The notes under the pieces are model-generated. The model was not told the DNA's origin, ran no database searches, and saw only the letters and a list, made by a program, of their open reading frames with translations. Positions 1 through 64,000 of a DNA stretch of 64,000 nt are shown here, piece by piece (the stretch's first letter is position 1; the number at the start of each line of letters is the position of its first letter). The position numbers and the translations under genes were made by a program. The stretch lies in contig NC_007760.1 of NCBI RefSeq assembly GCF_000013385.1, positions 186,001 through 250,000 on the forward strand. Direction: 5' to 3'. This stretch comes from Anaeromyxobacter dehalogenans 2CP-C. Lineage in GTDB: Bacteria; Myxococcota; Myxococcia; Myxococcales; Anaeromyxobacteraceae.

Positions 1-38
1 CCGCGAAGAAGAAGGTCGCGAAGAAGGGCAAGAAGTAA
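1..38 (+). CDS. C-terminal tail of a lysine-rich protein (cut by window edge)
   Basis: The frame starting at base 3 reads A-KKK-V-A-KK-G-KK and then a TAA stop, so the window opens inside the last dozen codons of a gene on the plus strand. The alternating Lys/Ala/Val composition resembles histone-H1-like or other nucleic-acid-binding basic tails that are frequent in myxobacteria. The body of the gene lies outside the window, so the function cannot be assigned. A clear intrinsic terminator follows about 30 nt downstream, supporting this as a real gene end. Confidence 0.6.
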   Translation, partial: AKKKVAKKGKK

Positions 39-65
39 CGCAGGGCTTCCACCCAGCGTAGCGCC

Positions 66-94
66 GCGGCCGCCTCCGGGCGGCCGCTGCTTTT
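66..94 (+). terminator. Rho-independent terminator
   Basis: A perfect 9-bp inverted repeat, GCGGCCGCC at 66-74 and GGCGGCCGC at 79-87, encloses a TCCG tetraloop and is followed by TGCTTTT. It lies between the stop of the lysine-rich gene and the NFACT gene. Confidence 0.85.
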
Positions 95-113
95 CCGGGC
101 TACGAAGAGGCGC

Positions 114-1604
114 ATGTCGCTCACCGCTCGCGAGCTCGCCCAGGTGGTCGCCGAGCTCGCCCCGCTCGCCGGGGCGTACGTCGAGGCGGTGCGCGCGCAC
201 GCGGAGCGGGCGCTCACCCTGTCGCTCCGCGGCCGCGCCGGCGACGCGCTGCTGCTGCTCTCCGCCGAGCCCGACGTCACCCGCCTCCACGCGGCCCGCC
301 GCCGCCCCCCGCAGCCCGACGCCCCCTACGCCGTCCAGGCGGTGCTCCGCCGCGAGCTGGAGGGCGCGCGCCTCGCCGGCCTGGAGACGCTCCCGGGCGA
401 CCGGGTGGTGGCGCTCTCCTTCGAGCGCGCCCCGGCGCGGGGCGGGCCGGTACGCCTGGTGGCGGAGCTCACCGGCCGGCACGGCAACCTGTTCCTGGTG
501 GACGCGGCCGGGATCATCCGCGCCGCCGCCGCCCGCAACCTCTCGCAGCGCCGCGACCTCGCCGTGGGCCGGCCCTACCAGCCGCCCTCGCTCCCGCCCG
601 CCGGCCCCGGCTCCGACGCCGGCCAGGGCGCGCCCCGGTTCGCGCCGGTGCCCGGCACGCCGTTCCCGCTCTCGGCCGCGATCGAGGACGCCTACCTCGC
701 GCGCGAGGAGGAGCGGCGCCTGGCCGAGGGGCGGCGGCGGCTGCGCGAGCCGGTGCGCGCGGCGCTGGCCCGGGCCGGGCGCGCGCTCGCGAAGCTCGCC
801 GACGAGGCGGCGCGCGTGCCGGCCGCCGAGGCGGACCGCCGCGCCGCCGACCTGCTCAAGACCCACCTGCGCGCCGTCCGGCGCGGCGCGACCGAGGTCG
901 CGGTCACCGAGTGGACCGAGGAGGGCCCGCGCGAGGTGCGCGTGGCGGTGGACCCGGCGCTCACGCCCCAGGCGAACCTGGAGCGGTACTACCGGCGCTA
1001 CCGCCGCATCGTGGAGAGCGCCGCCCGGGTGGAGGCCCGCGCCGCCGAGGTCCGCGCCCGCGAGGCCGCGCTGCGCGCGCTCCTCGGCCGGATCGACGCC
1101 GCCGGCGCCGCCGACCTGCCGCGCCTCGAGCGCGAGGCCCGCCGCCTGGCCGCCGGCCCGCGCCCGGCCGCGCCGCCGCGCCGCAAGCGCGACGAGCCCG
1201 CGCTGCCCTACCGCACCTTCCGCTCGCTCTCCGGCGCGACGATCCTGGTCGGGCGCGGGGCGGCCGAGAACGACGCGCTCACGCTGCGCGTCGCCCGCGG
1301 CAACGACCTGTGGCTGCACGCGCGCGGGCTGCCCGGCGCCCACGTGGTGGTCCGGCTCGACAAGGCGAAGGCGCCGGACGCGGAGACGCTCGTGGACGCC
1401 GCCCACCTCGCGGTGCACTTCTCCGACGCCCGCGGCGCGCCGCAGGCCGACGTCGCCTACACCCGCGCCCGCTTCGTGAAGAAGCCGAAGGGCTCGGCGC
1501 CGGGCGCGGTCACCTACAGCCAGGAGAAGGTCCTGCTCCTGCGCACCGAGCCCGGGCGCGTCGAGCGCCTGCTCGCCGAGGAGGAGGGCGGGCAGGGCGG
1601 CTAG
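114..1604 (+). CDS. NFACT family protein (RqcH/Tae2-like, ribosome quality control)
   Basis: This 496-residue protein has the bacterial NFACT layout: an N-terminal NFACT-N domain (about residues 5-240, containing GRHGNLFLVD), a charged helical coiled-coil region (about 245-350), and a C-terminal NFACT-R/DUF814 domain (about 365-470) with NDLWLHARGLPGAHVV. The adjacent Asp96-Arg97 (GDRVV) aligns with the Asp-Arg pair needed for tRNA binding in Bacillus RqcH. In that family the protein binds obstructed 50S subunits carrying peptidyl-tRNA and adds C-terminal alanine tails. Activity here is inferred from homology. The ATG start lies 20 nt after the upstream terminator, with GAAGAGGCGC just before it. 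Confidence 0.85.
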   Translation: MSLTARELAQVVAELAPLAGAYVEAVRAHAERALTLSLRGRAGDALLLLSAEPDVTRLHAARRRPPQPDAPYAVQAVLRRELEGARLAGLETLPGDRVVALSFERAPARGGPVRLVAELTGRHGNLFLVDAAGIIRAAAARNLSQRRDLAVGRPYQPPSLPPAGPGSDAGQGAPRFAPVPGTPFPLSAAIEDAYLAREEERRLAEGRRRLREPVRAALARAGRALAKLADEAARVPAAEADRRAADLLKTHLRAVRRGATEVAVTEWTEEGPREVRVAVDPALTPQANLERYYRRYRRIVESAARVEARAAEVRAREAALRALLGRIDAAGAADLPRLEREARRLAAGPRPAAPPRRKRDEPALPYRTFRSLSGATILVGRGAAENDALTLRVARGNDLWLHARGLPGAHVVVRLDKAKAPDAETLVDAAHLAVHFSDARGAPQADVAYTRARFVKKPKGSAPGAVTYSQEKVLLLRTEPGRVERLLAEEEGGQGG

Positions 1605-1709
1605 CGATCGAGGGCACCGCGGACGCCCCGACGGTCCGAGGGTCCGTGGGGCGGAGCGCAGCCCCGCCCGATCGCCCAGCTACCCCTTGATGGACGGGCG
1701 CCCCCTCCG

Positions 1710-1715
1710 TAGGAT
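1710..1715 (+). promoter_or_regulatory. Candidate -10 hexamer (TAGGAT), leaderless-type
   Basis: TAGGAT ends nine bases before the GTG start at 1725, and no Shine-Dalgarno sequence is present in between. The spacing would place the transcription start on or within a few bases of the start codon. Confidence 0.35.
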
Positions 1716-1724
1716 CGGCGCCGC

Positions 1725-2468
1725 GTGCGCCCCAAGGAGTCGAGCCGTCAGCTGACGCTGTTCTCCCCGGAGGCCCGCCGCTCCGCCGCGCACCTGCTCG
1801 CGGACGCGCTCTCCGGGATCCTCACCGAGCGGGTCCGCCTCACCGTCCACGACAACCGCTCCACCATGGTCTCCTTCCGGCGCCGGCCGGGCGAGATCCA
1901 CTACCGCGTCCACCACATGTTCCTGGAGGCGCCCGACGATGTGGTCTCGGCGCTGGCCAGCTTCGCCGTGGCCGGGCGCGGCGCCGCGGCGGCGCGCCGG
2001 CGGCAGGCGGGCAGCCGCATCGACGCCTTCGTGAAGGAGCACCGGGCCCGGATCGCCGCCCCGCGCGCCGACCGGCTCCAGCCGCGCGGCCGGGTGCACG
2101 ACCTCCAGGCGCTGTTCGACCGGCTCAACGCCGAGCACTTCGGCGGGGCCATCGAGGCGCGCATCGGCTGGGGCCCCGTCCGGCTGGGGCGGCGGCGGCG
2201 CACCGTGAAGACCGGCGTCTACGTGCAGGACGCGCGGCTCATCCGGATCCACCCCACCCTCGACCGGCCCGAGGTGCCCGAGTTCTACGTGGCCGCGGTG
2301 GTGTTCCACGAGATGCTCCACCAGGCCGTCCCCGCGGTGGAGGTGAACGGCCGCCGGGTCGTGCACGGCGCCGCCTTCCGCCGCCGCGAGCGCGCCTACC
2401 CCGACCACGCCCGCGCCAAGGCGTGGGAGGACCGGAACCTGGGGCTGCTCCTCTCCTCGCCCGCGTAG
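1725..2468 (+). CDS. SprT-like zinc metalloprotease
   Basis: This 247-residue protein carries a zincin motif HEMLH at residues 195-199 within VVFHEMLHQAVP, followed 15 residues later by a third His in VHGAAFRRRE (H214). That arrangement is typical of SprT/WLM-like domains (bacterial relatives of Spartan, which degrades DNA-protein crosslinks). The central part contains LFDRLNAEHFGG, the usual start of the SprT domain. Residues 1-110 are a basic N-terminal region of unknown role. No signal peptide is visible, so it is probably cytoplasmic. It starts with GTG and no Shine-Dalgarno, with a -10-like hexamer close upstream. The substrate is unknown. Confidence 0.75.
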   Translation: MRPKESSRQLTLFSPEARRSAAHLLADALSGILTERVRLTVHDNRSTMVSFRRRPGEIHYRVHHMFLEAPDDVVSALASFAVAGRGAAAARRRQAGSRIDAFVKEHRARIAAPRADRLQPRGRVHDLQALFDRLNAEHFGGAIEARIGWGPVRLGRRRRTVKTGVYVQDARLIRIHPTLDRPEVPEFYVAAVVFHEMLHQAVPAVEVNGRRVVHGAAFRRRERAYPDHARAKAWEDRNLGLLLSSPA

Positions 2469-2585
2469 CGTCGGGCCGCGCGCTGCGGCGCGGTGACCCA
2501 CCGTGCGAGCCCCATCCGCGCGCCGCGCGCCGCCCGTTTCCGGCCGGGCGCCCGCGCACCGGGTGTGCCATGATCCCGTGCGCCC

Positions 2586-4619
2586 GTGCCCCGACGCCTC
2601 GCCCTGTCGCTCGCCGCGCTGCTCGCGCTCTCCGCCGCCGGGTGCATGGCCGCGCGCGCGAAGCCCGGCGAGGAGCCGGTCCTGTACGGGCTGGAGATCC
2701 AGGGCACCCACGCGCTCGACGCCGGCGACATCGCCTCGAAGCTCGCCACCCAGCCCTCCGACCGCTGGGCCTGGCAGGAGGCGCGGCGGCTCGACGCCGA
2801 CGCGCTCGCGGTGGACCGCAAGCGCGTCGAGGCCTACTACCGCGAGCGCGGCTTCTACGACGCGAAGGTGGTGGACGTGCAGGTGCGGCCCGACGGGCCG
2901 GGCCGGGCGAAGGTCGTCATGCGGGTGGAGGAGGGCGAGCCCATCCTCGTCCGGAGCGTCGAGGTCACGGGCCTCGACGCCGCCCCCGAGGCGAAGGCCC
3001 GCGTCGGCGCGCTGCCGATCCGCTCCGGCGAGCGCTTCACCGAGCGCGCCTACGACGGCGCCCGCGGCGCGCTGCTCCACGCGCTCCGCAACACCGGCTG
3101 GGCCGACGCCGCGGTGACGCAGCGCGCCCAGATCCTGCCCGCCGAGCACGCGGCCGAGGTCCGCTACGAGGTGACGCCGGGCACGCGCTACCGGTTCGGC
3201 CCGGTGTTCGTGGCCGGCACCGCCGCGGTGCCGCGCGACCGGGTGCGCGAGCAGGCCGGCATCGAGATCCACCCCGGGGACTGGTTCGCCGACGACCAGC
3301 TGGCGAAGGCGCAGGCGCGGGTGTTCGACCTGGGCGTGTTCGGCGCGGTGCGCGTCACCCGCGGCGCGCCGGACGCGCAGCGCGGGGTGGTGCCGATCGT
3401 GGTGGCGGTGCGCGAGGTGCCGTTCCGCACGCTCCGCGCCGGCCCGGGCGTGGGCGTGCAGGCGAACACGCGCTGGGACGTGAACGGCACGGTGGGCTGG
3501 ACCCATCGCAACTTCATGGGGGACCTGCGCAAGCTGCAGCTCGAGCTGCGCGCCGGGTACGCCTGGCTGGTGGCGCGGCCGCGGAAGGAGGGGCCCATCG
3601 CGCTCGCCACCGCCGAGTTCTCGCAGCCGGGCGCCATCAGCCGGCGCATCGACGCCACCGCGCGGCTCGAGATCGAGCGCGGCCTGGAGCAGGCCTACGA
3701 CTTCTGGTCGGAGCGGCTGCGGGTGGGCTTCCCGTTCCGCCTGGCCCGGCGCCTCACGCTGGTGCCCAGCTGGAACCTGGAGGTCTACCAGCTCGAGAAC
3801 GCGGTGAGCACGTTCGATCCCACGCAGCCGGCGAAGCAGGGGCCGGAGCTGCAGAACTGCCAGGGGAGCGTGTGCCTGCTGTCCTACCTGGAGCAGCGGG
3901 TGGGCTGGGACGGGCGCAACGACCCGCTCAACCCGCGCCGCGGCGTGTGGGTGATGCTGGCGGTGCAGGAGGGCTTCAACGTCGGCGGCTACGGGTACCG
4001 CTACCTGCGCTTCCTGCCCGAGGCGCGCGGCTTCGTGCCGCTGGGCCAGAAGCTGGTGCTGGCGGCGCGCGCCCGGGTGGGCGCGCTCGTCCCGGTGAAC
4101 CAGTCCGGCGAGCCGCCCATCGTGGCCCGCTTCACCGCCGGCGGCCCGCAGTCGATGCGCGGCTACTACACCGGCCGGCTCGCCCCCATGGTGCTGCGCG
4201 ACGGCGACTGGGTGCCGGTGGGGGGCAACGGCCTCGCCGACGGCTCGCTGGAGCTGCGCCTCGACCTGACGCGGACCTGGGGCGCGGCGCTCTTCGTGGA
4301 CGCGGGCAACGTCTCGCGCCCCTCCGGCGTGCCCACCGCCTACCGCGACGTGCTCGACCCCACCCGGCTCCAGTGGGCCGGCGGCCTGGGCCTCCGCTAC
4401 CGCACCCCGTTCGGCCCGGTGCGCTTCGACGTCGGCGTGCAACTCCCCACCAACCTCGCCGCCGGGGTGCCGTTCGACCAGCGCTTCCCGGCGGTGCCCA
4501 GCGTCGAGAACGCCGGCGCGCCCATCTACGACAAGGCCGGGAACGTGGTGGGCACCGTGCCCGCCACCCACCGCGAGCCCTGGATCGCGTTCCACCTCTC
4601 CATCGGCGAGGCGTTCTAG
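2586..4619 (+). CDS. tamA: Omp85/BamA-superfamily outer-membrane protein, TamA-like
   Basis: The 677-residue product has a signal sequence ending in SAAGC, POTRA-like repeats (about residues 35-290, beginning VLYGLEIQGTHALDAGDI) and a C-terminal 16-strand-type barrel. The barrel carries the Omp85 signatures GGPQSMRGYY and LGLRYRTPFGPVRFDVG. Pairing with a TamB-type gene whose start overlaps its stop argues for the TAM complex, which inserts outer-membrane proteins and links the membranes. The possible lipobox is unusual for this family. The GTG start is the first in-frame one after the preceding gene and gives a well-formed signal sequence. BamA itself is less likely because of the partner gene and shorter length. 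Confidence 0.85.
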   Translation: MPRRLALSLAALLALSAAGCMAARAKPGEEPVLYGLEIQGTHALDAGDIASKLATQPSDRWAWQEARRLDADALAVDRKRVEAYYRERGFYDAKVVDVQVRPDGPGRAKVVMRVEEGEPILVRSVEVTGLDAAPEAKARVGALPIRSGERFTERAYDGARGALLHALRNTGWADAAVTQRAQILPAEHAAEVRYEVTPGTRYRFGPVFVAGTAAVPRDRVREQAGIEIHPGDWFADDQLAKAQARVFDLGVFGAVRVTRGAPDAQRGVVPIVVAVREVPFRTLRAGPGVGVQANTRWDVNGTVGWTHRNFMGDLRKLQLELRAGYAWLVARPRKEGPIALATAEFSQPGAISRRIDATARLEIERGLEQAYDFWSERLRVGFPFRLARRLTLVPSWNLEVYQLENAVSTFDPTQPAKQGPELQNCQGSVCLLSYLEQRVGWDGRNDPLNPRRGVWVMLAVQEGFNVGGYGYRYLRFLPEARGFVPLGQKLVLAARARVGALVPVNQSGEPPIVARFTAGGPQSMRGYYTGRLAPMVLRDGDWVPVGGNGLADGSLELRLDLTRTWGAALFVDAGNVSRPSGVPTAYRDVLDPTRLQWAGGLGLRYRTPFGPVRFDVGVQLPTNLAAGVPFDQRFPAVPSVENAGAPIYDKAGNVVGTVPATHREPWIAFHLSIGEAF

Positions 4620-7600
4620 TGCGCCCCGCGGCGGCCGTCGGCGCCGTGCTCGGCGCGGTGGGCTGGCTCCTCCTCGGGCTCGCCGCGCTCGCCGGCGTGG
4701 CGCTCTCCGCGGCGGTCCTTTTCGCGTCGTGGGGCGCGGGCCGCCCGCTCGTCGCGAACGCGCTGGTGCGCATCGCCGACGACGCTCTGGCCGGGAGCTT
4801 CCAGCTCGACGAGATCACGGTCCTGCCGCAGGGCGGCATCGAGCTGCACGGGCTGCGGGTGTTCGACCCGGAGGGGCGGCTGGTGCTGGAGGTCGGGCGC
4901 GCCGCGGTGTTCGCGGACGCGACCCGCCTCCGCAACCGGGTGATCGGCCTCACCGCCGAGCTGGACCGGCCCTCGGTCCTCGTCGAGGAGGGCGAGGGCG
5001 GGCTGTCGATCGCGCGGGCCTTCGCGCCCGCGCACCCCTCGCCGCCGCGCCCGCCCGGCGCGCCCGAGCCGCGCCGCGAGGACGGGGCCGGCTGGACGCT
5101 GCGGGTGCAGCGGCTCACGCTGCGCGGCGGCGACCTGTGGTGGGTGGACGGCGAGGGGGCGACCCGCCTCGAGGCGCAGGCGCTCGACCTCGACGCCCGC
5201 GGCGTGGTCGGCCCGCGGCGGGCCCGGGTCCAGCTCCGGCTGCGCGGCCAGGCCGACCTGCCGGTGGCGGGCGCGCTCGCGCTCGACGTGCGCCTGGCGC
5301 GCGACGGCGACGTCCTGCGGGTCTCGGTGCTCCGGGCGCGCCACGGGGACACGGTGCTCGAGGCGGTGGGGGAGGGCGACCTCGCCCGGCGCAGCGGGCG
5401 GGTGGCGATCACGCGGCTCGGGGTGGACTCGGAGAAGCTCCGCGCGCTCGCGCCCGGGGTGGCGCTGGGCGGCGACCTCGCCGCGTCGGGCTACGCCGAG
5501 TCGGACGGGGCCGTCGCGACCGCGGCGGTGCACGTGGCTCCGCGGGCGGGCGAGGCCCGGGGCGGCGGCGACGCGGCCGCGGCGGTGCGGCTCGACGGGT
5601 CCCGCGCGCTCGGCGCCGAGGTGGCGCTCGACGCGCTCGACCCGTCGCGGATCTGGTCGGGCCTGCCGCGCGGCGCGGTCACGCTGCGGGCCCGCGGCGG
5701 CGTGGCGGGCGAGGACCTCGACGACCTGCGCGGCCGCGCCCAGGTGTCGCTCGCGCGCTCGACCTTGCGCGGGGGCGAGCTCGGGCCGGGCGAGCTCACC
5801 GCCCGCGCCGACCGCGGCAGCTGGGAGGTGCAGCGGCTCACGCTGCAGGCGCCGGGGGTGGCCGTGCTCGGGTCCGGCCGCTGGCGCGCGGGCGCGGGCG
5901 TCTCCGGCCGCGTCTCCGCCGACGCCGCCGACCTGGCGCGCCTCGCCGCGAACGCGGAGCGGCTGGTGGGCCAGGCGCTGCCGCCGCTCGCCGGCCGGGC
6001 CCGGGTCGAGGCGACGCTGTCCGGCACCTCGCGCGCGCCGGTGCTGGACGGCACCGTGGAGGCGCCGCACCTGGCGCTCGGGAGCTTCGCGCTCGCCGGG
6101 GCGAAGGGGGTCGGGCACGTGGCCGGGCCGTTCCGCGCGGTCACCGGCCGGCTGCACCTCACCGCCGACCGGGTGCGCAGCGGCGGCGCCGAGCTGGCCC
6201 GCGCGCTCCTGCTCGACGCGGAGCTGGCCGCGGCCGACGCGCGGCTGGACGCCTCGGCGGACGTCCCGGCGCTCGGGCGGGAGCCGGTGGCGGTGCAGGC
6301 GCGCGCGGTCCGCACCGAGCGCGGCGACGAGGTGATCCTCCGCGAGCTCGCCGTCGCCTACCCCGGCACCCGCTACGCGCTCACCGCGCCGGCGCGGCTG
6401 TTCCTCACCGGGCCGCGGGTGGACCGGCTCGAGCTCGCCTCGGGGGCGCAGCGGATCCGGCTGGAGGGCGGGATCGGGGCGCGCGGCGCGCTCGACGCCC
6501 GGGCCGAGGTCGAGGCGCTGCGCCTGGAGGGGCTGCCGGTGGGGCTGCTCCCGCGCGGGGCCGGCCTCGCCGGCCTCGTGGCCGCGCAGGCGTCGGTCTC
6601 CGGCACCACGCGGCGCCCGGTGGCGCAGGGGCACCTCACGCTCGCCGAGGGGCGGTTCCGCGGGCTCGACGGGCTGAGCGCGGTCGCCGAGGTGGGCTGG
6701 GACGGCGGCGCCCGGCGCGCCCGGATCGAGCTGTCCGCGGCGCGCGCGGCGGGCGGCACCGCGGACGTGCGCCTCGAGCTGCCGCTGCCGATGCAGGGTC
6801 GCCCGGGCGAGCCGGTGGCGGCGCGGCTCCGCGGCGAGGCGCTGCCGCTCGGCCCCATCCTGCACGCGGCCGGCGCGGCGCTGCCCGCGAGCGGCGAGGT
6901 GTCGCTGGACGCCACGCTGGAGGGGGCGATCGGCGCGCCCTCGCTCCGCGCCGAGGCCTCGCTCACCGGCGGCGCCTGGGACGACCTGTCGGCCATCGGC
7001 CTCGGCCTCACCGCGGACGCGCCGGGCGAGCGGCTCTCGGCGCGGCTCGAGGCGACGCTGGAGGGGCGCCCGGCGGTCTCGGTCCGGGGCGAGGTGCCGC
7101 TCGACCTCTCCGAGCTGCTCACCCGGCCCGCCGCCGCCCTGCGCGCGCTGCGCGCCGGCCGCGCCGCGGTGGACGCGCGGGTGCCGGGGCTGGAGCTCGC
7201 CGCGCTGGCGGGGCGATTGGGCCTGCCGGACGAGCTCGCCGGAAGGCTGAGCGGCGACGCGCGGCTGGAGGGCACGCTCGCGGCGCCCCGCGGGCGGGCC
7301 GCGTTCCAGGTGGAGGGCGGGGCCTGGGGCGGGGCGAGCGGGCTCGGGGTGGCGCTCGAGGCCGACGCCGGCGCGCAGCGGGTGGGCGCCACGGTGCGGC
7401 TCGCCATGGGCGGCGAGGAGCTCCTGCGCGGCGAGGGGTCGCTCGGGGCCGCCCCGGAGCGGCTGCTGGCCCGCGGCGGGCTGCGCAGCGCGCCGCTGTC
7501 GGTGTCCCTCGTGGTGCCGCACGCGTCGCTCGCCCGCACCTCCACGAGCGCGCTGCTCGTCGAGGGGACGGTGGACGCGCGGCTCACGGCGGAGGGGACG

Positions 7601-9133
7601 CTCGCCGCCCCGCGGCTCGCGCTCGAGGCGGAGGGGCGCGGGCTGCAGGTCGAGGGGCGCCCGCTCGGCGACGCCACCGCGCAGGCGCGCTGGGCGGAGG
7701 GGCGCGGGAGCGGCCGGGTGACGCTCGCCGCGAAGGCCGGGGGCACGCTCGAGGCGACCGCCTCGGTGGGCGCGCCGCTCGGCCTCGACACCCGCGCCGC
7801 CGACCTGCGCCGGGCGCCGGCGGAGCTGGCGCTGCGCGCCCGCGACCTCGACCTCGGCTTCCTGCCCGCCGTGCTGCCGGGCTGGGTGCGGACCGCGTCC
7901 GGGAAGCTCCAGGCCGACGTGACCGCGCGCGGGCCGCTCGAGCGCCCGTCGCCGCGCGGGACGGTGCGGCTCGCCGACGGGAGGCTGGCGGTCTCGGAGT
8001 ACGGCGACTGGACGCAGATCGAGGTGGACGCGACCGTCACCGACGACGCGGTGGAGATCCGCCGGGTGGCGGCGCGCCGCGCGCACGGCTCGTTCGAGGC
8101 GCACGGCGCGCTGCGCGGGATGGGCGGCCCGGACGCGCGCCTGGAGGGCCGGATCGTCAGCCGCGAGCTGCCCATCATGCACGCGGGCATGGACCTCGCG
8201 ACGCTCGACCTGCAGGTGGACGCGACCGGGGCCTACCAGCCCGGCGCGCTGCAGGTGAAGCTCACGGTGCCGCGGGGGACCATCCGCCTGCCCAAGCGCG
8301 CGCCCCGCACGCTGCAGTCGCTCGAGCGCCGCCGCGACATCGTGGTCGGGCGCCAGCCGGCGCCGAAGAAGGGGCCGCTGCCGGTGCCGCGCGGGCCGGG
8401 GGAGCGGCCGTTCACGCTCACGGCGCAGCTCGTCGTCCCGGGCCGGCTCATGGTGGTGAGCGACAACCCGCGCATCCGCGTCGAGCTGAAGGCGAACGTC
8501 ACCTACGAGCTGACCGGCGCGAACGACTTCGCCACCGGCACCGTCGAGGTGGTCCGCGGCGAGGTGGAGCCCATCGGCGGCCGCAACTTCCAGATCGAGC
8601 GCGGCAAGGTGACGTTCACCGGCGGCCCGCCGAAGGCGGCGCTGCTCGACGTGGAGGCGGTGTACGACAACCCGGTCGCGAAGGTGACGGTCGCGGTGGC
8701 CGGGCCGATCTCCGACCCGGAGATCCGCCTCTCCTCGCAGCCGCCCATGGACGACGGGCAGATCGCGCTGCTCATCGCCACCGGCCGCACCGAGCTGAAG
8801 CCCGGCTCGGGTGGGGTCGGGACGCTCACCGGCGAGGAGGCGGGTCGGGCCGCGCTGGGCGCGGTGGCGACCCAGGCGTTCAAGAACCTGGTCGCGGACA
8901 AGCTCCCGCTCGACACGGTGGCGGTGGACGCGGGCGCGCTCCGGGCCGGCAAGTACGTGACCGACAAGATGTACGTCGGCTACACGCGCCGCTTCGACGT
9001 GCAGCTCGAGCAGGGCCAGAACGTGAACGAGGTGCGGGTGGAGTACCAGATCACCCGCCGCTGGACGTTCGAGTCGCGCTACGGCGACGCGCAGTCCGGC
9101 GGCGCGAGCCTCATCTGGTCGAAGGACTACTGA
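4619..9133 (+). CDS. tamB: TamB-like translocation/assembly module protein (DUF490/AsmA-type)
   Basis: This 1504-residue protein starts with a GTG that shares one base with the tamA stop (TAGTG), so translation is coupled. It has an N-terminal transmembrane helix (about residues 8-35). A very long stretch follows of repeated beta-strand-rich AsmA-like segments, ending in a DUF490/TamB domain (roughly the last 350 residues, including GPISDPEIRLSSQPPMDD and QIALLIATGRTEL). The extreme C-terminus is strand-like and ends in Tyr, as expected for a segment contacting the outer-membrane barrel. Family role: a periplasm-spanning hydrophobic groove working with TamA in outer-membrane protein or lipid delivery. 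The last 23 bases overlap the convergent gene. Confidence 0.87.
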   Translation: MRPAAAVGAVLGAVGWLLLGLAALAGVALSAAVLFASWGAGRPLVANALVRIADDALAGSFQLDEITVLPQGGIELHGLRVFDPEGRLVLEVGRAAVFADATRLRNRVIGLTAELDRPSVLVEEGEGGLSIARAFAPAHPSPPRPPGAPEPRREDGAGWTLRVQRLTLRGGDLWWVDGEGATRLEAQALDLDARGVVGPRRARVQLRLRGQADLPVAGALALDVRLARDGDVLRVSVLRARHGDTVLEAVGEGDLARRSGRVAITRLGVDSEKLRALAPGVALGGDLAASGYAESDGAVATAAVHVAPRAGEARGGGDAAAAVRLDGSRALGAEVALDALDPSRIWSGLPRGAVTLRARGGVAGEDLDDLRGRAQVSLARSTLRGGELGPGELTARADRGSWEVQRLTLQAPGVAVLGSGRWRAGAGVSGRVSADAADLARLAANAERLVGQALPPLAGRARVEATLSGTSRAPVLDGTVEAPHLALGSFALAGAKGVGHVAGPFRAVTGRLHLTADRVRSGGAELARALLLDAELAAADARLDASADVPALGREPVAVQARAVRTERGDEVILRELAVAYPGTRYALTAPARLFLTGPRVDRLELASGAQRIRLEGGIGARGALDARAEVEALRLEGLPVGLLPRGAGLAGLVAAQASVSGTTRRPVAQGHLTLAEGRFRGLDGLSAVAEVGWDGGARRARIELSAARAAGGTADVRLELPLPMQGRPGEPVAARLRGEALPLGPILHAAGAALPASGEVSLDATLEGAIGAPSLRAEASLTGGAWDDLSAIGLGLTADAPGERLSARLEATLEGRPAVSVRGEVPLDLSELLTRPAAALRALRAGRAAVDARVPGLELAALAGRLGLPDELAGRLSGDARLEGTLAAPRGRAAFQVEGGAWGGASGLGVALEADAGAQRVGATVRLAMGGEELLRGEGSLGAAPERLLARGGLRSAPLSVSLVVPHASLARTSTSALLVEGTVDARLTAEGTLAAPRLALEAEGRGLQVEGRPLGDATAQARWAEGRGSGRVTLAAKAGGTLEATASVGAPLGLDTRAADLRRAPAELALRARDLDLGFLPAVLPGWVRTASGKLQADVTARGPLERPSPRGTVRLADGRLAVSEYGDWTQIEVDATVTDDAVEIRRVAARRAHGSFEAHGALRGMGGPDARLEGRIVSRELPIMHAGMDLATLDLQVDATGAYQPGALQVKLTVPRGTIRLPKRAPRTLQSLERRRDIVVGRQPAPKKGPLPVPRGPGERPFTLTAQLVVPGRLMVVSDNPRIRVELKANVTYELTGANDFATGTVEVVRGEVEPIGGRNFQIERGKVTFTGGPPKAALLDVEAVYDNPVAKVTVAVAGPISDPEIRLSSQPPMDDGQIALLIATGRTELKPGSGGVGTLTGEEAGRAALGAVATQAFKNLVADKLPLDTVAVDAGALRAGKYVTDKMYVGYTRRFDVQLEQGQNVNEVRVEYQITRRWTFESRYGDAQSGGASLIWSKDY

Positions 9134-10292
9134 CCGTCCCGGCCGCCGGGGCGGCCCGCGCGCAGCGCCACAGCTCGCGCGCGATCCACGCGGCGAGCGC
9201 GAGCCAGAGCACCGAGCGGACCACGCCGTCCGGGTGGAACAGGTGGTCCCGGAACCAGGGGTCCCAGCGCCGGGCCCGGACCTCGAACGCGACGTGGAAG
9301 TCGGCGACGGACACCGCGCTCAGCACGAGGAAGAGGCCGGTGGGGGCGGCGGCGAGCGCGCCCGCCAGGAAGCCGTAGAGCGCGTACTGCGGGCTCCAGA
9401 TCTTGTTCGTGGCGATCCAGGCGGTGAGCGCGAGCGCCACCGCGAGCCGCACCGCCCGGCGGGCGTCGCCCCCGGCCCGCGCGGCGCGCCAGGCCGCGGC
9501 GCAGCCGAGCGCGACCGCGAGGAGCATCGGCCCGGTGGAGAGGACCTCGAGCCAGGGGCCGCGCCCCACGCCCAGCGCGTCCCAGATCGAGTTCTCGGCG
9601 CCGCGCCCGGCGTTGAAGCGGAAGAACCAGCTCCAGCCCTCCGGGGCGGCGAGCGCGAACGGCAGGTTCACGGCGAGGAGCGCGCCGGCGAGGCCCGCGC
9701 CGAAGCGGAGGAGCGGCGCGCGCGACGGCTCGGCGGCGAGCGCGAGGAGCGCCGGCGGCGCGAGCACGCCCGGGAACAGCTTCGCCGAGGTGCCGAGGGC
9801 GGTGAGCGCCCCGCCCGCGCCCGGGCGGCCGCGCGCGAGCGCGAGCAGCGCCGCGCAGAGGAGCGCGATGGGCAGCAGGTCCCAGTTCAGCCCGGCGTAG
9901 TAGACGAGCGCCGGCGTCGCGCCGAGCCAGAACGGGCGCGCCCCGGGCAGCCGCTCCAGCGCGAGCAGCGCCGCGAACAGGCACAGCGCCAGCAGGGCGT
10001 AGGTCACGGTGAAGTGCACGAGCGCGCCGCCCGGGACGAAGCTCGGGAGCCACAGCGCGATGCCCAGCAGCACCGGGTACTCGATCCGGTCCTCGAGGTA
10101 CGGCAGCGGCCGGCCGCCGCCCAGGTAGCGGTCGCCGTGCAGCGCGATCACGTCGGAGTAGCAGTGGTGCTGGAACGACCAGAAGCGGTAGCCGGCGCCG
10201 GCGTGCGAGGCCCCGCGCGCGACGTTCAGGTAGCCGATCGCCAGCCAGGCTGCGGCGAGGCCGAAGGTGAGGAGCCGGGCGCGGGTGGTCAC
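9111..10292 (-). CDS. GT87/DUF2029-like polytopic membrane glycosyltransferase
   Basis: The 393-residue protein is almost entirely hydrophobic helices (about nine to ten), with the first luminal loop holding CYSDVIALHGDRYL and Asp/Glu residues as in GT-C fold polyprenyl-phosphate-sugar transferases. Segments such as YYAGLNWDLLPIALL and GTSAKLFPGVLAPPALL match the DUF2029/GT87 pattern, so it probably transfers a mannose-like sugar to a lipid or glycan on the outer face of the inner membrane. The sugar and acceptor are unknown. It is a single gene converging on tamB; the 3' ends overlap by 23 bp. A small 50-residue membrane protein is transcribed divergently from its 5' side. Confidence 0.65.
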   Translation of the reverse strand: MTTRARLLTFGLAAAWLAIGYLNVARGASHAGAGYRFWSFQHHCYSDVIALHGDRYLGGGRPLPYLEDRIEYPVLLGIALWLPSFVPGGALVHFTVTYALLALCLFAALLALERLPGARPFWLGATPALVYYAGLNWDLLPIALLCAALLALARGRPGAGGALTALGTSAKLFPGVLAPPALLALAAEPSRAPLLRFGAGLAGALLAVNLPFALAAPEGWSWFFRFNAGRGAENSIWDALGVGRGPWLEVLSTGPMLLAVALGCAAAWRAARAGGDARRAVRLAVALALTAWIATNKIWSPQYALYGFLAGALAAAPTGLFLVLSAVSVADFHVAFEVRARRWDPWFRDHLFHPDGVVRSVLWLALAAWIARELWRCARAAPAAGTVSSPSTR

Positions 10293-10394
10293 GCGCGCGG
10301 GACGTTAGCACGCGGCGGGCGGGCGCCGGCGGGGAAGGCGGCGGGGCGGGCGCGAACGCGGTGCAGGGCCGAGCTTGTGGGGCGGGAGGTCGCG

Positions 10395-10547
10395 ATGCTC
10401 TGGCTGCTGGCGTCGGTGCTGTTGGTCGTCTGGATCGTGTCGCTCGCGTTCAAGGTGACGGTGGGCGCCATCCACCTGCTCCTGCTCGCGGCGCTGGTGC
10501 TCTACGTGGTGGGCTTCGTCCGGGGCCGTCACCGGACGGTCACCTGA
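10395..10547 (+). CDS. Small lmo0937/DUF5670-type membrane protein
   Basis: This 50-residue protein reads as two hydrophobic helices (LWLLASVLLVVWIVSLAF and IHLLLLAALVLYVVGFV) joined by KVTVGA, with a short basic tail RGRHRT. That is the pattern of the lmo0937-family membrane proteins, whose function is unknown. GGGAGGT lies eight bases upstream of the ATG and is a strong ribosome-binding site, which supports translation despite the small size. It is flanked by a divergent GT87-like gene and a downstream DedA gene. Confidence 0.75.
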   Translation: MLWLLASVLLVVWIVSLAFKVTVGAIHLLLLAALVLYVVGFVRGRHRTVT

Positions 10548-10603
10548 CGGGCGGCCGCGCGCCCCGGCGCCGCACGGGCGGCGCGCCGGCCGCGCGCCTC
10601 GGG

Positions 10604-10609
10604 TAACAT
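10604..10609 (+). promoter_or_regulatory. Candidate -10 hexamer (TAACAT), leaderless-type
   Basis: TAACAT ends nine bases before the GTG start at 10619. No Shine-Dalgarno sequence lies between them. Confidence 0.3.
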
Positions 10610-10618
10610 CGCGCGCCG

Positions 10619-11281
10619 GTGACCCCGCTCCAGCGCCTCGCCGACGCGCTCGCCGCGCTCGTCTCGACCACCGGGCCGTACGCGCCGGGGATCCTGTTCT
10701 TCGCCACCCTGGTCGAGTACGTGTTCCCGCCGTTCCCCGGCGACCTGCTGGTGGTCCTCGGCGCCTGGTACGCGGTGGAGGGCGCCATCTCCTGGCCGCT
10801 CACGTTCGTCTCGGTCACCGCGGGCGGCCTGGCCGGCGCGTGGCTGGACCACCGCGTCGGCGCGGCGCTCGGGCGGCGGCTCGACGCGCGCGCCGCCCGG
10901 CACGGCGCGCTCTCCGTGCAGGCGCGGCGGCTGGAGCGGTTCGAGGCGAGCTACCGCCGCTGGGGCGGCTGGCTGCTCGTCGCGAACCGGTTCCTGCCCG
11001 GCGTCCGGGCGTTCATCTTCATCGGCGCGGGCGCCTCCCGGATCCCGCTCCGCCGCGTGCTCCTCCTCGGCGGCCTGTCCGCCGCGCTCTGGAACGCGGT
11101 GCTGCTCGCGGCCGGCGCGTTCCTGGCGCACAACCAGGAGGAGCTCATCCAGCTCGTGCACCGGTACACGCGCGTCGCCTGGGCCGCGCTGGCCGCCTGC
11201 GCGCTCCTGTGGGTGCTCGGGATCGCCTGGCGGCGCGCGGCCCGGCGCCGCGCCGCGGCGGCCGGCGAGGAGGAGGCGTGA
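10619..11281 (+). CDS. DedA family membrane protein
   Basis: The 220-residue protein has the DedA hallmarks: an early re-entrant-type segment LVEYVFPPFPGDLLVVL and the conserved NRFLPGVRAFIFIGAG loop after a basic helix, then two C-terminal transmembrane helices. DedA proteins are inner-membrane transporters; some flip undecaprenyl phosphate or phospholipids, and they support envelope integrity. The substrate here is unknown. The stop codon overlaps the GTG start of the next gene (GTGA), so the two are coupled. Confidence 0.88.
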   Translation: MTPLQRLADALAALVSTTGPYAPGILFFATLVEYVFPPFPGDLLVVLGAWYAVEGAISWPLTFVSVTAGGLAGAWLDHRVGAALGRRLDARAARHGALSVQARRLERFEASYRRWGGWLLVANRFLPGVRAFIFIGAGASRIPLRRVLLLGGLSAALWNAVLLAAGAFLAHNQEELIQLVHRYTRVAWAALAACALLWVLGIAWRRAARRRAAAAGEEEA

Positions 11282-12258
11282 TCGCGCTCGCCGCGGCGGC
11301 GCTGCTGGCGGCGCTTCCGGCGGGCGAGGCGCGCTACCGCGTCGAGCTCTCCGGCGAGCCGGTGGGCGCGGCCGAGCTGCGGGTCGCCTGCGCCGGGGCG
11401 CGGTGCCGGCTGACCTTCGAGACCTGGCTGCGCGCGCCGGAGGAGGCCGGCGGCGCGGTGCGCGTGCGCCGCGTCGAGGCCGAGGTGGACCGGGAGGGCC
11501 GGCTGGCGGGCGCGGTGCGCCGGACCGAGGACGGGGCGCCGCGGGCGGCGAGCGCGGCGCCGGGGCGGGTGCCGGCCTCGGCGGCCGAGCTCGCGATCCT
11601 CGCGAGCCTGGCGGCGGGCGGCGGCGCCGCGGCGTGCCTGCCCGCGTTCGACGAGGAGGACGGGCGCACCGGCCTCGCCTGCGCCGGCCCGGCGCTGCCG
11701 GACGGCGCGCGCGCGCTGGAGGTGCTGGGCGAGCGGGAGGAGGTGCGGGCGGCGCCGGACGGCTTCCCGGCCGAGGTCCGGCTGCCGGACCAGGGCGCGC
11801 GCTTCGTCCGCGACGCCGCGGCCGCGCCGCCGGCCCGGGCGCCGCGCCTGCCGGTCCGCGTCCCCGGCCCCGCCGAGGCGGACCGCGCCCGCGCGTTCTG
11901 CGGGCTCGCCGCCGATCCCCCCGCGCCGGCCCCGCCCCCCGCGGCCGCGCCGCCCGCCGCGCCCGGGCCGGGCGACTGCCGGGCGCAGGCCGCGGCCTGG
12001 ATCGCGGCGGCGCGGCGCGCCGGGCTCGAGGCGCGCCAGGCCGTGGGCGTGGCGCACGACGGGGAAGGGTTCACCTGGCACGCCTGGGCCGAGGTGCGCG
12101 GGCCGGCGGGCTGGATCGCCGTCGATCCGGCGTTCGGCGAGGCGCCCGCGCGGGGGCCTCGCTTCACCGTGGCGCGGTTCACGCTGGGTGACCCGGCCGC
12201 CCGCGCCGAGGCGGGTCGCCGGATCCTCGCGTGCTGGGGACGGGGGCGGGTGAGGTAG
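11278..12258 (+). CDS. Exported transglutaminase-like superfamily protein
   Basis: This 326-residue protein begins with a short hydrophobic leader (IALAAAALLAALPAGEA) and is coupled to the dedA gene through a GTGA overlap. The N-terminal half (about residues 18-200) is beta-rich and unassigned. After a Pro/Ala linker, the C-terminal 100 residues hold a transglutaminase-like core with a Cys-His-Asp triad: GDCRAQAAAW, then HAWAEV, then DPAFGE. Such domains act as proteases or amidases more often than as transglutaminases in bacteria. The leader suggests the periplasm. Partner and substrate are unknown. Confidence 0.7.
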   Translation: MIALAAAALLAALPAGEARYRVELSGEPVGAAELRVACAGARCRLTFETWLRAPEEAGGAVRVRRVEAEVDREGRLAGAVRRTEDGAPRAASAAPGRVPASAAELAILASLAAGGGAAACLPAFDEEDGRTGLACAGPALPDGARALEVLGEREEVRAAPDGFPAEVRLPDQGARFVRDAAAAPPARAPRLPVRVPGPAEADRARAFCGLAADPPAPAPPPAAAPPAAPGPGDCRAQAAAWIAAARRAGLEARQAVGVAHDGEGFTWHAWAEVRGPAGWIAVDPAFGEAPARGPRFTVARFTLGDPAARAEAGRRILACWGRGRVR

Positions 12259-12313
12259 GCGCGGCGCCCACTCGCGGTGGAACGTCGCCGTTCCGGACCG
12301 CGCGGACCCAGCG

Positions 12314-12319
12314 TAGGAT
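12314..12319 (+). promoter_or_regulatory. Candidate -10 hexamer (TAGGAT), leaderless-type
   Basis: TAGGAT ends six bases before the GTG at 12326. That places the expected transcription start on the start codon itself. Confidence 0.4.
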
Positions 12320-12325
12320 TCGCGG

Positions 12326-12994
12326 GTGTCCGGCCGCACCGTCCGTCGCCCCGCCCGCAAGGCGCCGCCCACCATCGACCGCACCGCCACGCTCGCGCTC
12401 GCCGACCGGGCGCGGGCGCGCGGCCGCCGCCGGAAGGCGGTGGCGCTCTACCAGCGCGTGCTCGCGCAGCACCCCGAAGATCTCGCCGTGCACGGGAAGG
12501 TGGCGCCGCTGCTCGCCGCGCGCGGCGAGCGCGAGGCGGCGCTGCGCAGCTTCCGCGCCGCCATCGACGGCCACCGCCGCGCCGGGTTCGTGGACCGCGC
12601 GCTGGCGGTGCTGGCGCAGGCCACCGAGGCGTTCCCGCGCGACGACGGCCTGTGGGAGGAGATGGGGAGCCTGGAGCTGTCGCGCGGGCGGCGCGCCGAC
12701 GCGGTGGCGGCGCTGGTGCGCGGCGGCCGCACGCTGCTCGCCGCGCGCGCGCTCGGCCCGGCGGAGCGGCTGCTCCACGCGGCCGGGCGCCTCGAGCCGT
12801 GGCACGGCGAGGCGACGCTGCTGCTCGCGCGCGCCTGGGCGCGCTCCGGCCGGCGGCGCGACGCGATCCGGCTGCTGGAGGGGCTGGCGCAGCGGACCGG
12901 CGGGCGCACCCGCGCCGCGGCCCGCGCGCTGGCGCTCCGGCTCTCTCCGACCCCCGCGCGGCTCTGGCGCTGGCTGCGCCCCTCGACCGGCTAG
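12326..12994 (+). CDS. TPR-repeat protein
   Basis: The 222-residue protein is a chain of helix pairs with tetratricopeptide spacing, including ALYQRVLAQHPEDLAVHGKV, a repeat around AFPRDDGLWEEMGSLELSRG, and LLLARAWARSGRRRDAIRLL. The N-terminus is basic and lacks a signal peptide, so it is probably a cytoplasmic scaffold. It converges on the M20 peptidase gene, leaving 28 nt between them. Nothing nearby indicates a partner. The GTG start is chosen because it lies just behind a -10-like hexamer and no other start fits the first repeat. Confidence 0.7.
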   Translation: MSGRTVRRPARKAPPTIDRTATLALADRARARGRRRKAVALYQRVLAQHPEDLAVHGKVAPLLAARGEREAALRSFRAAIDGHRRAGFVDRALAVLAQATEAFPRDDGLWEEMGSLELSRGRRADAVAALVRGGRTLLAARALGPAERLLHAAGRLEPWHGEATLLLARAWARSGRRRDAIRLLEGLAQRTGGRTRAAARALALRLSPTPARLWRWLRPSTG

Positions 12995-13022
12995 CGGCGA
13001 GCGCCCCGCGGTGCGCGGCTCT

Positions 13023-14171
13023 TCAGCCGGCGCGGCGGGCCAGGAAGCGGGCCAGCGCGCTCGCCTTCGCCACCAGCGAGCCGAGGTCCACCTCCTCGGC
13101 GAGCGTGTGGAAGGCCTTGCCGCGCGCGCCGAGCGCGTCGATCGTCGGGATGCCCGCCGCGCCGGTGGTGCACGCGTCCGAGCCGCCGCCGGCGAGCGGG
13201 GCCTCGCCCTGCCCCAGGCCGCACTCGCGCTGGCAGTCGCCGTACTCCTTCGCGAGGGCCGACGAGGCCGGGGTGCGCTCCAGCGGATCGCGCCAGGCGC
13301 CGGGGGTCACCTCGAGCGCCGTGCCCGGGATGGCGGCGTCCCGCGCGGCCGCCTCCACCGCCTCGCGCAGCGCCTGCCCGTCGGCGACGGTCTCGAAGCG
13401 CAGGTCCACCTCGCAGGAGGCCGCGTCCGGCACGGTGTTCTTGGTGGTGCCGCCGGCGATGGTCCCGACGTTCACGGTGAGCCCGCGCGCGTAGTCGGTG
13501 AGCGACTGGGCGCGGTCCACGAAGCGCGCCAGCGACCAGATGGCGCTCTTGCCCTTCTCGTGCTCGTTGCCCGCGTGCGCCGCCACCCCGCGCGCCTCGA
13601 CCCGCACCGAGGCCACGCCCTTGCGGCGCGTGACCACCAGGTCGCCCGGGCGGCCCGACTCGAAGCCGAGCGCGCAGGCGGCGCCCGCGGCGTGGGCGCG
13701 GATGACCGGCTGCGACTCGGGGGAGCCCACCTCCTCCTCGGAGACGAGCACCCCGCGCACCGCCACCCGCTCCAGGACCCCGGCGCGCTTCGCCGCCGCC
13801 AGCCCGAACAGCATGACGACGAGGCCGCCCTTCATGTCGAACACGCCCGGCCCGCGCGCCCGGTCGCCCTCGCGGCGGAACCCCTCGAACGTGCCCGGCG
13901 GGAACACCGTGTCGGTGTGGCCGAGGAGGAACACCGGCGCGCCCGCGGCGCGGCCGGTGAACAGGACGTGCGGGCCGTAATGGTGCGAGGGGCGCAGCTC
14001 CACGTCCATGGCGAGCGTGCGGAGCTGCCCCGCCACCACGTTCGCGACCGCCTCCACCCCGGCGCGGTTCTGCGTGAAGGAGTTCTGCGCGACCAGGCGC
14101 TCCAGCAGCGCCTCCATGGCGCCGCGCTGTCCCTGCAGCCAGGTGAGCGCGTCCTCGATCCTTGCGGCCAT
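13023..14171 (-). CDS. M20/M28-type metallopeptidase (glutamate carboxypeptidase/ArgE-like)
   Basis: This 382-residue protein has the M20 fold motifs in order: LLGHTDTVFPPGTF (first zinc His with Asp), GPGVFDMKGGL (bridging Asp), LVSEEEVGS (catalytic Glu and zinc Glu) and a late His in RGKAFHTLAEEVDLGS. The HTDTVFP form is typical of carboxypeptidase-G2-like members that remove C-terminal glutamate. It is divergent from argC-argB, so a role as an acetylornithine or acylglutamate deacylase is possible but unproven. I chose the internal ATG at 14171; longer starts run into the argC promoter region and add an unrelated low-complexity tail. Confidence 0.8.
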   Translation of the reverse strand: MAARIEDALTWLQGQRGAMEALLERLVAQNSFTQNRAGVEAVANVVAGQLRTLAMDVELRPSHHYGPHVLFTGRAAGAPVFLLGHTDTVFPPGTFEGFRREGDRARGPGVFDMKGGLVVMLFGLAAAKRAGVLERVAVRGVLVSEEEVGSPESQPVIRAHAAGAACALGFESGRPGDLVVTRRKGVASVRVEARGVAAHAGNEHEKGKSAIWSLARFVDRAQSLTDYARGLTVNVGTIAGGTTKNTVPDAASCEVDLRFETVADGQALREAVEAAARDAAIPGTALEVTPGAWRDPLERTPASSALAKEYGDCQRECGLGQGEAPLAGGGSDACTTGAAGIPTIDALGARGKAFHTLAEEVDLGSLVAKASALARFLARRAG

Positions 14172-14272
14172 CCGTGTCGTCCCCGGCCCGGCGGCGCCCG
14201 CCAGCGGCGGGCGCGCGGGGCAAAGCCCGCGCGGGCGGCGCGTCGGCGCTGGCCGGGCGAGGGCGCTCCCGG

Positions 14273-14278
14273 TATAAG
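14273..14278 (+). promoter_or_regulatory. Candidate -10 box (TATAAG) of argC-argB, leaderless-type
   Basis: TATAAG matches five of six bases of the sigma-70 -10 consensus in a region otherwise almost devoid of A/T. It ends eight bases before the argC ATG, with no Shine-Dalgarno sequence in between. Confidence 0.55.
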
Positions 14279-14286
14279 GGCGGCGC

Positions 14287-15351
14287 ATGGCGACCGGCAA
14301 GCGCTTCAAGGCCGCGGTCATCGGCGGCTCCGGCTATGGCGGGGCGGAGATGATCCGCCGGCTCCTCGTCCACCCCGAGGTGGAGCTGGTCCGCGTCGCC
14401 TCCATCGACTTCGTGGGCGAGCCGCTCTCGGCCGCCGATCCGGCCCTCGAGGCGGTCACCGACCTCACGTTCGAGGGGATCCCCCCGGCGGAGGCGGCCG
14501 CGGGCATGGACGTCGTGCTGCTCGGGCTGCCGCACACGGTGGCGGCCTCGAAGGTGCCGGAGCTCGCGGCGCTGCCCGGCGTGAAGGTCGTGGACATGAG
14601 CGGCGACTTCCGGCTGAAGGACGCCGCCGCGTACCAGCGCTGGTACAAGCACGTCCACCCCTGCCCGGAGCGGCTCGCCGACTTCGTCTACGGGCTGCCC
14701 GAGCTCAACCGGGAGCGGATCCGGGGGGCGCGCTTCGTCGCCTCGCCCGGCTGCTTCGCCACCACCATCGAGCTCGCGCTCCTGCCGCTCGCGCGCGCCG
14801 GGCTGCTCGAGGGCGTGGTCCACGTGCAGGGCATCACCGGGTCCTCCGGCTCGGGGGTGGCGCCGTCGGCCGGCACGCACCACCCGGTCCGCGCCGGAAA
14901 CCTCAAGACGTACAAGCCGCTCGAGCACCAGCACGTCCCGGAGATCACCGAGACGCTCGCCGCCGCGGGCGCGCGCGACCTCGCGCTGCGGTTCGTGCCG
15001 GTGTCGGCGCCGCTCTCGCGCGGCATCCTCGCCACCGCGTTCGTGGAGCTGCCGGAGGCCTGGACGCAGGACCGGCTCGACCGCCTCTACCGCGAGGCCT
15101 ACGCGGGCGAGCCGTTCGTGCGCGTCCCGCGCAAGCGCCTGCCGGAGGTCGCGGCGGTGTCCGGCTCGAACTACGCCGAGGTGGGCGTGGCGGTGGGGCC
15201 GGCGCTCGGCGGACGGCGCACGGTGACGCTGTTCGGCGCGACCGACAACCTGGTGAAGGGCGGGGCCGGCCAGGCCATCCAGAACATGAACCTCGTGCTC
15301 GGGCTCGACGAGAAGGCCTCGCTCGCCGATCCCGGCCCCTGGCCTCCATGA
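14287..15351 (+). CDS. argC: N-acetyl-gamma-glutamyl-phosphate reductase
   Basis: The 354-residue enzyme reduces N-acetylglutamyl-phosphate to the semialdehyde with NADPH, the third step of arginine synthesis. The N-terminal Rossmann motif AVIGGSGYGGAEMIRRL binds NADPH. The catalytic Cys lies in FVASPGCFATTIELALLPL, and the central VHVQGITGSSGSG is conserved. It overlaps argB by four bases (ATGA), so the two consecutive steps are co-translated. Length is normal for the long ArgC type. Confidence 0.95.
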   Translation: MATGKRFKAAVIGGSGYGGAEMIRRLLVHPEVELVRVASIDFVGEPLSAADPALEAVTDLTFEGIPPAEAAAGMDVVLLGLPHTVAASKVPELAALPGVKVVDMSGDFRLKDAAAYQRWYKHVHPCPERLADFVYGLPELNRERIRGARFVASPGCFATTIELALLPLARAGLLEGVVHVQGITGSSGSGVAPSAGTHHPVRAGNLKTYKPLEHQHVPEITETLAAAGARDLALRFVPVSAPLSRGILATAFVELPEAWTQDRLDRLYREAYAGEPFVRVPRKRLPEVAAVSGSNYAEVGVAVGPALGGRRTVTLFGATDNLVKGGAGQAIQNMNLVLGLDEKASLADPGPWPP

Positions 15352-16160
15352 AGACCATCGTCCTCAAGCTGGGCGGCGAGATCGTCCACTCGCCGGAGCT
15401 CGACCTGGTGGCGCGCGACCTGCGCACGCTCGTGGACGGCTGGAACCGGGTGGCCATCGTCCACGGCGGCGGCCCGCAGGCGACCGCCCTGCAGAAGCGG
15501 CTCGGCCTCGAGACGCGGATGGTGGCGGGCCGGCGCTACACCGATGAGGCCACCCTCGAGGTGATGAAGTACGTGGTGGCGGGACAGCTCAACGTCGATC
15601 TCTGCGCGCGGCTGCTCGCGAACGGCGTCATGCCGGTGGGGCTGCACGGCGCGAGCGGCCACGCCGTCCAGGCCACCCGCCGGCCGCCCCGGGTGATGCA
15701 GGGCGCCGGGCCCGAGCCGGTGGACCTCGGCCTGGTGGGCGACGTCGTCGGCTTCAACCTGCCGCTCCTCGGCGACCTGTTCGAGCGGCGCTACGTGCCG
15801 GTGCTGGCGTGCCTGGGCTGCGACGACGCCGGCCAGGCGCTCAACATCAACGGCGACACGGTGGCGAGCCAGCTGGCGGGCGCGCTCCGCGCCGACGCGC
15901 TCGTGCTCGTCACCTCCACCCCGGGCGTGCTCCGCGACGTGAAGGATCCCTCGAGCCGCATCCCGCGCATCACCCGCGCCGAGTTCGAGCGGCTGGTGGC
16001 GGACGGCACCATCTCCGGCGGCATGATCCCGAAGCTGGAGGAGTCGTTCGAGGTGCTGCGCGGCGGCGCCCGCTCGGTGGTGATCCTCGGGAAGCTCTCG
16101 CCCGGCGACCTCGTCGCCGCGGTGCTCGAGCCGGGCTCCGCGGGCACGGTGCTCGAGTAG
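15348..16160 (+). CDS. argB: Acetylglutamate kinase
   Basis: The 270-residue amino-acid kinase fold protein phosphorylates N-acetylglutamate, the second arginine step. It begins with KTIVLKLGGEIV, has VHGGGPQATALQKRLG for substrate binding, LNINGDTVASQLAGAL and the TSTPGVL loop for nucleotide. The C-terminus shows ISGGMIPKLEESFEVL as in ArgB. The ATG overlaps the argC stop. It ends six bases from the convergent lipoprotein gene. Because this clade also includes acetylaminoadipate kinases, lysine-pathway activity cannot be excluded, but linkage to argC favours arginine. Confidence 0.93.
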   Translation: MKTIVLKLGGEIVHSPELDLVARDLRTLVDGWNRVAIVHGGGPQATALQKRLGLETRMVAGRRYTDEATLEVMKYVVAGQLNVDLCARLLANGVMPVGLHGASGHAVQATRRPPRVMQGAGPEPVDLGLVGDVVGFNLPLLGDLFERRYVPVLACLGCDDAGQALNINGDTVASQLAGALRADALVLVTSTPGVLRDVKDPSSRIPRITRAEFERLVADGTISGGMIPKLEESFEVLRGGARSVVILGKLSPGDLVAAVLEPGSAGTVLE

Positions 16161-16165
16161 CTCGG

Positions 16166-16699
16166 CTATCGCGCCGGCACCCTCTCCAGCACCACCGTGA
16201 CCGGCTGGAGCCGGCCGCCGACGTACACGCCCTCCTCGGAGAGCGTCAGCTTCAGCACCTCGGGGTTCGGCGCGCGGTCCGGGCCGAGGCCGTCCACCGG
16301 GCCGAAGTCGGCGCGGAAGCGCACCACCTCGCCGGGCGAGAGCGTGGCCACGAAGCCGCGCGAGGCGCCCCCCGCGGTGCAGCGCGGGGCCGCCTCCAGC
16401 AGGCAGGCGCGCACGAGCGGGAGCTCCTCGCCGCTCGCCGAGCGCAGGCGCACCCGGCCCAGGTCCACCCGCACCGGCGCGTCGCCCACCGCCGCCACGC
16501 TCCGCTCCACCGAGAGATCCGCCTCGCCGAGCGAGGCCGCCACCAGCCGGTACTCGGCGCCCTCGCCGATCGGCTCGGCGTGGAGCGGCGGCGCGCCGTC
16601 GCCGAACGTGCCCTCCTCGCGGTAGCGCCACAGCGCCTCGCGCGAGGCGCAGCCGGAGGCGAGCGACACGGCCAGGGCGGCGAGGGCGATCCGGCGCAT
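16166..16699 (-). CDS. Putative lipoprotein, unknown function
   Basis: This 177-residue protein has a short basic N-terminus, a hydrophobic segment and the lipobox-like end SLASGC, giving a predicted acylated Cys near residue 17. The mature part is beta-rich with regularly spaced strands (VRVDLGRVRLRSASGEELPL, then VVRFRADFGPVDGLG) and two further cysteines around LVRACLLEAAPRCTAG that could form a disulfide. No family is recognised. It sits between argB (convergent) and a membrane sulfatase on the same strand 82 nt upstream, with which it may share a transcript. Confidence 0.65.
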   Translation of the reverse strand: MRRIALAALAVSLASGCASREALWRYREEGTFGDGAPPLHAEPIGEGAEYRLVAASLGEADLSVERSVAAVGDAPVRVDLGRVRLRSASGEELPLVRACLLEAAPRCTAGGASRGFVATLSPGEVVRFRADFGPVDGLGPDRAPNPEVLKLTLSEEGVYVGGRLQPVTVVLERVPAR

Positions 16700-16781
16700 G
16701 CCCGGAGCAGAGCATGGGCCCGGAGCGGCCGTCGAGGCGGCGGCCGGCGCCGGGTGTGCGCGCGGGTGCGCGAGCGCGCGA

Positions 16782-18647
16782 TCAGGGCGCCGGCGCGGCC
16801 GCGGCGCGGGGGGCGGGCTCGGACTCGCCCCGGAGCGCGCGCAGGATCCGCCCGGCCTGCCGGGCCATCCGCGCCGGCCCGTCGGGGAGCGGCCGGTCGT
16901 CGGGGTCGGTGATCTGCGCGCCGCCCATGCCGGCGTACATCGTGACCTTCAGGTCCTTGCCGATGGCGGCGTAGCGCGGCTCCCAGCCCACCGTCGAGAC
17001 CACGAACCGGTCCTCGGGCGCGTCGAACATGGACACGCCGTCGGCGTAGAGCGAGGGCGCGTGCCGCTCGCCGAGCAGCGAGAACAGCGTCGGCACCACG
17101 TCCACGTGGCTGGTGACCGTGTCGCGCACGCCGGCGGGCACGCCCGGCCCGAGCCACACCGCCGGCACGTGGATCTGCTCGTCGGTGACGGCCGAGCCGT
17201 GGCCGAGGTGCCCCTTCTGCCGGAACTCCTCGCCGTGGTCGCCGGTGAAGACCACGAGCGGCTCGCGCCCGCGGGTCCGCGCGAAGTCGTCGAGGAACGC
17301 GTCGAGCGCGCGGTCGAGCGCGTGCGCGGCGTTGCGGGCGCGGTTCTCGATCTCCTGGCCCGGCGCGCGGGTGGCCTTCAGGCCGCCCAGGCCGTCCCAG
17401 GCCGGCGCGAACACCTGGTCCTCGGGCTCGTGGAAGTAGTTGAAGTGGGTGCCGAAGAAGAAGAGGAACAGGAACACCGGGCGCGCCGGGTCGGCCCGGG
17501 CCGCGAACGCGCGGGCGCTCTTCAGCATCTGGGCGTCGCGGGTGGACGGGTCGTTCCCGTCGCACCAGGTCTCGAGGTCGGAGACCCCGCCGAACACGGT
17601 CTTCTGCAGGTCCATCCAGTCCACGCAGGAGGCCGCGCTGACCTTCACCTGGTAGCCGTTGTGGGTCAGCGCCGGGAACAGCGTCGGCTGGCGCCCCGCG
17701 CCGACCACCGCCTCGAGCTTCTGCGCCTGGAGCCCGTACACGAGCGAGAAGAGCGTGTAGTTCGTGGAGCTGGCGGCGGCGTAGTGCCGGGTGAAGCGCG
17801 CGCCGCCCTGGGCGCGCGCCCACAGGCGCGGCATGGTGCGCGCGTCGAGGTGCTCGGCGGGCAGGCTCTCCGCCACCACGAACAGGACGTCGGGCCGCGG
17901 CTCGAAGCGGAGCTCGGCGGGGTCCACGCCGGCCGGCAGCCGCTTCGAGGCGTTCGTGCCCTCGAAGGGATCGTTGGTGCGCTCGCCGAAGATCGAGCGC
18001 GCCAGCCCCTGCATGCGGATGGGCACCTGGAGCGGGAGCGTGGTGGAGGCGGCGAACACCGAGGAGCCGGCGAAGTAGGTGAGCCCGCCGCCGTACACCC
18101 GCTCCGCCGCGGAGAGGAGCAGGAGCGCGAGCGCCCACGGCCAGGTGCGGCGCGCGGGGGCCGCGAAGCGGCGCACGAACCAGGCGCCGGCGAGGACGTC
18201 CACCGCCACCAGCGCGAGCGCGCCCCCGAGGAACAGGAGCACGTCGGAGAGCGGCACGCCGGTCTCGCGCAGCGCGTTCGGCTGCAGCATGACGCGCAGG
18301 AAGAAGCCGTTCAGGTGGAAGCCCACCGACTGCAGCACCTTCGCGTCCACCGCCAGCCCGCCGGTGAGCAGCCCGGCCACGGCCCCCACCGCGAAGCGGT
18401 AGGCGCGCGGGGCGAGCGAGAACGGCAGCGCCAGCGCGAACGCCAGGAGCGCGAGGAGCAGCGCCTGCGGGAGGAACGTCGGCCAGAGCCAGGCGCGGTA
18501 CGGCGCCGGCGTGGCCTGGACGGCCTGCCCGATGGAGGTCGCGTACAGGGCGAGGAAGACCGGAACGTGGAGGAGCGCCCAGAGGAACGCCGGAAACCTG
18601 AGGCCGGACGGGCCCCCCCGCGGCGCGCCAGCGGGGTGCAGGAGCAT
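16782..18647 (-). CDS. Membrane-anchored sulfatase/phosphoglycerol-transferase family protein (YejM/LtaS-like)
   Basis: The 621-residue protein has about five N-terminal transmembrane helices (to about residue 190), then a large periplasmic alkaline-phosphatase-superfamily domain. The helix region includes VGFHLNGFFLRVM, as in YejM/DUF3413 proteins. Catalytic-type motifs are retained: VLFVVAESLPAEHLDARTMP (metal-binding Glu), SSTNYTLFSLVYGLQ (Thr nucleophile region) and VVFTGDHGEEFRQKGHLGHG (Asp-His pair). Relatives modify lipopolysaccharide or lipoteichoic acid or, in YejM, tune LPS synthesis. Which applies here is unknown. The following gene upstream on the same strand is a histidine kinase. 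Confidence 0.75.
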   Translation of the reverse strand: MLLHPAGAPRGGPSGLRFPAFLWALLHVPVFLALYATSIGQAVQATPAPYRAWLWPTFLPQALLLALLAFALALPFSLAPRAYRFAVGAVAGLLTGGLAVDAKVLQSVGFHLNGFFLRVMLQPNALRETGVPLSDVLLFLGGALALVAVDVLAGAWFVRRFAAPARRTWPWALALLLLSAAERVYGGGLTYFAGSSVFAASTTLPLQVPIRMQGLARSIFGERTNDPFEGTNASKRLPAGVDPAELRFEPRPDVLFVVAESLPAEHLDARTMPRLWARAQGGARFTRHYAAASSTNYTLFSLVYGLQAQKLEAVVGAGRQPTLFPALTHNGYQVKVSAASCVDWMDLQKTVFGGVSDLETWCDGNDPSTRDAQMLKSARAFAARADPARPVFLFLFFFGTHFNYFHEPEDQVFAPAWDGLGGLKATRAPGQEIENRARNAAHALDRALDAFLDDFARTRGREPLVVFTGDHGEEFRQKGHLGHGSAVTDEQIHVPAVWLGPGVPAGVRDTVTSHVDVVPTLFSLLGERHAPSLYADGVSMFDAPEDRFVVSTVGWEPRYAAIGKDLKVTMYAGMGGAQITDPDDRPLPDGPARMARQAGRILRALRGESEPAPRAAAAPAP

Positions 18648-18659
18648 CGGGCGCGGAAC

Positions 18660-19829
18660 CTAGCACCGGCGGCTGCGCCACGCCAGCCAGCGCAGCGCCC
18701 GCGCGGGCGCCCGGGCCAGCGCGCCCCCCGCCGCGCGGGGGAGCCCGCGCAGCGGCGCCACCGCGCCCGCCGGGAGCCGCAGCGTGAACTCGGCGCCGTG
18801 GCCGGGCCGGCTCTCCACCGTCACCGTGCCGCCGAGCGCGAGCGCCTCGCGGCGCGCGATCCAGAGGCCGAGCCCGAGGCCGCCGTAGTGGCGGGCCGAC
18901 ACCGCCCGCGCGTAGCGGTCGAAGATGGCGGCGCGGCGCTCCGGCGGGATGCCGATGCCGTGGTCGCGCACCGAGAGCCGGGCCTGCGCGCCCTCGGCGC
19001 GGACCGTCACCTCGATCGGCCGCCCCTGCCCGTACTTGGCGGCGTTCGCGAGCAGGCTGGCGAGCGCGCGATCGACCCGCGTGCGATCCCAGCGCCCGCT
19101 CACCGGGCCCTCGGCGCGAACCGTGACGTCGCAGCGGGCGCGGTCGAACAGCTCGCGGCGCGCGTCCACCGCGTCGTTCGCCAGCGCCCCGAGGTCCACC
19201 TCCTCGAGCGCGAGCGGCTCCGCGGCCGCGCGCGCGTCCACCAGCAGGCGCGAGACCAGCTCGGCGAGCCGTCGCGCGGCGCGATCGGCGCGCGACAGGT
19301 GCCCCCGCGCCGCCTCGTCGCCGCGCCGGGCCGCGTCGCGCCCCGCGGCGCCGAGCTCCAGGAACAGGGCGGTGAGCGGCGTCTTCAGCTCGTGGGCGGC
19401 GAGGCCGAGGAACTCGTCGCGGGTGCGCAGCGCCGCCTCGGCCTGGGCGCGCCCGTCGCGGTCGGCGCGCGAGGCGCGCAGCGCGCGGAGCAGCGTCATC
19501 GAGGCGAGCGCGCCGCCCAGCACCGCCGCGGCGAGCGAGGCCCCGAACAGCACGCCCTCGTGATCGCCGCCGGGCAGCAGCGCGTCCCCCGCGCCGAGGC
19601 CGATGGCGGCGAGGAGCGCCGTCTCGGCCGCGAGCAGGGCGCACACGCCGAACATGGCGAGCGCCGGCCACGCCTCGGGGCGCACCGCCGCCGAGGCGGC
19701 GCGCGGGCGCCGCAGGCTCGTCTCCTTCCCGGGGCCGGCCTCGCCGGCCCCGCCGTCCTGGCCGTCCCCCCGCCCCGGCTCGACCGTCTCCGGCCGCACC
19801 GGGCCCCGGCTCGCTGCGCTGCTGATCAT
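18660..19829 (-). CDS. Orphan membrane sensor histidine kinase
   Basis: The 389-residue protein has two transmembrane helices (about residues 54-78 and 93-115) separated by a very short periplasmic loop. A HisKA dimerisation helix follows with phosphorylated His146 in FLGLAAHELKTPLTALF. The HATPase domain carries an N box (LLANAAKYGQG), G1 (VRDHGIGIPPERR), an F-type segment (FDRYARA) and G2 (GGLGLGLWIARR). The tiny extracytoplasmic loop suggests an intramembrane or cytoplasmic signal. No response regulator is adjacent. The ATG at 19829 is chosen because GGTGA lies six bases upstream and the longer frame adds low-complexity sequence. It ends 12 nt from the sulfatase gene and may be co-transcribed with it. 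Confidence 0.85.
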   Translation of the reverse strand: MISSAASRGPVRPETVEPGRGDGQDGGAGEAGPGKETSLRRPRAASAAVRPEAWPALAMFGVCALLAAETALLAAIGLGAGDALLPGGDHEGVLFGASLAAAVLGGALASMTLLRALRASRADRDGRAQAEAALRTRDEFLGLAAHELKTPLTALFLELGAAGRDAARRGDEAARGHLSRADRAARRLAELVSRLLVDARAAAEPLALEEVDLGALANDAVDARRELFDRARCDVTVRAEGPVSGRWDRTRVDRALASLLANAAKYGQGRPIEVTVRAEGAQARLSVRDHGIGIPPERRAAIFDRYARAVSARHYGGLGLGLWIARREALALGGTVTVESRPGHGAEFTLRLPAGAVAPLRGLPRAAGGALARAPARALRWLAWRSRRC

Positions 19830-20000
19830 CGGGGTCACCTCGAGCTGGCGCGGTCGCGCGGCTCGACAAGAGCGGGCGGCAGGATACTCCCTGGAGCCGG
19901 GAGCGAAATTGCCCCCGCGGGTCGGCGCCCGCACGAGGAAGGCGCGGCGCGGCCGCGCGCTCGCTCGCTCGGGCGCACGCGGGCGGGGCGCCGGTCGCCG

Positions 20001-20429
20001 TCAGCGCGGGGGCGGCGCGAGCCGCATCGCGAGCAGCGGGCGGCCGCAGCCGGGGCAGGCCGGATCGCCGGGCTCGTCGGAGAAGATCTCGCACGCGGGG
20101 CAGTGGTGGCGCACCGCCGACCCGCCGGCGCCGGGTGCGTCGTGCGGGTACATCGCCGCGAAGCCGCGCGCCAGCGCGGAGAAGTACGCGTACCTCGCCT
20201 CGGGCGTGAGGTCGTCGGGCAGCGGCGCGCGGCGGAAGGTGCGGCCCGCGACCACCCGCGGCGCGCCGTCGCCGCGCGCGGCGGCGAGCGCCTCCGGCGT
20301 GCGCGAGGGCCAGGGGAGGTCGGTGAACCAGCGCGCGCGGAACGCGATCCAGTCGGCGGGCGCGCGGACCTCGGCCAGCTCGGCCTGGAACGCCTCGAGG
20401 CGGGACATGAAGGCGGGCTCGAACGGCAT
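20001..20429 (-). CDS. Small protein with C-terminal zinc ribbon
   Basis: The 142-residue protein has a helical N-terminal part rich in aromatic and acidic residues (DWIAFRARWFTDLPWPSRTP). It ends with a rubredoxin-like zinc ribbon, HHCPACEIFSDEPGDPACPGCG, whose four cysteines form two CPxC knuckles. No specific family is recognised. It is divergent from the methyltransferase gene at 20505. The ATG at 20429 gives the longest plausible product; another Met seven codons later is possible. Confidence 0.6.
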   Translation of the reverse strand: MPFEPAFMSRLEAFQAELAEVRAPADWIAFRARWFTDLPWPSRTPEALAAARGDGAPRVVAGRTFRRAPLPDDLTPEARYAYFSALARGFAAMYPHDAPGAGGSAVRHHCPACEIFSDEPGDPACPGCGRPLLAMRLAPPPR

Positions 20430-20504
20430 GGGGCGATCTTGCGCCCGGGCCGCGCGCGGGACAAGAAGGGGGGCGCGCCGCCCGCGGCGGCGCCGGAGGA
20501 TGCC

Positions 20505-21098
20505 ATGGCCGACTCGCAGCGCCGCGCGTTCGACGATCGCTACCGCGAGGGCACGCCGCCCTGGGACATCGGGCGCCCGCAGGCGGAGCTGGTGGCGCTG
20601 GCGGAGGCGGGCGAGATCGTCGGCGACACGCTCGACGTGGGCTGCGGCACCGGCGAGAACGCGCTCCACCTCGCCGCGCTCGGCAAGCGGGTCATGGGCG
20701 TGGACGGCTCGCCCACCGCGATCGCGCGGGCCCGCGAGAAGGCGGCCGCGCGCGGGCTCTCGGTGCCGTTCCTGGTGGCCGACGCGCTCGACCTGAAGGC
20801 GCTGCACCGGCGCTTCGAGACCGCGGTGGACTGCGGCCTGTTCCACGTGTTCGACCGCGCCGAGCGGCGGACCTACGCGCACTCGCTCACCGAGGTGCTG
20901 TCGCCGGGCTCGACGCTGCACCTGCTCTGCTTCTCCGACGAGGAGCCACCCGGCCCCGGCCCGTTCCGGATCTCCGAGTCCGACGTGGGCGACGCGTTCC
21001 GGTCGATCTTCGCTCTGACCCGGATCCGGGAGGCGCGCTTCGAGCGGCTCGGCGCCGACCCGGCGCGCGCGTGGCTCGCGACGCTCGTCCGGATCTAG
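20505..21098 (+). CDS. Class I SAM-dependent methyltransferase
   Basis: This 197-residue protein has the Rossmann SAM motif LDVGCGTGENALHLAALG near residue 45, an acidic ribose-binding strand (VMGVDGSPTAIARA), FLVADALDL as motif II and a SMALL-molecule-type C-terminal half (FRISESDVGDAF). The N-terminal WDIGRPQAELV occurs in a widespread subgroup that includes thiol- and small-molecule methyltransferases. The substrate is unknown. A GGAGGA sequence lies upstream of the ATG, and a bidirectional terminator hairpin follows the stop. Confidence 0.8.
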   Translation: MADSQRRAFDDRYREGTPPWDIGRPQAELVALAEAGEIVGDTLDVGCGTGENALHLAALGKRVMGVDGSPTAIARAREKAAARGLSVPFLVADALDLKALHRRFETAVDCGLFHVFDRAERRTYAHSLTEVLSPGSTLHLLCFSDEEPPGPGPFRISESDVGDAFRSIFALTRIREARFERLGADPARAWLATLVRI

Positions 21099-21105
21099 GA
21101 AAGGA

Positions 21106-21138
21106 AACGGCCGCGCCCCTCGCAGGAGCGCGGCCGTT
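21106..21138. terminator. Bidirectional intrinsic terminator hairpin
   Basis: A perfect 11-bp inverted repeat (AACGGCCGCGC at 21106-21116 and GCGCGGCCGTT at 21128-21138) separates the convergent methyltransferase and Tsx-like genes. There is an A-rich run on the left and TT on the right. Confidence 0.75.
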
Positions 21139-21161
21139 CACACGCGGATCGAGGTTCGGCC

Positions 21162-21959
21162 CTAGAACACCGTCCACTGCACCATCGCCTGCGGCGCCGA
21201 GGAGGTCTCCTCGAACGAGCCCAGGCTGTAGTAGTGCAGCCACCACTCGACGCCGACGTACAGCTTGCCGGCCTTGCCGCCGAACGGCGCGAGCGCGTCC
21301 ACGAGCAGCTGCGGCTGCGACCAGATCTCCACGCCGTTGTCCGACCCGGTGTAGAAGCCGCCCTCGTCCTTCAGGCCGTTCACGTCGATGAAGCCGGTGA
21401 ACAGGAACGGCACCTTGCCGACCGCGAACGGCACGGTCCAGAACGGCGACACCTGCCAGCCGTGGCGGTTGAAGTTGTCGTAGCGGTAGTACGCGTTCAG
21501 GCCGAGCACCCAGCCGGCCGGCACGGCGAAGTCGAGGCCGAGGCCGCCCATGTACGCGTAGAAGCCGGCGCCCTGGTTCACCTCGCCCGCGAAGCCCCAG
21601 TTCCGGATGACGCCGAACAGCGGCTCCTTCTGGCCGAGGAGCTGGTTCACGAACAGGCGGGGGTGCCACTCGACGTACGCGTCCGTCCACTGCGTGTCGT
21701 CGGTCTCGAAGCGGCCGCGCGACAGGTCGAAGAACGCGAAGTTGTCGCCGTACTCCCACGTCGAGAAGTGGTTCAGCGTCAGCGTGGTCTTGGTCCCGTC
21801 CTTCAGCTTGCCGGCGAACGAGGTGTCGATCGCCTTGTCGAAGTTCCAGCCCTGGAGGAGCTGGACGTTGGTGGTGGAGAAGCCGCCCGCGCGCGCCGCC
21901 GGAGCCGCGGCGACGAGGGCGAGCAGGAACGAGGCACGGAGGAGGCTGCGAAGGGTCAT
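21162..21959 (-). CDS. Tsx-like nucleoside-specific outer-membrane channel (DUF5020)
   Basis: This 265-residue protein has a cleavable signal peptide (ALVAAAPAARA-GG) and then alternating amphipathic strands rich in Trp, Tyr and Phe, ending with a C-terminal Phe (QWTVF), the outer-membrane barrel insertion signal. The opening NVQLLQGWNF and central NWGFAGEVNQGAGFYAYMG resemble the Tsx/DUF5020 family, 12-strand channels for nucleosides. Specificity is inferred only from the family. It is a monocistronic unit: terminator hairpin downstream and 45 nt to astA, which lies upstream on the same strand. Confidence 0.75.
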   Translation of the reverse strand: MTLRSLLRASFLLALVAAAPAARAGGFSTTNVQLLQGWNFDKAIDTSFAGKLKDGTKTTLTLNHFSTWEYGDNFAFFDLSRGRFETDDTQWTDAYVEWHPRLFVNQLLGQKEPLFGVIRNWGFAGEVNQGAGFYAYMGGLGLDFAVPAGWVLGLNAYYRYDNFNRHGWQVSPFWTVPFAVGKVPFLFTGFIDVNGLKDEGGFYTGSDNGVEIWSQPQLLVDALAPFGGKAGKLYVGVEWWLHYYSLGSFEETSSAPQAMVQWTVF

Positions 21960-22004
21960 GCCGCGCCTTCTAGCCCACTCAAAGGGCAGACCGGAAGGGG
22001 CTTC

Positions 22005-23051
22005 TCAGCGCGCTCCCCCGTCGAACGGGACGACGTGCGCCCGCTCGCCCGGCCGCGCCTCCAGAACCTCCCGTGCGCGCTCGGGAATCCAGACGTTGGT
22101 CCCGTCCAGCCGCGCCTCGGCGCGCACCGCCCGAAAGCGGGTCCGCCCCTCTCCGCGGGTCACCGCGATCAGGCAGTCCTCGCCCCCGTGCAGGCCGGCG
22201 TCGAGCGGCCCGGGCGCGAGGCGGGCGCGGCGGTAGGCGCGCACCAGCGTGATCTCGGCGAGCGTCGCCTCGTAGTGCGGGCCGCCGTCGAACGGGTCGA
22301 TGCGGTCCACGTAGCGGAAGCCGATCTTCTCGAGCATCCGCCGCACCGGCTCGGTGTCCGGGCCCACCTTCCCGAGCAGGCGGCGGACCGCCGGCGAGAA
22401 CAGCGTCGCGTACACGTCGGAGGGCGGGAAGAGCTGCTGGATGAACTCCTTGTTCTCGCGGCTCTTCTTGTCGGCCTCCTGGTAGTCGAGGTCGGTGAAG
22501 CGCTTGCCGAACGCCTCCCAGAACAGGCTGCGGCCGTCCTTCGTGAGCGGCGGCATGAGCTCGGCGAGGACGCGCTCGCGGAAGCGGTCGCGGAACATCG
22601 CCATGTAGAGGAAGCGAACGAACGCGAGCTGCTTGCCCGCGCGCGCCTCGCCGCCGCGCTGTCCCGGGTGCACCACCAGGCCGCCGATCTCGGTGGGGCC
22701 GTCGAAGTGGTAGCCGATGGAGAGGACCTGGTGCTTGAAGTGCCGGTCGATGGTGGACGAGTAGTGCTCGCGCTCCGAGACGTCGAAGAACGTGCAGGGC
22801 GACTCGCGGGTGCCGTGCTGCGCGATGATCATCGAGGTGCCGACGATCCGGCGCGTGCGCGGCTCCTCCGCCACGAAGACGTAGGCCCGCTCCAGCGGGT
22901 TGCGGATCTTCCCGGCGAAGCTCCGCACCGAGCGATCGACGATCCCCGAGAGCGCGCGCTCGTCGTCGGGGAGGTTGACGGTGTTGAGCACCTTCGCCAG
23001 GGCGGAGAGCCCCGCGAGGTCCGTCTTCTGGGCGTCCCTGAGGAGCAGCAT
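22005..23051 (-). CDS. astA: Arginine N-succinyltransferase (AstA-type)
   Basis: The 348-residue protein aligns along its whole length with AstA: an N-terminal GNAT-like start ([18 protein letters not shown]), [40 protein letters not shown] and the C-terminal [21 protein letters not shown]. The family transfers succinyl from succinyl-CoA to the arginine alpha-amino group, the first step of the AST catabolic pathway. None of the other ast genes (astB, C, D, E) is adjacent, so a complete pathway is not shown and another substrate is possible. The ATG at 23051 is preferred over a GTG 42 nt upstream because it matches the family N-terminus. Confidence 0.88.
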
Positions 23052-23205
23052 GCGGACCGGATCCGTGGCTGGAGGCGGGCCCGGGTCTAGCACGGGGCTC
23101 GGGGCCTGTCACGGAGCGCAGCGGGCCGCGGGGAGGCCCCCGCCGGCCCGCCGCGGCGGCGCTCCGGCGTTGAAAGCCGGGCCGCCGCGTGCCATGGAAG
23201 GACGC

Positions 23206-23655
<450 letters not shown>

Positions 23656-23672
23656 GGAAGGAGAGGCTTGCG

Positions 23673-24017
23673 ATGAGCGACTGCCTGTTCTGCAAGATCG
23701 CGCGGGGCGAGCTCCCCGCCAAGCTGGTGCACCAGGACGCCGACACGGTGGCGTTCGTGGACGTCAACCCGCAGGCGCCCACGCACCTGCTGGTCATCCC
23801 GCGCAAGCACATCCCCACCGTGAACGACCTCTCCGCCGAGGACGAGGCGCTCATGGGGAAGCTGTACCGGGTGGCGGCGGCGCTCGCGAAGGAGCGCGGG
23901 GTGGACGGGTCCGGCTGGCGCGCCGTCGTGAACACGCACGGCGACGCGGGGCAGACCGTGTTCCACGTCCACCTGCACCTGCTCGGCGGCCGCCGCATGG
24001 CCTGGCCCCCGGGCTAG
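23673..24017 (+). CDS. HIT family nucleotide-binding hydrolase (HinT-like)
   Basis: The 114-residue protein has the HinT/PKCI pattern: an N-terminal CLFCKIARGELPAKLV, the central THLLVIPRKHIPT and the histidine triad HVHLHLLGGRRMAWPPG at the C-terminus. HinT enzymes hydrolyse nucleoside phosphoramidates and acyl-adenylates in the cytoplasm. It follows dtd by 17 nt with AAGGAGAGG positioned before the ATG, so it is likely co-transcribed. Confidence 0.92.
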   Translation: MSDCLFCKIARGELPAKLVHQDADTVAFVDVNPQAPTHLLVIPRKHIPTVNDLSAEDEALMGKLYRVAAALAKERGVDGSGWRAVVNTHGDAGQTVFHVHLHLLGGRRMAWPPG

Positions 24018-24032
24018 GCGTTCACCCGAGGT

Positions 24033-24740
24033 TCACGGCCCCGGCGCCGCGCCCTGCCGGGCCAGCCGGTTCGCCGCCGCCGCGGCGAGCGCGGCGTTCC
24101 CGAGCAGGAGCCGGGCCTGGAACAGGTCCCCGCGCGCGAGCGCCTCCCGCGCCGCCGCGAGGTCGCGGGCGCCCGCCTCGGCCTGCGCCGCCTCCTCCGC
24201 CGCGCCCCGCCGGCCTGCCTCGGCCCGCGCCGCCTGCAGCGCCGCCGCGTCCTGGGCCAGCGCCGCGTCCACGCCGCTCGCGTCGCCCGCCGCGAGCGCG
24301 CGGAGCGCGCCGTCCATCCGCTGCAGGGCCCCGCCGGTCGCCTGCGCGCGCTCGGCCGGCGAGCGGGCGGCGGCCTCGGCCTCGGCGGCGCGCCGGGCTC
24401 GCGCCTCGGCGAGCTCCTGCTCGACCTCGGCCGTCCGCGCCTCCGACGCGGCGCTCGACGCCCGCAGCGCCTCGACCTCGGTCCGCAGCGCCTCCACCTG
24501 CGTGCGGAGCTGGTCCATCTCCGCCTGGGCCGCGGCGGCGGCGCGCTCCGCCTGCGCCGTATCGGCGGCGCGCTCCGCCCGTGCCGCAGCGTCGGCGCGC
24601 TCCGGCTGCGCGGCCGCGTCGGCGCGCTCCGCCGGCGCGGCGGCGGGCGGAGGTGCTTGCCCCGCGCCGCCCTCCCGCTCCGGCGCCGCCTGCCCGAGCG
24701 CGAGGCCGAGGCCGAGCGCGATGGCGAGGAGGGGCGTCAT
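24033..24740 (-). CDS. Exported Ala/Glu-rich coiled-coil protein
   Basis: The 235-residue protein has a signal-like start (TPLLAIALGLGLALGQAAP), a low-complexity region of nine-residue repeats beginning ERAD (residues 38-73), then a heptad-rich coiled coil (MDQLRTQVEALRTEVEALRA onwards) and a helical C-terminal half. No enzyme motif is visible. It probably acts as a periplasmic or envelope-associated structural protein. It is convergent with the HIT gene and divergent from the citE-like gene. Assignment beyond coiled coil is not possible. Confidence 0.6.
   Translation of the reverse strand: MTPLLAIALGLGLALGQAAPEREGGAGQAPPPAAAPAERADAAAQPERADAAARAERAADTAQAERAAAAAQAEMDQLRTQVEALRTEVEALRASSAASEARTAEVEQELAEARARRAAEAEAAARSPAERAQATGGALQRMDGALRALAAGDASGVDAALAQDAAALQAARAEAGRRGAAEEAAQAEAGARDLAAAREALARGDLFQARLLLGNAALAAAAANRLARQGAAPGP
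24522..24629 (-). repeat. Four tandem 27-bp repeats inside the coiled-coil gene
   Basis: Four in-frame copies of a nine-codon unit (ERADAAAQP, ERADAAARA, ERAADTAQA, ERAAAAAQA) lie between the signal sequence and the coiled coil. The DNA copies share GGCGCGCTCCG on the plus strand. The array is prone to copy-number change. Confidence 0.7.
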
Positions 24741-24848
24741 GCCTCGACCATCGTGACGCCGGCGCGCGCCGGCAACGGCTCCCACCTTCCGCGCGGCGGC
24801 CCGCTCTGGCACGCTCGCTCGACGCCGTCCACCGTCCGAGGAGCCTCG

Positions 24849-25742
24849 ATGCCCGTCGTCCGCCCCCGCCGCAGCGCCCTGTACCTGCCCGGCTCGAACG
24901 CGCGGGCGATCGAGAAGGCGCGCACGCTGCCCGCCGACGCGCTCATCCTCGACCTGGAGGACGCGGTGGCGCCCGCCGCGAAGGACGCGGCCCGCGCCCA
25001 GGTGGTGGCCGCGCTCGCGCAGGGCGGCTTCGGCCGGCGCGAGCGCGTGGTGCGCGTGAACGGGCTCGGCACGCCCTGGGGCGCGGCGGATCTCGCGGCG
25101 CTGGCCCGCGCCGGCGCCGACGCGATCTGCCTGCCCAAGGTCGAGCGCGCCGCCGAGGTGCACGCCGCCGTGCAGGCGCTCGCCGCGGGCCACGCGCCGG
25201 CGGGGCTCGCGCTCTGGTGCATGATCGAGACGCCGCGCGGCGTGCTGGCGGCCGGCGAGATCGCCGGGGCGTCGCCGCGGGTGGCGTGCCTGGTGGCCGG
25301 CACGAGCGACCTCGTGAAGGACCTCGGCGCTCGCCACACCGCGGGCCGCGCCGAGGTGCTCACCAGCCTGTCGCTCGTCCTGCTCGCCGCCCGGGCGCAC
25401 GGCCTGGCCGCGCTCGACGGCGTGTTCCTCGACCTCGAGGACGCCGCGGGGCTGGAGGCCGCGTGCCGTCAGGGGCGCGACCTCGGCTTCGACGGCAAGA
25501 CGCTCATCCACCCGAAGCAGCTCGAGCCGGCGAACCGCGCCTTCGCGCCGGACGCCGAGGAGCTCGGGCGGGCGCGGCGGGTGATCGCGGCGCACGCCGA
25601 GGCCGAGGCGGCCGGGCTGGGCGTCACGGTGGTGGACGGGCGCCTGGTGGAGGCGCTGCACGTCGAGGCGGCGCGCCGGACCGTGGCGCTCGCCGAGGCC
25701 ATCGCGGCGGGGCCCGGCGGGGCGGGCCCGCACGCAGGGTGA
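24849..25742 (+). CDS. CitE-like CoA ester lyase (HpcH/HpaI aldolase family)
   Basis: The 297-residue TIM-barrel protein resembles stand-alone CitE/Mcl-type enzymes that cleave or form malyl-, citramalyl- or related CoA thioesters. Visible motifs are RRSALYLPGSNARAIEKA, the strand ILDLEDAVAP, the metal ligand in MIETPRGVLAAGEIA, a second acidic site in AGTSDLVKDLGAR and the C-terminal FDGKTLIHPKQLEPANRAF. No citrate lyase alpha or gamma gene is nearby, so it is not part of citrate lyase. The precise substrate is unknown. GAGGAG precedes the ATG. It lies just upstream of the aro operon, which appears to have its own promoter. Confidence 0.82.
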   Translation: MPVVRPRRSALYLPGSNARAIEKARTLPADALILDLEDAVAPAAKDAARAQVVAALAQGGFGRRERVVRVNGLGTPWGAADLAALARAGADAICLPKVERAAEVHAAVQALAAGHAPAGLALWCMIETPRGVLAAGEIAGASPRVACLVAGTSDLVKDLGARHTAGRAEVLTSLSLVLLAARAHGLAALDGVFLDLEDAAGLEAACRQGRDLGFDGKTLIHPKQLEPANRAFAPDAEELGRARRVIAAHAEAEAAGLGVTVVDGRLVEALHVEAARRTVALAEAIAAGPGGAGPHAG

Positions 25743-25769
25743 CGCAAGACCGCGTGGATCCGGCGGAAA

Positions 25770-25785
25770 GCGGGTGGACACCCGC
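25770..25785. promoter_or_regulatory. Perfect 16-bp palindrome, candidate operator of the aro operon
   Basis: GCGGGTG-GA-CACCCGC is a 7-bp perfect inverted repeat with a two-base centre. That is too tight for a good RNA hairpin but ideal for a dimeric repressor. It overlaps the candidate -35 box TGGACA (25775-25780) of aroH. Confidence 0.5.
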
Positions 25786-25803
25786 CCCCCCGTTTCCTAC
25801 ACT
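25775..25803 (+). promoter_or_regulatory. Candidate sigma-70 promoter of the aromatic operon
   Basis: TGGACA (25775-25780, five of six matches) and TACACT (25798-25803, four of six) are separated by exactly 17 bp. The predicted start of transcription is near 25810, leaving about five bases before the aroH ATG at 25815. Confidence 0.55.
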
Positions 25804-25814
25804 GTTCGGCTCCC

Positions 25815-26168
25815 ATGCGTGGACTTCGAGGCGCGACCCAGTGCTCGGCCAACACGGTCGAGGCGATCGAGGATGCGGTGACCGAGCTGTGCCGCGAGCT
25901 GACCTCGCGGAACCAGCTCGAGCCGCAGCAGATCGTGTGGGCGATCTTCACCGTCACCCATGACCTCGACGCCGACTTCCCGGCGCGCGCGGCGCGCGTG
26001 CAGGGCTGGAACGGGGTCCCGATGATCTGCTCGCAGGAGATCCCGGTCCCCGGCTCGATGCCGCGCGTCGTCCGGGTGCTCCTGCACGTGGACTCCGACG
26101 GTCCGCGCAACCACGTGTACCTGCGCGGCGCGCAGGCGCTGCGGCCCGACCTCCACGTGCGGCCGTGA
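25815..26168 (+). CDS. aroH: Chorismate mutase, AroH type
   Basis: The 117-residue protein matches the trimeric AroH class rather than the helical AroQ class: GLRGATQCSANTVEAIEDAV at the N-terminus (active-site Arg), a middle Arg/Glu region ending VPMICSQEIPVPGSMPRVVR and a C-terminal HVYLRGAQALRPDL. It rearranges chorismate to prephenate. It is the first gene of the aromatic operon and supplies substrate to the next gene, tyrA, 28 nt downstream. No Shine-Dalgarno precedes the ATG, in agreement with a near-leaderless transcript. Confidence 0.92.
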   Translation: MRGLRGATQCSANTVEAIEDAVTELCRELTSRNQLEPQQIVWAIFTVTHDLDADFPARAARVQGWNGVPMICSQEIPVPGSMPRVVRVLLHVDSDGPRNHVYLRGAQALRPDLHVRP

Positions 26169-26196
26169 CCGGCGCGGCCGGGGAGCGGAGGCGAGC

Positions 26197-27063
26197 GTGA
26201 ACGTCCCGACGAACAGGCCGCTCCCCGCGCTCCCGGGCCACCTGGGCGTGGTGGGGCTGGGCCTCATGGGCGCCTCGCTCGCCCGCGCCGCTCGCCGGGT
26301 GGACCGGGGCGTGCGCATCACCGCGGTGGAGCCGCGCGCTGAGGTGCGCGCGCGGGCGCTCGCCGACGGCGTGGCCGACCAGGTGTCCGCGGAGCCCGAC
26401 GCCGCGCTCGCCGGCTGCGGCGTGGTGGTGCTGTGCACGCCGGTCGCGACCATCGAGGCGCTGCTCGCGCCGGTCTCGGCCCTGCTCGCCGACGGCGCGG
26501 TGCTCACCGACGTGGGCGGCGCGAAGGAGCGGGTGGTGACGCTGGCGCGCGAGCGGGTCCGCCCCGGCGTCGCGTTCGTCGGCGCGCACCCCATGTTCGG
26601 CGGCCACGGCGGCTACGACGGCGCCACCGCGGAGAAGTGGTCGGCGGGCGGCACGGTGGCGATCTGCACCGACGGCGACGCCGCCGCGGTGGAGAAGGTC
26701 GCGGCGCTGCACCTCGCGCTCGGCGCCGGGGTCGAGCGCTGCACCGCCGCCGAGCACGACGCGGCGGTGGCGATGGTGTCGCACCTGCCGTACCTCGTCG
26801 CCTCGGCGCTCTCGGTGGCGGTGCGCGAGGCCGGCCCGCTCGCCATGCACCTCGCCGGCCCCGGCCTCAAGGACGCGACGCGCCTGGCCGAGTTCCCGTT
26901 CGACATCCAGGGCGAGGTGGCCCGGCGCAACGCCCACCTGCCGGAGGCGGCGCGCCGGCTGGAGCGGCACCTCGCCCGCATCCTCGCCGCCATCGCCGAG
27001 TCGCCGGAGTCGGCGCGCTCGGCCCTCGAGGCGGCCCGCGCCGCACGGGAGGAGCTGTTTTGA
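26197..27063 (+). CDS. tyrA: Prephenate dehydrogenase
   Basis: The 288-residue NAD(P)-dependent enzyme converts prephenate to 4-hydroxyphenylpyruvate for tyrosine. The Rossmann fold reads [19 protein letters not shown], with VEPRAEV after the second strand. The catalytic His lies in [16 protein letters not shown], and the C-terminal helical domain includes [15 protein letters not shown]. There is no fused chorismate mutase or ACT domain, so feedback control must lie elsewhere. The GTG start follows GGGGAGCGGAGG. Its stop overlaps the aroA TTG start. Confidence 0.92.
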
Positions 27064-28382
27064 GCGCTGCCCCGACCTCCGGTCCCCTGACCTGCCGGCG
27101 CGCCGGCCCGCTGCGCGGCGCCATCGAGGTGCCCGGCGACAAGTCCATCTCGCACCGGAGCCTGCTGTTCGGCGCGCTCTCCACCGGGGAGACCCGCGTC
27201 ACCGGGCTGCTCGACGCCGAGGACGTCCACTCCACCCGCAAGGCGGTGGAGGCGCTCGGCGCCATCGTCCGCGAGGAGGGCGGCGAGGTGGTGGTGACGC
27301 CGCCCGCGACGCTGCGCGAGCCGGGCGACGTCATCGACTGCGGCAACTCCGGCACCAGCCTGCGCCTGCTCACCGGCGTGCTCTCCGGCGTGCCCGGCCT
27401 GTCGGTGCTCACCGGCGACGCCTCGCTGCGGCGGCGGCCGGTGCGGCGGGTGATCGACCCGCTCCGCGCCATGGGCGCGAACCTGTCCGCCCGCGACGGC
27501 GATCGCCTGCCGCCGGTGGTGGTCCGCGGCGGCCCGCTGCGCGGGGCGCGCCAGGTCCTCCCGGTGGCGAGCGCGCAGGTGAAGAGCGCGATCCTGCTCG
27601 CCGGGCTGTTCGCCGAGGGCGAGACCACGGTGGTGGAGCCGGAGAAGAGCCGGGACCACACCGAGCGCATGCTGCGCGGGATGGGCGTCCCGGTGAAGGT
27701 CTCGGGCCTGGAGGTGTCGGTCTCGGCGGCGCGGCCGGCCGGCGGGCGGGTGGACGTGCCCGGCGACATCTCCTCGGCGGCGTTCTTCCTCTGCGGCGCG
27801 GCCGCGCTCCCCGGCTCCGAGGTGACGGTCCGCAACCTGGGCGTGAACGAGACGCGCACCGGGCTCCTCGACGTGCTCCGGGCCATGGGCGCGGACGTGT
27901 GGCTCGCGAACCTGCGCGAGGTGGCGGGCGAGCCGCGCGCCGACGTCACCGTGCGCGCCGACCGGCTGGAGGCGACCGAGATCCGCGGCGCGACCATCCC
28001 GCGGCTCATCGACGAGCTGCCGGTGGTGATGGTCATGGCCACCCAGGCGCGCGGCCGCACGGTGATCCGCGACGCGAAGGAGCTCCGGGTGAAGGAGTCC
28101 GACCGGCTCGCCGCCATGGGCGAGACGCTGGCGCGCGCCGGCGCCCGCATCGAGCTCTACGAGGACGGCTGCGCCATCGAGGGGCCCACACCGCTGCGCG
28201 GCGTCGAGGTCCGCACGAGGCTCGACCACCGCATCGCCATGTCCATGGCGGTCGCCCAGCTGTTCTGCGGCGGCGAGCCGGTGGTGCTCGACGACGTGGC
28301 CTGCGTCGCGACCAGCTTCCCGAGCTTCTTCCGCCTGCTCGACCAGGTGGCCGCGCGGGTGTCCGTCGGAGGCGCGCCGTGA
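27060..28382 (+). CDS. aroA: 3-phosphoshikimate 1-carboxyvinyltransferase (EPSP synthase)
   Basis: The 440-residue enzyme joins PEP and shikimate-3-phosphate. Motifs are complete: [82 protein letters not shown] and [14 protein letters not shown]. The start is a rare TTG at 27060, overlapping the tyrA stop as TTGA, with GGGAGGAG seven bases upstream; no ATG or GTG lies near enough. Translational coupling probably compensates for the weak start codon. The stop overlaps the aroE GTG. Confidence 0.95.
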
Positions 28383-29215
28383 TCACCGGGCGCACCGCGC
28401 TCTACGGCGTCGTCGGCCACCCGGTGGCGCACAGCCGCTCGCCGGAGATGCAGAACGCCGCGTTCGCGAAGCTGGGCGTGGACGCGGCGTACGTGGCGCT
28501 GCCGGTCGCGCCGGAGCGGATCGACGAGGCGCTCCGCGGCGCGCACGCGCTCGGGTTCCAGGGGCTGAACGTCACCGTGCCGCACAAGCCTCGGGCGGCG
28601 TCGCTGTGCCACGCGCTCGACCCGGTGGCGACCGCGGTGGGCGCCGCGAACACGCTGCGCAGGACCCGCGACGGCTGGGAGGGCTTCAACACCGACGCGC
28701 CCGCCTGCCGCACGCTGCTCGAGGCGGCCGGGGTGGCGCGCGGGGCGCGGGCGCTCCTGGTGGGCGCGGGCGGCGCGGCGCGCGCGGCGGCCTGGGCGCT
28801 CCTCCAGCTCGGGACCGAGCTCCGCGTGGCGGCGCGCCGCGAGGAGGCCGCCGCCGAGCTGTGCCGGGACCTCGCCGCCGCGGTGCCCGGCGCAGACGCG
28901 GCCACCGCCGACTTCGAGGACCTGGAGGCCGAGGCGGACGCCGCCGCGGTGGTGGTGAACGGGACGTCGGTGGAGCTGCCCGGGCACGAGGGCCGCCTGC
29001 CGCCGCTCCGGTTCCGCGCCGACCAGGTGGTGCTCGACTTCGTCTACGGCGACACCGAGCTCGCCCGCGCCGCGCGCGCGGGCGGCGCCCGGCTGGTCAC
29101 CGGCGAGCAGGTCCTGGTGCGCCAGGGCGCGCTCGCGTTCACGATCTGGACCGGCCTGCCCGCCCCCGAGGCGGACATGGCCCGCGCGCTCGAGGCGCGC
29201 GAGGGAGCGCGATGA
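28379..29215 (+). CDS. aroE: Shikimate dehydrogenase (NADP+)
   Basis: The 278-residue enzyme reduces 3-dehydroshikimate. It shows the substrate motif [19 protein letters not shown], the catalytic Lys in [33 protein letters not shown] and the NADP Rossmann loop [17 protein letters not shown] with basic residues after the second strand (VAARREEAA), which favours NADP. Start GTG at 28379 overlaps the aroA stop (GTGA), and its own stop overlaps the aroC ATG (ATGA). Confidence 0.94.
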
Positions 29216-30357
29216 CACTTCGGTACCTGACCGCCGGCGAGTCGCACGGCCCGGCGCTGGTCGCCATCGCCGAGGGCTTCCCGGCGGGGCTCCCGGTGGA
29301 CTTCGAGGCGGTGGACCGCGACCTGCGCCGCCGGCAGAAGGGCTACGGGCGCGGCGGCCGCATGAAGATCGAGACCGACGCGGCGCAGTTCCTGGCCGGG
29401 CTGCGCGGCGGGGTCACCACCGGCGCGCCCATCGCGCTCGCGGTCTGGAACAAGGACCACGAGAACTGGAAGGACCTCGTCTCGCCGTACGCGCGCGGCG
29501 GCCGGAAGTTCACCCAGGTGCGCCCCGGGCACGCCGACCTCGCCGGCGCGCTGAAGTACGGCCTCGACGACGCCCGCGACGTGCTGGAGCGGGCCAGCGC
29601 CCGGTCCACCGCGGTCATCGTGGCGCTCGGCGCGCTCGCGAAGGCGCTGCTCTCGAGCCAGGGCGTGGAGGTGTGCTCGCGGGTGGTGGCCATCGGCCCG
29701 CGCGACATCCGGCCGGACGCGCCGCCCACGCCGGCGCAGCGCGACGCCATCGAGGCCTCCGACCTGCACGTGGACGACGAGGCGCTCGCCGCCGAGTGGC
29801 GCGCGCTCATCGACGCGGAGAAGGCCCGCGGCGGCTCCATCGGCGGCGCGTTCGACGTGTACGCGACCGGGCTCCCCATCGGCCTCGGCAGCCACGTCCA
29901 CCCGGACCGCCGCCTCGACGCCCGCCTCGCCGGCGCGCTCTGCGGCGTGCAGGCCATCCGCGCGGTGGAGATCGGCGACGGCACGCAGGTGGGCCGCCCC
30001 GGCTACGAGTTCCACGACGCCATCCACCACGACCCGGCCCGCGGCTTCTGGCGCGAGACGAACCGCGCCGGCGGGCTGGAGGGCGGCATGACCGACGGCA
30101 TGCCGCTACGCGTGCGCGCCTACATGAAGCCCATCCCCACCATGCTCCACCCGCTCGCCACGGTGGACCTCGCCACCCGCGCGGCCACCCAGGCCCGCTA
30201 CGAGCGCAGCGACGTGTGCGCGGTGCCGGCGGCCGCGGTGGTGGGCGAGGCGGTGGTGGCCTGGGAGCTCGCGAACGCGCTCCTCGAGAAGTTCGGCGGC
30301 GACACCGTCGAGGACGTCCGCCGGGCGGTGGAGGCGTATGCCGCTCGGATCCGCTGA
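29212..30357 (+). CDS. aroC: Chorismate synthase
   Basis: The 381-residue enzyme forms chorismate from EPSP using reduced FMN. Conserved segments include [53 protein letters not shown] and [18 protein letters not shown]. The usual SARETA motif reads SARSTA here, a minor deviation. It requires reduced flavin, compatible with an anaerobically capable host. The last 20 bases overlap the aroK start. Confidence 0.95.
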
Positions 30358-30826
30358 GACGCTGGCGCTCACCGGCATGATGGGCTCGGGGAAGTCCACC
30401 GTGGCCCCGCTGCTGGCGCGCTGGCTGGGCCGGCCGCTGGTGCGGCTCGACGACGAGATCGTGCGCGCGGCGGGCAAGCCCATCGCCCGGGTGTTCGCCG
30501 AGGACGGCGAGGGGCGCTTTCGCGCGCTGGAGCGCGCCGCGGTGGCCGCCCTCCCGGCGGGCGCGGTGGCCGACCTGGGCGGAGGCGCGTTCTGCGACCC
30601 GCACGGCGCCGCGCGCCTGCTCGCCACCGCGCGGGTGGTGTTCCTCGACGTCTCCGCGCAGGAGGCCGCGCGCCGCATCGGCGACGATCCCGCCCGCCCG
30701 CTCGCCGGGCGCTGGGAGGCGCTGCTCGCGCGCCGGCTGCCGCTCTACCGCCGCGCCCACCTCACCGTCCACGTGGACGGCCTCACGCCCGAGGCGGTGG
30801 CCCGGCGCGTCCTGGAGTCGCTATGA
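30338..30826 (+). CDS. aroK: Shikimate kinase
   Basis: The 162-residue P-loop kinase ([15 protein letters not shown]) phosphorylates shikimate. It has the substrate-binding Asp in [18 protein letters not shown], the [11 protein letters not shown] segment, the Walker-B-like GGG in [11 protein letters not shown] and the lid [18 protein letters not shown]. The protein is slightly short but complete. Its ATG lies inside the aroC 3' end (20-bp overlap), and its stop overlaps the aroB ATG. Confidence 0.92.
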
Positions 30827-31992
30827 GCCGGAGCCGCAAGCCCCACGCCGCCCTCTACGAAGCCGAGGCCGAGGCCGGCGCCGCGGTCACCGAGGTCATC
30901 GCGGCGCGGCAGGGCGACCACGCCTACGAGGTGCGCGTCGGCCCCGGCGCGGCGGCGGCGCTCCCCGCGCTCGCCGACGAGCACGACGCGGTGGCGCTCG
31001 TCTCCTGCCGCCGGGTGCTCTCGACGGCGTTCGGCAAGGACGTGCTCGCCCGGCTGCGCCGCGAGACGCCGCTCGCGCTCGTGCACGCGCTCCCCGACGG
31101 CGAGGCGGGCAAGACGCTCGCCGAGCTGGAGCGGGCCGCGACGAGGCTGCTCCGCGCCGGCGGCACGCGGCGCACGCTGGTGGTGGCGCTGGGCGGCGGC
31201 GCGGTGAGCGACGCGGCCGGCTTCCTCGCCGCGACCTACATGCGCGGCGTGCCCTGGGTGGCGGTGCCCACCACGCTCCTCGCCATGGTGGACGCGGCCA
31301 TCGGCGGCAAGACCGCGGTGAACCTGCCCGCCGCGAAGAACGCGGTGGGCGCGTTCCACCCGCCGGGCGCGGTGCTGGCGGACCCCGCCGCGCTCCGCAC
31401 CCTGCCGCGCCGCGAGCTCTCGAGCGGCCTCGGCGAGGTGCTGAAGTACGGCGCGCTCCAGCCGGCGCTGCTCGACGCGTTCGCGGCGCTCGGCGCCGCC
31501 GCGCCGGATCCGGCGGTGATCGCCACCTGCGCCCGCATGAAGGTGGACGTGGTGGCGGACGATCCGACCGAGCACGGGCCCCGCAAGCTCCTCAACCTGG
31601 GCCACACCTTCGGGCACGGGGTGGAGGCGGCCGGGCGGTTCTCGCGCTACACGCACGGCGAGGCGGTCGCGGTGGGGCTCGCGTTCGCGTTCCGGCTGGC
31701 GGCGCGGATGGGCCGGGTGGACGGCGCCGCGGCGGAGCGGGTGGAGGCGGCGGTCGCCGGGGCCGGGCTGCCGGTCCGGGTCCCGCCGGCGATCGCGCGT
31801 GCCGCCGCGCGCCTGATGGCGTACGACAAGAAGCGGGCGGCCGGCGGGCTGCGCTGGGTGCTGCCGGCGGCCGTCGAGGGCGGCTGGCGGGTGGAGTGGG
31901 ACGTCGAGGCGGAGCCGGCGGCGGTCGAGGCGGCGGTGGCGGAGATCTCGGAGGCGCGGGCGGGCGGCCGCGCCGGGCGGAGGGCGCGATGA
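30823..31992 (+). CDS. aroB: 3-dehydroquinate synthase
   Basis: The 389-residue NAD+- and zinc-dependent enzyme cyclises DAHP. The NAD site reads ALGGGAVSDAAGFLAATYMRG, followed by the hallmark VPTTLLAMVDAAIGGKTAVN. Zinc ligands lie in SSGLGEVLKYG (Glu), NLGHTFGHGVEAA (His) and YTHGEAVAVGLAF (His). An extra 30 residues at the N-terminus precede the conserved fold. Start and stop both overlap neighbours by four bases. Confidence 0.94.
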   Translation: MSRSRKPHAALYEAEAEAGAAVTEVIAARQGDHAYEVRVGPGAAAALPALADEHDAVALVSCRRVLSTAFGKDVLARLRRETPLALVHALPDGEAGKTLAELERAATRLLRAGGTRRTLVVALGGGAVSDAAGFLAATYMRGVPWVAVPTTLLAMVDAAIGGKTAVNLPAAKNAVGAFHPPGAVLADPAALRTLPRRELSSGLGEVLKYGALQPALLDAFAALGAAAPDPAVIATCARMKVDVVADDPTEHGPRKLLNLGHTFGHGVEAAGRFSRYTHGEAVAVGLAFAFRLAARMGRVDGAAAERVEAAVAGAGLPVRVPPAIARAAARLMAYDKKRAAGGLRWVLPAAVEGGWRVEWDVEAEPAAVEAAVAEISEARAGGRAGRRAR

Positions 31993-32459
31993 TCCTGATC
32001 GTCAACGGTCCGAACCTGAACCTGCTGGGCGAGCGCGAGCCGGACGTGTACGGCCGCAGCACGCTCGCCGACGTGGAGCAGCTCGTCCGCGACGCCTGCG
32101 CGGCCTGGGACGTGGAGGTGAAGGCGTTCCAGTCCAACCACGAGGGCGCGATCCTCGACTTCCTGCAGGAGCACCGGAAGAAGGCCCGCGGGGTCATCCT
32201 GAACGCCGGGGCGCTCACGCACACGAGCTACGCGCTCCACGACTGCCTGAAGGCGATGCCCGCGCCGGCGGTGGAGGTGCACATCTCCAACATCCACCAG
32301 CGCGAGGCGTTCCGGCACGTGAGCGTCATCGCCCCGGCCTGCCGCGGGCAGATCGTGGGCCTGGGGATCCGCGGCTACCTGCTCGCGGCGGAGTGGCTCT
32401 GCGCCGAGATCGGCGCGCAGCCGCGCGGCAGCGAGGACCGCAAGAAGCCGAGCCCGTAG
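31989..32459 (+). CDS. aroQ: Type II 3-dehydroquinate dehydratase
   Basis: The 156-residue flavodoxin-like dodecamer-type enzyme dehydrates 3-dehydroquinate. Motifs: LIVNGPNLNLLGEREPDVYG (catalytic Arg and Tyr), FQSNHEGAILDFL, NAGALTHTSYALHD and VHISNIHQREAFRHVSVIAP, with catalytic His in the HISN region. The ATG overlaps the aroB stop. It completes the route from DAHP to chorismate within this operon. Confidence 0.95.
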   Translation: MILIVNGPNLNLLGEREPDVYGRSTLADVEQLVRDACAAWDVEVKAFQSNHEGAILDFLQEHRKKARGVILNAGALTHTSYALHDCLKAMPAPAVEVHISNIHQREAFRHVSVIAPACRGQIVGLGIRGYLLAAEWLCAEIGAQPRGSEDRKKPSP

Positions 32460-32469
32460 CCCGGCGGCC

Positions 32470-33474
32470 GTGCCGAGGGTCGCCGTCCTCCTCCCCGCGC
32501 GCGACGCCGCCCGCACCGTGCGGGCCGCGGCCGCGTCGATCCTGCGCCAGACCGAGCGCGACCTCTCGCTCGTGTGCGTGGACGACGGCTCGCGCGACGG
32601 CACCGCCGAGGTGCTGGAGCGGCTCGCCGCGCGCGACCGGCGCGTGCGCCTGCTGCGCGGCCCCGGCGAGGGGATCGCCCGGGCGCTGCAGCGGGGCCTC
32701 GCCGCCTGCGACGCCGAGGTGGTGGCGCGGATGGACGCCGACGACGTGGCCCACCCGCGCCGGCTCGCGCTCCAGCTCGCCGCGCTCCACGCCGATCCGT
32801 CGCTCGCCGCGCTGGGCGGGCGGGTCCGGCTCTTCCCGCGCGCGGCGGTGCGCCCGGGCATGGCCCGCTACGCGGCGTGGCTGAACGGCCTCGTCACGCC
32901 CGCGCTCGTCGAGCGCGACCTGCTGGTGGAGGCGCCGCTCGTCCACCCCGCGGCCGCGATCCGGCGCGACGCGCTGGAGCGCGCCGGCGGCTGGCGCGAC
33001 GGCCCGTTCCCGGAGGACTACGATCTCTGGCTGCGCCTCGCGGCCGGGGGCGGGCGGCTCGGCAACCTGGCCGAGCCGGTGCTCGCCTGGCGCGAGTCGC
33101 CCGGGCGGCTCACCCGCACCGACCCGCGCTACGCGCTCGCCCGCCACGTGGCGCTGAAGTGCGCGCACCTCGCCCGCCACGTGCTCCGCGGCGCGCCGGA
33201 GGTGGCGCTGTGGGGGGCCGGGGAGACCGGCCGCGCGTTCTCCGACGCGCTCCGCGCCGAGGGGATCGCCACCGCCGTCTTCGTCGAGGTCGATCGCAAG
33301 AAGATCGGCCGCACCGTGCGCGGGGCGCCGGTGGTCTCCTACGAGGAGGTCGGCCGGCTGCGCGGGCTGCCGCTGCTGGTGGCGGTGGGCGCGCCCGGCG
33401 CGCGCGACCTCATCCGCGCCGAGCTCGCCCGCGCCGGCCTCGAGGAGCTGGCCGACTACCGCTGCGTGGCTTGA
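32470..33474 (+). CDS. Family 2 glycosyltransferase fused to a Rossmann-like domain
   Basis: The 334-residue protein has an N-terminal GT-A domain (about residues 1-230) with VAVLLPARDAARTV, the nucleotide-binding VCVDDGSRDGTAEVL, the metal-binding ARMDADDVAHPRRL and FPEDYDLWLRLA. The last 100 residues form a second domain starting EVALWGAGETGRAFSDALR with VSYEEVGRLRGLPLLVAVGA, resembling the PglD-N/CoA-binding Rossmann fold. The GTG start is 10 nt after aroQ, so it is co-transcribed with the aromatic genes although no link between the functions is obvious. Acceptor and donor are unknown. Confidence 0.75.
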   Translation: MPRVAVLLPARDAARTVRAAAASILRQTERDLSLVCVDDGSRDGTAEVLERLAARDRRVRLLRGPGEGIARALQRGLAACDAEVVARMDADDVAHPRRLALQLAALHADPSLAALGGRVRLFPRAAVRPGMARYAAWLNGLVTPALVERDLLVEAPLVHPAAAIRRDALERAGGWRDGPFPEDYDLWLRLAAGGGRLGNLAEPVLAWRESPGRLTRTDPRYALARHVALKCAHLARHVLRGAPEVALWGAGETGRAFSDALRAEGIATAVFVEVDRKKIGRTVRGAPVVSYEEVGRLRGLPLLVAVGAPGARDLIRAELARAGLEELADYRCVA

Positions 33475-33490
33475 GGCGCGCCCGCCGCGT

Positions 33491-33564
33491 CCGCTCACCC
33501 TTCGACTTCGGCTCGCCCTTCGACTCCGGCGAGCCTGCGGCTCGCCTACGCTCAGGGTGAGCGG
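33491..33564. repeat. REP-like palindromic element between convergent genes
   Basis: An outer inverted repeat (CCGCTCACCCT at 33491-33501, AGGGTGAGCGG at 33554-33564) encloses inner complementary blocks GGCTCGCC, GGCGAGCC and GGCTCGCC and a repeated CTTCGACT. It can fold as a long cruciform and lies between the convergent glycosyltransferase and bacterioferritin genes, so it may also serve as a bidirectional terminator. Confidence 0.65.
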
Positions 33565-33573
33565 GCGCGCCGG

Positions 33574-34050
33574 TCAGGAGTCCTTCTTGAGCTGCTCGGT
33601 CAGGTAGTTCTGCACGCCGATCTGGTCGATGGCGGTGAGCTGCGTCTCGAGCCAGTTCGCGTGCTCCTCCTCGCCCTCCAGGATGTCCTCGAGGAGGTCG
33701 GCGGAGCCGTTGTCGCCGGCGTTCCGGCAGGTCTCGATGCCGCGGTTCAGCACGCCGATGGCGTGCTTCTCGAGGTCGAGGTCCGCCGCGAGGATCTCGG
33801 GCACGCTCTCGCCGATGTTGATCTTGGCGAGCTTCTGCACGTTCGGCATGCCGTCGAGGTACAGGATGCGCTCGATCAGGTGATCGGCGTCCTTCATCTC
33901 GTCGATCGACTCGGCCCGGAACTTCGCGTACAGGCGGTCGTAGCCCCAGTTCTCGCAGACGCGCGCGTGCAGGAAGTACTGGTTGATGGCAGTGAGCTCG
34001 TTGGTGAGCACCTCGTTCAGCACGTCGAGCACCTTGGCGTCGCCCTTCAT
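33574..34050 (-). CDS. bfr: Bacterioferritin
   Basis: The 158-residue protein aligns without gaps to E. coli Bfr. Heme ligand Met52 is present in ESIDEMKDADHLIERI. Ferroxidase residues Glu18 (NELTAINQYF), Glu51, Glu94, Glu127 and His130 are retained, but the position of His54 is Asp. It should form a 24-subunit iron-storage shell with inter-subunit heme. The ATG at 34050 is preceded by GGAGGGG. It is the last gene of a minus-strand iron cassette with bfd (125 nt upstream) and a Fur-domain mini-protein. Confidence 0.93.
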   Translation of the reverse strand: MKGDAKVLDVLNEVLTNELTAINQYFLHARVCENWGYDRLYAKFRAESIDEMKDADHLIERILYLDGMPNVQKLAKINIGESVPEILAADLDLEKHAIGVLNRGIETCRNAGDNGSADLLEDILEGEEEHANWLETQLTAIDQIGVQNYLTEQLKKDS

Positions 34051-34175
34051 CACCCCTCCGATCGTTGTCCGGGTCCGGCGCCGGCCGGCGCACCGAAGCC
34101 TAGCGGCGGGGAGGGCGCGCGGCTCGGACGGGCCCCAACTGAGCGTCACCGGGGGCCGCGGGGCGGCGTGGGCGA

Positions 34176-34388
34176 TCAGGCGGCGTCGCGCCGGGGCGCG
34201 GCCCGGGCGCGCGCGCACGCCGGCGCGGTCGCGGCGCCGCCCGCGTGCACCTTCGCCAGGGCGGCCACGCAGCAGCGGCAGGCGGTGCCGGCGCCGGTCT
34301 CGGCGATCACCTGGCGGAGCGAGGCGCCCTCGGCCGCGCGCCGGCGCACCAGCGAGTCGGACACGTTGAAGCAGAGACAGACGATCAC
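34176..34388 (-). CDS. bfd: Bacterioferritin-associated ferredoxin ([2Fe-2S] BFD-like)
   Basis: The 70-residue protein begins IVCLCFNVSD and has the BFD [2Fe-2S] pattern CxC at the start and CxxC in GTACRCCVAAL about 30 residues later. In other bacteria Bfd donates electrons to bacterioferritin heme to release stored iron. The GTG start at 34388 overlaps the stop of the upstream Fur-domain gene (GTGA), matching the family N-terminus; an ATG four codons earlier is possible. The C-terminal 20 residues are a basic Ala-rich tail absent from most homologues. Confidence 0.88.
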   Translation of the reverse strand: MIVCLCFNVSDSLVRRRAAEGASLRQVIAETGAGTACRCCVAALAKVHAGGAATAPACARARAAPRRDAA

Positions 34389-34624
34389 GCCCGCCCCCAT
34401 CCGCGCGGCAGCGGAGCCGCCGCGCCGGCGCGGCACGCGGCGCAGCAGCCGAACAGCCGCAGCCGCGGGGCGCGCACCTCGAAGCCGTTCCGCGACGCGG
34501 CGGAGGCGGCGAGCGCGCCGAGGTCGGGGTCGATGGCCACCACCGCGCCGCAGCGCGTGCAGACGAGCGCGCAGGCCGGCTCGGCGGTGGCGGAGGAGGG
34601 GACGGGATCGCGGGGAGGGTGCAC
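34385..34624 (-). CDS. Fur C-terminal-domain-only mini-protein
   Basis: The predicted 79-residue protein matches only the dimerisation/zinc half of Fur: ALVCTRCGAVVAIDPD, then helix LGALAASAASRNGFEV, strand APRLRLFG and CCAACR, which gives the two CxxC structural zinc pairs. The whole N-terminal winged-helix DNA-binding domain is absent, and the His cluster of the regulatory site is missing. I chose GTG at 34624 because GGAG sits five bases upstream and the alternative ATG at 34666 would put a Fur box inside the gene. It is coupled to bfd by a four-base overlap. It could buffer zinc or iron, or form mixed dimers with full-length Fur; this is inference. Confidence 0.6.
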   Translation of the reverse strand: MHPPRDPVPSSATAEPACALVCTRCGAVVAIDPDLGALAASAASRNGFEVRAPRLRLFGCCAACRAGAAAPLPRGWGRA

Positions 34625-34644
34625 CGGGGCTCCGGAGATGATGT

Positions 34645-34659
34645 TGAGAATGACTCTCA
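34645..34659. promoter_or_regulatory. Fur box (7-1-7 inverted repeat)
   Basis: TGAGAAT-G-ACTCTCA is a 7-1-7 inverted repeat with a single mismatch, the classical shape of a Fur operator. It lies 21-35 nt upstream of the mini-Fur GTG start and just downstream of a possible -10 (GATAGT on the minus strand). Bound Fur would therefore cover the transcription start of the iron cassette. Confidence 0.65.
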
Positions 34660-34683
34660 CTATCATGGGCGCGGCCGGCCGTC

Positions 34684-34697
34684 ATGACGCCCGTCAA
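34684..34697. promoter_or_regulatory. FNR/DNR-like site upstream of the iron cassette
   Basis: On the minus strand the sequence reads TTGAC-GGGC-GTCAT, nine of ten bases of a TTGAC-N4-GTCAA palindrome. Its centre lies about 66 nt upstream of the mini-Fur start codon and about 38-40 nt from the likely transcription start. Confidence 0.5.
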
Positions 34698-34783
34698 GCG
34701 GGGGGCGGAATGCAGGCGGCCGGGCGGGGAGGCGCCCGGCCCGGCGGGGCGCCGGCGCATTGCGGGCAGGGGGCAGGACGGTC

Positions 34784-34789
34784 TAGGGT
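34784..34789 (+). promoter_or_regulatory. Candidate -10 hexamer (TAGGGT), leaderless-type
   Basis: TAGGGT ends nine bases before the GTG at 34799. No Shine-Dalgarno sequence is present. Confidence 0.3.
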
Positions 34790-34798
34790 CCCGGAAAC

Positions 34799-35851
34799 GT
34801 GACGGATTCCTTCGACCTGGGCGCCTTCCGCCGCGACCTCACCCGCCGGACGGCCGACGCGGTGCACGCGCTGCGGGCCCGCATCGGCTCCGAGACCCTG
34901 TACGGCTTCGCGCTGTTCACGAGCGGGGAGCGCGACTTCGCCTGGGTGCGCGCCTCCGCCAACACCGAGGACGCGCTCACCCGGCGCGCCGCCGCCGCGG
35001 CCGCGCTGGACCCGCGCTTCCGGGGCGAGGCCGGGCGGCGCCTGCTGCGCTGGTCGGCGCCGGACTGGGAGTACCACGACTTCGCGCCGGAGGTCCGCGG
35101 GCTGGCGGTGCCGCCGGCGGAGGGCCGCCGCCCCACGCTCGACCCGGCGCTCTACGACGCGTTCGTGGGCGCGCTGAAGGCGGTGGACCGGGCCGGGCTG
35201 TTCGGCCGCGGCGCCGACCGCGCCTTCCTCACCGTGAACATCCTCTGCGACCACGCCTCGCCGGCGTTCTTCCGGCGCGGGCTCCGCGCGCTCAACCCGG
35301 TGCCCACGGCGGAGCGGCACCTGCACGAGACCGCCGCCGCGCCGTTCGTGCGGTGCGTGAACCGCGCCCCCCGCCGCGAGCGGATGCGCATCTGGCTGGC
35401 GCTCTACGAGGACCTCTACATGGAGTGGCGCACGCCCATCGCCGAGGAGGCGCGGGCGCGGGGGCTGAGCCCCTGGGACGTGGAGGAGGAGCTGGCGCGC
35501 TTCGGGCGCAAGGTGGTGCCGGCGCTCGTGGACCTGCTCGCGCACTACGGCTTCGCCGCGCCCATCGACCACAACCGCGGCTTCGAGACGCGCGAGGTGT
35601 GGCTGGCCGGCTCGGCGCTGTTCCTGGTGCGGCGCATCGGGATGGTGGCGGAGGCGGAGATCGCGCGGCTGCAGCGGCTGGTGGGCGACTTCGCCGAGCG
35701 CGACCGCCGCCTGCGGGTCGCGTCCACCCTCGCCGAGAACACCGCCCGCGTGCTGCACGAGCTCCGCCCGCGCCGCTTCCCGCCCTCGGAGATGGACCCG
35801 CTCACCTTCAAGCTCACGAACCCCGAGCCGTTCCTGCTGCGGCGGCCCTGA
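34799..35851 (+). CDS. DUF4303-like protein
   Basis: The 350-residue protein has no signal peptide. Its N-terminal 170 residues resemble DUF4303 (immunity-type or SMI1-like companions): YGFALFTSGERDFAWVRASANTEDAL and RWSAPDWEYHDF, with an aromatic-rich pattern. The C-terminal half (about 180-350) is helical with MEWRTPIAEEARARG and DHNRGFETREVWLAG and is unassigned. No toxin gene is adjacent, so an immunity role is not supported. Function unknown. The GTG start follows a -10-like hexamer. Confidence 0.5.
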   Translation: MTDSFDLGAFRRDLTRRTADAVHALRARIGSETLYGFALFTSGERDFAWVRASANTEDALTRRAAAAAALDPRFRGEAGRRLLRWSAPDWEYHDFAPEVRGLAVPPAEGRRPTLDPALYDAFVGALKAVDRAGLFGRGADRAFLTVNILCDHASPAFFRRGLRALNPVPTAERHLHETAAAPFVRCVNRAPRRERMRIWLALYEDLYMEWRTPIAEEARARGLSPWDVEEELARFGRKVVPALVDLLAHYGFAAPIDHNRGFETREVWLAGSALFLVRRIGMVAEAEIARLQRLVGDFAERDRRLRVASTLAENTARVLHELRPRRFPPSEMDPLTFKLTNPEPFLLRRP

Positions 35852-35899
35852 TCGCCGCGGTCCGCGCCGTCCGCGGCGTGGCATAGTGCGCGTCCGCGC

Positions 35900-36718
35900 A
35901 TGACCGACCGAAGCCGCCGAGCCCGCCCCGCCGCCGCACGCCCATCGCCGCACGACCGCCACGTCCTGTACGAGCGCGCCGTCCAGCACGCCGGCAGCGA
36001 GCTCGACCTGGTGGACCGGGTGGTGCGCCGCGGCGGGGGGACGCCGCGGCGGCTGCGCGAGGACTTCAGCGGCACCGCGCTCCTCTCCGCCGCCTGGGTC
36101 CGGCGCGGCCGGGATCGCAGCGCGGTGGCGGTGGACCTCGACGCCTCGGTGCACGGCTGGGCGCGCGCCCACCGGGTGCCGGCCCTGGGCGCCGCGGCGG
36201 CGCGGCTCCGGCTGGTGGAGGCCGACGTGCGGGACGGGCCGCCGGGGCCGTTCGACGCGGTGATCGCGTTCAACTTCAGCTACGGCGTGCTCCAGACGCG
36301 CGCGGCGCTGGGCGGCTATCTCCGGTCCGCGGCCGCCGCCCTGGCGCCGCGCGGCGCGCTCCTGCTCGACGCGTACGGCGGCTGGGACGCCGAGAAGGAG
36401 CTCACGGAGCGGCGGCGCATCGGCGGCGGCGTGAGCTACGTGTGGGAGCAGGAGTCGTTCGACCCCATCACCCGCCGGGTCCGCTGCGCCATCCACTTCG
36501 AGCTGCCCGGCGGCCGGCGCCTGCGCCGCGCCTTCACCTACGACTGGCGGCTCTGGACCATCCCCGAGCTCACCGAGCTGGTGGGCGAGGCCGGGCTCGA
36601 GCCGGAGGTGCTGTGGGACGTGGCGCCGCGGGGCGCGACCCGGTACCTGCCGCGCCGCTCCGCCTCGAACCAGGGCGGGTGGATCGCGTACGTGGTGGGG
36701 CGGCCGAAGCGGGCCTAG
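35900..36718 (+). CDS. Class I SAM-dependent methyltransferase
   Basis: The 272-residue protein has a variant SAM motif EDFSGTALLSAAWVRRG, then AVAVDLDASVHGWARA and the catalytic-strand AVIAFNFSYGVLQTR with the carrier LAPRGALLLDAYGG. The C-terminal part, from YVWEQESFDPITRRVR to TYDWRLWTIPELTELVGEAGLE, is the beta-sheet extension seen in small-molecule methyltransferases of this subgroup. The substrate is unknown. Its stop overlaps the convergent rluA-type gene by four bases. Confidence 0.75.
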   Translation: MTDRSRRARPAAARPSPHDRHVLYERAVQHAGSELDLVDRVVRRGGGTPRRLREDFSGTALLSAAWVRRGRDRSAVAVDLDASVHGWARAHRVPALGAAAARLRLVEADVRDGPPGPFDAVIAFNFSYGVLQTRAALGGYLRSAAAALAPRGALLLDAYGGWDAEKELTERRRIGGGVSYVWEQESFDPITRRVRCAIHFELPGGRRLRRAFTYDWRLWTIPELTELVGEAGLEPEVLWDVAPRGATRYLPRRSASNQGGWIAYVVGRPKRA

Positions 36719-37614
36719 CGCTCGGGCACGAGCGCCGCCTCGACGGCGCGGAAGTCGTCGGGCGGCTCGGCCTCGAACACCATCCGCACGCCGGTGACCG
36801 GGTGCGGCAGCTCGAGCCGCGCCGCGTGCAGCATCACCCGCGGCACCGCCACCTCGCCGACCCGGCGCGGCCCGCCGTAGCGCGCGTCGCCGAGCAGCGG
36901 CGCGCCCAGCGCCGCGAGGTGCACGCGGATCTGGTGGGTGCGGCCCGTCTCCGGGCGCGCCTCCACCTGCGCGCCGCCCGGCGCTTCACGCAGCGTGCGA
37001 TACCGGGTGGCGGCCGGATCGCCGGCCGGGTCCACGCGGCGCAGCCCGGGGCGCGCCGGGTCCTTGCCGAGCGCGAGCGCCACCCGCCCCTCCGCCGGCG
37101 AGGGCGCGCGGGCGCAGAGCGCGAGGTAGGTCTTCTCGGGCGCGCCGGTGCGGAACGCCTCCGCGAGCGCCGCGGCGGCCTCGCGCGTGCGCGCGAACAC
37201 CGTCACCCCGGAGGTCTCCCGGTCGAGCCGGTGCACCAGCGTCACCGGCGCGCCGAGCAGCGCCGAGACCAGCTCGGGCAGCGCGCCGCGGTCGGTGGTG
37301 AGCGTCGGCTGCGCGGGCACGCCGGCGGGCTTGTCCACCGCGCACAGGTCCGCGTCGGCGTAGAGCAGCCGCTCCCGCCCGAGGGCGGCCGGCGCGGACG
37401 CGGCGCGGCCGCCCTCCTCGAGGTTCACCACCACCTGCTGGCCGGGGGTGAGCGTGCGGCCCGCCACCTTGCAGCGGCGGCCGTCCACGAAGACGCCGCC
37501 CGCCTCGATGGCGCGCCGGGCCAGGCCGCGCGAGATCCCGCCGCGCGCGGCGATGAACCGGTCGATCCGCTCGTACCGATCGACGTCCGGCACGAGCAAG
37601 GTCAGGCGGCGCAC
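36715..37614 (-). CDS. RluA-family pseudouridine synthase
   Basis: The 299-residue enzyme has an N-terminal S4 RNA-binding domain (RIDRFIAARGGISRGLARRA, KVAGRTLTPGQQV), the KPAGVPAQP entry to the catalytic fold and the catalytic Asp in VTLVHRLDRETSGVTVFA. The C-terminal TGRTHQIRVHLAALGAPLLGD is the conserved RluA motif. The RNA target (23S rRNA or tRNA) cannot be told from sequence. It starts with GTG 23 nt after the fmdB stop and is probably co-transcribed with it. Confidence 0.9.
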   Translation of the reverse strand: MRRLTLLVPDVDRYERIDRFIAARGGISRGLARRAIEAGGVFVDGRRCKVAGRTLTPGQQVVVNLEEGGRAASAPAALGRERLLYADADLCAVDKPAGVPAQPTLTTDRGALPELVSALLGAPVTLVHRLDRETSGVTVFARTREAAAALAEAFRTGAPEKTYLALCARAPSPAEGRVALALGKDPARPGLRRVDPAGDPAATRYRTLREAPGGAQVEARPETGRTHQIRVHLAALGAPLLGDARYGGPRRVGEVAVPRVMLHAARLELPHPVTGVRMVFEAEPPDDFRAVEAALVPER

Positions 37615-37636
37615 GGGCGGGCGGGGGCGCGGCGCG

Positions 37637-37912
37637 CTACGCGGCCGACTTGCTGGCCGGGCAGCCTGCGCAGGCGTCGGACTTCGGCTCGGGCTTGCTC
37701 TCCGGCTTCCGGTCCGGGGTGATCGCGGCGGCGCTCTTCCCGCCGTAGTCGGTGATGTAGAAGCCCGAGCCCTTGAACGCGAACGCGCTCGCCGACATCA
37801 GCTTCCGCACCTTCGAGCCGCACACCTCGTGCACCTGCAGCGCCGGATCCGACATCTTCTGCAGGGCGTCGAACCTCCCGCACTTGGGGCACTCGTACTC
37901 GTAGATGGGCAT
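37637..37912 (-). CDS. FmdB-type zinc-ribbon protein
   Basis: The 91-residue protein starts with the FmdB signature PIYEYECPKCGRFDALQKM, followed by VCGSKVRKLMSASAFAFKGSG, and ends with a Lys/Pro/Ser-rich linker and CAGCPASKSAA. The second zinc knuckle has only one Cys (VCG) instead of CPxCG, so metal binding may use the C-terminal CAGC pair. The function of this family is unknown. GGAGA precedes the ATG, and a good promoter lies directly upstream. Confidence 0.85.
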   Translation of the reverse strand: MPIYEYECPKCGRFDALQKMSDPALQVHEVCGSKVRKLMSASAFAFKGSGFYITDYGGKSAAAITPDRKPESKPEPKSDACAGCPASKSAA

Positions 37913-37934
37913 CGCGAAGAATCTCCAGCCCGGA

Positions 37935-37962
37935 ACGTAAAGTCCGGGGTCCTTCTGTCAAG
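37935..37962 (-). promoter_or_regulatory. Candidate promoter of fmdB-rluA
   Basis: On the minus strand a perfect -35 TTGACA (37962-37957) is followed after 16 bp by TACGTT (37940-37935). The predicted start lies about 15-20 nt upstream of the fmdB ATG. Confidence 0.5.
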
Positions 37963-38089
37963 CGATCGGCCGTCCAGCGGGACGGCGCGGGGCGCGCGCG
38001 GCGGGCCGGTGGCGATCCGCGCGCCGTGCTAAGTACCCGGGCGCCGGACCGATCCGCGACGGCGGCCGCGGCGGAGGTGCCTTTCTACC

Positions 38090-39463
38090 ATGGACGCGCA
38101 GGAGAGGGATCGGCTGGCGGGTGAGGTGGACGCCCTGGCGGCGGGGCTCGAGGAGGCGCGCGGGCGCCACGCCGCCGGCCTGGACCCCGAGCCGTCGCTC
38201 GCGCCGCGCTTCGCCGCCCGGTCGGAGGCCGCGCACCGGCGCACGGTGGACGCGCTCCGCGCCGCCGGCGAGGAGGCGCTCGCCGCGCGGGTGGCGGCGC
38301 TCCGCGCCGAGCGGGCGGCGGCCGGGCACGAGGAGGCCTGGCGCGCCGCCGAGGCCGCGGCGCGCGGGCGGGGGCCGGACGGCGAGGCGCCGCTCGCCGC
38401 CCTCGAGCTGGCGGCGCTGCGCGAGCGGGACCGCGGGCGCCGGCTGGCGCTGGCGCGGGCCGCGGCGGAGGCGCTCGAGCCGGCGGCGGCGCACCGCGAG
38501 GCGGCCTGCGAGGCGGCGGCGCGGGCGCGCGCCGAGGTGGGCCACGCGCCCGACTGGCGGGTGGTGGTGGAGGGCGACCAGCTCCTCGCCGCGTCCGACG
38601 ACGCGTGGCGCGACGTGCTCGCCTACCGCGCCCGCACCGCGCTCGAGCCGCTCCCGGCGGGCGATCTCGCCCGCGCCGACCTCCTGCACCTGCTGGCGCT
38701 GGGGCGCTGGGACGGCCTGTTCCGCGCCGGGATGCTGCCGGTGGCGCTGAAGCTCACGCTCGAGCCGCTCGGCCTCGACGGCCGCGCGCGGGTGGACGCG
38801 GCGGACCGCCCGGCGCAGTGGCCCGGCGTGCACGTGCACGGCGCGCGCATCTCCTTCCGTCCGCGCGGCGGCGCCGGCGACTGGCAGGATCTCGTCGAGG
38901 GGATGGGCCGCGCCCTCGGGGCGGCCGCTGCCCCGCCGCACCGCCGCGATCCCGCCCTCGGCGCGGCGCTGGGGTGGCTGCTCGGCTCGCTCCTGCTCGA
39001 GCCGCGCTGGCTCGCCGACCGCGCCGGCGTCGAGCGGCGGCAGGCCGCCGACGTGGTGCGGGACCTCGCGCTGCGGCGCCTGCTCGCGCTCCGCGCCCGC
39101 GCGGCGGCGCTGCGGGTCGCGACCGAGGTGGAGCGCGGGCTCTCCGGCGCCCGCTGGCGCGAGGCGTACGTCGAGGCGATGGAGGCGGCGACCGGGGCGC
39201 GCTGGGAGGGCGTGCGCGCGGCGCGCGACGCGGACGCTGCGGCGCACGCGGCCGCGCTCCGCGGGGCGGACGCGGGCGAGCGGCTCCGGCGCGACCTGCG
39301 CGAGCGGCTCGACGAGGACTGGTGGCGCAACCCGAGGGCGGCCCCGCTGCTCGCCGGCCTGCTCGCGGCCGGCGCGCTGCCGCCGGAGCCCGGAGACACG
39401 GCACCCGCGCCGGGGGACGCGGCGCGGGCGCTGGTGGCGCGGCTCGAGGGGAAGCCGGCCTAG
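38090..39463 (+). CDS. M3-peptidase-like protein with degenerate zinc motif (pseudoenzyme)
   Basis: The 457-residue, mostly helical protein has no signal peptide. Its C-terminal 220 residues follow the layout of M3-like metallopeptidases: the position of HExGHAL reads EGMGRAL in LVEGMGRALGAA. Then come a helix with LGWLLGSLLLEPRWL where the third-ligand helix should be, paired helices with LRRLLALRARAAALR, and the terminal RERLDEDWWRNPRAAPLL typical of that family. All zinc ligands are replaced, so it cannot be a zincin. N-terminal 150 residues are an Ala/Arg/Glu-rich helical region. GGAGGT precedes the ATG. The role is unknown; a binding or scaffolding function is inferred. Confidence 0.55.
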   Translation: MDAQERDRLAGEVDALAAGLEEARGRHAAGLDPEPSLAPRFAARSEAAHRRTVDALRAAGEEALAARVAALRAERAAAGHEEAWRAAEAAARGRGPDGEAPLAALELAALRERDRGRRLALARAAAEALEPAAAHREAACEAAARARAEVGHAPDWRVVVEGDQLLAASDDAWRDVLAYRARTALEPLPAGDLARADLLHLLALGRWDGLFRAGMLPVALKLTLEPLGLDGRARVDAADRPAQWPGVHVHGARISFRPRGGAGDWQDLVEGMGRALGAAAAPPHRRDPALGAALGWLLGSLLLEPRWLADRAGVERRQAADVVRDLALRRLLALRARAAALRVATEVERGLSGARWREAYVEAMEAATGARWEGVRAARDADAAAHAAALRGADAGERLRRDLRERLDEDWWRNPRAAPLLAGLLAAGALPPEPGDTAPAPGDAARALVARLEGKPA

Positions 39464-39548
39464 AGGAAGGTCTCGCGGGGCCCCACCCTGCTCGCCGGGT
39501 CCCGTGCGCCGCCGCGGGCGGCTTCGCCGCGCGCGCGAGCTTCGGCGT

Positions 39549-39902
39549 CTACAGGCCTTTCTTGCGGAGCGCGCGGATGATCTTCTCCTTCGCGCGCGAG
39601 GGGGCGGCGGGGGCCGGCGCACGGGCCGGCGCGGTCGCCGCGGCGCCCGCGTGCTCGCGCTCGCGCCACTTCATGTACGCCTCGATCTCGTAGGAGAGGA
39701 CCTCGATCTCGAGGTCGCTCAGCCCCTCGGCGCTGCGCTCGAGGGGCGTGCCGCGGGGCGGGGCGGCGCCGAGGCGCATCCGCATGACGCGCTCCTCCTC
39801 CGGCGTCAGCTCGCGGGCCGGGCCGCGCCGGAGCGCCGCCTGGGCCGAGCCCTCCGTCACGACCGCCGTGGTGCCCTTCTTCTTCGTCTCCATGCGGGCC
39901 AT
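39549..39902 (-). CDS. Conserved small myxobacterial protein, unknown function
   Basis: The 117-residue protein contains LTPEEERVMRMRLGAAP, a motif I recognise from many small myxobacterial hypothetical proteins, then LSDLEIEVLSYEIEAYMKWR and an Ala/Pro linker ending in a basic helix KEKIIRALRKKGL. It is cytoplasmic by composition and likely helical. Three in-frame Met codons (39902, 39893 and one further upstream) could start it, and none has a clear ribosome-binding site. Function is unknown. Confidence 0.6.
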   Translation of the reverse strand: MARMETKKKGTTAVVTEGSAQAALRRGPARELTPEEERVMRMRLGAAPPRGTPLERSAEGLSDLEIEVLSYEIEAYMKWREREHAGAAATAPARAPAPAAPSRAKEKIIRALRKKGL

Positions 39903-40147
39903 CGTAGGCGCCGCCCAGGGCGTGTCCATTTTTCGAAGGACGGCGGCCTCCCCTCCGGCCGTCCCGCCAAGCCCTCGCGATTCCGGCCGATTTCGCCTAC
40001 CACCCCCTACGTTCCGGACGGGTTGCCCTCGCCCCGCCTCCGGACCCAGAGTCGTTGCAGGCGCATCGCGTCCGGACCCGGAGTAGTTGGAAGCAGGCGG
40101 AAAGGCGCGCGGCCGGCACGGGCTGCTTGCCCCCAAAGGAGGCTGAG

Positions 40148-40600
40148 ATGGCGGAGTGGCGGGAGAACCTGATCGAGCGCGACGAGGACATCCGCAAGCT
40201 GCTCGCGCCGGTGCGGCGCGTGGCGGTGCTCGGCATGAAGACCGAGGCGCAGTCCGATCAGGCCGCCTTCTACGTGCCGCGGTACCTGAAGGACGCCGGC
40301 GTCGAGGTGGTGCCGGTCCCCGTGTACTACCCGGACGCGAAGGCCATCCTCGGCGCGCCGGTGTACCGGAGCGTCGCCGCGATCCCGGGCCCGGTGGACC
40401 TCGTGGACGTCTTCCGGCGCCCGGCCGACGTCCCGGCGCACGTGGACGACCTCGTCGCGAAGAAGCCGGCGGTGGTCTGGCTCCAGCTCGGGATCCGCAA
40501 CGACGCCGCCGCGGAGGCACTCGCGAGGGCCGGGATCCGGGTGGTCCAGGATCGCTGCCTGATGGTGGAGTGGCGCAGGCTCGGGCCGGCCGGGCGCTGA
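40148..40600 (+). CDS. CoA-binding protein (YccU-type Rossmann fold)
   Basis: The 150-residue protein is a single CoA-binding/YccU domain: VRRVAVLGMKTEAQSDQAAF for the nucleotide loop, YLKDAGVEVVPVPVYYPDA, GPVDLVDVFRRPADVP and VVWLQLGIRNDAAAEALARAGI, ending with VQDRCLMVEWRRLG (the conserved Cys-Leu). These proteins bind CoA or acyl-CoA; the enzymatic role is unknown. AAAGGAGG eight bases upstream is the strongest ribosome-binding site in the window, suggesting high expression. A pair of degenerate repeats lies in the leader region. Confidence 0.88.
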   Translation: MAEWRENLIERDEDIRKLLAPVRRVAVLGMKTEAQSDQAAFYVPRYLKDAGVEVVPVPVYYPDAKAILGAPVYRSVAAIPGPVDLVDVFRRPADVPAHVDDLVAKKPAVVWLQLGIRNDAAAEALARAGIRVVQDRCLMVEWRRLGPAGR

Positions 40601-40624
40601 CCGCGGGCCGGCCCGGCGCCGCCG

Positions 40625-40795
40625 CTACGGCGTGAGCGGGATCGAGATCTCCTCCAGCACGGTCACCGCGCGCGGCGCGCTCGCCGCGCGGACCACGTCC
40701 GCCGGCGGGTTGGCCATCCTCAGCGTGAACGCGGCGAGCAGCGCGACCGCCAGCACCAGCACGCCGTAGCCCTCGACCGACTCCAGCTTCGCCAT
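40625..40795 (-). CDS. Small single-pass membrane protein
   Basis: This 56-residue frame begins MAKLESVEGYGVLVLAVALL, forming one transmembrane helix (about residues 8-26), then a polar tail with APRAVTVLEEISIPLTP. GGGGGT lies eight bases before the ATG. It is 178 nt downstream of the heme A synthase gene on the same strand and convergent with the CoA-binding gene. The size and single anchor resemble small subunits or assembly factors, but no family is recognised. Confidence 0.5.
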   Translation of the reverse strand: MAKLESVEGYGVLVLAVALLAAFTLRMANPPADVVRAASAPRAVTVLEEISIPLTP

Positions 40796-40973
40796 GGCGA
40801 CCCCCGATCGACCTCGACGTCGATTGTACGGCCGGGGCGCAAGTTCATTTCAGGCCGCTCCGTCGCAGGCCCAGCCAAGGCGGGGGACGCTGTGCGAGAA
40901 GGGGCGCGGGCCGCCGGCGAGGTGCTCCCGGAGGCGGACAGGAGCGCGCAGGCGCGGGGCCCCGGCGAGCGGC

Positions 40974-41924
40974 CTACCCGAGCGCCGGTGCCTCGTCCGG
41001 CCGCGCGCCAGCGGGGGCGGCGTCGGGCGGCGCCAGCGCGGCGGCCGCGAGCACCATGAGCGCGACCCAGAGCAGGTCGGCGACGAGCAGGTGCACGAGC
41101 TGCATCCACACCGGCGCGAGCAGCGCCACGTTCAGCACGCCCGCGAAGAGCTGGAGCCCGGCGAGCAGCAGCACGGCGAAGGACGCCGAGCGCGTGTCGG
41201 CGTCGGGACGGGCGCGCAGCGCGGCCCGCGCCGCCCAGCCGAGCGCCACGGTCGAGAAGACGGCGACGAACGGGTGGAGCACGCGGAGCCGGAGCAGCAC
41301 GTGCGCCTCCTCCGAAAGCTCCTGCCGGAGCCCCTGCGCGAAGGACGTCGCCGGGAACAGCGTGTCGCCGAGCGCCGCGATGGCGCCGCTCGCGCCGGTC
41401 AGGACGAGCGCCCCGGCGGCGACGCCCAGCGCCGCGGCGAGCCCGGCGTGCCCGCGGAGCGCGAGCCCGCGCGGGCGCCCGGCGAGCGCCGCGGTGAGCG
41501 CGATGGCGCCGATGAGCAGGAACGTGTTGGTGAGGTGGATGGCGACCACCCAGCCGCGCGCGGCCGAGTCGTCCTTCGCCACCCAGCCGAACAGCACCAG
41601 GCCGGCGCCCACCAGTGCCTCGACCAGCACGAGCGCGAGCGAGGCCCAGGCCGCCCGCCGCGCCGCGTGGCCGGCCGGGAAGGTGCGCCGCGCCGCCACC
41701 ACCAGCCCGAGCACCAGCAGCAGCGCCACCCCGCTGGTGGCACGGTGGGTGAACTCGATCACCGTCTCCAGCGCCGGCGCGCGCGGCACCACCTCGCCAT
41801 TGCACATGGGCCAGTGCTTGCCGCAGCCGGCGCCCGAGCCGGTGGCGCGCACGAACGCGCCCCACACCACCACCGCGAGGTTGTAGGCGAGCACCGACCA
41901 GGCGAAGCGGACGAAGGCCTTCAT
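40974..41924 (-). CDS. ctaA: Heme A synthase (COX15/CtaA)
   Basis: The 316-residue protein has eight transmembrane helices in two four-helix halves. Heme-ligating His residues appear in FTHRATSGVALL and AIHLTNTFLLIG for the first half, and VLHPFVAVFS and QLVHLLVADLLW for the second. The paired cysteines in GAGCGKHWPMCNGEVVP are the disulfide of bacterial CtaA. It oxidises heme O to heme A for cytochrome c oxidase, so the host can respire oxygen as well as grow anaerobically. Start at ATG 41924 fits the first helix. No ctaB or oxidase subunit is adjacent. Confidence 0.92.
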   Translation of the reverse strand: MKAFVRFAWSVLAYNLAVVVWGAFVRATGSGAGCGKHWPMCNGEVVPRAPALETVIEFTHRATSGVALLLVLGLVVAARRTFPAGHAARRAAWASLALVLVEALVGAGLVLFGWVAKDDSAARGWVVAIHLTNTFLLIGAIALTAALAGRPRGLALRGHAGLAAALGVAAGALVLTGASGAIAALGDTLFPATSFAQGLRQELSEEAHVLLRLRVLHPFVAVFSTVALGWAARAALRARPDADTRSASFAVLLLAGLQLFAGVLNVALLAPVWMQLVHLLVADLLWVALMVLAAAALAPPDAAPAGARPDEAPALG

Positions 41925-41990
41925 GCCGCACGGAAGACCACGCCCGCCGCCCGAACGCAACGGCTCCGCCGGGGCCGCTGCCCGGCCCCG

Positions 41991-42680
41991 CTACCCCGCC
42001 CCGCCGCGCCCCTGCGCGCGCGCCTCCCACTGCCGCTGCAGCGTCCGCCAGCCGTCCTCCGCGGCCACCGCCGCGCGGCCGGCCTCCGCGGCGCGCGCCT
42101 GCGCCTCGCGCTCGTCCGCGACCGCCTTCGCCACGTGCGCCTCGAAGCGGCGGGCGTCGTACTTGCCCGCCGCCGGGACGCCGGCCGACGCGAGCGCCTG
42201 CAGCTTGGCCTGCTCGAGGCGCGCCTGGGCGGACACCTCGTGCGCCTCGGCGGCGTCGAGATCGGCCTGCCGCGCCTCGGCCAGCCGCTTCGCGAACGCG
42301 AGGTGCGCCTCGGCGGCCTGGCGGTGCAGCCCGGCGGTGTCCGCGAGCTCCTGCGCCCGCGCCTTCCAGGCGGTGTCGCCGGCCGAGTTCGCGCCCTTCG
42401 CCTCGGTGGCGGCGCGCTGGAGGTCGGCCTCGGCGGCGGTGCGGTCCGCCTCGGCGTAGCCCTGCTCGCGCTTCGCCTCCTGCAGGCGCAGCTTGGCGCG
42501 GGCGACCGCGTCGCGCGCGGCCGCCGCGTCGGCGCGGGCCGGCTCCACCGGGCCGAGCTGGCCCGGCCCGAGCCGGCCGAAGTCGGCGTCGGACACCGGC
42601 GTGAAGTCCTGCCGCGTCTGGACGGCCCGGCAGCTCGCCAGGACCCCCAGCGCGATCCCCGCTGCGAGCGCGGTGCGCAT
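41991..42680 (-). CDS. Coiled-coil lipoprotein
   Basis: The 229-residue protein has a signal peptide with the lipobox GVLASC, giving an acylated N-terminal Cys near residue 17. The mature protein is an Ala/Glu/Arg-rich coiled coil over about residues 45-215 (for example RAKLRLQEAKREQGYAEADR), similar in composition to the tether region of OprI/Lpp-like or TolC-associated proteins, though no family is recognised. It follows the next lipoprotein gene by 57 nt on the same strand, so a shared transcript is likely. Confidence 0.65.
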   Translation of the reverse strand: MRTALAAGIALGVLASCRAVQTRQDFTPVSDADFGRLGPGQLGPVEPARADAAAARDAVARAKLRLQEAKREQGYAEADRTAAEADLQRAATEAKGANSAGDTAWKARAQELADTAGLHRQAAEAHLAFAKRLAEARQADLDAAEAHEVSAQARLEQAKLQALASAGVPAAGKYDARRFEAHVAKAVADEREAQARAAEAGRAAVAAEDGWRTLQRQWEARAQGRGGAG

Positions 42681-42737
42681 GGCGACTCCCCCGGCGGGAA
42701 ATCTGCGGCCGCGCCCGGGGCGCGGCACGCGGGGGCG

Positions 42738-43706
42738 CTACTCGCCCTCGTCGGCGGGCTCGGCGGGGCGCGCCGGCTCCTCGCCGCGCTTCTTCAGCCC
42801 GGCCGCCTCGAGCGCGGTGGACGGGCCGGCCGGCTTGCGCTCGTCGGGCAGCGCGCCGGCGGGCGCCGCCACCGGCCCGACGGCGCCGCCGAGCGCCTTC
42901 ACCTCGGCGAGCAGCTCCAGCCGCGCCTTCACGCCGGGTGCGTTCGGCACCTCGAACGCGCCGGAGAGCCGGACCCGCAGCGGCACCCCGGTCTCGGCGT
43001 CGGCGAGCAGCTCGCCGTCGGCGGCCACCGGGACCCGGCCCTGCAGGAACGCGAGGCGGCGGGCGGTGTCGGGATCGGGCGCGGGGGCCCCCGGGGGCGG
43101 CGGCTGCGGGGCGGGCGGCTTGGCGGCGGGCGCGAGCGACAGGCGGTAGCGGCGGGCGGCACGGCCGAGCAGGCGCGCCTCCCCGGCGGGCTCGAGCCGG
43201 AGCGCCGGGCCGTACAGCGCCGCCACGGTGCCGGCCAGGCGGAAGCTCTCGTCGCGGAAGCGGCGCGCGTCTCGGCCGCGGTCGGTGGGGCGCTCCCGGA
43301 ACGGCGCGGGCAGCGCGCGGGCGTAGGTCGCGCCGCCCGTCCAGATCACGTGCTTGCCGCCGGACGAGCCGGCGCCGAGGCCGGGGTCGATCTCGGCGCG
43401 CACCTCGAACTCGCCCGTGGCCGACTGGCGGAGCTGGTGGTGCTCGGTCACGTGCACCTGCCGCGCCTCCTCGCCGGGCGCCGAGACCGTCCACTCGGCC
43501 GCCGCGGTCCAGTCGAACGCGCCCAGCCGGCGCGCCGCCTCGTCGGCGTCGAGCGCGAGCGCGGCCTCCGGGTGCTCCGGGTCGAACGCGGCGGCGGCCG
43601 GCTCGTGCGGCCGGTCCTCGCGCCCGAGCACGCGGGCGCGCGCCTCCGGGTCGCTGCGGGAGCAGGCGAGGGCGGCGAGGCAGAGGGCGAGGGAGGCGCG
43701 GCGCAT
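42738..43706 (-). CDS. Putative lipoprotein, unknown function
   Basis: The 322-residue protein has a signal peptide ending LAALAC (lipobox). The mature part includes two beta-rich regions reminiscent of outer-membrane lipoprotein or lipid-carrier sheets: TEHHQLRQSATGEFEVRAEI near residue 90 and DGELLADAETGVPLRVRLSG near 235. These are separated by a Pro-rich linker, with a Pro/Glu-rich tail. The pattern of a test for bound ligand and then derivative-type strands resembles LppX/LolA-like folds, but this is only a suggestion. It sits downstream of hflX on the same strand (43 nt). Confidence 0.55.
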   Translation of the reverse strand: MRRASLALCLAALACSRSDPEARARVLGREDRPHEPAAAAFDPEHPEAALALDADEAARRLGAFDWTAAAEWTVSAPGEEARQVHVTEHHQLRQSATGEFEVRAEIDPGLGAGSSGGKHVIWTGGATYARALPAPFRERPTDRGRDARRFRDESFRLAGTVAALYGPALRLEPAGEARLLGRAARRYRLSLAPAAKPPAPQPPPPGAPAPDPDTARRLAFLQGRVPVAADGELLADAETGVPLRVRLSGAFEVPNAPGVKARLELLAEVKALGGAVGPVAAPAGALPDERKPAGPSTALEAAGLKKRGEEPARPAEPADEGE

Positions 43707-43749
43707 GGCGGGGCATCCTCTCACGAGATCCGGCGACCCGGGGGGCGCC

Positions 43750-45576
43750 TCACGAGACGCGGCGCAGCGAGGCCGGCAGCAGCCGCGGCGGGCCCGGCTC
43801 GCCGGGACCGGGCACGGAGGCGGCGGCGGGCGCGGGGGGCTCGGGCGCGAGCGGCTCGGGCGCGGCGTCGCCCGCGAGGTGCCCGGCGGCGCCGGCGCCC
43901 TCCTCGCCGGCGGGGGCCGCCGCGATCACGTCGCCGAGCGCCACCCGGCCGTCGGTCCAGAGCAGCTGCTCGCAGCGCGCGAGCAGCCCGCCCAGCCCGG
44001 CCCGGGTGACGGCGGACACCGCCGCCGCGTCGCGCCGCTGCGCCAGGGCGGCCTGCGTCTCGGGCGGGAGCCGATCGACCTTGTTGAGCACGAGGAGCCG
44101 CCGCTTCCCGTCGAGGCCCAGGCCGCGCAGGATCTCCTCCACCGCCGCGATCTGCTCCTCCTGCCGCGGGTCGGACGCGTCCACCACGTGGAGCAGCAGG
44201 TCGGCGTCGCCGAGCTCCTCGAGCGTGGCGCGGAACGCGTTCACGAGGTCGGGCGGCAGGTCGCGGATGAACCCCACCGTGTCGGTGATGATGACCTCGC
44301 GGTCGCGCGGGAAGCGCAGCCGGCGGCTGGTGGGGTCGAGCGTCGCGAACAGCTTGTCCTCGGCGAGCACCGCCGAGTCGGTGAGCGCGTTGAGGAGGGT
44401 GGACTTGCCGGCGTTGGTGTAGCCGACGATGGAGAGCACCGGCAGGCCGCGCGCGTTGCGCTGCTTGCGGCGCAGGGTGCGGTCGGCGCCGAGCCCCTCG
44501 ATGCGCCGCTCCAGCGCGGTGATCCGGTCGCGCACCCGGCGCCGGTCGATCTCGAGCTTCGTCTCGCCGGGCCCGCGCCCGCCGATGCCGCCGGCGAGCC
44601 GCGACAGCGAGTCGTCCCGTCCCACCAGGCGCGGGTACAGGTACTTCAGCTGCGCCAGCTCCACCTGCAGCTTGCCGTCGGCCGACTGGGCCCGCTGGGC
44701 GAAGATGTCGAGGATGAGCTGGGTGCGGTCGAGGATCTTGAGGCTGGTGGCCTCGGCGATGTGGCGCGCCTGCGACGGCGACAGCTCGGCGTCGAAGACG
44801 ATGACCGTGGCCATGCGCTGCATGGAGCGCAGCACGATGTCCTCGAGCTTGCCCTTGCCGATGAGGTAGCGCGGGTCCGGGTCGCGGCGGAGCTGCAGCG
44901 TCGCCTCGAGCACCTCCACGCCGGCGGTGCGGGCGAGCTCCTTCAGCTCCTCCAGCGAGGCCTCCGCCTCGGCGCGCCCGCGCCCCTTGCCGCCGAAGCC
45001 CACCAGGATGGCGCGCTCCCGGCCGCCGGTGCGCCGCGCCGCGCGGGCCCGGGCGAACTCGTCCTCGAGCGCGAGCGCGCCGGAGAGCGCGTCGTAGGCG
45101 AGCTCGTGGACGGTGGGCGCCTCCTCGTCCTTCCACATGGCGCCCTGCGGGTTCTCCGGGAGCAGGTGCGCGTAGTGCACGCGGCCCGGCAGCCCGTCCT
45201 CGCGGACCTCGATGGCGGCCACGAGGTCGAGGCGGAGCAGCGCCAGGTCGGTGTGGTCGTCGCGGGTGAGCGGCTCGCCGTTCAGGTGCGTGTGGACGAG
45301 CCGCAGGCCGCGCAGGCGGCTCTCGCCGGCGCGGCCGCGGCCGACGTCCGGGAGGTCGAGCTTGCGGGCGTCGCCGACCACCACCGCCTGCACGTCGCCC
45401 TTGCGGTCGAGGAGCACGCCGACCTGCCGGTTGGTCTCGCGGGAGACCTCGGCGAGGTGGCGCGCCAGCTCGGGCGACACGATCGACTGCGCATCGACGC
45501 GGCGGCGGTAGGTGCGGCGGAGGGCGTGGAGCTGCGAGGGCTTGAGGCCGAGGGTGTTGCCGTGGACTTCCTGCAT
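43750..45576 (-). CDS. hflX: GTPase HflX with N-terminal extension
   Basis: The 608-residue protein contains the HflX core (about residues 200-520): [19 protein letters not shown]-loop [14 protein letters not shown], switch [20 protein letters not shown] and NKVDRLP. HflX is a ribosome-binding GTPase that rescues stalled or heat-damaged 70S ribosomes. The extra 190-residue N-terminal domain contains [18 protein letters not shown], which resembles the JAMM/RadC metal motif. The C-terminal tail is Pro/Ala-rich. It is read in the same direction as the two lipoprotein genes downstream. Confidence 0.9.
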
Positions 45577-45699
45577 TCGTTGGCGGGAGTCTATCGCGGC
45601 GCGGCCGCCGGATCGACGCGATCTGCGGCGGGCGAGGGGCCGACCGAGCGGGGTCGGCCGGCCGGGGAGGGGCGCGCCGCCGACCGGGGGCCGGCGGGG

Positions 45700-45975
45700 C
45701 TAGGCGGCGACCGCGTCCAGGCCCAGGTAGCGCAGCAGCCGGAGCTGGTGCTGGCCGAGGCCGCGGAAGGACGCCCGGATCCCGCGGGCGGAGAGCGCCT
45801 GCGCCAGCACCGCCAGGCCGAAGTCGTGCAGCTCGCGCACGTGGGTGAGGTCGATCCGGACGAGCGAGCCGGGCGCCGCCGCCGCGAGCTGGGCCGCGAG
45901 CCGGCGCGCCGTGGGCACGTCGAGCACCCCGTCCAGGCTGATGGCGTTCGCCTCGAGCGCGATGGCCGCTTCCAT
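45700..45975 (-). CDS. STAS-domain protein
   Basis: The 91-residue protein consists of a single STAS domain: ALEANAISLDGVLDVPTARR, the strand-helix VRIDLTHVRELHDFGLAVLA and a terminal helix with RASFRGLGQHQLRLLRYLGL. The usual phosphorylatable Ser in the D-S-x-G loop is replaced (HDFG), as in non-phosphorylated STAS variants, so classical SpoIIAA-type anti-sigma regulation is doubtful. GGGGGAAA precedes the ATG. No kinase or sigma factor is adjacent. Confidence 0.7.
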   Translation of the reverse strand: MEAAIALEANAISLDGVLDVPTARRLAAQLAAAAPGSLVRIDLTHVRELHDFGLAVLAQALSARGIRASFRGLGQHQLRLLRYLGLDAVAA

Positions 45976-46280
45976 GGCTGTTTCCCCCGGGCGGCGCGCG
46001 GACGGCGCCACCGACGCTGCACCCAGGATTATCCGCGTCCGCCCGCACGATCCGCAAACTCGCGGTGACGGCATGATGACGCACCGGCGGCGCCGCCGTG
46101 CTGTGGGCGGGCGTGATCCCACGCGATCGGCGCAGGGGCGCGCCGCCCACAGCGGCGCCTTCCGCGCCGCGGGACCGGCGGCGCCCCATCCCCTGCCGGG
46201 AGGAGGCGGGCCCGCCCGCGACGGCGCCATGCTGGGCGCGCCTCACCGTGGTCCGGGATCTGCAAAGCCTGGAGACCGCC
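45976..46280. other. 305-bp intergenic region without a gene
   Basis: This stretch between the divergent STAS gene and the small membrane-protein gene contains no frame with a credible start and coding pattern. Several GC-rich inverted blocks such as GGCGGCGCCGCC are present, but I see no recognisable promoter with good boxes. Confidence 0.5.
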
Positions 46281-46571
46281 ATGAACCGGTTCATCGTCCG
46301 CCGCCGCGCCGACGGCGTCGTGCACCTCCGGCGCCGCTCCCTCCGCCACCTCCTCGTCGATCGCATCGCCTGGACGATGGCCCTCCTGTTCGTCGCCACC
46401 GCCGCCGGGATGACCGCGCTCGTGGCCGCGCTGGTGGAGTTTCCGCTCGTCGTGATCCTGCTCGCGCCGGTGATCGGCCTCGGCGTCTGGGCCGGCCGCC
46501 TCGCCCGCGGGGACGGGCTGCAGCCCGCGCCCGCGCCGGTCGATCCGCGTCCGCCGCGCCGCGTCGCCTGA
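46281..46571 (+). CDS. Small membrane protein, unknown function
   Basis: The 96-residue protein has a basic N-terminus (NRFIVRRRADGVVHLRRRS), then two hydrophobic helices (about 30-55 and 57-75: WTMALLFVATAAGMTALV and FPLVVILLAPVIGLGVW), and a Pro/Arg-rich cytoplasmic tail. The topology suggests an inner-membrane hairpin. The start at ATG 46281 is preferred because the frame upstream lacks coding character. No family is recognised. Confidence 0.5.
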   Translation: MNRFIVRRRADGVVHLRRRSLRHLLVDRIAWTMALLFVATAAGMTALVAALVEFPLVVILLAPVIGLGVWAGRLARGDGLQPAPAPVDPRPPRRVA

Positions 46572-46761
46572 TCGGGCGTCGGCAGCCCGTCGCCGGAAAT
46601 CCGACACCGACGCGCCGGACCGCGACGCCGGTGCCCGGCTCGACCTCCCCCGGCGCGCGATCCCTGCGCGTGGGCCGGGCAGGCGCGCGCCGATTGCGCG
46701 GGCAGCGCCCGCGGCGAGCGCCTCGACGGGAGCCGGCCGGCATGGTCATATCGCCGCACCG

Positions 46762-48009
46762 ATGGACTCCCCCGCACAGAGCGCCCGCGCGGGCGCCGGC
46801 AGCGTCCTGAACGCGGCCGTGGTCGTCGCCGCCCTCGGCTACTTCGTGGACATCTACGACCTCATCCTCTTCAACATCGTCCGGATCCCCAGCCTGACCG
46901 CGATCGGCGTCTCCGGCGACGCGCTCGTGTCGGAGGGGCTCTCGGTCCTGAACTGGCAGATGGTGGGGATGCTGCTCGGCGGCATCGTCTTCGGGATCGT
47001 GGGCGACAAGCTGGGCCGGCTCCACATCCTGTTCGGCTCGATCACGCTCTACTCGATCGCCACGATCGCGAACGGGTTCGTGCACGACCTCGCCACCTAC
47101 AAGGCGCTCCGCTTCGTGGCCGGGCTCGGCCTCGCCGGCGAGCTCGGGGCCGGCGTGACGCTGGTGGCGGAGATCCTGCCGGCCCGGCTGCGCGGCTACG
47201 GCACGATGCTCGTCGCCTCGGTGGGCGTGTCCGGCGCGATCGTCGGGAACGTGGTGGCGAAGACGCTCGACTGGCGCGTGGCCTACTGGGTGGGCGGCGG
47301 GCTCGGGCTCCTGCTGCTCGTGCTGCGCATCAAGGTGAGCGAGTCGGGGATGTTCCAGGCGCTGCGCCACACCGCCGTGAGGCGGGGCGACTTCCTGGCG
47401 GTGTTCCGCGGGGGGGAGCGCTTCCGCCGCTATCTCTCCTCGATCCTCATCGGCGTGCCGATCTGGTGCTCGAACGCGATCCTGATCGCGCTCGCGCCGG
47501 AGTTCGGGCGCACGCTGGGCGTGACCGGCCCGGTGACCGCGGGCGACGCGGTGATGTTCTTCTACGGCGGCCTGGTGCTGGGCGACCTGTCGAGCGGGCT
47601 CCTCTCGCAGGTGTGGCGGAGCCGGCGCAAGGTGGTGCTCCTGTTCGTGGCGCTGCTCGCCGCCGCCAACGTCTTCTACTTCGTGGCCGGCCGGGGCGCC
47701 TCGCCGGCGCTGTTCCTCGGCGCCTGCGGCCTGCTCGGCGTCGCCGGCGGCTACTGGGCGATCTTCGTCACCGTGGCGGCCGAGCAGTTCGGCACGAACC
47801 TGCGGGCCACCGTGGCGACCACCGTGCCCAACTTCGTGCGCGGCCTGGTCCCGGTGTGCACGCTCTCCTTCCAGTGGGCCCGGCCGCACCTCGGGCTGGT
47901 GGGCGCGGCGGCCGCCGTCAGCGCGCTCTGGTTCGGCCTCGCGCTCGTGTCCGCGTTCGGGCTGCGCGAGACGTTCGGCGTCGAGCTCGACTACGTCGAG
48001 GCGGACTAG
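46762..48009 (+). CDS. MFS transporter (metabolite:H+ symporter type)
   Basis: The 415-residue protein has twelve transmembrane helices with the first-half motif GGIVFGIVGDKLGRLHILFG between helices 2 and 3 (the MFS signature GxLaDrxGRr) and ALRFVAGLGLAGELGAGVTL in helix 4. FVDIYDLILFN in helix 1 is characteristic of the MHS sugar/organic-acid branch. The substrate cannot be read from sequence. It lies four bases upstream of the exonuclease gene, so both could share a transcript. Confidence 0.82.
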   Translation: MDSPAQSARAGAGSVLNAAVVVAALGYFVDIYDLILFNIVRIPSLTAIGVSGDALVSEGLSVLNWQMVGMLLGGIVFGIVGDKLGRLHILFGSITLYSIATIANGFVHDLATYKALRFVAGLGLAGELGAGVTLVAEILPARLRGYGTMLVASVGVSGAIVGNVVAKTLDWRVAYWVGGGLGLLLLVLRIKVSESGMFQALRHTAVRRGDFLAVFRGGERFRRYLSSILIGVPIWCSNAILIALAPEFGRTLGVTGPVTAGDAVMFFYGGLVLGDLSSGLLSQVWRSRRKVVLLFVALLAAANVFYFVAGRGASPALFLGACGLLGVAGGYWAIFVTVAAEQFGTNLRATVATTVPNFVRGLVPVCTLSFQWARPHLGLVGAAAAVSALWFGLALVSAFGLRETFGVELDYVEAD

Positions 48010-48012
48010 GCC

Positions 48013-48531
48013 ATGTCGGCGTACGTGGTGGACGTGGAGGCGGACGGGCCCATCCCGGGCAAGTACTCCATGGTCTCGTTCGGCGCGGTGCGGGTGGAGC
48101 CCGGCCTGTCGCGCACCTTCCGCGGCGAGGTCCGGCCCATCTCCGACCTGTGGCTCCCGGAGGCGCTCGCGATCTCGGGCGTCACCCGCGAGCAGCACCT
48201 GCGCTTCGGCGAGCCGGGCGAGGTGATGGCCGACTTCGAGCGCTGGATCCAGGAGACGACGAGGGGGAAGCCGGTGCTGTTCTCGGACAACCTCTCCTTC
48301 GACTGGCAGTACGTGAACTGGTACTTCCACACGTACCTGGGCCGCAACCCGTTCGGCTGGAGCGGCCGGCGCATCGGCGACCTCTACTGCGGGATGGTGA
48401 AGGACGGTCACGCACAGTGGAAGCACCTCCGCGCCACCGCGCACGACCACGACCCGGTGAACGACGCGAAGGCGAACGCCGGGGTGCTGCTGCAGCTCGT
48501 GGACATGGGCCTGAAGCTGAACCTCAAGTGA
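48013..48531 (+). CDS. DEDDh 3'-5' exonuclease (RNase-T-like)
   Basis: The 172-residue protein has the DEDDh residues in order: ExoI as VVDVEADGPIPGKYSM (Asp, Glu), ExoII as FSDNLSFDWQYVN (Asp) and ExoIII as HDHDPVNDAKANA (His, Asp). The compact size resembles stand-alone exoribonucleases such as RNase T/Rv2179c-like proteins. Substrate (RNA or DNA) is unknown. It is translated four bases after the MFS gene and eight bases before lysE. Confidence 0.8.
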   Translation: MSAYVVDVEADGPIPGKYSMVSFGAVRVEPGLSRTFRGEVRPISDLWLPEALAISGVTREQHLRFGEPGEVMADFERWIQETTRGKPVLFSDNLSFDWQYVNWYFHTYLGRNPFGWSGRRIGDLYCGMVKDGHAQWKHLRATAHDHDPVNDAKANAGVLLQLVDMGLKLNLK

Positions 48532-48538
48532 GCGCCCG

Positions 48539-49147
48539 GTGACGCTGTTCGCCCAGGGCGCCCTGCTCGGCCTCTCCGCCGCGGCCCAGCCCGGGCCGTA
48601 CCAGGCCTACCTGCTCGCGCAGTCGCTCCGGAACGGCGCGGTCCGCACGCTGCCGGTGGTGCTCGTGCCGCTCACCTCGGATCCGCCGGTGATCGCGGCG
48701 GTGCTGGTGGCGCTCGCGCAGGTGCCGGCGGGCCTGCTCCGCGCGCTGCAGCTCCTCGGCGGCGCGGTGGTGCTGTGGCTGGCCTTCTCGGCGCTGCGCG
48801 GGCTGCGCGCCCCGCTCGCCGCGCCGGAGGCGAAGGCGCCGCCGCGCGGCTTCTGGCGGGCGGTGCTGCTCAACTTCACCAACCCGAACGCCTGGATCTT
48901 CTGGAGCGCGGTGGGGGGCCCGGTGCTCGCGGCCGCCTGGCGGGACGGCCGGGCCGAGGCGGGCGGGTTCCTGGCCGGCTTCTACGCGTTCCTGCTCGGC
49001 GGGAACGCCGCGCTGGTGGCCGCGGCGGGCGGGCTGGGCCGGCTCGGCCCGCGCACGCAGCGCGCGCTCACCGCCATCTCCGGGCTGGCGCTGCTCGCGT
49101 TCGGGCTGTGGCAGCTCGCGAAGGGGCTGGCCGGCCCGCGCGCCTGA
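48539..49147 (+). CDS. LysE family translocator
   Basis: The 202-residue protein has six hydrophobic helices with the LysE/RhtB start GALLGLSAAAQPGPYQAYLLAQ and the central NFTNPNAWIFWSAVGGPVL, matching amino-acid and related small-molecule exporters. The substrate is unknown. Its GTG follows the exonuclease gene by seven bases, so the three genes from 46762 probably form one operon. The stop lies five bases from the convergent M48 protease gene. Confidence 0.8.
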   Translation: MTLFAQGALLGLSAAAQPGPYQAYLLAQSLRNGAVRTLPVVLVPLTSDPPVIAAVLVALAQVPAGLLRALQLLGGAVVLWLAFSALRGLRAPLAAPEAKAPPRGFWRAVLLNFTNPNAWIFWSAVGGPVLAAAWRDGRAEAGGFLAGFYAFLLGGNAALVAAAGGLGRLGPRTQRALTAISGLALLAFGLWQLAKGLAGPRA

Positions 49148-49151
49148 CGGG

Positions 49152-50021
49152 CTACTTGCCCGCGCCCTGCGCCGGCGGCGCGGGCGGCGGCGGGATCGCC
49201 TTCAGCCGCTCCTTCACCTTCGCCAGCTCCGCGCCGCCCCGGCCGCCCGAGCCGGTGAGGTGGTGCTCCGCGATGTAGCGCTCGACCTTCTCGATGCGAT
49301 CCGGCGTGGCCGGGTGGGTGGAGAGGTACGTCGTCCAGCCCGGCTGCTTCCCCTCGCCCTTCTCCAGCTTCTGGAAGAACGTGGCGATGCCGTGCGGATC
49401 GTAGCCGGCCGCGGAGGCGTAGCGCGCGCCGTACTCGTCCGCCTCGCTCTCGTCGGCGCGCCCGTACGCGAGCAGCGCGCCCTTGCCGGCCAGCCCGGCC
49501 GCGAGCTGCGCCGCGCCGTTGGGGTTCTTCCCGAGCGCGATGCCCAGGACCGTCTCGAGCCCCATGGCGTTCACCATCTGGCGGGCGGAGTGGCGCGCCA
49601 CCACGTGCCCCGCCTCGTGCCCGAGCACGCCGGCCACCTCGGCGGTGTCGTCCGCGGCGAGCAGCAGGCCCGAGTAGACGTAGAGGAAGCCGCCCGGGGT
49701 CGCGAACGCGTTCACGGTCTTCGGGTCGTTGATGACCTTCACCGACCAGTCCACGTCCGGCCGGTCCTTCTTCGCGCTCGCCAGGATCTTGCCGGTGATC
49801 CCCTGGACGTAGGCGTTCACCGCCGGGTCCTCCAGGTACTGCACGTGCTCCTTCGTCTCGAGCTGCTCCTTCACCTGGAGCCCGAGCTGCTTCTCCTGCT
49901 CGGTGGGGATGAGCACCGAGGCGAGCTTGGTCTCGGTGGCGACGCGCTGCTTGCCGGTGCAGGCCGCGGCGAGCGCCAGGGCCGCGAGCGCCGCGAGCGG
50001 GGTGCGAGACGGTCGGTGCAT
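49152..50021 (-). CDS. M48-family periplasmic metalloprotease (lipoprotein)
   Basis: The 289-residue protein has a lipoprotein signal ending AAAC near residue 21, then a helical dimer region (EQEKQLGLQVKEQLE) and the M48 catalytic domain: HEAGH at residues 135-139 in GVLGHEAGHVVARHSA, with the third ligand Glu in ADESEADEYGARYA. The N-terminal VNAFATPGGFLYVYSGLL is typical of YggG/LoiP and BepA-like envelope proteases that degrade misfolded outer-membrane proteins. It converges on lysE. Confidence 0.87.
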   Translation of the reverse strand: MHRPSRTPLAALAALALAAACTGKQRVATETKLASVLIPTEQEKQLGLQVKEQLETKEHVQYLEDPAVNAYVQGITGKILASAKKDRPDVDWSVKVINDPKTVNAFATPGGFLYVYSGLLLAADDTAEVAGVLGHEAGHVVARHSARQMVNAMGLETVLGIALGKNPNGAAQLAAGLAGKGALLAYGRADESEADEYGARYASAAGYDPHGIATFFQKLEKGEGKQPGWTTYLSTHPATPDRIEKVERYIAEHHLTGSGGRGGAELAKVKERLKAIPPPPAPPAQGAGK

Positions 50022-50190
50022 GCCGGATCCCTCCGGCGCGCTTCCTAGCGCCGGCCCGGGGCGGGGTCATCGTCCGCACGGGGGTGCGGCGCGAAGCCTG
50101 GGCGGCAGCGGCGGCGGGGCGTCCCGCGGATCCCCGATTTGAAGCCCGCCGCTCGCCCGCGGTACAAGCGGACGGTCGATCCTTCACGCA

Positions 50191-50199
50191 GGGGGGGGG
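50191..50199 (+). repeat. Run of nine G residues at the ribosome-binding position
   Basis: An uninterrupted G9 tract lies 7-15 bases before the ATG at 50207 and replaces a normal Shine-Dalgarno sequence. It is a possible slipped-strand site. Confidence 0.55.
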
Positions 50200-50206
50200 C
50201 GTCACC

Positions 50207-50986
50207 ATGTCGCGCACGCGCCTCGCGGTCCTCTCGACCGCCTTCGCGGTGGTGGCCGCGGGGGTCTTCGGCCTCGGCTTCCTGCGCGGCGCCGCCGAGG
50301 CGTCCGCCGCGCCCGCCCCGCCGCCGCTCTCGAGCGAGTACCCGGGGGGCGCGCCCATCGACGCGGCGCGCATCCAGACCGGCCGGCTCACCTTCGACCG
50401 GATGCCGGCCGAGGTCTCGGGCGCGCTCGAGCTCCACTCCGCGGAGATCGTGAAGCAGGCCGAGGTGCTCGCCACCAAGCAGGCCCGCATCACCGGCACC
50501 TGCGCGCCCGGCTCCGCCATCCGCGTGGTCGCCCAGGACGGCACGGTGGTGTGCCAGCGGTTCCCGCGCGGCGTGGTCTCGGTGTCGTCGCTCGCCGGCG
50601 TGCCGCGCGTCTCCACCACCGCCACCACCCAGCTCAGCGTGCCGGGCGGCGTGGGCCGCTACCAGTCCGGCGGCGAGGACGACTTCCTCGTGCTCCCGGT
50701 GGACCTGCCCGACGGCGCGGTGGTGACCGGCTTCTCCTTCGTGTTCTGGGACAGCGACGCCAGGATCGACGGCGCCGCGTACCTGTACCGCTCCGACGAC
50801 ACCGCCATGGCGGCGCTCGTGACGAAGGACGCGGCCGAGGAGGTGCGGGTGGTGTCCACCCAGGACATCGCCGCCCAGAAGGTGGACAACGGCGCCTTCG
50901 CCTACTTCGTCTACCTGCAGCTCTCGGCGGCCGCCGGGCCGCGGCTCGTGCCCATCGCGGCGTCGGTGGCCTACAAGCTGCCGTGA
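50207..50986 (+). CDS. Exported protein, unknown function
   Basis: The 259-residue protein has a signal peptide (AVLSTAFAVVAAGVFGLGFL) and a mature part without recognised domains: a helical region with ALELHSAEIVKQAEVLATKQ, two cysteines (TGTCAPGSAIRVVAQDGTVVCQR) that may form a disulfide, then a beta-sandwich-like C-terminal half with PVDLPDGAVVTGFSFVFWD. The Cys-x-x-x-Gly pattern with a following VxQRF resembles repeats seen in phage-tail-like or trypsin-like-domain-associated proteins, but no firm match can be made. A nine-G run sits at its ribosome-binding position. Confidence 0.6.
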   Translation: MSRTRLAVLSTAFAVVAAGVFGLGFLRGAAEASAAPAPPPLSSEYPGGAPIDAARIQTGRLTFDRMPAEVSGALELHSAEIVKQAEVLATKQARITGTCAPGSAIRVVAQDGTVVCQRFPRGVVSVSSLAGVPRVSTTATTQLSVPGGVGRYQSGGEDDFLVLPVDLPDGAVVTGFSFVFWDSDARIDGAAYLYRSDDTAMAALVTKDAAEEVRVVSTQDIAAQKVDNGAFAYFVYLQLSAAAGPRLVPIAASVAYKLP

Positions 50987-51044
50987 CGCGGGACGGCGCT
51001 CCGGCGCGCCGCGATCCCCGCCGCGATCCGCGCGCGTTTGCGTC

Positions 51045-51050
51045 TACAAT
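51045..51050 (+). promoter_or_regulatory. Candidate -10 box (TACAAT) of proB-proA-rsfS, leaderless-type
   Basis: TACAAT matches five of six -10 consensus bases and ends 10 bases before the proB ATG, with no Shine-Dalgarno between them. It also overlaps another in-frame ATG (51049), which argues against that start. Confidence 0.5.
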
Positions 51051-51060
51051 GCCGCTCCCC

Positions 51061-52200
51061 ATGTCCCGAAGCGCCCTCCGCCGCGTGAAGCGGCTCGTGG
51101 TCAAGGTCGGCACCGGCACGCTCACCGACCGCGCCGGCCGGTTCGACCGCGACAACTGCGCCCGGCTCGCCTCCGAGCTCGCGGAGGTGTCGCGCGGCCG
51201 GAAGGTGGTGCTCGTGTCCTCGGGCGCGGTGGCGCTCGGCGCCGAGCGGCTCGGCCTCGCGCGCAGCCGCGGCAAGCCCTGGGACCTCCCCACCAAGCAG
51301 GCCTGCGCCGCCGCCGGCCAGCCGCACCTCATGGCCGCCTGGGGCGAGGCGCTCGGGCGGCACGGCCTCGTCACCGCCCAGGTGCTGCTCACCGCCGACG
51401 ACCTCGCCAGCCGCAAGCGCTTCCTGAACGCGCGCCGCACGTTCGAGCGGCTGCTCGACGCGGGCGCGGTGCCGGTCGTGAACGAGAACGACACGGTCGC
51501 GGTGGACGAGCTCAAGGTCGGCGACAACGACACGCTCGCGGCGCTGGTGGCCGGCTGCGTGGAGGCCGACGCGGTGGCGATGCTCACCGACGTGGACGGG
51601 CTCTACGATCGGAACCCCGCCGAGCCCGGGGCCCGGCTGCTCCGCGACGTGCCGCGGGTCACCGCCGAGATCGAGCGGAGCGCGGGCGGGGCGGGGAGCG
51701 AGCGCAGCGTGGGCGGGATGATCACCAAGGTGAAGGCGGCGCGGCGGCTCGGCGCGCAGGGCGTCGTCACCGCGCTCCTCTCCGGGCGCCGCGCGCGCGC
51801 GCTGCCGGCGCTGCTCGCCGGCGAGCCGGTCGGCACCGTGTTCGCGCCCGGGGCGCACCGGCTCAGCTCGCGCCAGGGCTGGCTCGCCGCGGCCGCCCGC
51901 GGCAAGGGCGTCATCCTGGTGGACGCGGGGGCGCGGCGCGCGCTGGTGGAGCAGGGGCGGAGCCTGCTGCCGAGCGGCGTGCGCGGCGTGCAGGGCCAGT
52001 TCGGGGTCGGGGACCCGGTGGACGTCGCGGTGGACCCGGCCCGGCCCTTCGCGCGGGGCCTGGCGGGCTACGCCGCCGACGAGGTCCGCCGCATCGCCGG
52101 GCTCAAGACCGGCGAGATCGAGCGCGCGCTCGGGTATAAGTACCTCGACGAGATCGTCCACCGGAACGACCTGGTGGTCCTCGAGACCGGCCGGGAGTGA
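51061..52200 (+). CDS. proB: Glutamate 5-kinase
   Basis: The 379-residue enzyme phosphorylates glutamate in the first step of proline synthesis. The amino-acid kinase domain shows [59 protein letters not shown] and [12 protein letters not shown]; the [17 protein letters not shown] motif follows. The C-terminal PUA domain (about residues 285-370) begins around [17 protein letters not shown]. Feedback inhibition by proline is expected from the family. It is followed directly by proA (two bases between stop and ATG). Confidence 0.94.
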
Positions 52201-52202
52201 GC

Positions 52203-53486
52203 ATGCGCAAGGAGAAGTCGCTGGGCCTCGCCGCCGAGATGCGGAAGCTGGCGGAGGCCTCGCGCGAGGCCGCCCGGGCCCTCTCGCACGCCGACCCCCG
52301 CCGCAAGGACGCCGCGCTCCGCGCCGCCGCCGAGGCCATCGGCCGCCGCGAGCGGCGGATCCTCTCCGAGAACGCGCGCGACGTCGCCGCGGCGCGCGCC
52401 GCCGGGCAGAACGCCGCGTACCTCGACCGCCTGAAGCTCGACCCGAAGCGGCTCGCCGGCATCGCCGCGTCGCTGCGCGAGATCGCCGGGCTGCGCGACC
52501 CGGTGGGCGAGGTGACCGCGAGCTGGCGCCGGCCGAACGGCCTCGAGATCCGCAAGGTCCGCATCCCGCTGGGCGTGGTGCTGATGGTGTACGAGGCCCG
52601 GCCCAACGTGACCGTGGACGCGGCCGCGCTCTGCCTGAAGAGCGGCAACGCGGCCATCCTCCGGCCCGGCTCCGACGCGCTCCGCTCGTCGCTGGCGCTC
52701 GCCGAGGCGTTCGCCGAGGGGCTCGAGAAGGCCGGGCTGCCGGCGGCCAGCGCGCAGGTGGTGCCCACGCCGGACCGCGAGGCCACCTACGAGCTGCTCG
52801 CGCTCGACGACCTCATCGACCTCGCCATCCCGCGCGGCGGCCCGTCGCTCATCCGCGCGGTGGCGGAGCGCTCGAGGGTGCCGGTGCTGAAGCACTACCA
52901 GGGCGTGTGCCACCTGTACCTCGACGCGTCGGCGCCGCCGCAGCAGGCGGTGGACCTGGCGCTGAACGGGAAGGTGCAGCGCCCCGGCGTGTGCAACGCC
53001 ACCGAGTGCCTGCTCGTGCACCGCGCCGCCGCCGGCAAGCTCCTGCCGCCGGTGGGCCGCGCGCTCGCCGACGCCGGGGTGGAGCTGCGCTGCGATCCCA
53101 CCGCGCTCACGATCCTGAAGCGCGCCGGGGTGGCGGCGGTGCCGGCCCGCCCGGACGACTTCGGCAAGGAGTTCCTGGACAAGATCCTGGCCGTGCGGGT
53201 GGTCGCGGATCTCGACGGCGCGCTCGACCACATCGCGCGCTACGGCTCGCTCCACACCGAGGCGATCGTCACCCGCGACCTGGCCAGCGCGCGGCGCTTC
53301 CAGCGCGAGGTGGACGCGAGCGCGGTGATGGTCAACGCGTCCACCCGCTTCAACGACGGCGGCGAGCTGGGGCTCGGCGCCGAGATCGGCATCTCCACCA
53401 CCAAGCTCCACGCGTTCGGGCCCATGGGGCTCGCCGAGCTCACCACCCAGAAGTTCCTGGTCGAGGGCGAAGGGCACGTGCGGTAG
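52203..53486 (+). CDS. proA: Gamma-glutamyl phosphate reductase
   Basis: The 427-residue aldehyde-dehydrogenase-fold enzyme makes glutamate-5-semialdehyde. It has [21 protein letters not shown], the catalytic Cys in [17 protein letters not shown], and the C-terminal [20 protein letters not shown]. The ATG at 52203 has GGGAG five bases upstream and is preferred over a GTG two codons earlier that overlaps the proB stop. Together with proB it supplies the proline pathway. Confidence 0.94.
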
Positions 53487-53499
53487 CGAGAGGACCCTG

Positions 53500-54099
53500 A
53501 TGGCGACGAAGAAGAAGAAGGCAGCCGGCAAGAAGCCGTTCGCGAAGAAGACGCCCTCGAAGCGCGCGCCCGCGCGCCGCGGGCCGCCCGTGAAGGCGCC
53601 CGGGAAGAAGAAGGGCGGCCCGGCCAAGGCGCCGGGCAAGAAGGGCGCGACCAAGGAGCGCGTCCTCCGCGCCCGCCGGCCGCCGCGCGCGGCCGCGCCG
53701 GCCGGCGCGATCGTCGAGGCGCCGGCGCCGGCCCGCCCGGCGGCCGACCGGCCCGACCCGGCGCGCCCCACCGCCATGGCGATCGCCGCGGCCGCGCTCG
53801 ACAAGAAGGCCGAGGACGTCACCGTCCTCGACGTGCGCGGGCTCACCAGCTACGCCGACTACTTCGTGCTCATGACCGCCGACTCCGACCGGCAGGCGAG
53901 CGCCATCGCCGACCACGTCGAGCAGACCATGAAGGCGCAGGGCGTCACCAAGGTCGGCGTCGAGGGCTACCAGGGCGGGCGCTGGATCCTGGTGGACTAC
54001 GGCGACGTGGTGGCCCACGTGATGGGCCGCGAGGCCCGCGGGTTCTACGATCTCGAGGGGCTCTGGGCCGACGCGCCGCGGGTGGCCGTCGAGGCGTAG
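53500..54099 (+). CDS. rsfS: Ribosomal silencing factor RsfS with basic N-terminal extension
   Basis: The 199-residue protein ends in the RsfS/Iojap domain (about residues 88-192): AAALDKKAEDVTVLDVRGLT, YADYFVLMTADSDRQASAI, VGVEGYQGGRWILVDYGDVV and the metal-binding-like VMGREARGFYDLEGLWADA. RsfS binds ribosomal protein uL14 and blocks subunit joining. The first 85 residues are a Lys/Pro/Ala-rich basic extension (ATKKKKAAGKKPFAKKTPSK onwards), unlike the usual 105-120-residue protein. The last 55 bases overlap a convergent methyltransferase gene. Confidence 0.85.
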   Translation: MATKKKKAAGKKPFAKKTPSKRAPARRGPPVKAPGKKKGGPAKAPGKKGATKERVLRARRPPRAAAPAGAIVEAPAPARPAADRPDPARPTAMAIAAAALDKKAEDVTVLDVRGLTSYADYFVLMTADSDRQASAIADHVEQTMKAQGVTKVGVEGYQGGRWILVDYGDVVAHVMGREARGFYDLEGLWADAPRVAVEA

Positions 54100-54860
54100 C
54101 CCGCGGCGGGCTTCCGCCAGACCAGCTTCATCCAGGTGCGCGGCGTCCGCGAGGGCGCCGACGCCTCGAGGAGCTCGAGCCCGAGCCCGTCGCACGGCGC
54201 GACCGGCCCGGACAGCCGCCGTCCGTCCGCGGACAGCGTCCGCAGCATCAGGCGGCCGGGCGGCTCGACCCACAGGTCGTGCCGGTGGAGCCCGATGAAC
54301 CGCTCGGCGGTGCCCTCGCGGCACCAGCCCTGCACGACCAGGTATCCGCCGGGCGCGAGCACGCGCACGAGCTCTCGCACCACCGCGCCGGGGTCCTGGG
54401 TGTGGTCGAGCGCGTTGTGCATCCAGGCGACGTCGAAGGCGGCCTCGCCGAAGCGCGCCGAGAGCGCCTCGCCGGCGCACTGCACCAGCGGATAGCGGGG
54501 GCGGAGGCCGTGCCGCGCGAGCAGCTCCCGGTACGCGTCCGCCAGCGCGTCCGAGCAGGTGAGCGCGATCCGATCCTGCTCCGCGCCGTGGGCCCACATC
54601 GAGAGCGGCCCCGAGCCGGCGTCGAGGACCCGCGGCGGCGCGCCGGTCCGGGCCCGCACCTCCTCGAGCAGCGGCTCGAGGTAGTGCGGGTAGACGAGCG
54701 GCATGAGCGAGGGGGTGGAGCGCCGCCGGACGTCCTCGGCGTAGGGGCCGCGGCCGGAGAGCTCGCGATCCCAGAACGCGAGCTCGTCGCGGAACCCGTC
54801 GCCCGCCGCGGGACGGCGGGCGAGGAGCCCGGAGCAGTACGACAGCGCCTGTCGGAGCAT
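54045..54860 (-). CDS. Class I SAM-dependent methyltransferase
   Basis: The 271-residue protein has an N-terminal helical region with RDELAFWDRELSGRGPYAED, then the SAM-binding PRVLDAGSGPLSMWAHGAEQ, VTCSDALADAYRELL and AFDVAWMHNALDHTQDPGAVVRE, followed by a motif with VLAPGGYLVVQGWCREGTAE. The pattern resembles methyltransferases acting on cell-surface glycans or lipids, but the substrate is unknown. The ATG at 54860 fits the first helix. Its 3' end overlaps rsfS by 55 bases, an unusually long convergent overlap. Confidence 0.7.
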   Translation of the reverse strand: MLRQALSYCSGLLARRPAAGDGFRDELAFWDRELSGRGPYAEDVRRRSTPSLMPLVYPHYLEPLLEEVRARTGAPPRVLDAGSGPLSMWAHGAEQDRIALTCSDALADAYRELLARHGLRPRYPLVQCAGEALSARFGEAAFDVAWMHNALDHTQDPGAVVRELVRVLAPGGYLVVQGWCREGTAERFIGLHRHDLWVEPPGRLMLRTLSADGRRLSGPVAPCDGLGLELLEASAPSRTPRTWMKLVWRKPAAGYASTATRGASAQSPSRS

Positions 54861-54983
54861 GTGCCGCGCGCCTCCGGAGCGGTCCGTGCAGCCGGCCGCT
54901 CGGCCCGGGAACGTTCGCCCGGGCCGGGCCGGCCGCAAGCTCCGCGCAGGTGCGCCTCCGGGGACCCGCCGGGCGGACCCGGC

Positions 54984-56675
54984 TCAGAACCCGTGGCAGG
55001 TGCCGCAGGTGCCCCAGCCCGTGTGCGGTGCGCCCCAGGTCACCTGCGCCTGCTGGAGGTGGCAGGCGACGCTCGAGCAGGTCTTCGTGGCCGGGTCGTA
55101 GCGCGCGCTGCCGAGCTCCATCGACAGCGTGGCCCCCTCCATCACCGCGCCCGGGATGGCCGGGTCCGGGAACGCGATCCCGCCGGGCGACGCGTGCGTC
55201 ACCCAGTACGGCCGCGTGGGCCGGTCCGGGGCCGGCGGCAGCCAGGGGAGCTCCGGCAGCGCGGCGCGCGCGTCGAACGCCACGTCTCGCCGCCCGTTCA
55301 CGTGGCGGAGCGGCGCCACCGCGCCGCGTCCCGAGGCCGCGGCGCCCCCGTGGCAGGCCGCGGACGAGCAGCCGTAGCCGAGCAGGCCGCCCGGCAGCGC
55401 GTACGTGCCGGTGGTGTCGAGCCAGTAGAAGCCGGAGGGCCCGGCGCCGGCGGTGGTCTCGGCGTGGCACGACTGGCAGGTGATGGGCGCGGCGTCCTCG
55501 TCGGGCGACCAGCCGCCGCCGTGCTTCGAGGTGTGCCACGGGCCCGGGAGGCCGCCGAAGTGGCCCCACTCGTAGCCGTCGGTGGAGAGGCCGAGGTGAC
55601 CGTTCGCGTCCGCGGCGGCGGGGCCGCCGGTCGGGTAGGCGGGCGGGTTGCCGTGGCACCCGGCGCAGCCGAGCGCGCCCGGCGGCGCGGTCCACGCCGG
55701 CGCGTCCGCGTACGCCGGGACCTCCTGGCCGCTCGAGTGGCAGTAGGCGCCGGCGCAGGTGCCGCTGGCCGCGTCGTAGCCCGCGCCCGCGGCGTTGCGC
55801 GCCTTGAGCGTGCCGGCGGGCGCGCCCTCCGGCGCGAGCACCACGTCCACCCGGCCGTCCATGTGCCGGGCCAGGTCGAGCGGATGGCACTGGCCGCAGC
55901 CGAACGCGTACGCGGCGCCGCCGTCCGGCGACAGGTCCTCGAGCACCGTGAGCGCGCCGTAGGCCGGGGACGCGCCGGCGGGCACGGTCGCGTGGAGCGC
56001 GTGCGCGCCGGAGGCGGGCGGCGCGCCGTGGCAGCCGCCGCACGCGCCGCCGGCCACGTCCACCCGGCCGTCGAGGTGGTGGCCTCCCGCGACGTCGATC
56101 GCGCCGGACGCGAGCACGGTGTCGGGGTGGCAGAGGGTGCAGCGCGAGGCGAGCTCGCCCTGCGGGTGGCCGGCGCTCGTGGGCGGCGAGGCGTGGCAGC
56201 CGTCGCAGCCGAGCTGCGTCCCGTCCACCCGGGTCCACACCGGCGCGGTCGCGGCGCCGCCGGCGGCGAGCGTGGCGCCGTGGCAGTACGTGCCGGCGCA
56301 GCGCGGCCCGCCCGCCGCGTCCGGCTCCCACGCCGGGGCCGCGCCCGCGCGGCGGGCCTCCTCGCCGAACGCCACGCGCGCGACGCCGTCCACGTGCGCG
56401 AGATCCGTCGGCACGACGTGGCACGCCTCGCAGCGGAGGGGGCCGGCGACGCGCCCGCCGGCGACGTGGGCCCGGTGGGCCCCGACGCCGCGGTCGCTGG
56501 TGGCGGTCGCCCCCCGCGCCGAGCGCGGCGGGGCGGCGCTGCCGTCGCCGCCGTGGCAGCGCAGGCACCGCTCGGTCGCGTCGCCCTCCGCGACGCGGGC
56601 CCGGTCGCAGCCGGCGGCGAGGCACAGCGCGAGCGCGGCGGCGAGGGGGAGGTGCGGGACGAGGCGCGGGCGCAT
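54984..56675 (-). CDS. Thirteen-heme c-type cytochrome lipoprotein with CXXCH and CX4CH motifs
   Basis: The 563-residue protein has a lipoprotein signal (LALCLAAGC) and thirteen heme-attachment motifs in order: CLRCH, CEACH, CAGTYCH, CDGCH, CTLCH, CGGCH, CGQCH, CAGAYCH, CAGCH, CQSCH, CSSAACH, CSSVACH and CGTCH. Four are of the CX4CH type found in Geobacter and Anaeromyxobacter CXXXXCH/CXXCH proteins. It is expected on the periplasmic or outer surface of the envelope, passing electrons to extracellular or membrane acceptors such as iron oxides during anaerobic respiration. An FNR-like site lies 61 nt upstream of the ATG. Confidence 0.9.
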   Translation of the reverse strand: MRPRLVPHLPLAAALALCLAAGCDRARVAEGDATERCLRCHGGDGSAAPPRSARGATATSDRGVGAHRAHVAGGRVAGPLRCEACHVVPTDLAHVDGVARVAFGEEARRAGAAPAWEPDAAGGPRCAGTYCHGATLAAGGAATAPVWTRVDGTQLGCDGCHASPPTSAGHPQGELASRCTLCHPDTVLASGAIDVAGGHHLDGRVDVAGGACGGCHGAPPASGAHALHATVPAGASPAYGALTVLEDLSPDGGAAYAFGCGQCHPLDLARHMDGRVDVVLAPEGAPAGTLKARNAAGAGYDAASGTCAGAYCHSSGQEVPAYADAPAWTAPPGALGCAGCHGNPPAYPTGGPAAADANGHLGLSTDGYEWGHFGGLPGPWHTSKHGGGWSPDEDAAPITCQSCHAETTAGAGPSGFYWLDTTGTYALPGGLLGYGCSSAACHGGAAASGRGAVAPLRHVNGRRDVAFDARAALPELPWLPPAPDRPTRPYWVTHASPGGIAFPDPAIPGAVMEGATLSMELGSARYDPATKTCSSVACHLQQAQVTWGAPHTGWGTCGTCHGF

Positions 56676-56729
56676 GGGCGGCTCCGGGGCGGGGGTCCAC
56701 CCACCGTGCCGCGTCGGGCGCGCCGCGCC

Positions 56730-56743
56730 GTGACGGTCGTCAA
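56730..56743. promoter_or_regulatory. FNR/DNR-like site upstream of the multiheme cytochrome
   Basis: On the minus strand this reads TTGAC-GACC-GTCAC, nine of ten bases of the TTGAC-N4-GTCAA palindrome. Its centre is 61.5 nt upstream of the cytochrome ATG at 56675. Confidence 0.5.
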
Positions 56744-56780
56744 GCGCGCGGACGGCGCGTGTGTGCGCGCCTGCGCGCGC

Positions 56781-57671
56781 TCACCGGCGCCGCGGGATGG
56801 TGAGCGCCGCGGCGGCGAGCACCATCCCGCCGCCCAGCGCCAGGTTCCAGCCCACCGGCTCGTGGAGCACGAGCGCGCCCAGCGTCACCGCCACGCTGGT
56901 GTCGAGCAGCGGCAGCGCGCCGATCGCGGCCATGGGGACGCGCGGCACCAGCCAGTACAGGCCCACGTAGGTGAGCGCGGTGCCGAACACCGCCAGCCAC
57001 GCGAGCGCCGCGACCGCGCTCGCGGTGAACGCGGCCGGGCGACCCTGCTCCAGCAGCGCGGCCGCGGCGAGGAGCAGCACCGCGCCGACGGCGGTCTGCC
57101 CGGCGGTCATGGCGAGCGGCGAGACGGCCGCGAGGTGGCGGCGCACCAGCACGTTCGCGAGCGCCACGATCATCGACGAGAGCACCACGAGCGCGCCGCC
57201 CAGCAGGAGCCGGCCCGAGCCCTCCAGGTCGCCGAGGTGCGGGAGCTGCAGCACGGCCACGCCCGCGATCCCGAGCAGCGCCGAGGCGACGCGCGCCGGC
57301 GTGAGCGTCTCGCCGGGGACCAGGGCGCGCGCGAGGAGCGCGATCCAGACCGGGAACGACGCGAACAGCACCGCCGCCAGGCCCGACGGGACCCACTGCT
57401 GCGCCACGAACATGAGGCCGTAAGGGAGCGCGATCTGCAGCACGGCCACGAGCGCGAGCTGCGCCCGCGCCGGCCCCACCACCTCGCGCCAGGCGCCGCC
57501 GCGCAGCGCGAACGGCGCGAGCACCAGCGCCGCGATGGCCATGCGCACGCCGGCGAAGCGGAGCGGCGGCAGGTCCTCGAGGCCGATCCGGATGGCCATC
57601 CAGGTCGAGCCCCACAGCGCGGCGACGGCGAGGTAGGTGGCGACGATGCGGGTGCGCACGGCGGCGCGCAT
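56781..57671 (-). CDS. EamA/DMT-family transporter
   Basis: The 296-residue protein has ten hydrophobic helices in two EamA repeats: an N-terminal ATYLAVAALWGSTWMAIRIG and PPLRFAGVRMAIAALVLAPF, and a second repeat with NVLVRRHLAAVSPLAMTAGQ. Near the C-terminus VTLGALVLHEPVGWNLALGG is the typical EamA ending. It exports or imports small metabolites, substrate unknown. It stands alone between the cytochrome and the kinase gene. Confidence 0.85.
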   Translation of the reverse strand: MRAAVRTRIVATYLAVAALWGSTWMAIRIGLEDLPPLRFAGVRMAIAALVLAPFALRGGAWREVVGPARAQLALVAVLQIALPYGLMFVAQQWVPSGLAAVLFASFPVWIALLARALVPGETLTPARVASALLGIAGVAVLQLPHLGDLEGSGRLLLGGALVVLSSMIVALANVLVRRHLAAVSPLAMTAGQTAVGAVLLLAAAALLEQGRPAAFTASAVAALAWLAVFGTALTYVGLYWLVPRVPMAAIGALPLLDTSVAVTLGALVLHEPVGWNLALGGGMVLAAAALTIPRRR

Positions 57672-57739
57672 GGTAGGCGATGCCGGCGCGGTCGGGGAGC
57701 CGTTCGCGAGGCCGCGCGGGGCGGGTCCCGGCGCGCGGG

Positions 57740-58801
57740 TCAGGACAGGGCGAGCGGCGCGAGCCACGCCGCGGCCGCGGCGGCGAGCGCGAGCGCGGCC
57801 TGGAGCGCGGTGGCGCGGCGGCGGCGGCGCACCGGGAACTCGGCCACGGTGGCGGTGCCCTTCTCGTCGGCGAGGCGGGTGGCGTTCAGCGTGGCCACGT
57901 CCATGCGCGAGAGCGCCACCTCCTCGGTGGCGAAGCCGCGGTTCGCGAGCAGCGCCACCAGGCGCGCGCGCGGGTGGAGCTTCGCGAGCTTCTTCGCCGC
58001 GAACGCGTCGAGGTGGCGCGCCAGCGCGCCGGCGCTCTTCCAGCGCCGCTCCGGCGCGCGCGCCAGGCAGCGCTCGATGGCAGCGGCGACGCGCGCCGGG
58101 CACCCGGGGGCGAGCGAGCGGACCCTGCGGAAGCGCCCGCGCCGCACCAGCCGGAACAGCTCGTCCGCGTTCGCGCCGCGGAACGGCTTCTCGCCGCAGA
58201 CCAGCTCGTAGAGCGTCACGCCGAGCGCCCACACGTCCGCGGCGGGCCCGCCCTCGTCGCCGGCCAGCACCTCCGGCGCCATGTACGAGGGGCTGCCCAC
58301 CAGCATGCCCACGCGCGTGAGCGAGGGATCCTCGGCGCCCTTGGCGATGCCGAAGTCCATCAGCTTCACCTCGCCGAGCCGGGAGATCATCACGTTCGCG
58401 GGCTTCACGTCGCGGTGCAGCAGGCCGCTCCAGTGCACGTAGTCGAGCGCCTCGGCGAGGCGCGCGCCGATCACCGCCACGCAGTCGGCCGGCAGCGCGC
58501 CGCCCTGGGCCAGCACGCGGGCGAGGTCGGCGCCGTCAACGAGGTCGGTCACGAGGTAGAGCTGGTCGTCCTTCTCCACGAGATCGTGCACCGCCACGAT
58601 CGCCTCGTGGCGGAGCTGCGCGTACGCGCGACCCTCCCGCCGGAAGCGCTCGACCACCTCGCTCGAGCGGACGAGCTTCTGGTCGAGCGCCTTCACGGCG
58701 ACGGGACGCTCCAGGCCTTCCTGGAACGCCTCGTACACCACGCCCATTCCGCCGCGGCCGATCTCGCGGACGATCCGGCTCGTCCCGACCTTCCTCACCA
58801 T
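57740..58801 (-). CDS. Eukaryotic-type Ser/Thr protein kinase with C-terminal membrane anchor
   Basis: The 353-residue protein opens with a Hanks-type kinase domain: glycine loop REIGRGGMGVVYEAF, Lys37 in VAVKAL, catalytic HRDVKPANVMIS (Asp131), DFGIAK (149-154) and SPSYMAPEVLAGDEGGPA, with ADVWALGVTLYELVCG. Residues 275-330 form a juxtamembrane region with RFRRVRSLAPGC upstream, and a hydrophobic helix ends the protein (ATALQAALALAAAAAAWLAP), anchoring it in the membrane. It is transcribed away from nifJ. Such kinases are numerous in myxobacteria; the target is unknown. Confidence 0.88.
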   Translation of the reverse strand: MVRKVGTSRIVREIGRGGMGVVYEAFQEGLERPVAVKALDQKLVRSSEVVERFRREGRAYAQLRHEAIVAVHDLVEKDDQLYLVTDLVDGADLARVLAQGGALPADCVAVIGARLAEALDYVHWSGLLHRDVKPANVMISRLGEVKLMDFGIAKGAEDPSLTRVGMLVGSPSYMAPEVLAGDEGGPAADVWALGVTLYELVCGEKPFRGANADELFRLVRRGRFRRVRSLAPGCPARVAAAIERCLARAPERRWKSAGALARHLDAFAAKKLAKLHPRARLVALLANRGFATEEVALSRMDVATLNATRLADEKGTATVAEFPVRRRRRATALQAALALAAAAAAWLAPLALS

Positions 58802-58901
58802 AGGTCGCGGAGGATGACCCGTTCCGCCTATCCCACTCAATGCGCAGCCCGCGCCTTGCGCGCAGAAATCGCGCCGAGGAAGCGGATCGTGCTGCGGCGG
58901 G

Positions 58902-58932
58902 TTGTCAGGGCAGAGGTCCGATCTGCTACACT
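58902..58932 (+). promoter_or_regulatory. Possible sigma-70 promoter upstream of nifJ
   Basis: TTGTCA (58902-58907, five of six) and TACACT (58927-58932, four of six) are separated by 19 bp, longer than optimal. The predicted start near 58939 gives a leader of about 130 nt that would contain the FNR-like site. Confidence 0.3.
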
Positions 58933-58995
58933 TCGCGGCCCGATCCGGTTGCGCCGCGGCCCTGCTAGGAAGGATCGGGAGTTGCACGTTCCCCC

Positions 58996-59009
58996 TTGAT
59001 TCTCGTCAA
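58996..59009 (+). promoter_or_regulatory. FNR/DNR-like site upstream of nifJ
   Basis: TTGAT-TCTC-GTCAA matches TTGAY-N4-GTCAA perfectly and is centred 67.5 nt upstream of the nifJ ATG. It is the best example of a motif repeated at 34684 and 56730. Confidence 0.55.
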
Positions 59010-59069
59010 TCCCGCAAGCTTTGCGCTGCGGCCCGTGGCGGTCGTGGCGCCCTCACCGGAGGACGCAAA

Positions 59070-62672
<3,603 letters not shown>

Positions 62673-62714
62673 CCCCCGACCCAGAGTCATTGCGTCCGGA
62701 GCAGAGGTGAAGAC

Positions 62715-62743
62715 GGCCCGGTCCGCCACGTGCGGGCCGGGCC
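62715..62743 (+). terminator. Hairpin after nifJ, probable terminator
   Basis: GGCCCGG-T-CCGC (62715-62726), loop CACGT and GCGG-G-CCGGGCC (62732-62743) form a 12-bp stem with one T-G pair. The run after the stem is not T-rich, so termination efficiency is uncertain. Confidence 0.5.
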
Positions 62744-62840
62744 GCGTCGTTCCGGGCGGCATACGCGGCATCCTGCCGCACCCGATGGCGTCGCCCGAGC
62801 TGGCATGCTCCGCGCCCGCACGCATTGGGGGTCGCAACGC

Positions 62841-63257
62841 ATGGCCATCACCTGGGACCCGACGCTCGCGCTCGGCATCGAGGAGATCGACGCGCAGCAC
62901 GAGGAGCTCTTCCGACGCGTCGATGCGCTGCTCGAATCCGTCCAGGAACGCCGGAGCGCCGAGGAGACGCGCCGGATGCTCGCGTTCCTCGACGCGTACG
63001 TCGTCGAGCACTTCGGCGCCGAGGAGGCGCTGATGCAGGCGCACCGCTACCCGGGCCTGGCGGCGCAGCGAGCGGAGCACGCGGGCTTCGCCGCGGACCT
63101 CGCGGCCCTTCGCGAGGAGCTCGAGCGCGACGGCATGAACGCGCTCCTCGTCGTCCGCGTGAACGCCCGCGTCGCCACCTGGCTCTTCGAGCACATCAGC
63201 CGCTCCGACCGCGCCTTCGGCCGGTTCCTGCTCGCCGCCCCCGCCGCTCGCGCCTGA
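62841..63257 (+). CDS. Bacteriohemerythrin-like protein
   Basis: The 138-residue protein has the hemerythrin diiron ligands in order: GIEEIDAQHEELFRRVDALL (His, Glu), VVEHFGAEEALMQAHRYPGL (His-Phe-Glu-Glu and His) and RAEHAGFAADLAAL, with a final FEHISRSDRAFGRFLLA. It binds O2 at a diiron site in the cytoplasm, either to sense or store oxygen, in keeping with a microaerophilic or facultatively anaerobic life. It follows nifJ after 168 nt and converges on the transposase gene. Confidence 0.88.
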   Translation: MAITWDPTLALGIEEIDAQHEELFRRVDALLESVQERRSAEETRRMLAFLDAYVVEHFGAEEALMQAHRYPGLAAQRAEHAGFAADLAALREELERDGMNALLVVRVNARVATWLFEHISRSDRAFGRFLLAAPAARA

Positions 63258-63285
63258 CCGTGCGCGCCGGGGGCGACGGCAGCGC

Positions 63286-64000
63286 TCAGCCGACGCCGGC
63301 GCAGGGGACACCGTGCGCGACGCGCAGCAGGTACGTGCCGGCCGGGAAGACGGCGTCGGCGCGCCCGGCACGGCGGGCCCGCCAAGCCTCCCGGTAGTCA
63401 CGCAGGAACCCGGCCAGCCGTCCGAGCGCCTCGATCCGCTTCCAGGGATCCCGCGCCGCCACCCGCGGGCGGAGGCCGCGCATCGGCGCCGGCACCGTGG
63501 GGCGGCCCGTCGGGCGCTGCGCGAGCACCCGCCGCGCACCCAGGAACCCGTTCCCGCCGAGCGCGTGCGCATCCCCGATCGCGCGCTCGCGGGCCGCGAT
63601 CGCGTCCACGAGCTGCGCGCGGAACGCCTCCGCCGAGTCGAACCCCGGCGGCGGCACGAGCGCGAGCTGCGCCTCGTCGGGCATCGGACCGTTCCGGCGG
63701 AAGAACGGTTCCGGTCGCGCGGCCCGCAGCGCGCCCGCACCGATCGACGCCGGCGCCGACCAGAGCCCGGGCCACGCCTGCGCGGACGCGACCAGCCCGG
63801 CCTTCACCGGGTTCGTGAGGACGTAGGCGGCCTTCTCGAGCACGTCTTGCGGGGACGAGAGCACCACGGCGCTGTAGCTGCCCGGCGCCCAGAACGACTC
63901 CCAGCGGCCGAGCGAGGCGTTCACCGCGCGGGCGACGAGCGCGTTCAGGTACTGCTCGAACTCGGGAATGCGCGCGTCCACGTCGGTGACGACCAGGTGG
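63286..64000 (-). CDS. REP-associated/IS200-like transposase, partial
   Basis: This frame enters from the right edge with HLVVTD, the Y1 transposase entry motif, continues with RWESFWAPGSYSAVVLSS, and holds YVLTNPVKAGLVASAQAWPG, the HUH/Y1 signature also shared by REP-associated tyrosine transposases. The N-terminus with the first His motif lies outside the window. The C-terminal 130 residues are an Arg/Pro-rich tail with RVAARDPWKRIEALGRLAGF. Nothing in the window looks like matching terminal repeats. It converges on the hemerythrin gene. Confidence 0.72.
   Translation of the reverse strand, partial: HLVVTDVDARIPEFEQYLNALVARAVNASLGRWESFWAPGSYSAVVLSSPQDVLEKAAYVLTNPVKAGLVASAQAWPGLWSAPASIGAGALRAARPEPFFRRNGPMPDEAQLALVPPPGFDSAEAFRAQLVDAIAARERAIGDAHALGGNGFLGARRVLAQRPTGRPTVPAPMRGLRPRVAARDPWKRIEALGRLAGFLRDYREAWRARRAGRADAVFPAGTYLLRVAHGVPCAGVG

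Follow-up and report, generated by a model that had tools for sequence, protein, structure and literature searches.

A Fur dimerization-domain mini-protein coupled to bfd in Anaeromyxobacter, a putative antagonist of Fur

Dimerization-only relatives of DNA-binding regulators are known, e.g., the H-NST-type truncated H-NS and the Id proteins. For Fur, whose site S1 (two CX2C motifs) is reported to be important for dimerization (PMC11353095), a natural form without the DNA-binding domain was not found in the open-licence literature (weak evidence of absence). In S. aureus, the binding of Fpa (YlaN) to Fur weakens the interaction of the latter with DNA and relieves repression under iron limitation (PMC11559061). 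Furthermore, Bfd is believed to help bacterioferritin (Bfr) to release its iron by reduction, and in E. coli, Fur represses and FNR activates feo (PMC7762939). Here we describe a gene of Anaeromyxobacter dehalogenans 2CP-C which encodes a protein corresponding to the dimerization domain of Fur (mini-Fur) and is coupled to bfd. It lies in the 64-kb window analyzed, i.e., bases 186001-250000 of the single-contig genome (G000; 5,013,479 bases).

In the direction of the minus strand, the locus consists of an FNR-like palindrome, a Fur box, GTG 34624, the mini-Fur frame, bfd and bfr (Table 1). The bfd frame scores 37.4 bits against Pfam Fer2_BFD (cut-off 26). The stop codon of mini-Fur and the start codon of bfd share GTGA, the overlap described in an earlier note on this DNA being exact (bfd 34176-34388), and bfr follows 125 nt after bfd. 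An alternative start of mini-Fur at ATG 34666 would give 93 residues; it is disfavored, as the coding frame would then contain the Fur box. In addition, the GTG is found in the same position in all six homologues (see below), which supports the 79-residue start chosen originally. A consensus scan found no sigma-70 promoter, and a terminator scan was likewise empty.

Table 1. Features of the mini-Fur locus (positions in the window)
Feature	Position	Strand	Remarks
mini-Fur, Fur dimerization-domain protein, 79 aa	34385..34624	-	GTG start 34624, TGA stop 34385-34387
bfd, BFD-type [2Fe-2S] ferredoxin, 70 aa, GTG start	34176..34388	-	Pfam Fer2_BFD; overlap kept in 6/6 loci
bfr, bacterioferritin, 158 aa	33574..34050	-	Pfam Ferritin, E = 1.7e-38
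Fur box TGAGAGTCATTCTCA (minus strand)	34645..34659	-	core TGAGAnTnnnTCTCA in 6/6 loci
FNR/CRP-type site TTGACGGGCGTCAT (minus strand)	34684..34697	-	kept in register in relatives
putative ribosome-binding site around CCGGAGC, before GTG 34624	34628..34634	-	predicted from sequence

The matches of the single mini-Fur sequence are weak yet consistent, as they always cover the C-terminal half of Fur-type proteins: positions 71-127 of 130 in the NCBIfam PerR profile (E = 5.6e-5) and residues 83-131 of M. tuberculosis FurB (PDB 2o03; E = 2.2e-4). Comparison of the six mini-proteins with seven full-length Fur proteins by hhalign gave a probability of 98.8% (E = 1.4e-16) over 55 columns, in an alignment that is confined to the C-terminal half of Fur and begins just at the HHDH motif. 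Pfam FUR did not match the window protein, and three relatives scored 13.7-16.1 bits, under the cut-off of 23.1. Both CxxC pairs (structural site S1) are invariant in the six homologues; the cysteines, the glycines and the LVCTRCG core are retained at 39% identity, and the N-terminal tail is variable and proline-rich. In contrast to full-length Fur, all six lack the HHDH regulatory ligands, so that the iron-sensing sites are probably gone; a histidine before the last strand is present in three of them and lost in the window clade.

AlphaFold predicted a beta-beta-alpha-beta-alpha fold for mini-Fur when Fur rows were included in the alignment (core pLDDT 82-93, 10-residue means), and a rerun with mini-Fur rows only gave the same secondary structure (67-84, 10-residue means). 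The Foldseek lists of the two models, with 50 matches each, consist of Fur-family chains (Fur, Zur, PerR) throughout; the best E values of the two models are modest (1.7e-3 and 2.6e-3, none below 1e-3), and VIA gave Z values of up to 4.6. By profiles and predicted structures, mini-Fur has the C-terminal dimerization fold of the Fur family. The restriction to the C-terminal half, claimed in the earlier note, is thus seen alike in the PerR, FurB and hhalign matches. A winged helix was sought by tblastn with seven Fur N-terminal halves; there was no match in any of the six mini-Fur loci, and both positive controls, the loci L001 (Fur) and L002 (Fur2) of the window strain, were matched. The concern that an upstream winged helix had been split off by a sequencing error can therefore be dismissed, and mini-Fur is not a split Fur, as none of its loci contains a DNA-binding half.

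Homologues of mini-Fur are present in six of nine Anaeromyxobacter genomes (the nine include G037, too incomplete to judge), i.e., in the window genome, G031, G036 (strain PSR-1), G038 (A. terrae SG22), G034 (A. soli SG29) and G035. Members of the dehalogenans group share 94-97% of their residues with the window protein, as compared with 39-41% in the terrae/soli/G035 group. All six proteins have a GTG start, 73-79 residues and a stop codon that overlaps the bfd start via ATGA or GTGA. A short frame of this type is absent in G032 and G033, where all matches lie in frames of at least 190 residues. In a profile search of 195 Myxococcota genomes, convincing short-frame matches were found in Anaeromyxobacter only. 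One 60-residue frame matching the profile is located at a contig end in another Myxococcota genome (G148). Scanning genome contigs with the single sequence gave no match. Two Chloroflexota matches of the profile scan turned out to be full-length Fur and were rejected, and plasmids gave two weak matches, the first of which carries the annotation of a Fur family regulator, whereas no gene is listed for the second.

With homologues in six genomes and the bfd overlap throughout, mini-Fur is a real gene; its absence from all relatives, named in the earlier note as a refuting outcome, is contradicted by five other genomes. That the frame is spurious, or a full-length Fur split in sequencing, is hardly credible: the only point in favor is that frames are generally open in very GC-rich DNA, whereas the six genomes were sequenced separately, show the gene in two settings and give the profile match of E = 1.4e-16, with no DNA-binding half nearby. 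Indeed, the homologues in the other Anaeromyxobacter genomes refute a chance frame or a split Fur.

Between G000 and G031, mini-Fur shows 14 synonymous as against 5 nonsynonymous changes (dN/dS 0.13). As ~30% synonymous changes are expected without selection, the binomial chance of this result is near 1e-4 by our own arithmetic, and purifying selection at the sequence level is evident from this pair, the only informative one. The A. terrae/A. soli pair is uninformative on selection, with ratios of 0.85 for mini-Fur and 1.00 for the accompanying bfd. The latter values bear on the possibility that mini-Fur is a decaying, functionless remnant of a Fur gene, which we regard as very improbable. It is shorter than Fur, has diverged fast between the clades and shows the terrae-soli ratio of 0.85, as a remnant might; however, the undoubted gene bfd gives an equally high ratio (1.00), the G000/G031 pair points to purifying selection, length is similar and the start the same in six genomes, the promoter sites are conserved, and no locus has a winged-helix remnant upstream.

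The overlap of the mini-Fur stop with the bfd start is kept in all six loci, across two genomic settings. The pair precedes bfr only in the A. dehalogenans-type genomes G000, G031 and G036. In A. terrae it is located between a histidine-kinase-like and a helicase-like frame (read from translations), and in A. terrae, A. soli and G035 bfr is found elsewhere and a second, ordinary bfd is present. As judged from gene order, the conserved unit is mini-Fur with bfd and not the mini-Fur/bfd/bfr trio of the earlier note, of which the bfd overlap holds everywhere but the bfr adjacency in the three dehalogenans-type genomes only. The ordinary bfd genes of G035, G038 and G034 (L036, L039 and L063) differ from most of the family in that no Fur box lies within up to 220 nt upstream and the C-terminal tail is long. 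In a tree of Bfd proteins, the mini-Fur-linked ones do not resolve as one clade. In the tree of Fur C-terminal domains, the mini-Furs sit on long branches, strongly diverged from Fur, and the free tree requires 2 changes for their origin; a single origin (AU p = 0.58) is compatible with this tree, as are two, and is neither shown nor rejected.

This association is the basis of the main rival to a role on Fur. Mini-Fur may be a zinc or [2Fe-2S] protein that acts with Bfd (or Bfr-Bfd) as a carrier, assembly or stability partner and never on Fur-DNA regulation, a reading which we consider rather unlikely. The sole constant neighbor of mini-Fur is a [2Fe-2S] ferredoxin, to which it is joined by the stop/start overlap in both settings; every mini-Fur genome has such a coupled bfd, and the complete genomes G032 and G033, without mini-Fur, have none. 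Moreover, the CxxC pairs are invariant, and binding of a [2Fe-2S] cluster has been reported for C-terminal-domain constructs of the Fur proteins of E. coli and H. influenzae (work cited in PMC11353095), with involvement of cysteines (PMC10318462). On the other hand, Fur domains with four cysteines usually carry structural zinc, and bfd stands alone in other family members. In addition, we know of no Bfd that requires a mini-Fur-like partner.

A role without any partner appears improbable. Mini-Fur could form homodimers binding zinc or iron with no function on DNA, or the frame could be a translated leader coupling bfd expression, which would suit its small size, its variable proline-rich N-terminal tail and the conserved overlap with bfd. 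However, the cysteines, glycines and LVCTRCG core remain invariant down to 39% identity, which speaks for a function at the protein level, and the HHDH ligands are missing.

The mini-Fur-bfd operon carries a predicted Fur box upstream, which has 1 mismatch to TGAGAATNATTCTCA and is the sole match in 64 kb at up to 2 mismatches (0 expected). Its core is common to all six mini-Fur promoters. In the whole chromosome (5.01 Mb), only three Fur boxes are within 1 mismatch of TGANAATNATTNTCA, and they precede a feoB-containing region, mini-Fur-bfd and fur-feoB. The near-perfect Fur box reported previously is thus conserved in all loci and among the chromosomal top three; that it covers the transcription start is plausible. 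Note that the full-length fur of L001 (G000:C1:1792554 onwards), which immediately precedes a second feoB-like frame, has a Fur box of its own at 1792432.

The FNR-like site of the window has 3 mismatches to TTGATNNNNATCAA, a threshold at which 48 matches occur in 64 kb. However, all six mini-Fur promoters have such a site 24-25 nt upstream of the Fur box (distance between the centers about 38.5-39.5 nt, 38.5 in the window). A. soli has TTGATCCGGATCAC and G035 has CTGATCTGGATCAA, both a single mismatch away from TTGATNNNNATCAA; the site reads TTGATCCAGGTCAT in A. terrae, TTGATGGGCGTCAT in both G031 and G036, and TTGACGGGCGTCAT in the window. Therefore, the palindrome proposed in the earlier note, not significant by its window copy alone, is credible because of its constant position in three lineages. 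The position near -40 is usual for activation by FNR, and an activator bound here would sit near -40 if transcription starts inside the Fur box. Where ordinary bfd promoters of this family do contain a Fur box, an FNR site is missing at that position.

The genome contains two perfect FNR boxes, one of them at a feoB promoter. There (G000:C1:3766890-3766953; L083 2391-2454), a perfect FNR box and a perfect Fur box, 35 nt apart as compared with the 24-25 nt of the mini-Fur promoter, precede outer-membrane-like and FeoB-like frames, making this region a strong candidate for a dual-control ferrous-uptake promoter. The second perfect TTGATNNNNATCAA site is found at G000:C1:165400-165413, ~20 kb before the window. 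A possible Fe-S FNR of Anaeromyxobacter is the Crp/Fnr protein L080 (G000:C1:1541184-1541381), with clustered N-terminal cysteines (DCGSCSLGIASQGRC) and an E-xx-SR helix; we take its recognition helix PETLSR to resemble that of FNR. Its best NCBIfam match, however, is FtrB, far below the cut-off, so that its identity as FNR is a guess.

We tentatively favor the reading of mini-Fur as a native microprotein antagonizing Fur, made at low iron and probably when oxygen is absent; this is plausible, although it does not quite reach an even chance. The gene, its domain content, its conservation, the bfd overlap and the two conserved sites are observed, and from these we infer the binding of Fur and FNR, the conditions of expression, the formation of heterodimers and the effect on Fur targets. 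At low iron, Fur would leave the operator of the mini-Fur-bfd operon, and an FNR-type activator, probably under anaerobiosis, would help to turn on the promoter. Mini-Fur and Bfd would be produced together through coupled translation. Subunits of full-length Fur, which the genome encodes as possible partners, would then form heterodimers with mini-Fur that have a single DNA-binding domain and bind Fur boxes poorly. This would sharpen the derepression of ferrous uptake (feo) as well as that of mini-Fur's own promoter, and the feedback would be positive because this promoter is, as proposed, itself repressed by Fur; Bfd would meanwhile release iron from bacterioferritin. In its full form, i.e., a free dimerization domain under FNR/Fur control that poisons Fur by heterodimerization, with a positive-feedback switch tying reductive iron release from Bfr to global derepression of ferrous uptake, the proposal is plausible but slightly less probable.

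What counts for antagonism is that six genomes keep mini-Fur over 39-97% identity along with its promoter and the overlap with bfd, that the G000/G031 pair indicates purifying selection, that full-length Fur proteins are encoded as possible partners, and that the other two of the three best chromosomal Fur boxes precede feoB and fur-feoB. The reported importance of S1 for Fur dimerization and the precedent of Fpa point the same way. Against it, the constant neighbor is Bfd and not Fur, which suits a Bfd-related role equally, and G032 and G033 manage without mini-Fur despite having bfd and bfr. Furthermore, the strong divergence of mini-Fur from Fur means that the dimer interface may be incompatible.

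Should mini-Fur act on Fur, a very widespread regulator would have a dominant-negative form built in, and the promoter of the latter would encode the feedback. Should it instead carry a [2Fe-2S] cluster next to Bfd, it would be relevant to the dispute whether Fur senses iron via such a cluster in its C-terminal domain. In either case, mini-Fur provides a small natural protein for testing the two questions. As compared with the Fur family (Fur, Zur, PerR), mini-Fur shares the fold of the C-terminal domain and the two CxxC pairs of S1 but not the winged helix or the HHDH ligands, and has 73-79 instead of about 140-170 residues. H-NST-type and Id proteins are dimerization-only as well, but belong to different protein families. 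Fpa (YlaN) is alike in the proposed function only, being a small protein that relieves Fur repression at low iron; it is not described in PMC11559061 as a Fur domain and binds Fe(II) via O/N ligands, whereas mini-Fur is a Fur half with cysteines. With the Bfd-Bfr iron release module, the locus shares a bfd with a Fur box beside bfr, as in other family members, although an ordinary bfd has neither a preceding mini-Fur nor an FNR site. Finally, the mini-Fur promoter shares the predicted site grammar of the FNR and Fur control of E. coli feo, here on a bfd operon.

What the first reader, a model, noticed from the sequence alone, without database searches (positions are those of the whole stretch)
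54984..56675. Thirteen-heme lipoprotein cytochrome with four CX4CH sites
The mix of nine CXXCH and four CX4CH motifs in one lipoprotein is restricted to metal-reducing lineages and may need specialised heme attachment. Isolation from other cytochrome genes and an upstream FNR-like site mark it as a candidate extracellular electron-transfer component.
Basis: partly seen in the sequence, partly recalled or inferred. Interest (0 to 1): 0.5.

Follow-up and report, generated by a model that had tools for sequence, protein, structure and literature searches.

The report
Modular 13-heme lipoprotein cytochrome
This gene makes a probably membrane-anchored protein carrying thirteen electron-relaying heme groups; it is built from a five-heme unit that relatives repeat up to ten times plus a fixed eight-heme end, and its promoter carries an oxygen-regulator-type site shared with other electron-export genes, so it is probably an anaerobic electron wire whose length evolves like an accordion.

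Summary
In detail: one 563-aa lipoprotein-like ORF with nine CX2CH and four CX4CH motifs, alone in its neighbourhood. It belongs to the known CxxxxCH/CxxCH cytochrome family TIGR01904. The protein is one pentaheme module plus an octaheme C-terminal "cap". The cap was seen in 11 of 24 Anaeromyxobacteraceae genomes. In the genus, nine complete genes carry 0, 1, 8 or 10 modules before the same cap (8, 13, 48, 58 hemes). Each module has five motifs and five near-invariant other histidines; each cap eight and eight, which fits all-bis-His electron transfer. Linker lengths swap (CX2/CX3/CX4) at homologous sites, so CX4CH needs no special explanation. The FNR-like site is better than claimed: TTGAY-N4-RTCA occurs at 38 places, mostly intergenic, ahead of seven multiheme cytochrome genes, and recurs 57-58 nt upstream of the giant relatives. 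"Restricted to metal-reducing lineages" is not supported (65 of 195 Myxococcota genomes). One close relative lacks the gene. Location, expression and partners are untested. New variant of a known kind.

The parts
54984..56675 (-). 13-heme c-type cytochrome gene, 563 aa plus stop
   Evidence: TIGR01904 121.7 bits against cut-off 27; PF14522 and PF09698 above cut-off
56607..56675 (-). signal peptide with lipobox-like LAAG-C23
   Evidence: read from sequence; Cys23 invariant in the three 13-heme orthologues of A1
56043..56567 (-). pentaheme module (residues 37-211; hemes 2-2-4-2-2), the unit repeated 8-10 times in giant relatives
54987..56042 (-). octaheme C-terminal cap (residues 212-563; hemes 2-2-4-2-2-4-4-2)
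56280..56300 (-). CX4CH heme site, residues 126-132 (CAGTYCH)
   Evidence: homologous site is CX3CH in some giant modules
55737..55757 (-). CX4CH heme site, residues 307-313 (CAGAYCH)
   Evidence: CX4CH in all 21 caps aligned
55350..55370 (-). CX4CH heme site, residues 436-442 (CSSAACH); CX2CH in most relatives
55059..55079 (-). CX4CH heme site, residues 533-539 (CSSVACH)
56730..56743 (-). FNR-type operator TTGAC-N4-GTCAC, 54 nt upstream of the ATG
58996..59009 (+). second FNR-type site (TTGATTCTCGTCAA) at the start of the pyruvate:ferredoxin oxidoreductase gene; same predicted regulon, separate gene

Best explanation
An anaerobically induced, lipid-anchored electron-transfer protein. After Sec export and lipidation (inferred from the N-terminus) thirteen hemes are attached to CX2CH and CX4CH sites by the ordinary System II lyases (inferred). 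Each heme iron has a second histidine available (13 motif histidines and 13 conserved others: conservation shown, ligation inferred), so the protein has no free iron site and works as a conductor or store rather than an enzyme. The N-terminal pentaheme module is a repeatable segment of wire; the octaheme cap is the fixed, family-specific end, likely the docking or discharge end (inferred). An FNR/CRP-type regulator acting at TTGAY-N4-RTCA would switch it on without oxygen together with OmcA/MtrC-type decahemes, a c7, a NiFe hydrogenase and PFOR (sites shown, regulation inferred), which makes a role in anaerobic electron export the most likely one.
For: Motifs and family. Modules and cap. Histidines: five non-motif His in 110-111 of 111 module rows; eight in the cap, seven in 21 of 21 and one in 19 of 21; of the 30 His of the protein only H8, H199, H494 and H551 fall outside the 13+13. 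Solitary and syntenic next to rsfS-proA also in another genus (G041). FNR-type site: 38 distinct places in the genome against 10 for the reversed control pattern; 6 of 38 against 9 of 10 inside coding-like frames; seven multiheme cytochrome genes within about 235 nt downstream, three of them matching the OmcA/MtrC profile (one above, two below its cut-off) and one c7-like (below cut-off); hydrogenase small subunit, acetate kinase, PFOR and PPDK genes also downstream of sites. A site with at most one mismatch in 7 of 13 related promoters; shuffles mean 0.044, most 2.
Against: No expression, location or redox data. The site is absent upstream of the A. oryzae orthologue and of all three 8-heme forms (best 4 mismatches). 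The gene is absent from G001, so that lineage does without it. No porin or other cytochrome adjacent. The full-length structure model failed (pLDDT 41); the module model (76.7) matches no solved structure, so heme stacking is not shown. The candidate regulator falls far below curated Fnr cut-offs. Several genes behind the sites (malate synthase, hemerythrin, unknown) do not speak for anaerobiosis.
Confidence: 0.55

Rival explanations
1. Periplasm-facing electron buffer: the same wire anchored in the inner leaflet of the outer membrane or in the inner membrane, storing electrons (the capacitor idea printed for the 40-heme protein of this species) rather than acting at the cell surface.
For: No porin partner next to the gene. 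Asp at +2 after the lipobox Cys in all three 13-heme orthologues is the E. coli inner-membrane signal (passages of PMC3222651). The capacitor idea is in PMC2330069 (passages).
Against: In Myxococcus xanthus the inner-membrane signal is Lys+2 (8 of 12), absent here, and Ala+7, found in 7 of 10 extracellular-matrix lipoproteins, is present in the window protein and in PSR-1 (read). Ala+7 is not kept in A. oryzae or in the giants.
Confidence: 0.3
2. Terminal reductase: one heme has a free or replaceable iron site and reduces a soluble acceptor.
For: Large family-specific cap with conserved non-heme stretches (FYWLDTTG, RPYW).
Against: Eight conserved spare histidines for eight cap hemes; no catalytic cytochrome family matched above cut-off.
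Confidence: 0.08
3. A dispensable relic: a gene being lost in the genus, retained without present function.
For: Absent from G001; reduced to the 8-heme cap in G004, G005, G008.
Against: Open frame with all motifs intact in orthologues at 93 and 62% identity and in another genus; all heme and ligand positions conserved; operator block identical in PSR-1 within a diverged intergenic stretch.
Confidence: 0.05

Closest known systems
CxxxxCH/CxxCH domain c-type cytochromes (TIGR01904, PF09698), named after Geobacter
   Same: Above curated cut-offs, six matched stretches; same CX4CH...CX2CH pairing.
   Different: The family model is a short domain; here it is part of a fixed pentaheme module plus an octaheme cap that no family model found here describes as a unit.
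The 40-heme cytochrome of A. dehalogenans 2CP-C (PMC2330069, passages read)
   Same: The 39-motif paralogue at G000:C1:3500350-3504309 has modules 43-56% identical to this one and a one-mismatch FNR-type site 65 nt upstream. That it is the printed 40-heme protein is my inference.
   Different: It has no cap (one search finds the cap once in G000).
Tandem c7-type polymers of Geobacter such as GSU1996 (recalled, no call)
   Same: Length by repeating a small heme module.
   Different: Triheme c7 unit, no CX4CH, no cap (recalled).
Porin-cytochrome (Pcc/Mtr) conduits (PMC4245776, passages read)
   Same: Predicted co-regulation with OmcA/MtrC-type genes.
   Different: No porin or partner cytochrome beside the gene; no match to OmcA/MtrC models above cut-off.

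Membership tests
TIGR01904 / PF09698 CxxxxCH-CxxCH cytochromes | Score above the curated cut-off | tested here: met
   121.7 bits against 27; 43.3 against 21.7
TIGR01904 / PF09698 CxxxxCH-CxxCH cytochromes | Covalent heme at CX4CH sites | not testable with these tools
   sequence only
Lipoproteins (type II signal) | Hydrophobic signal followed by lipobox Cys | tested here: inconclusive
   LAAG-C23 read by eye; Cys kept in the 13-heme orthologues; no predictor run
OmcA/MtrC decaheme family (TIGR03507) | Profile match above cut-off | tested here: not met
   TIGR03507 not listed at E up to 10; PF22113 12.4 bits against 30
Porin-cytochrome (Pcc/Mtr) conduit | Gene beside an outer-membrane porin and a partner cytochrome | tested here: not met
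   neighbours are RsfS, methyltransferase, EamA, protein kinase; no other frame with two or more heme motifs in the window
Polymerised cytochrome nanowires (OmcS/OmcE/OmcZ type) | Sequence or fold kinship | tested here: inconclusive
   no PDB sequence match at E up to 1; module model without match, loop-rich and of middling confidence
FNR-type regulon | TTGAY-N4-RTCA operator at promoter distance | tested here: met
FNR-type regulon | O2-sensing Fe-S regulator that binds it | tested here: inconclusive
   L249:1477-2133 has Crp/Fnr domains, an ExxSR-like recognition helix and clustered Cys (read; E. coli pattern recalled), but 21.5 bits against 228 for the Fnr model
FNR-type regulon | Oxygen-dependent expression | not testable with these tools
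   no expression data

The most novel reading that the evidence does not exclude
A genetically adjustable wire: one cytochrome family keeps an octaheme end and an anaerobic operator and changes its length in whole pentaheme steps by tandem duplication in the middle of the array, so that species of one genus carry natural 8-, 13-, 48- and 58-heme versions of the same electron conductor.
Probability: 0.3. Interest if true: 0.72.

Novelty: new variant of a known kind. Interest (0 to 1): 0.5.

Why it matters
Why cytochromes with dozens of hemes exist (wire or store) is open; the capacitor idea was printed for this very species (PMC2330069, passages). A series of natural lengths sharing one cap, differing by whole modules, lets conductance, charge capacity and reach be measured against length. 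The operator series also gives a testable candidate anaerobic regulon for Anaeromyxobacter, which ties this orphan cytochrome to hydrogenase, PFOR and OmcA/MtrC-type genes.

Tried and rejected
Specialised heme attachment: rejected as needless, because the same heme position is CX4CH in the window protein and CX2CH in most relatives (cap heme 6: CX4 in 5 of 21 full caps, CX2 in the other 16) and CX4 or CX3 in modules. A dedicated lyase is not excluded.

Strict 8+5n rule for the whole family: it holds for the nine complete genes of G000, G002, G004, G005, G006 and G008 (three of 13, three giants, three of 8) and for the two genes of the G007 MAG that hold the full cap; outside the genus the part before the cap holds 2, 2, 4, 4, 4, 4, 5, 5, 7 and 8 heme positions in ten proteins, so the rule is genus-wide only.

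Full-length structure: mean pLDDT 41, not used. Cap tree: many deep forks open, so the order of gain and loss of modules is not settled; that 13 hemes is old at the syntenic locus rests on G002 and G041.

Locus tags and expression: the searches gave no passage naming this gene; the 2012 proteomic study cited in PMC4245776 was not seen.

The rough binomial for cytochrome promoters (1.3e-5) used six of 40 downstream genes and 57 of 4346 genes; 57 is from PMC2330069, 4346 is recalled and 40 is my rounded count, so it is an order of magnitude only.

Full report
What is there. The ORF at 54984-56675 (minus strand) encodes 563 residues with nine CX2CH and four CX4CH motifs in the order 2-2-4-2-2-2-2-4-2-2-4-4-2; shuffles give 0.06 and 0.07 on average. 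It scores 121.7 bits against the cut-off of 27 for TIGR01904, with six stretches, and also passes PF14522 and PF09698. No solved structure matches by sequence. Its neighbours are RsfS, an aldehyde-dehydrogenase-family protein that I read as ProA, a methyltransferase, an EamA transporter, a protein kinase and, further on, pyruvate:ferredoxin oxidoreductase; no other frame in the window has two or more heme motifs.

Which genome. G000 is one contig of 5,013,479 bases. PMC2330069 gives 5.01 Mb for A. dehalogenans 2CP-C (passages); that the exact size is that of 2CP-C is recalled. G001 (5,029,329) and G005 (5,277,990) look like 2CP-1 and Fw109-5 by recalled sizes.

Two building blocks. The first five hemes (residues 37-211) are a module of about 165-175 residues; the last eight (212-563) are a cap. 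In G004, G005 and G008 a second locus carries giant proteins of 1762-2092 residues (open frame) that end in the same cap, preceded by 8, 10 and 10 modules: 48, 58 and 58 hemes counting CX3CH. At the locus syntenic with the window (kinase - cytochrome - proA) the same three genomes have a cap-only, 8-heme form. G000, G006 and G002 have the 13-heme form there (93 and 62% identity), and G041 of another genus has a 13-heme form beside rsfS. G001 lacks the gene: 54961-56780 of the window corresponds to 9 bases there (flanking genes). G003 could not be judged at this locus because the flanking genes lie on separate contigs; no cap was found in it.

Accordion growth. In the giants the outer modules (1, 2, 3 and the last) are mostly most like the module at the same end in the other species, while inner modules are most like each other: G005 modules 4-8 form a supported group (100/97) and reach 96% DNA identity; G004 5-6 and G008 5-6 reach 95 and 93%. 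So the middle has been duplicated, or homogenised, separately in each lineage. Outside the genus the part before the cap does not follow the five-heme step.

Spread. The cap was found in 11 of 24 Anaeromyxobacteraceae genomes. The module is far wider: 396 good copies in the 75 loci before thinning, mostly Myxococcota MAGs, with open frames of about 80 motifs (L126, L098). TIGR01904 passes its cut-off in 65 of 195 Myxococcota genomes, 24 of them the 24 of Anaeromyxobacteraceae, and in 0 of 14 controls. 'Restricted to metal-reducing lineages' is therefore not supported, though what those uncultured organisms respire is unknown.

Ligands. In 111 aligned modules five histidines outside the motifs are kept in 110 or 111 rows (H67, H70, H94, H170, H200); in 21 aligned caps eight are kept, seven in all 21 (H225, H228, H271, H360, H372, H385, H458) and H381 in 19. 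Thirteen motif histidines plus thirteen others account for 26 of the 30 histidines; H8, H199, H494 and H551 are not conserved this way. This fits bis-His ligation of every heme and hence electron transfer rather than catalysis. The module model (pLDDT 76.7) had no match in the PDB, and the full-length model failed, so heme stacking is inferred.

Linker length. Cap heme 6 is CX4CH in G000, G006, G002 and two other proteins and CX2CH in the other 16 full caps; cap heme 7 is CX4CH but CX3CH in one, cap heme 8 CX3CH in one; module heme 3 is CX4CH or CX3CH. Papers count CX2-4CH sites together (PMC5566968, PMC10734462 and PMC4222556, passages). Special attachment is thus not needed; three ResB-type and four CcsA-type loci leave it possible.

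The FNR-like site. TTGACGACCGTCAC lies 54 nt before the ATG and is kept letter for letter in PSR-1 inside a diverged stretch. In the genome TTGAYNNNNRTCA has 51 matches at 38 distinct places; the reversed pattern has 11 at 10. Six of 38 lie inside coding-like frames against nine of ten controls (two of the six, L207 and L209, are frames that open upstream of the likely start). Seven multiheme cytochrome genes have a site within about 235 nt upstream: the window gene, a tetraheme with two sites (L087/L215), a c7-like triheme (L217), a nonaheme (L254), and three lipoprotein-like proteins that match the OmcA/MtrC profile, L252 above the cut-off (319.7 against 209.3), L253 and L255 below it (128.4, 69.6). 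Other sites lie upstream of genes for a NiFe hydrogenase small subunit, an Oxidored_q6 protein, acetate kinase, PFOR, PPDK, UbiD, malate synthase and a hemerythrin, and of genes that do not speak for anaerobiosis. The three giants carry TTGATCGCTGTCAT, TTGATCGCTGTCAC and TTGATCGCAGTCAC 57-58 nt before the ATG; G041 and the 39-heme paralogue have one-mismatch sites; A. oryzae, the three 8-heme forms and two further paralogues do not: seven of 13 promoters in all, against a mean of 0.044 and at most 2 of 13 in 3000 shuffled sets. A Crp/Fnr-type protein with an ExxSR-like helix and clustered cysteines exists (L249), but curated Fnr models score it far below cut-off.

Location. Cys23 is followed by DRARVA: Asp+2 (E. 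coli inner-membrane signal) and Ala+7 (seen in 7 of 10 M. xanthus matrix lipoproteins; PMC3222651, passages). A. oryzae and the giants do not keep Ala+7, so location is undecided.

Verdict. Observation confirmed; interpretation partly supported. It is a member of a known cytochrome family in a modular arrangement that I did not find described, best read as an anaerobically induced, all-bis-His, lipid-anchored conductor of adjustable length. Listings of the library searches made here and the passages read showed nothing naming this gene, this module-plus-cap arrangement or this operator set; most subscription journals are not held.

Noticed in passing
window 58996-59009: TTGATTCTCGTCAA, a full FNR-type dyad, lies between the protein kinase gene and the pyruvate:ferredoxin oxidoreductase gene.
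   Followed up: partly
L249:1477-2133 (G000:C1 near 1541184-1541381): Crp/Fnr-type regulator with CGSC...C cysteines and an ETLSR recognition helix, a candidate reader of the operator.
   Followed up: partly
G000 genome, 38 places listed: Candidate anaerobic regulon with OmcA/MtrC-type decahemes, c7, NiFe hydrogenase, acetate kinase, PFOR, PPDK, UbiD.
   Followed up: partly
L126:5999-14878, L098:5234-13852: Open frames of 2959 and 2872 residues in uncultured Myxococcota with about 80 heme motifs in tandem pentaheme modules.
   Followed up: no
L043 and L045 (giant cytochromes): CX4CH of module heme 3 has become CX3CH (CTNYCH) in several copies, a natural linker-length change at a fixed heme site.
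   Followed up: partly
window 54961-56780 against L070: G001 has 9 bases in place of 1820: the cytochrome gene with its promoter is cleanly missing.
   Followed up: yes
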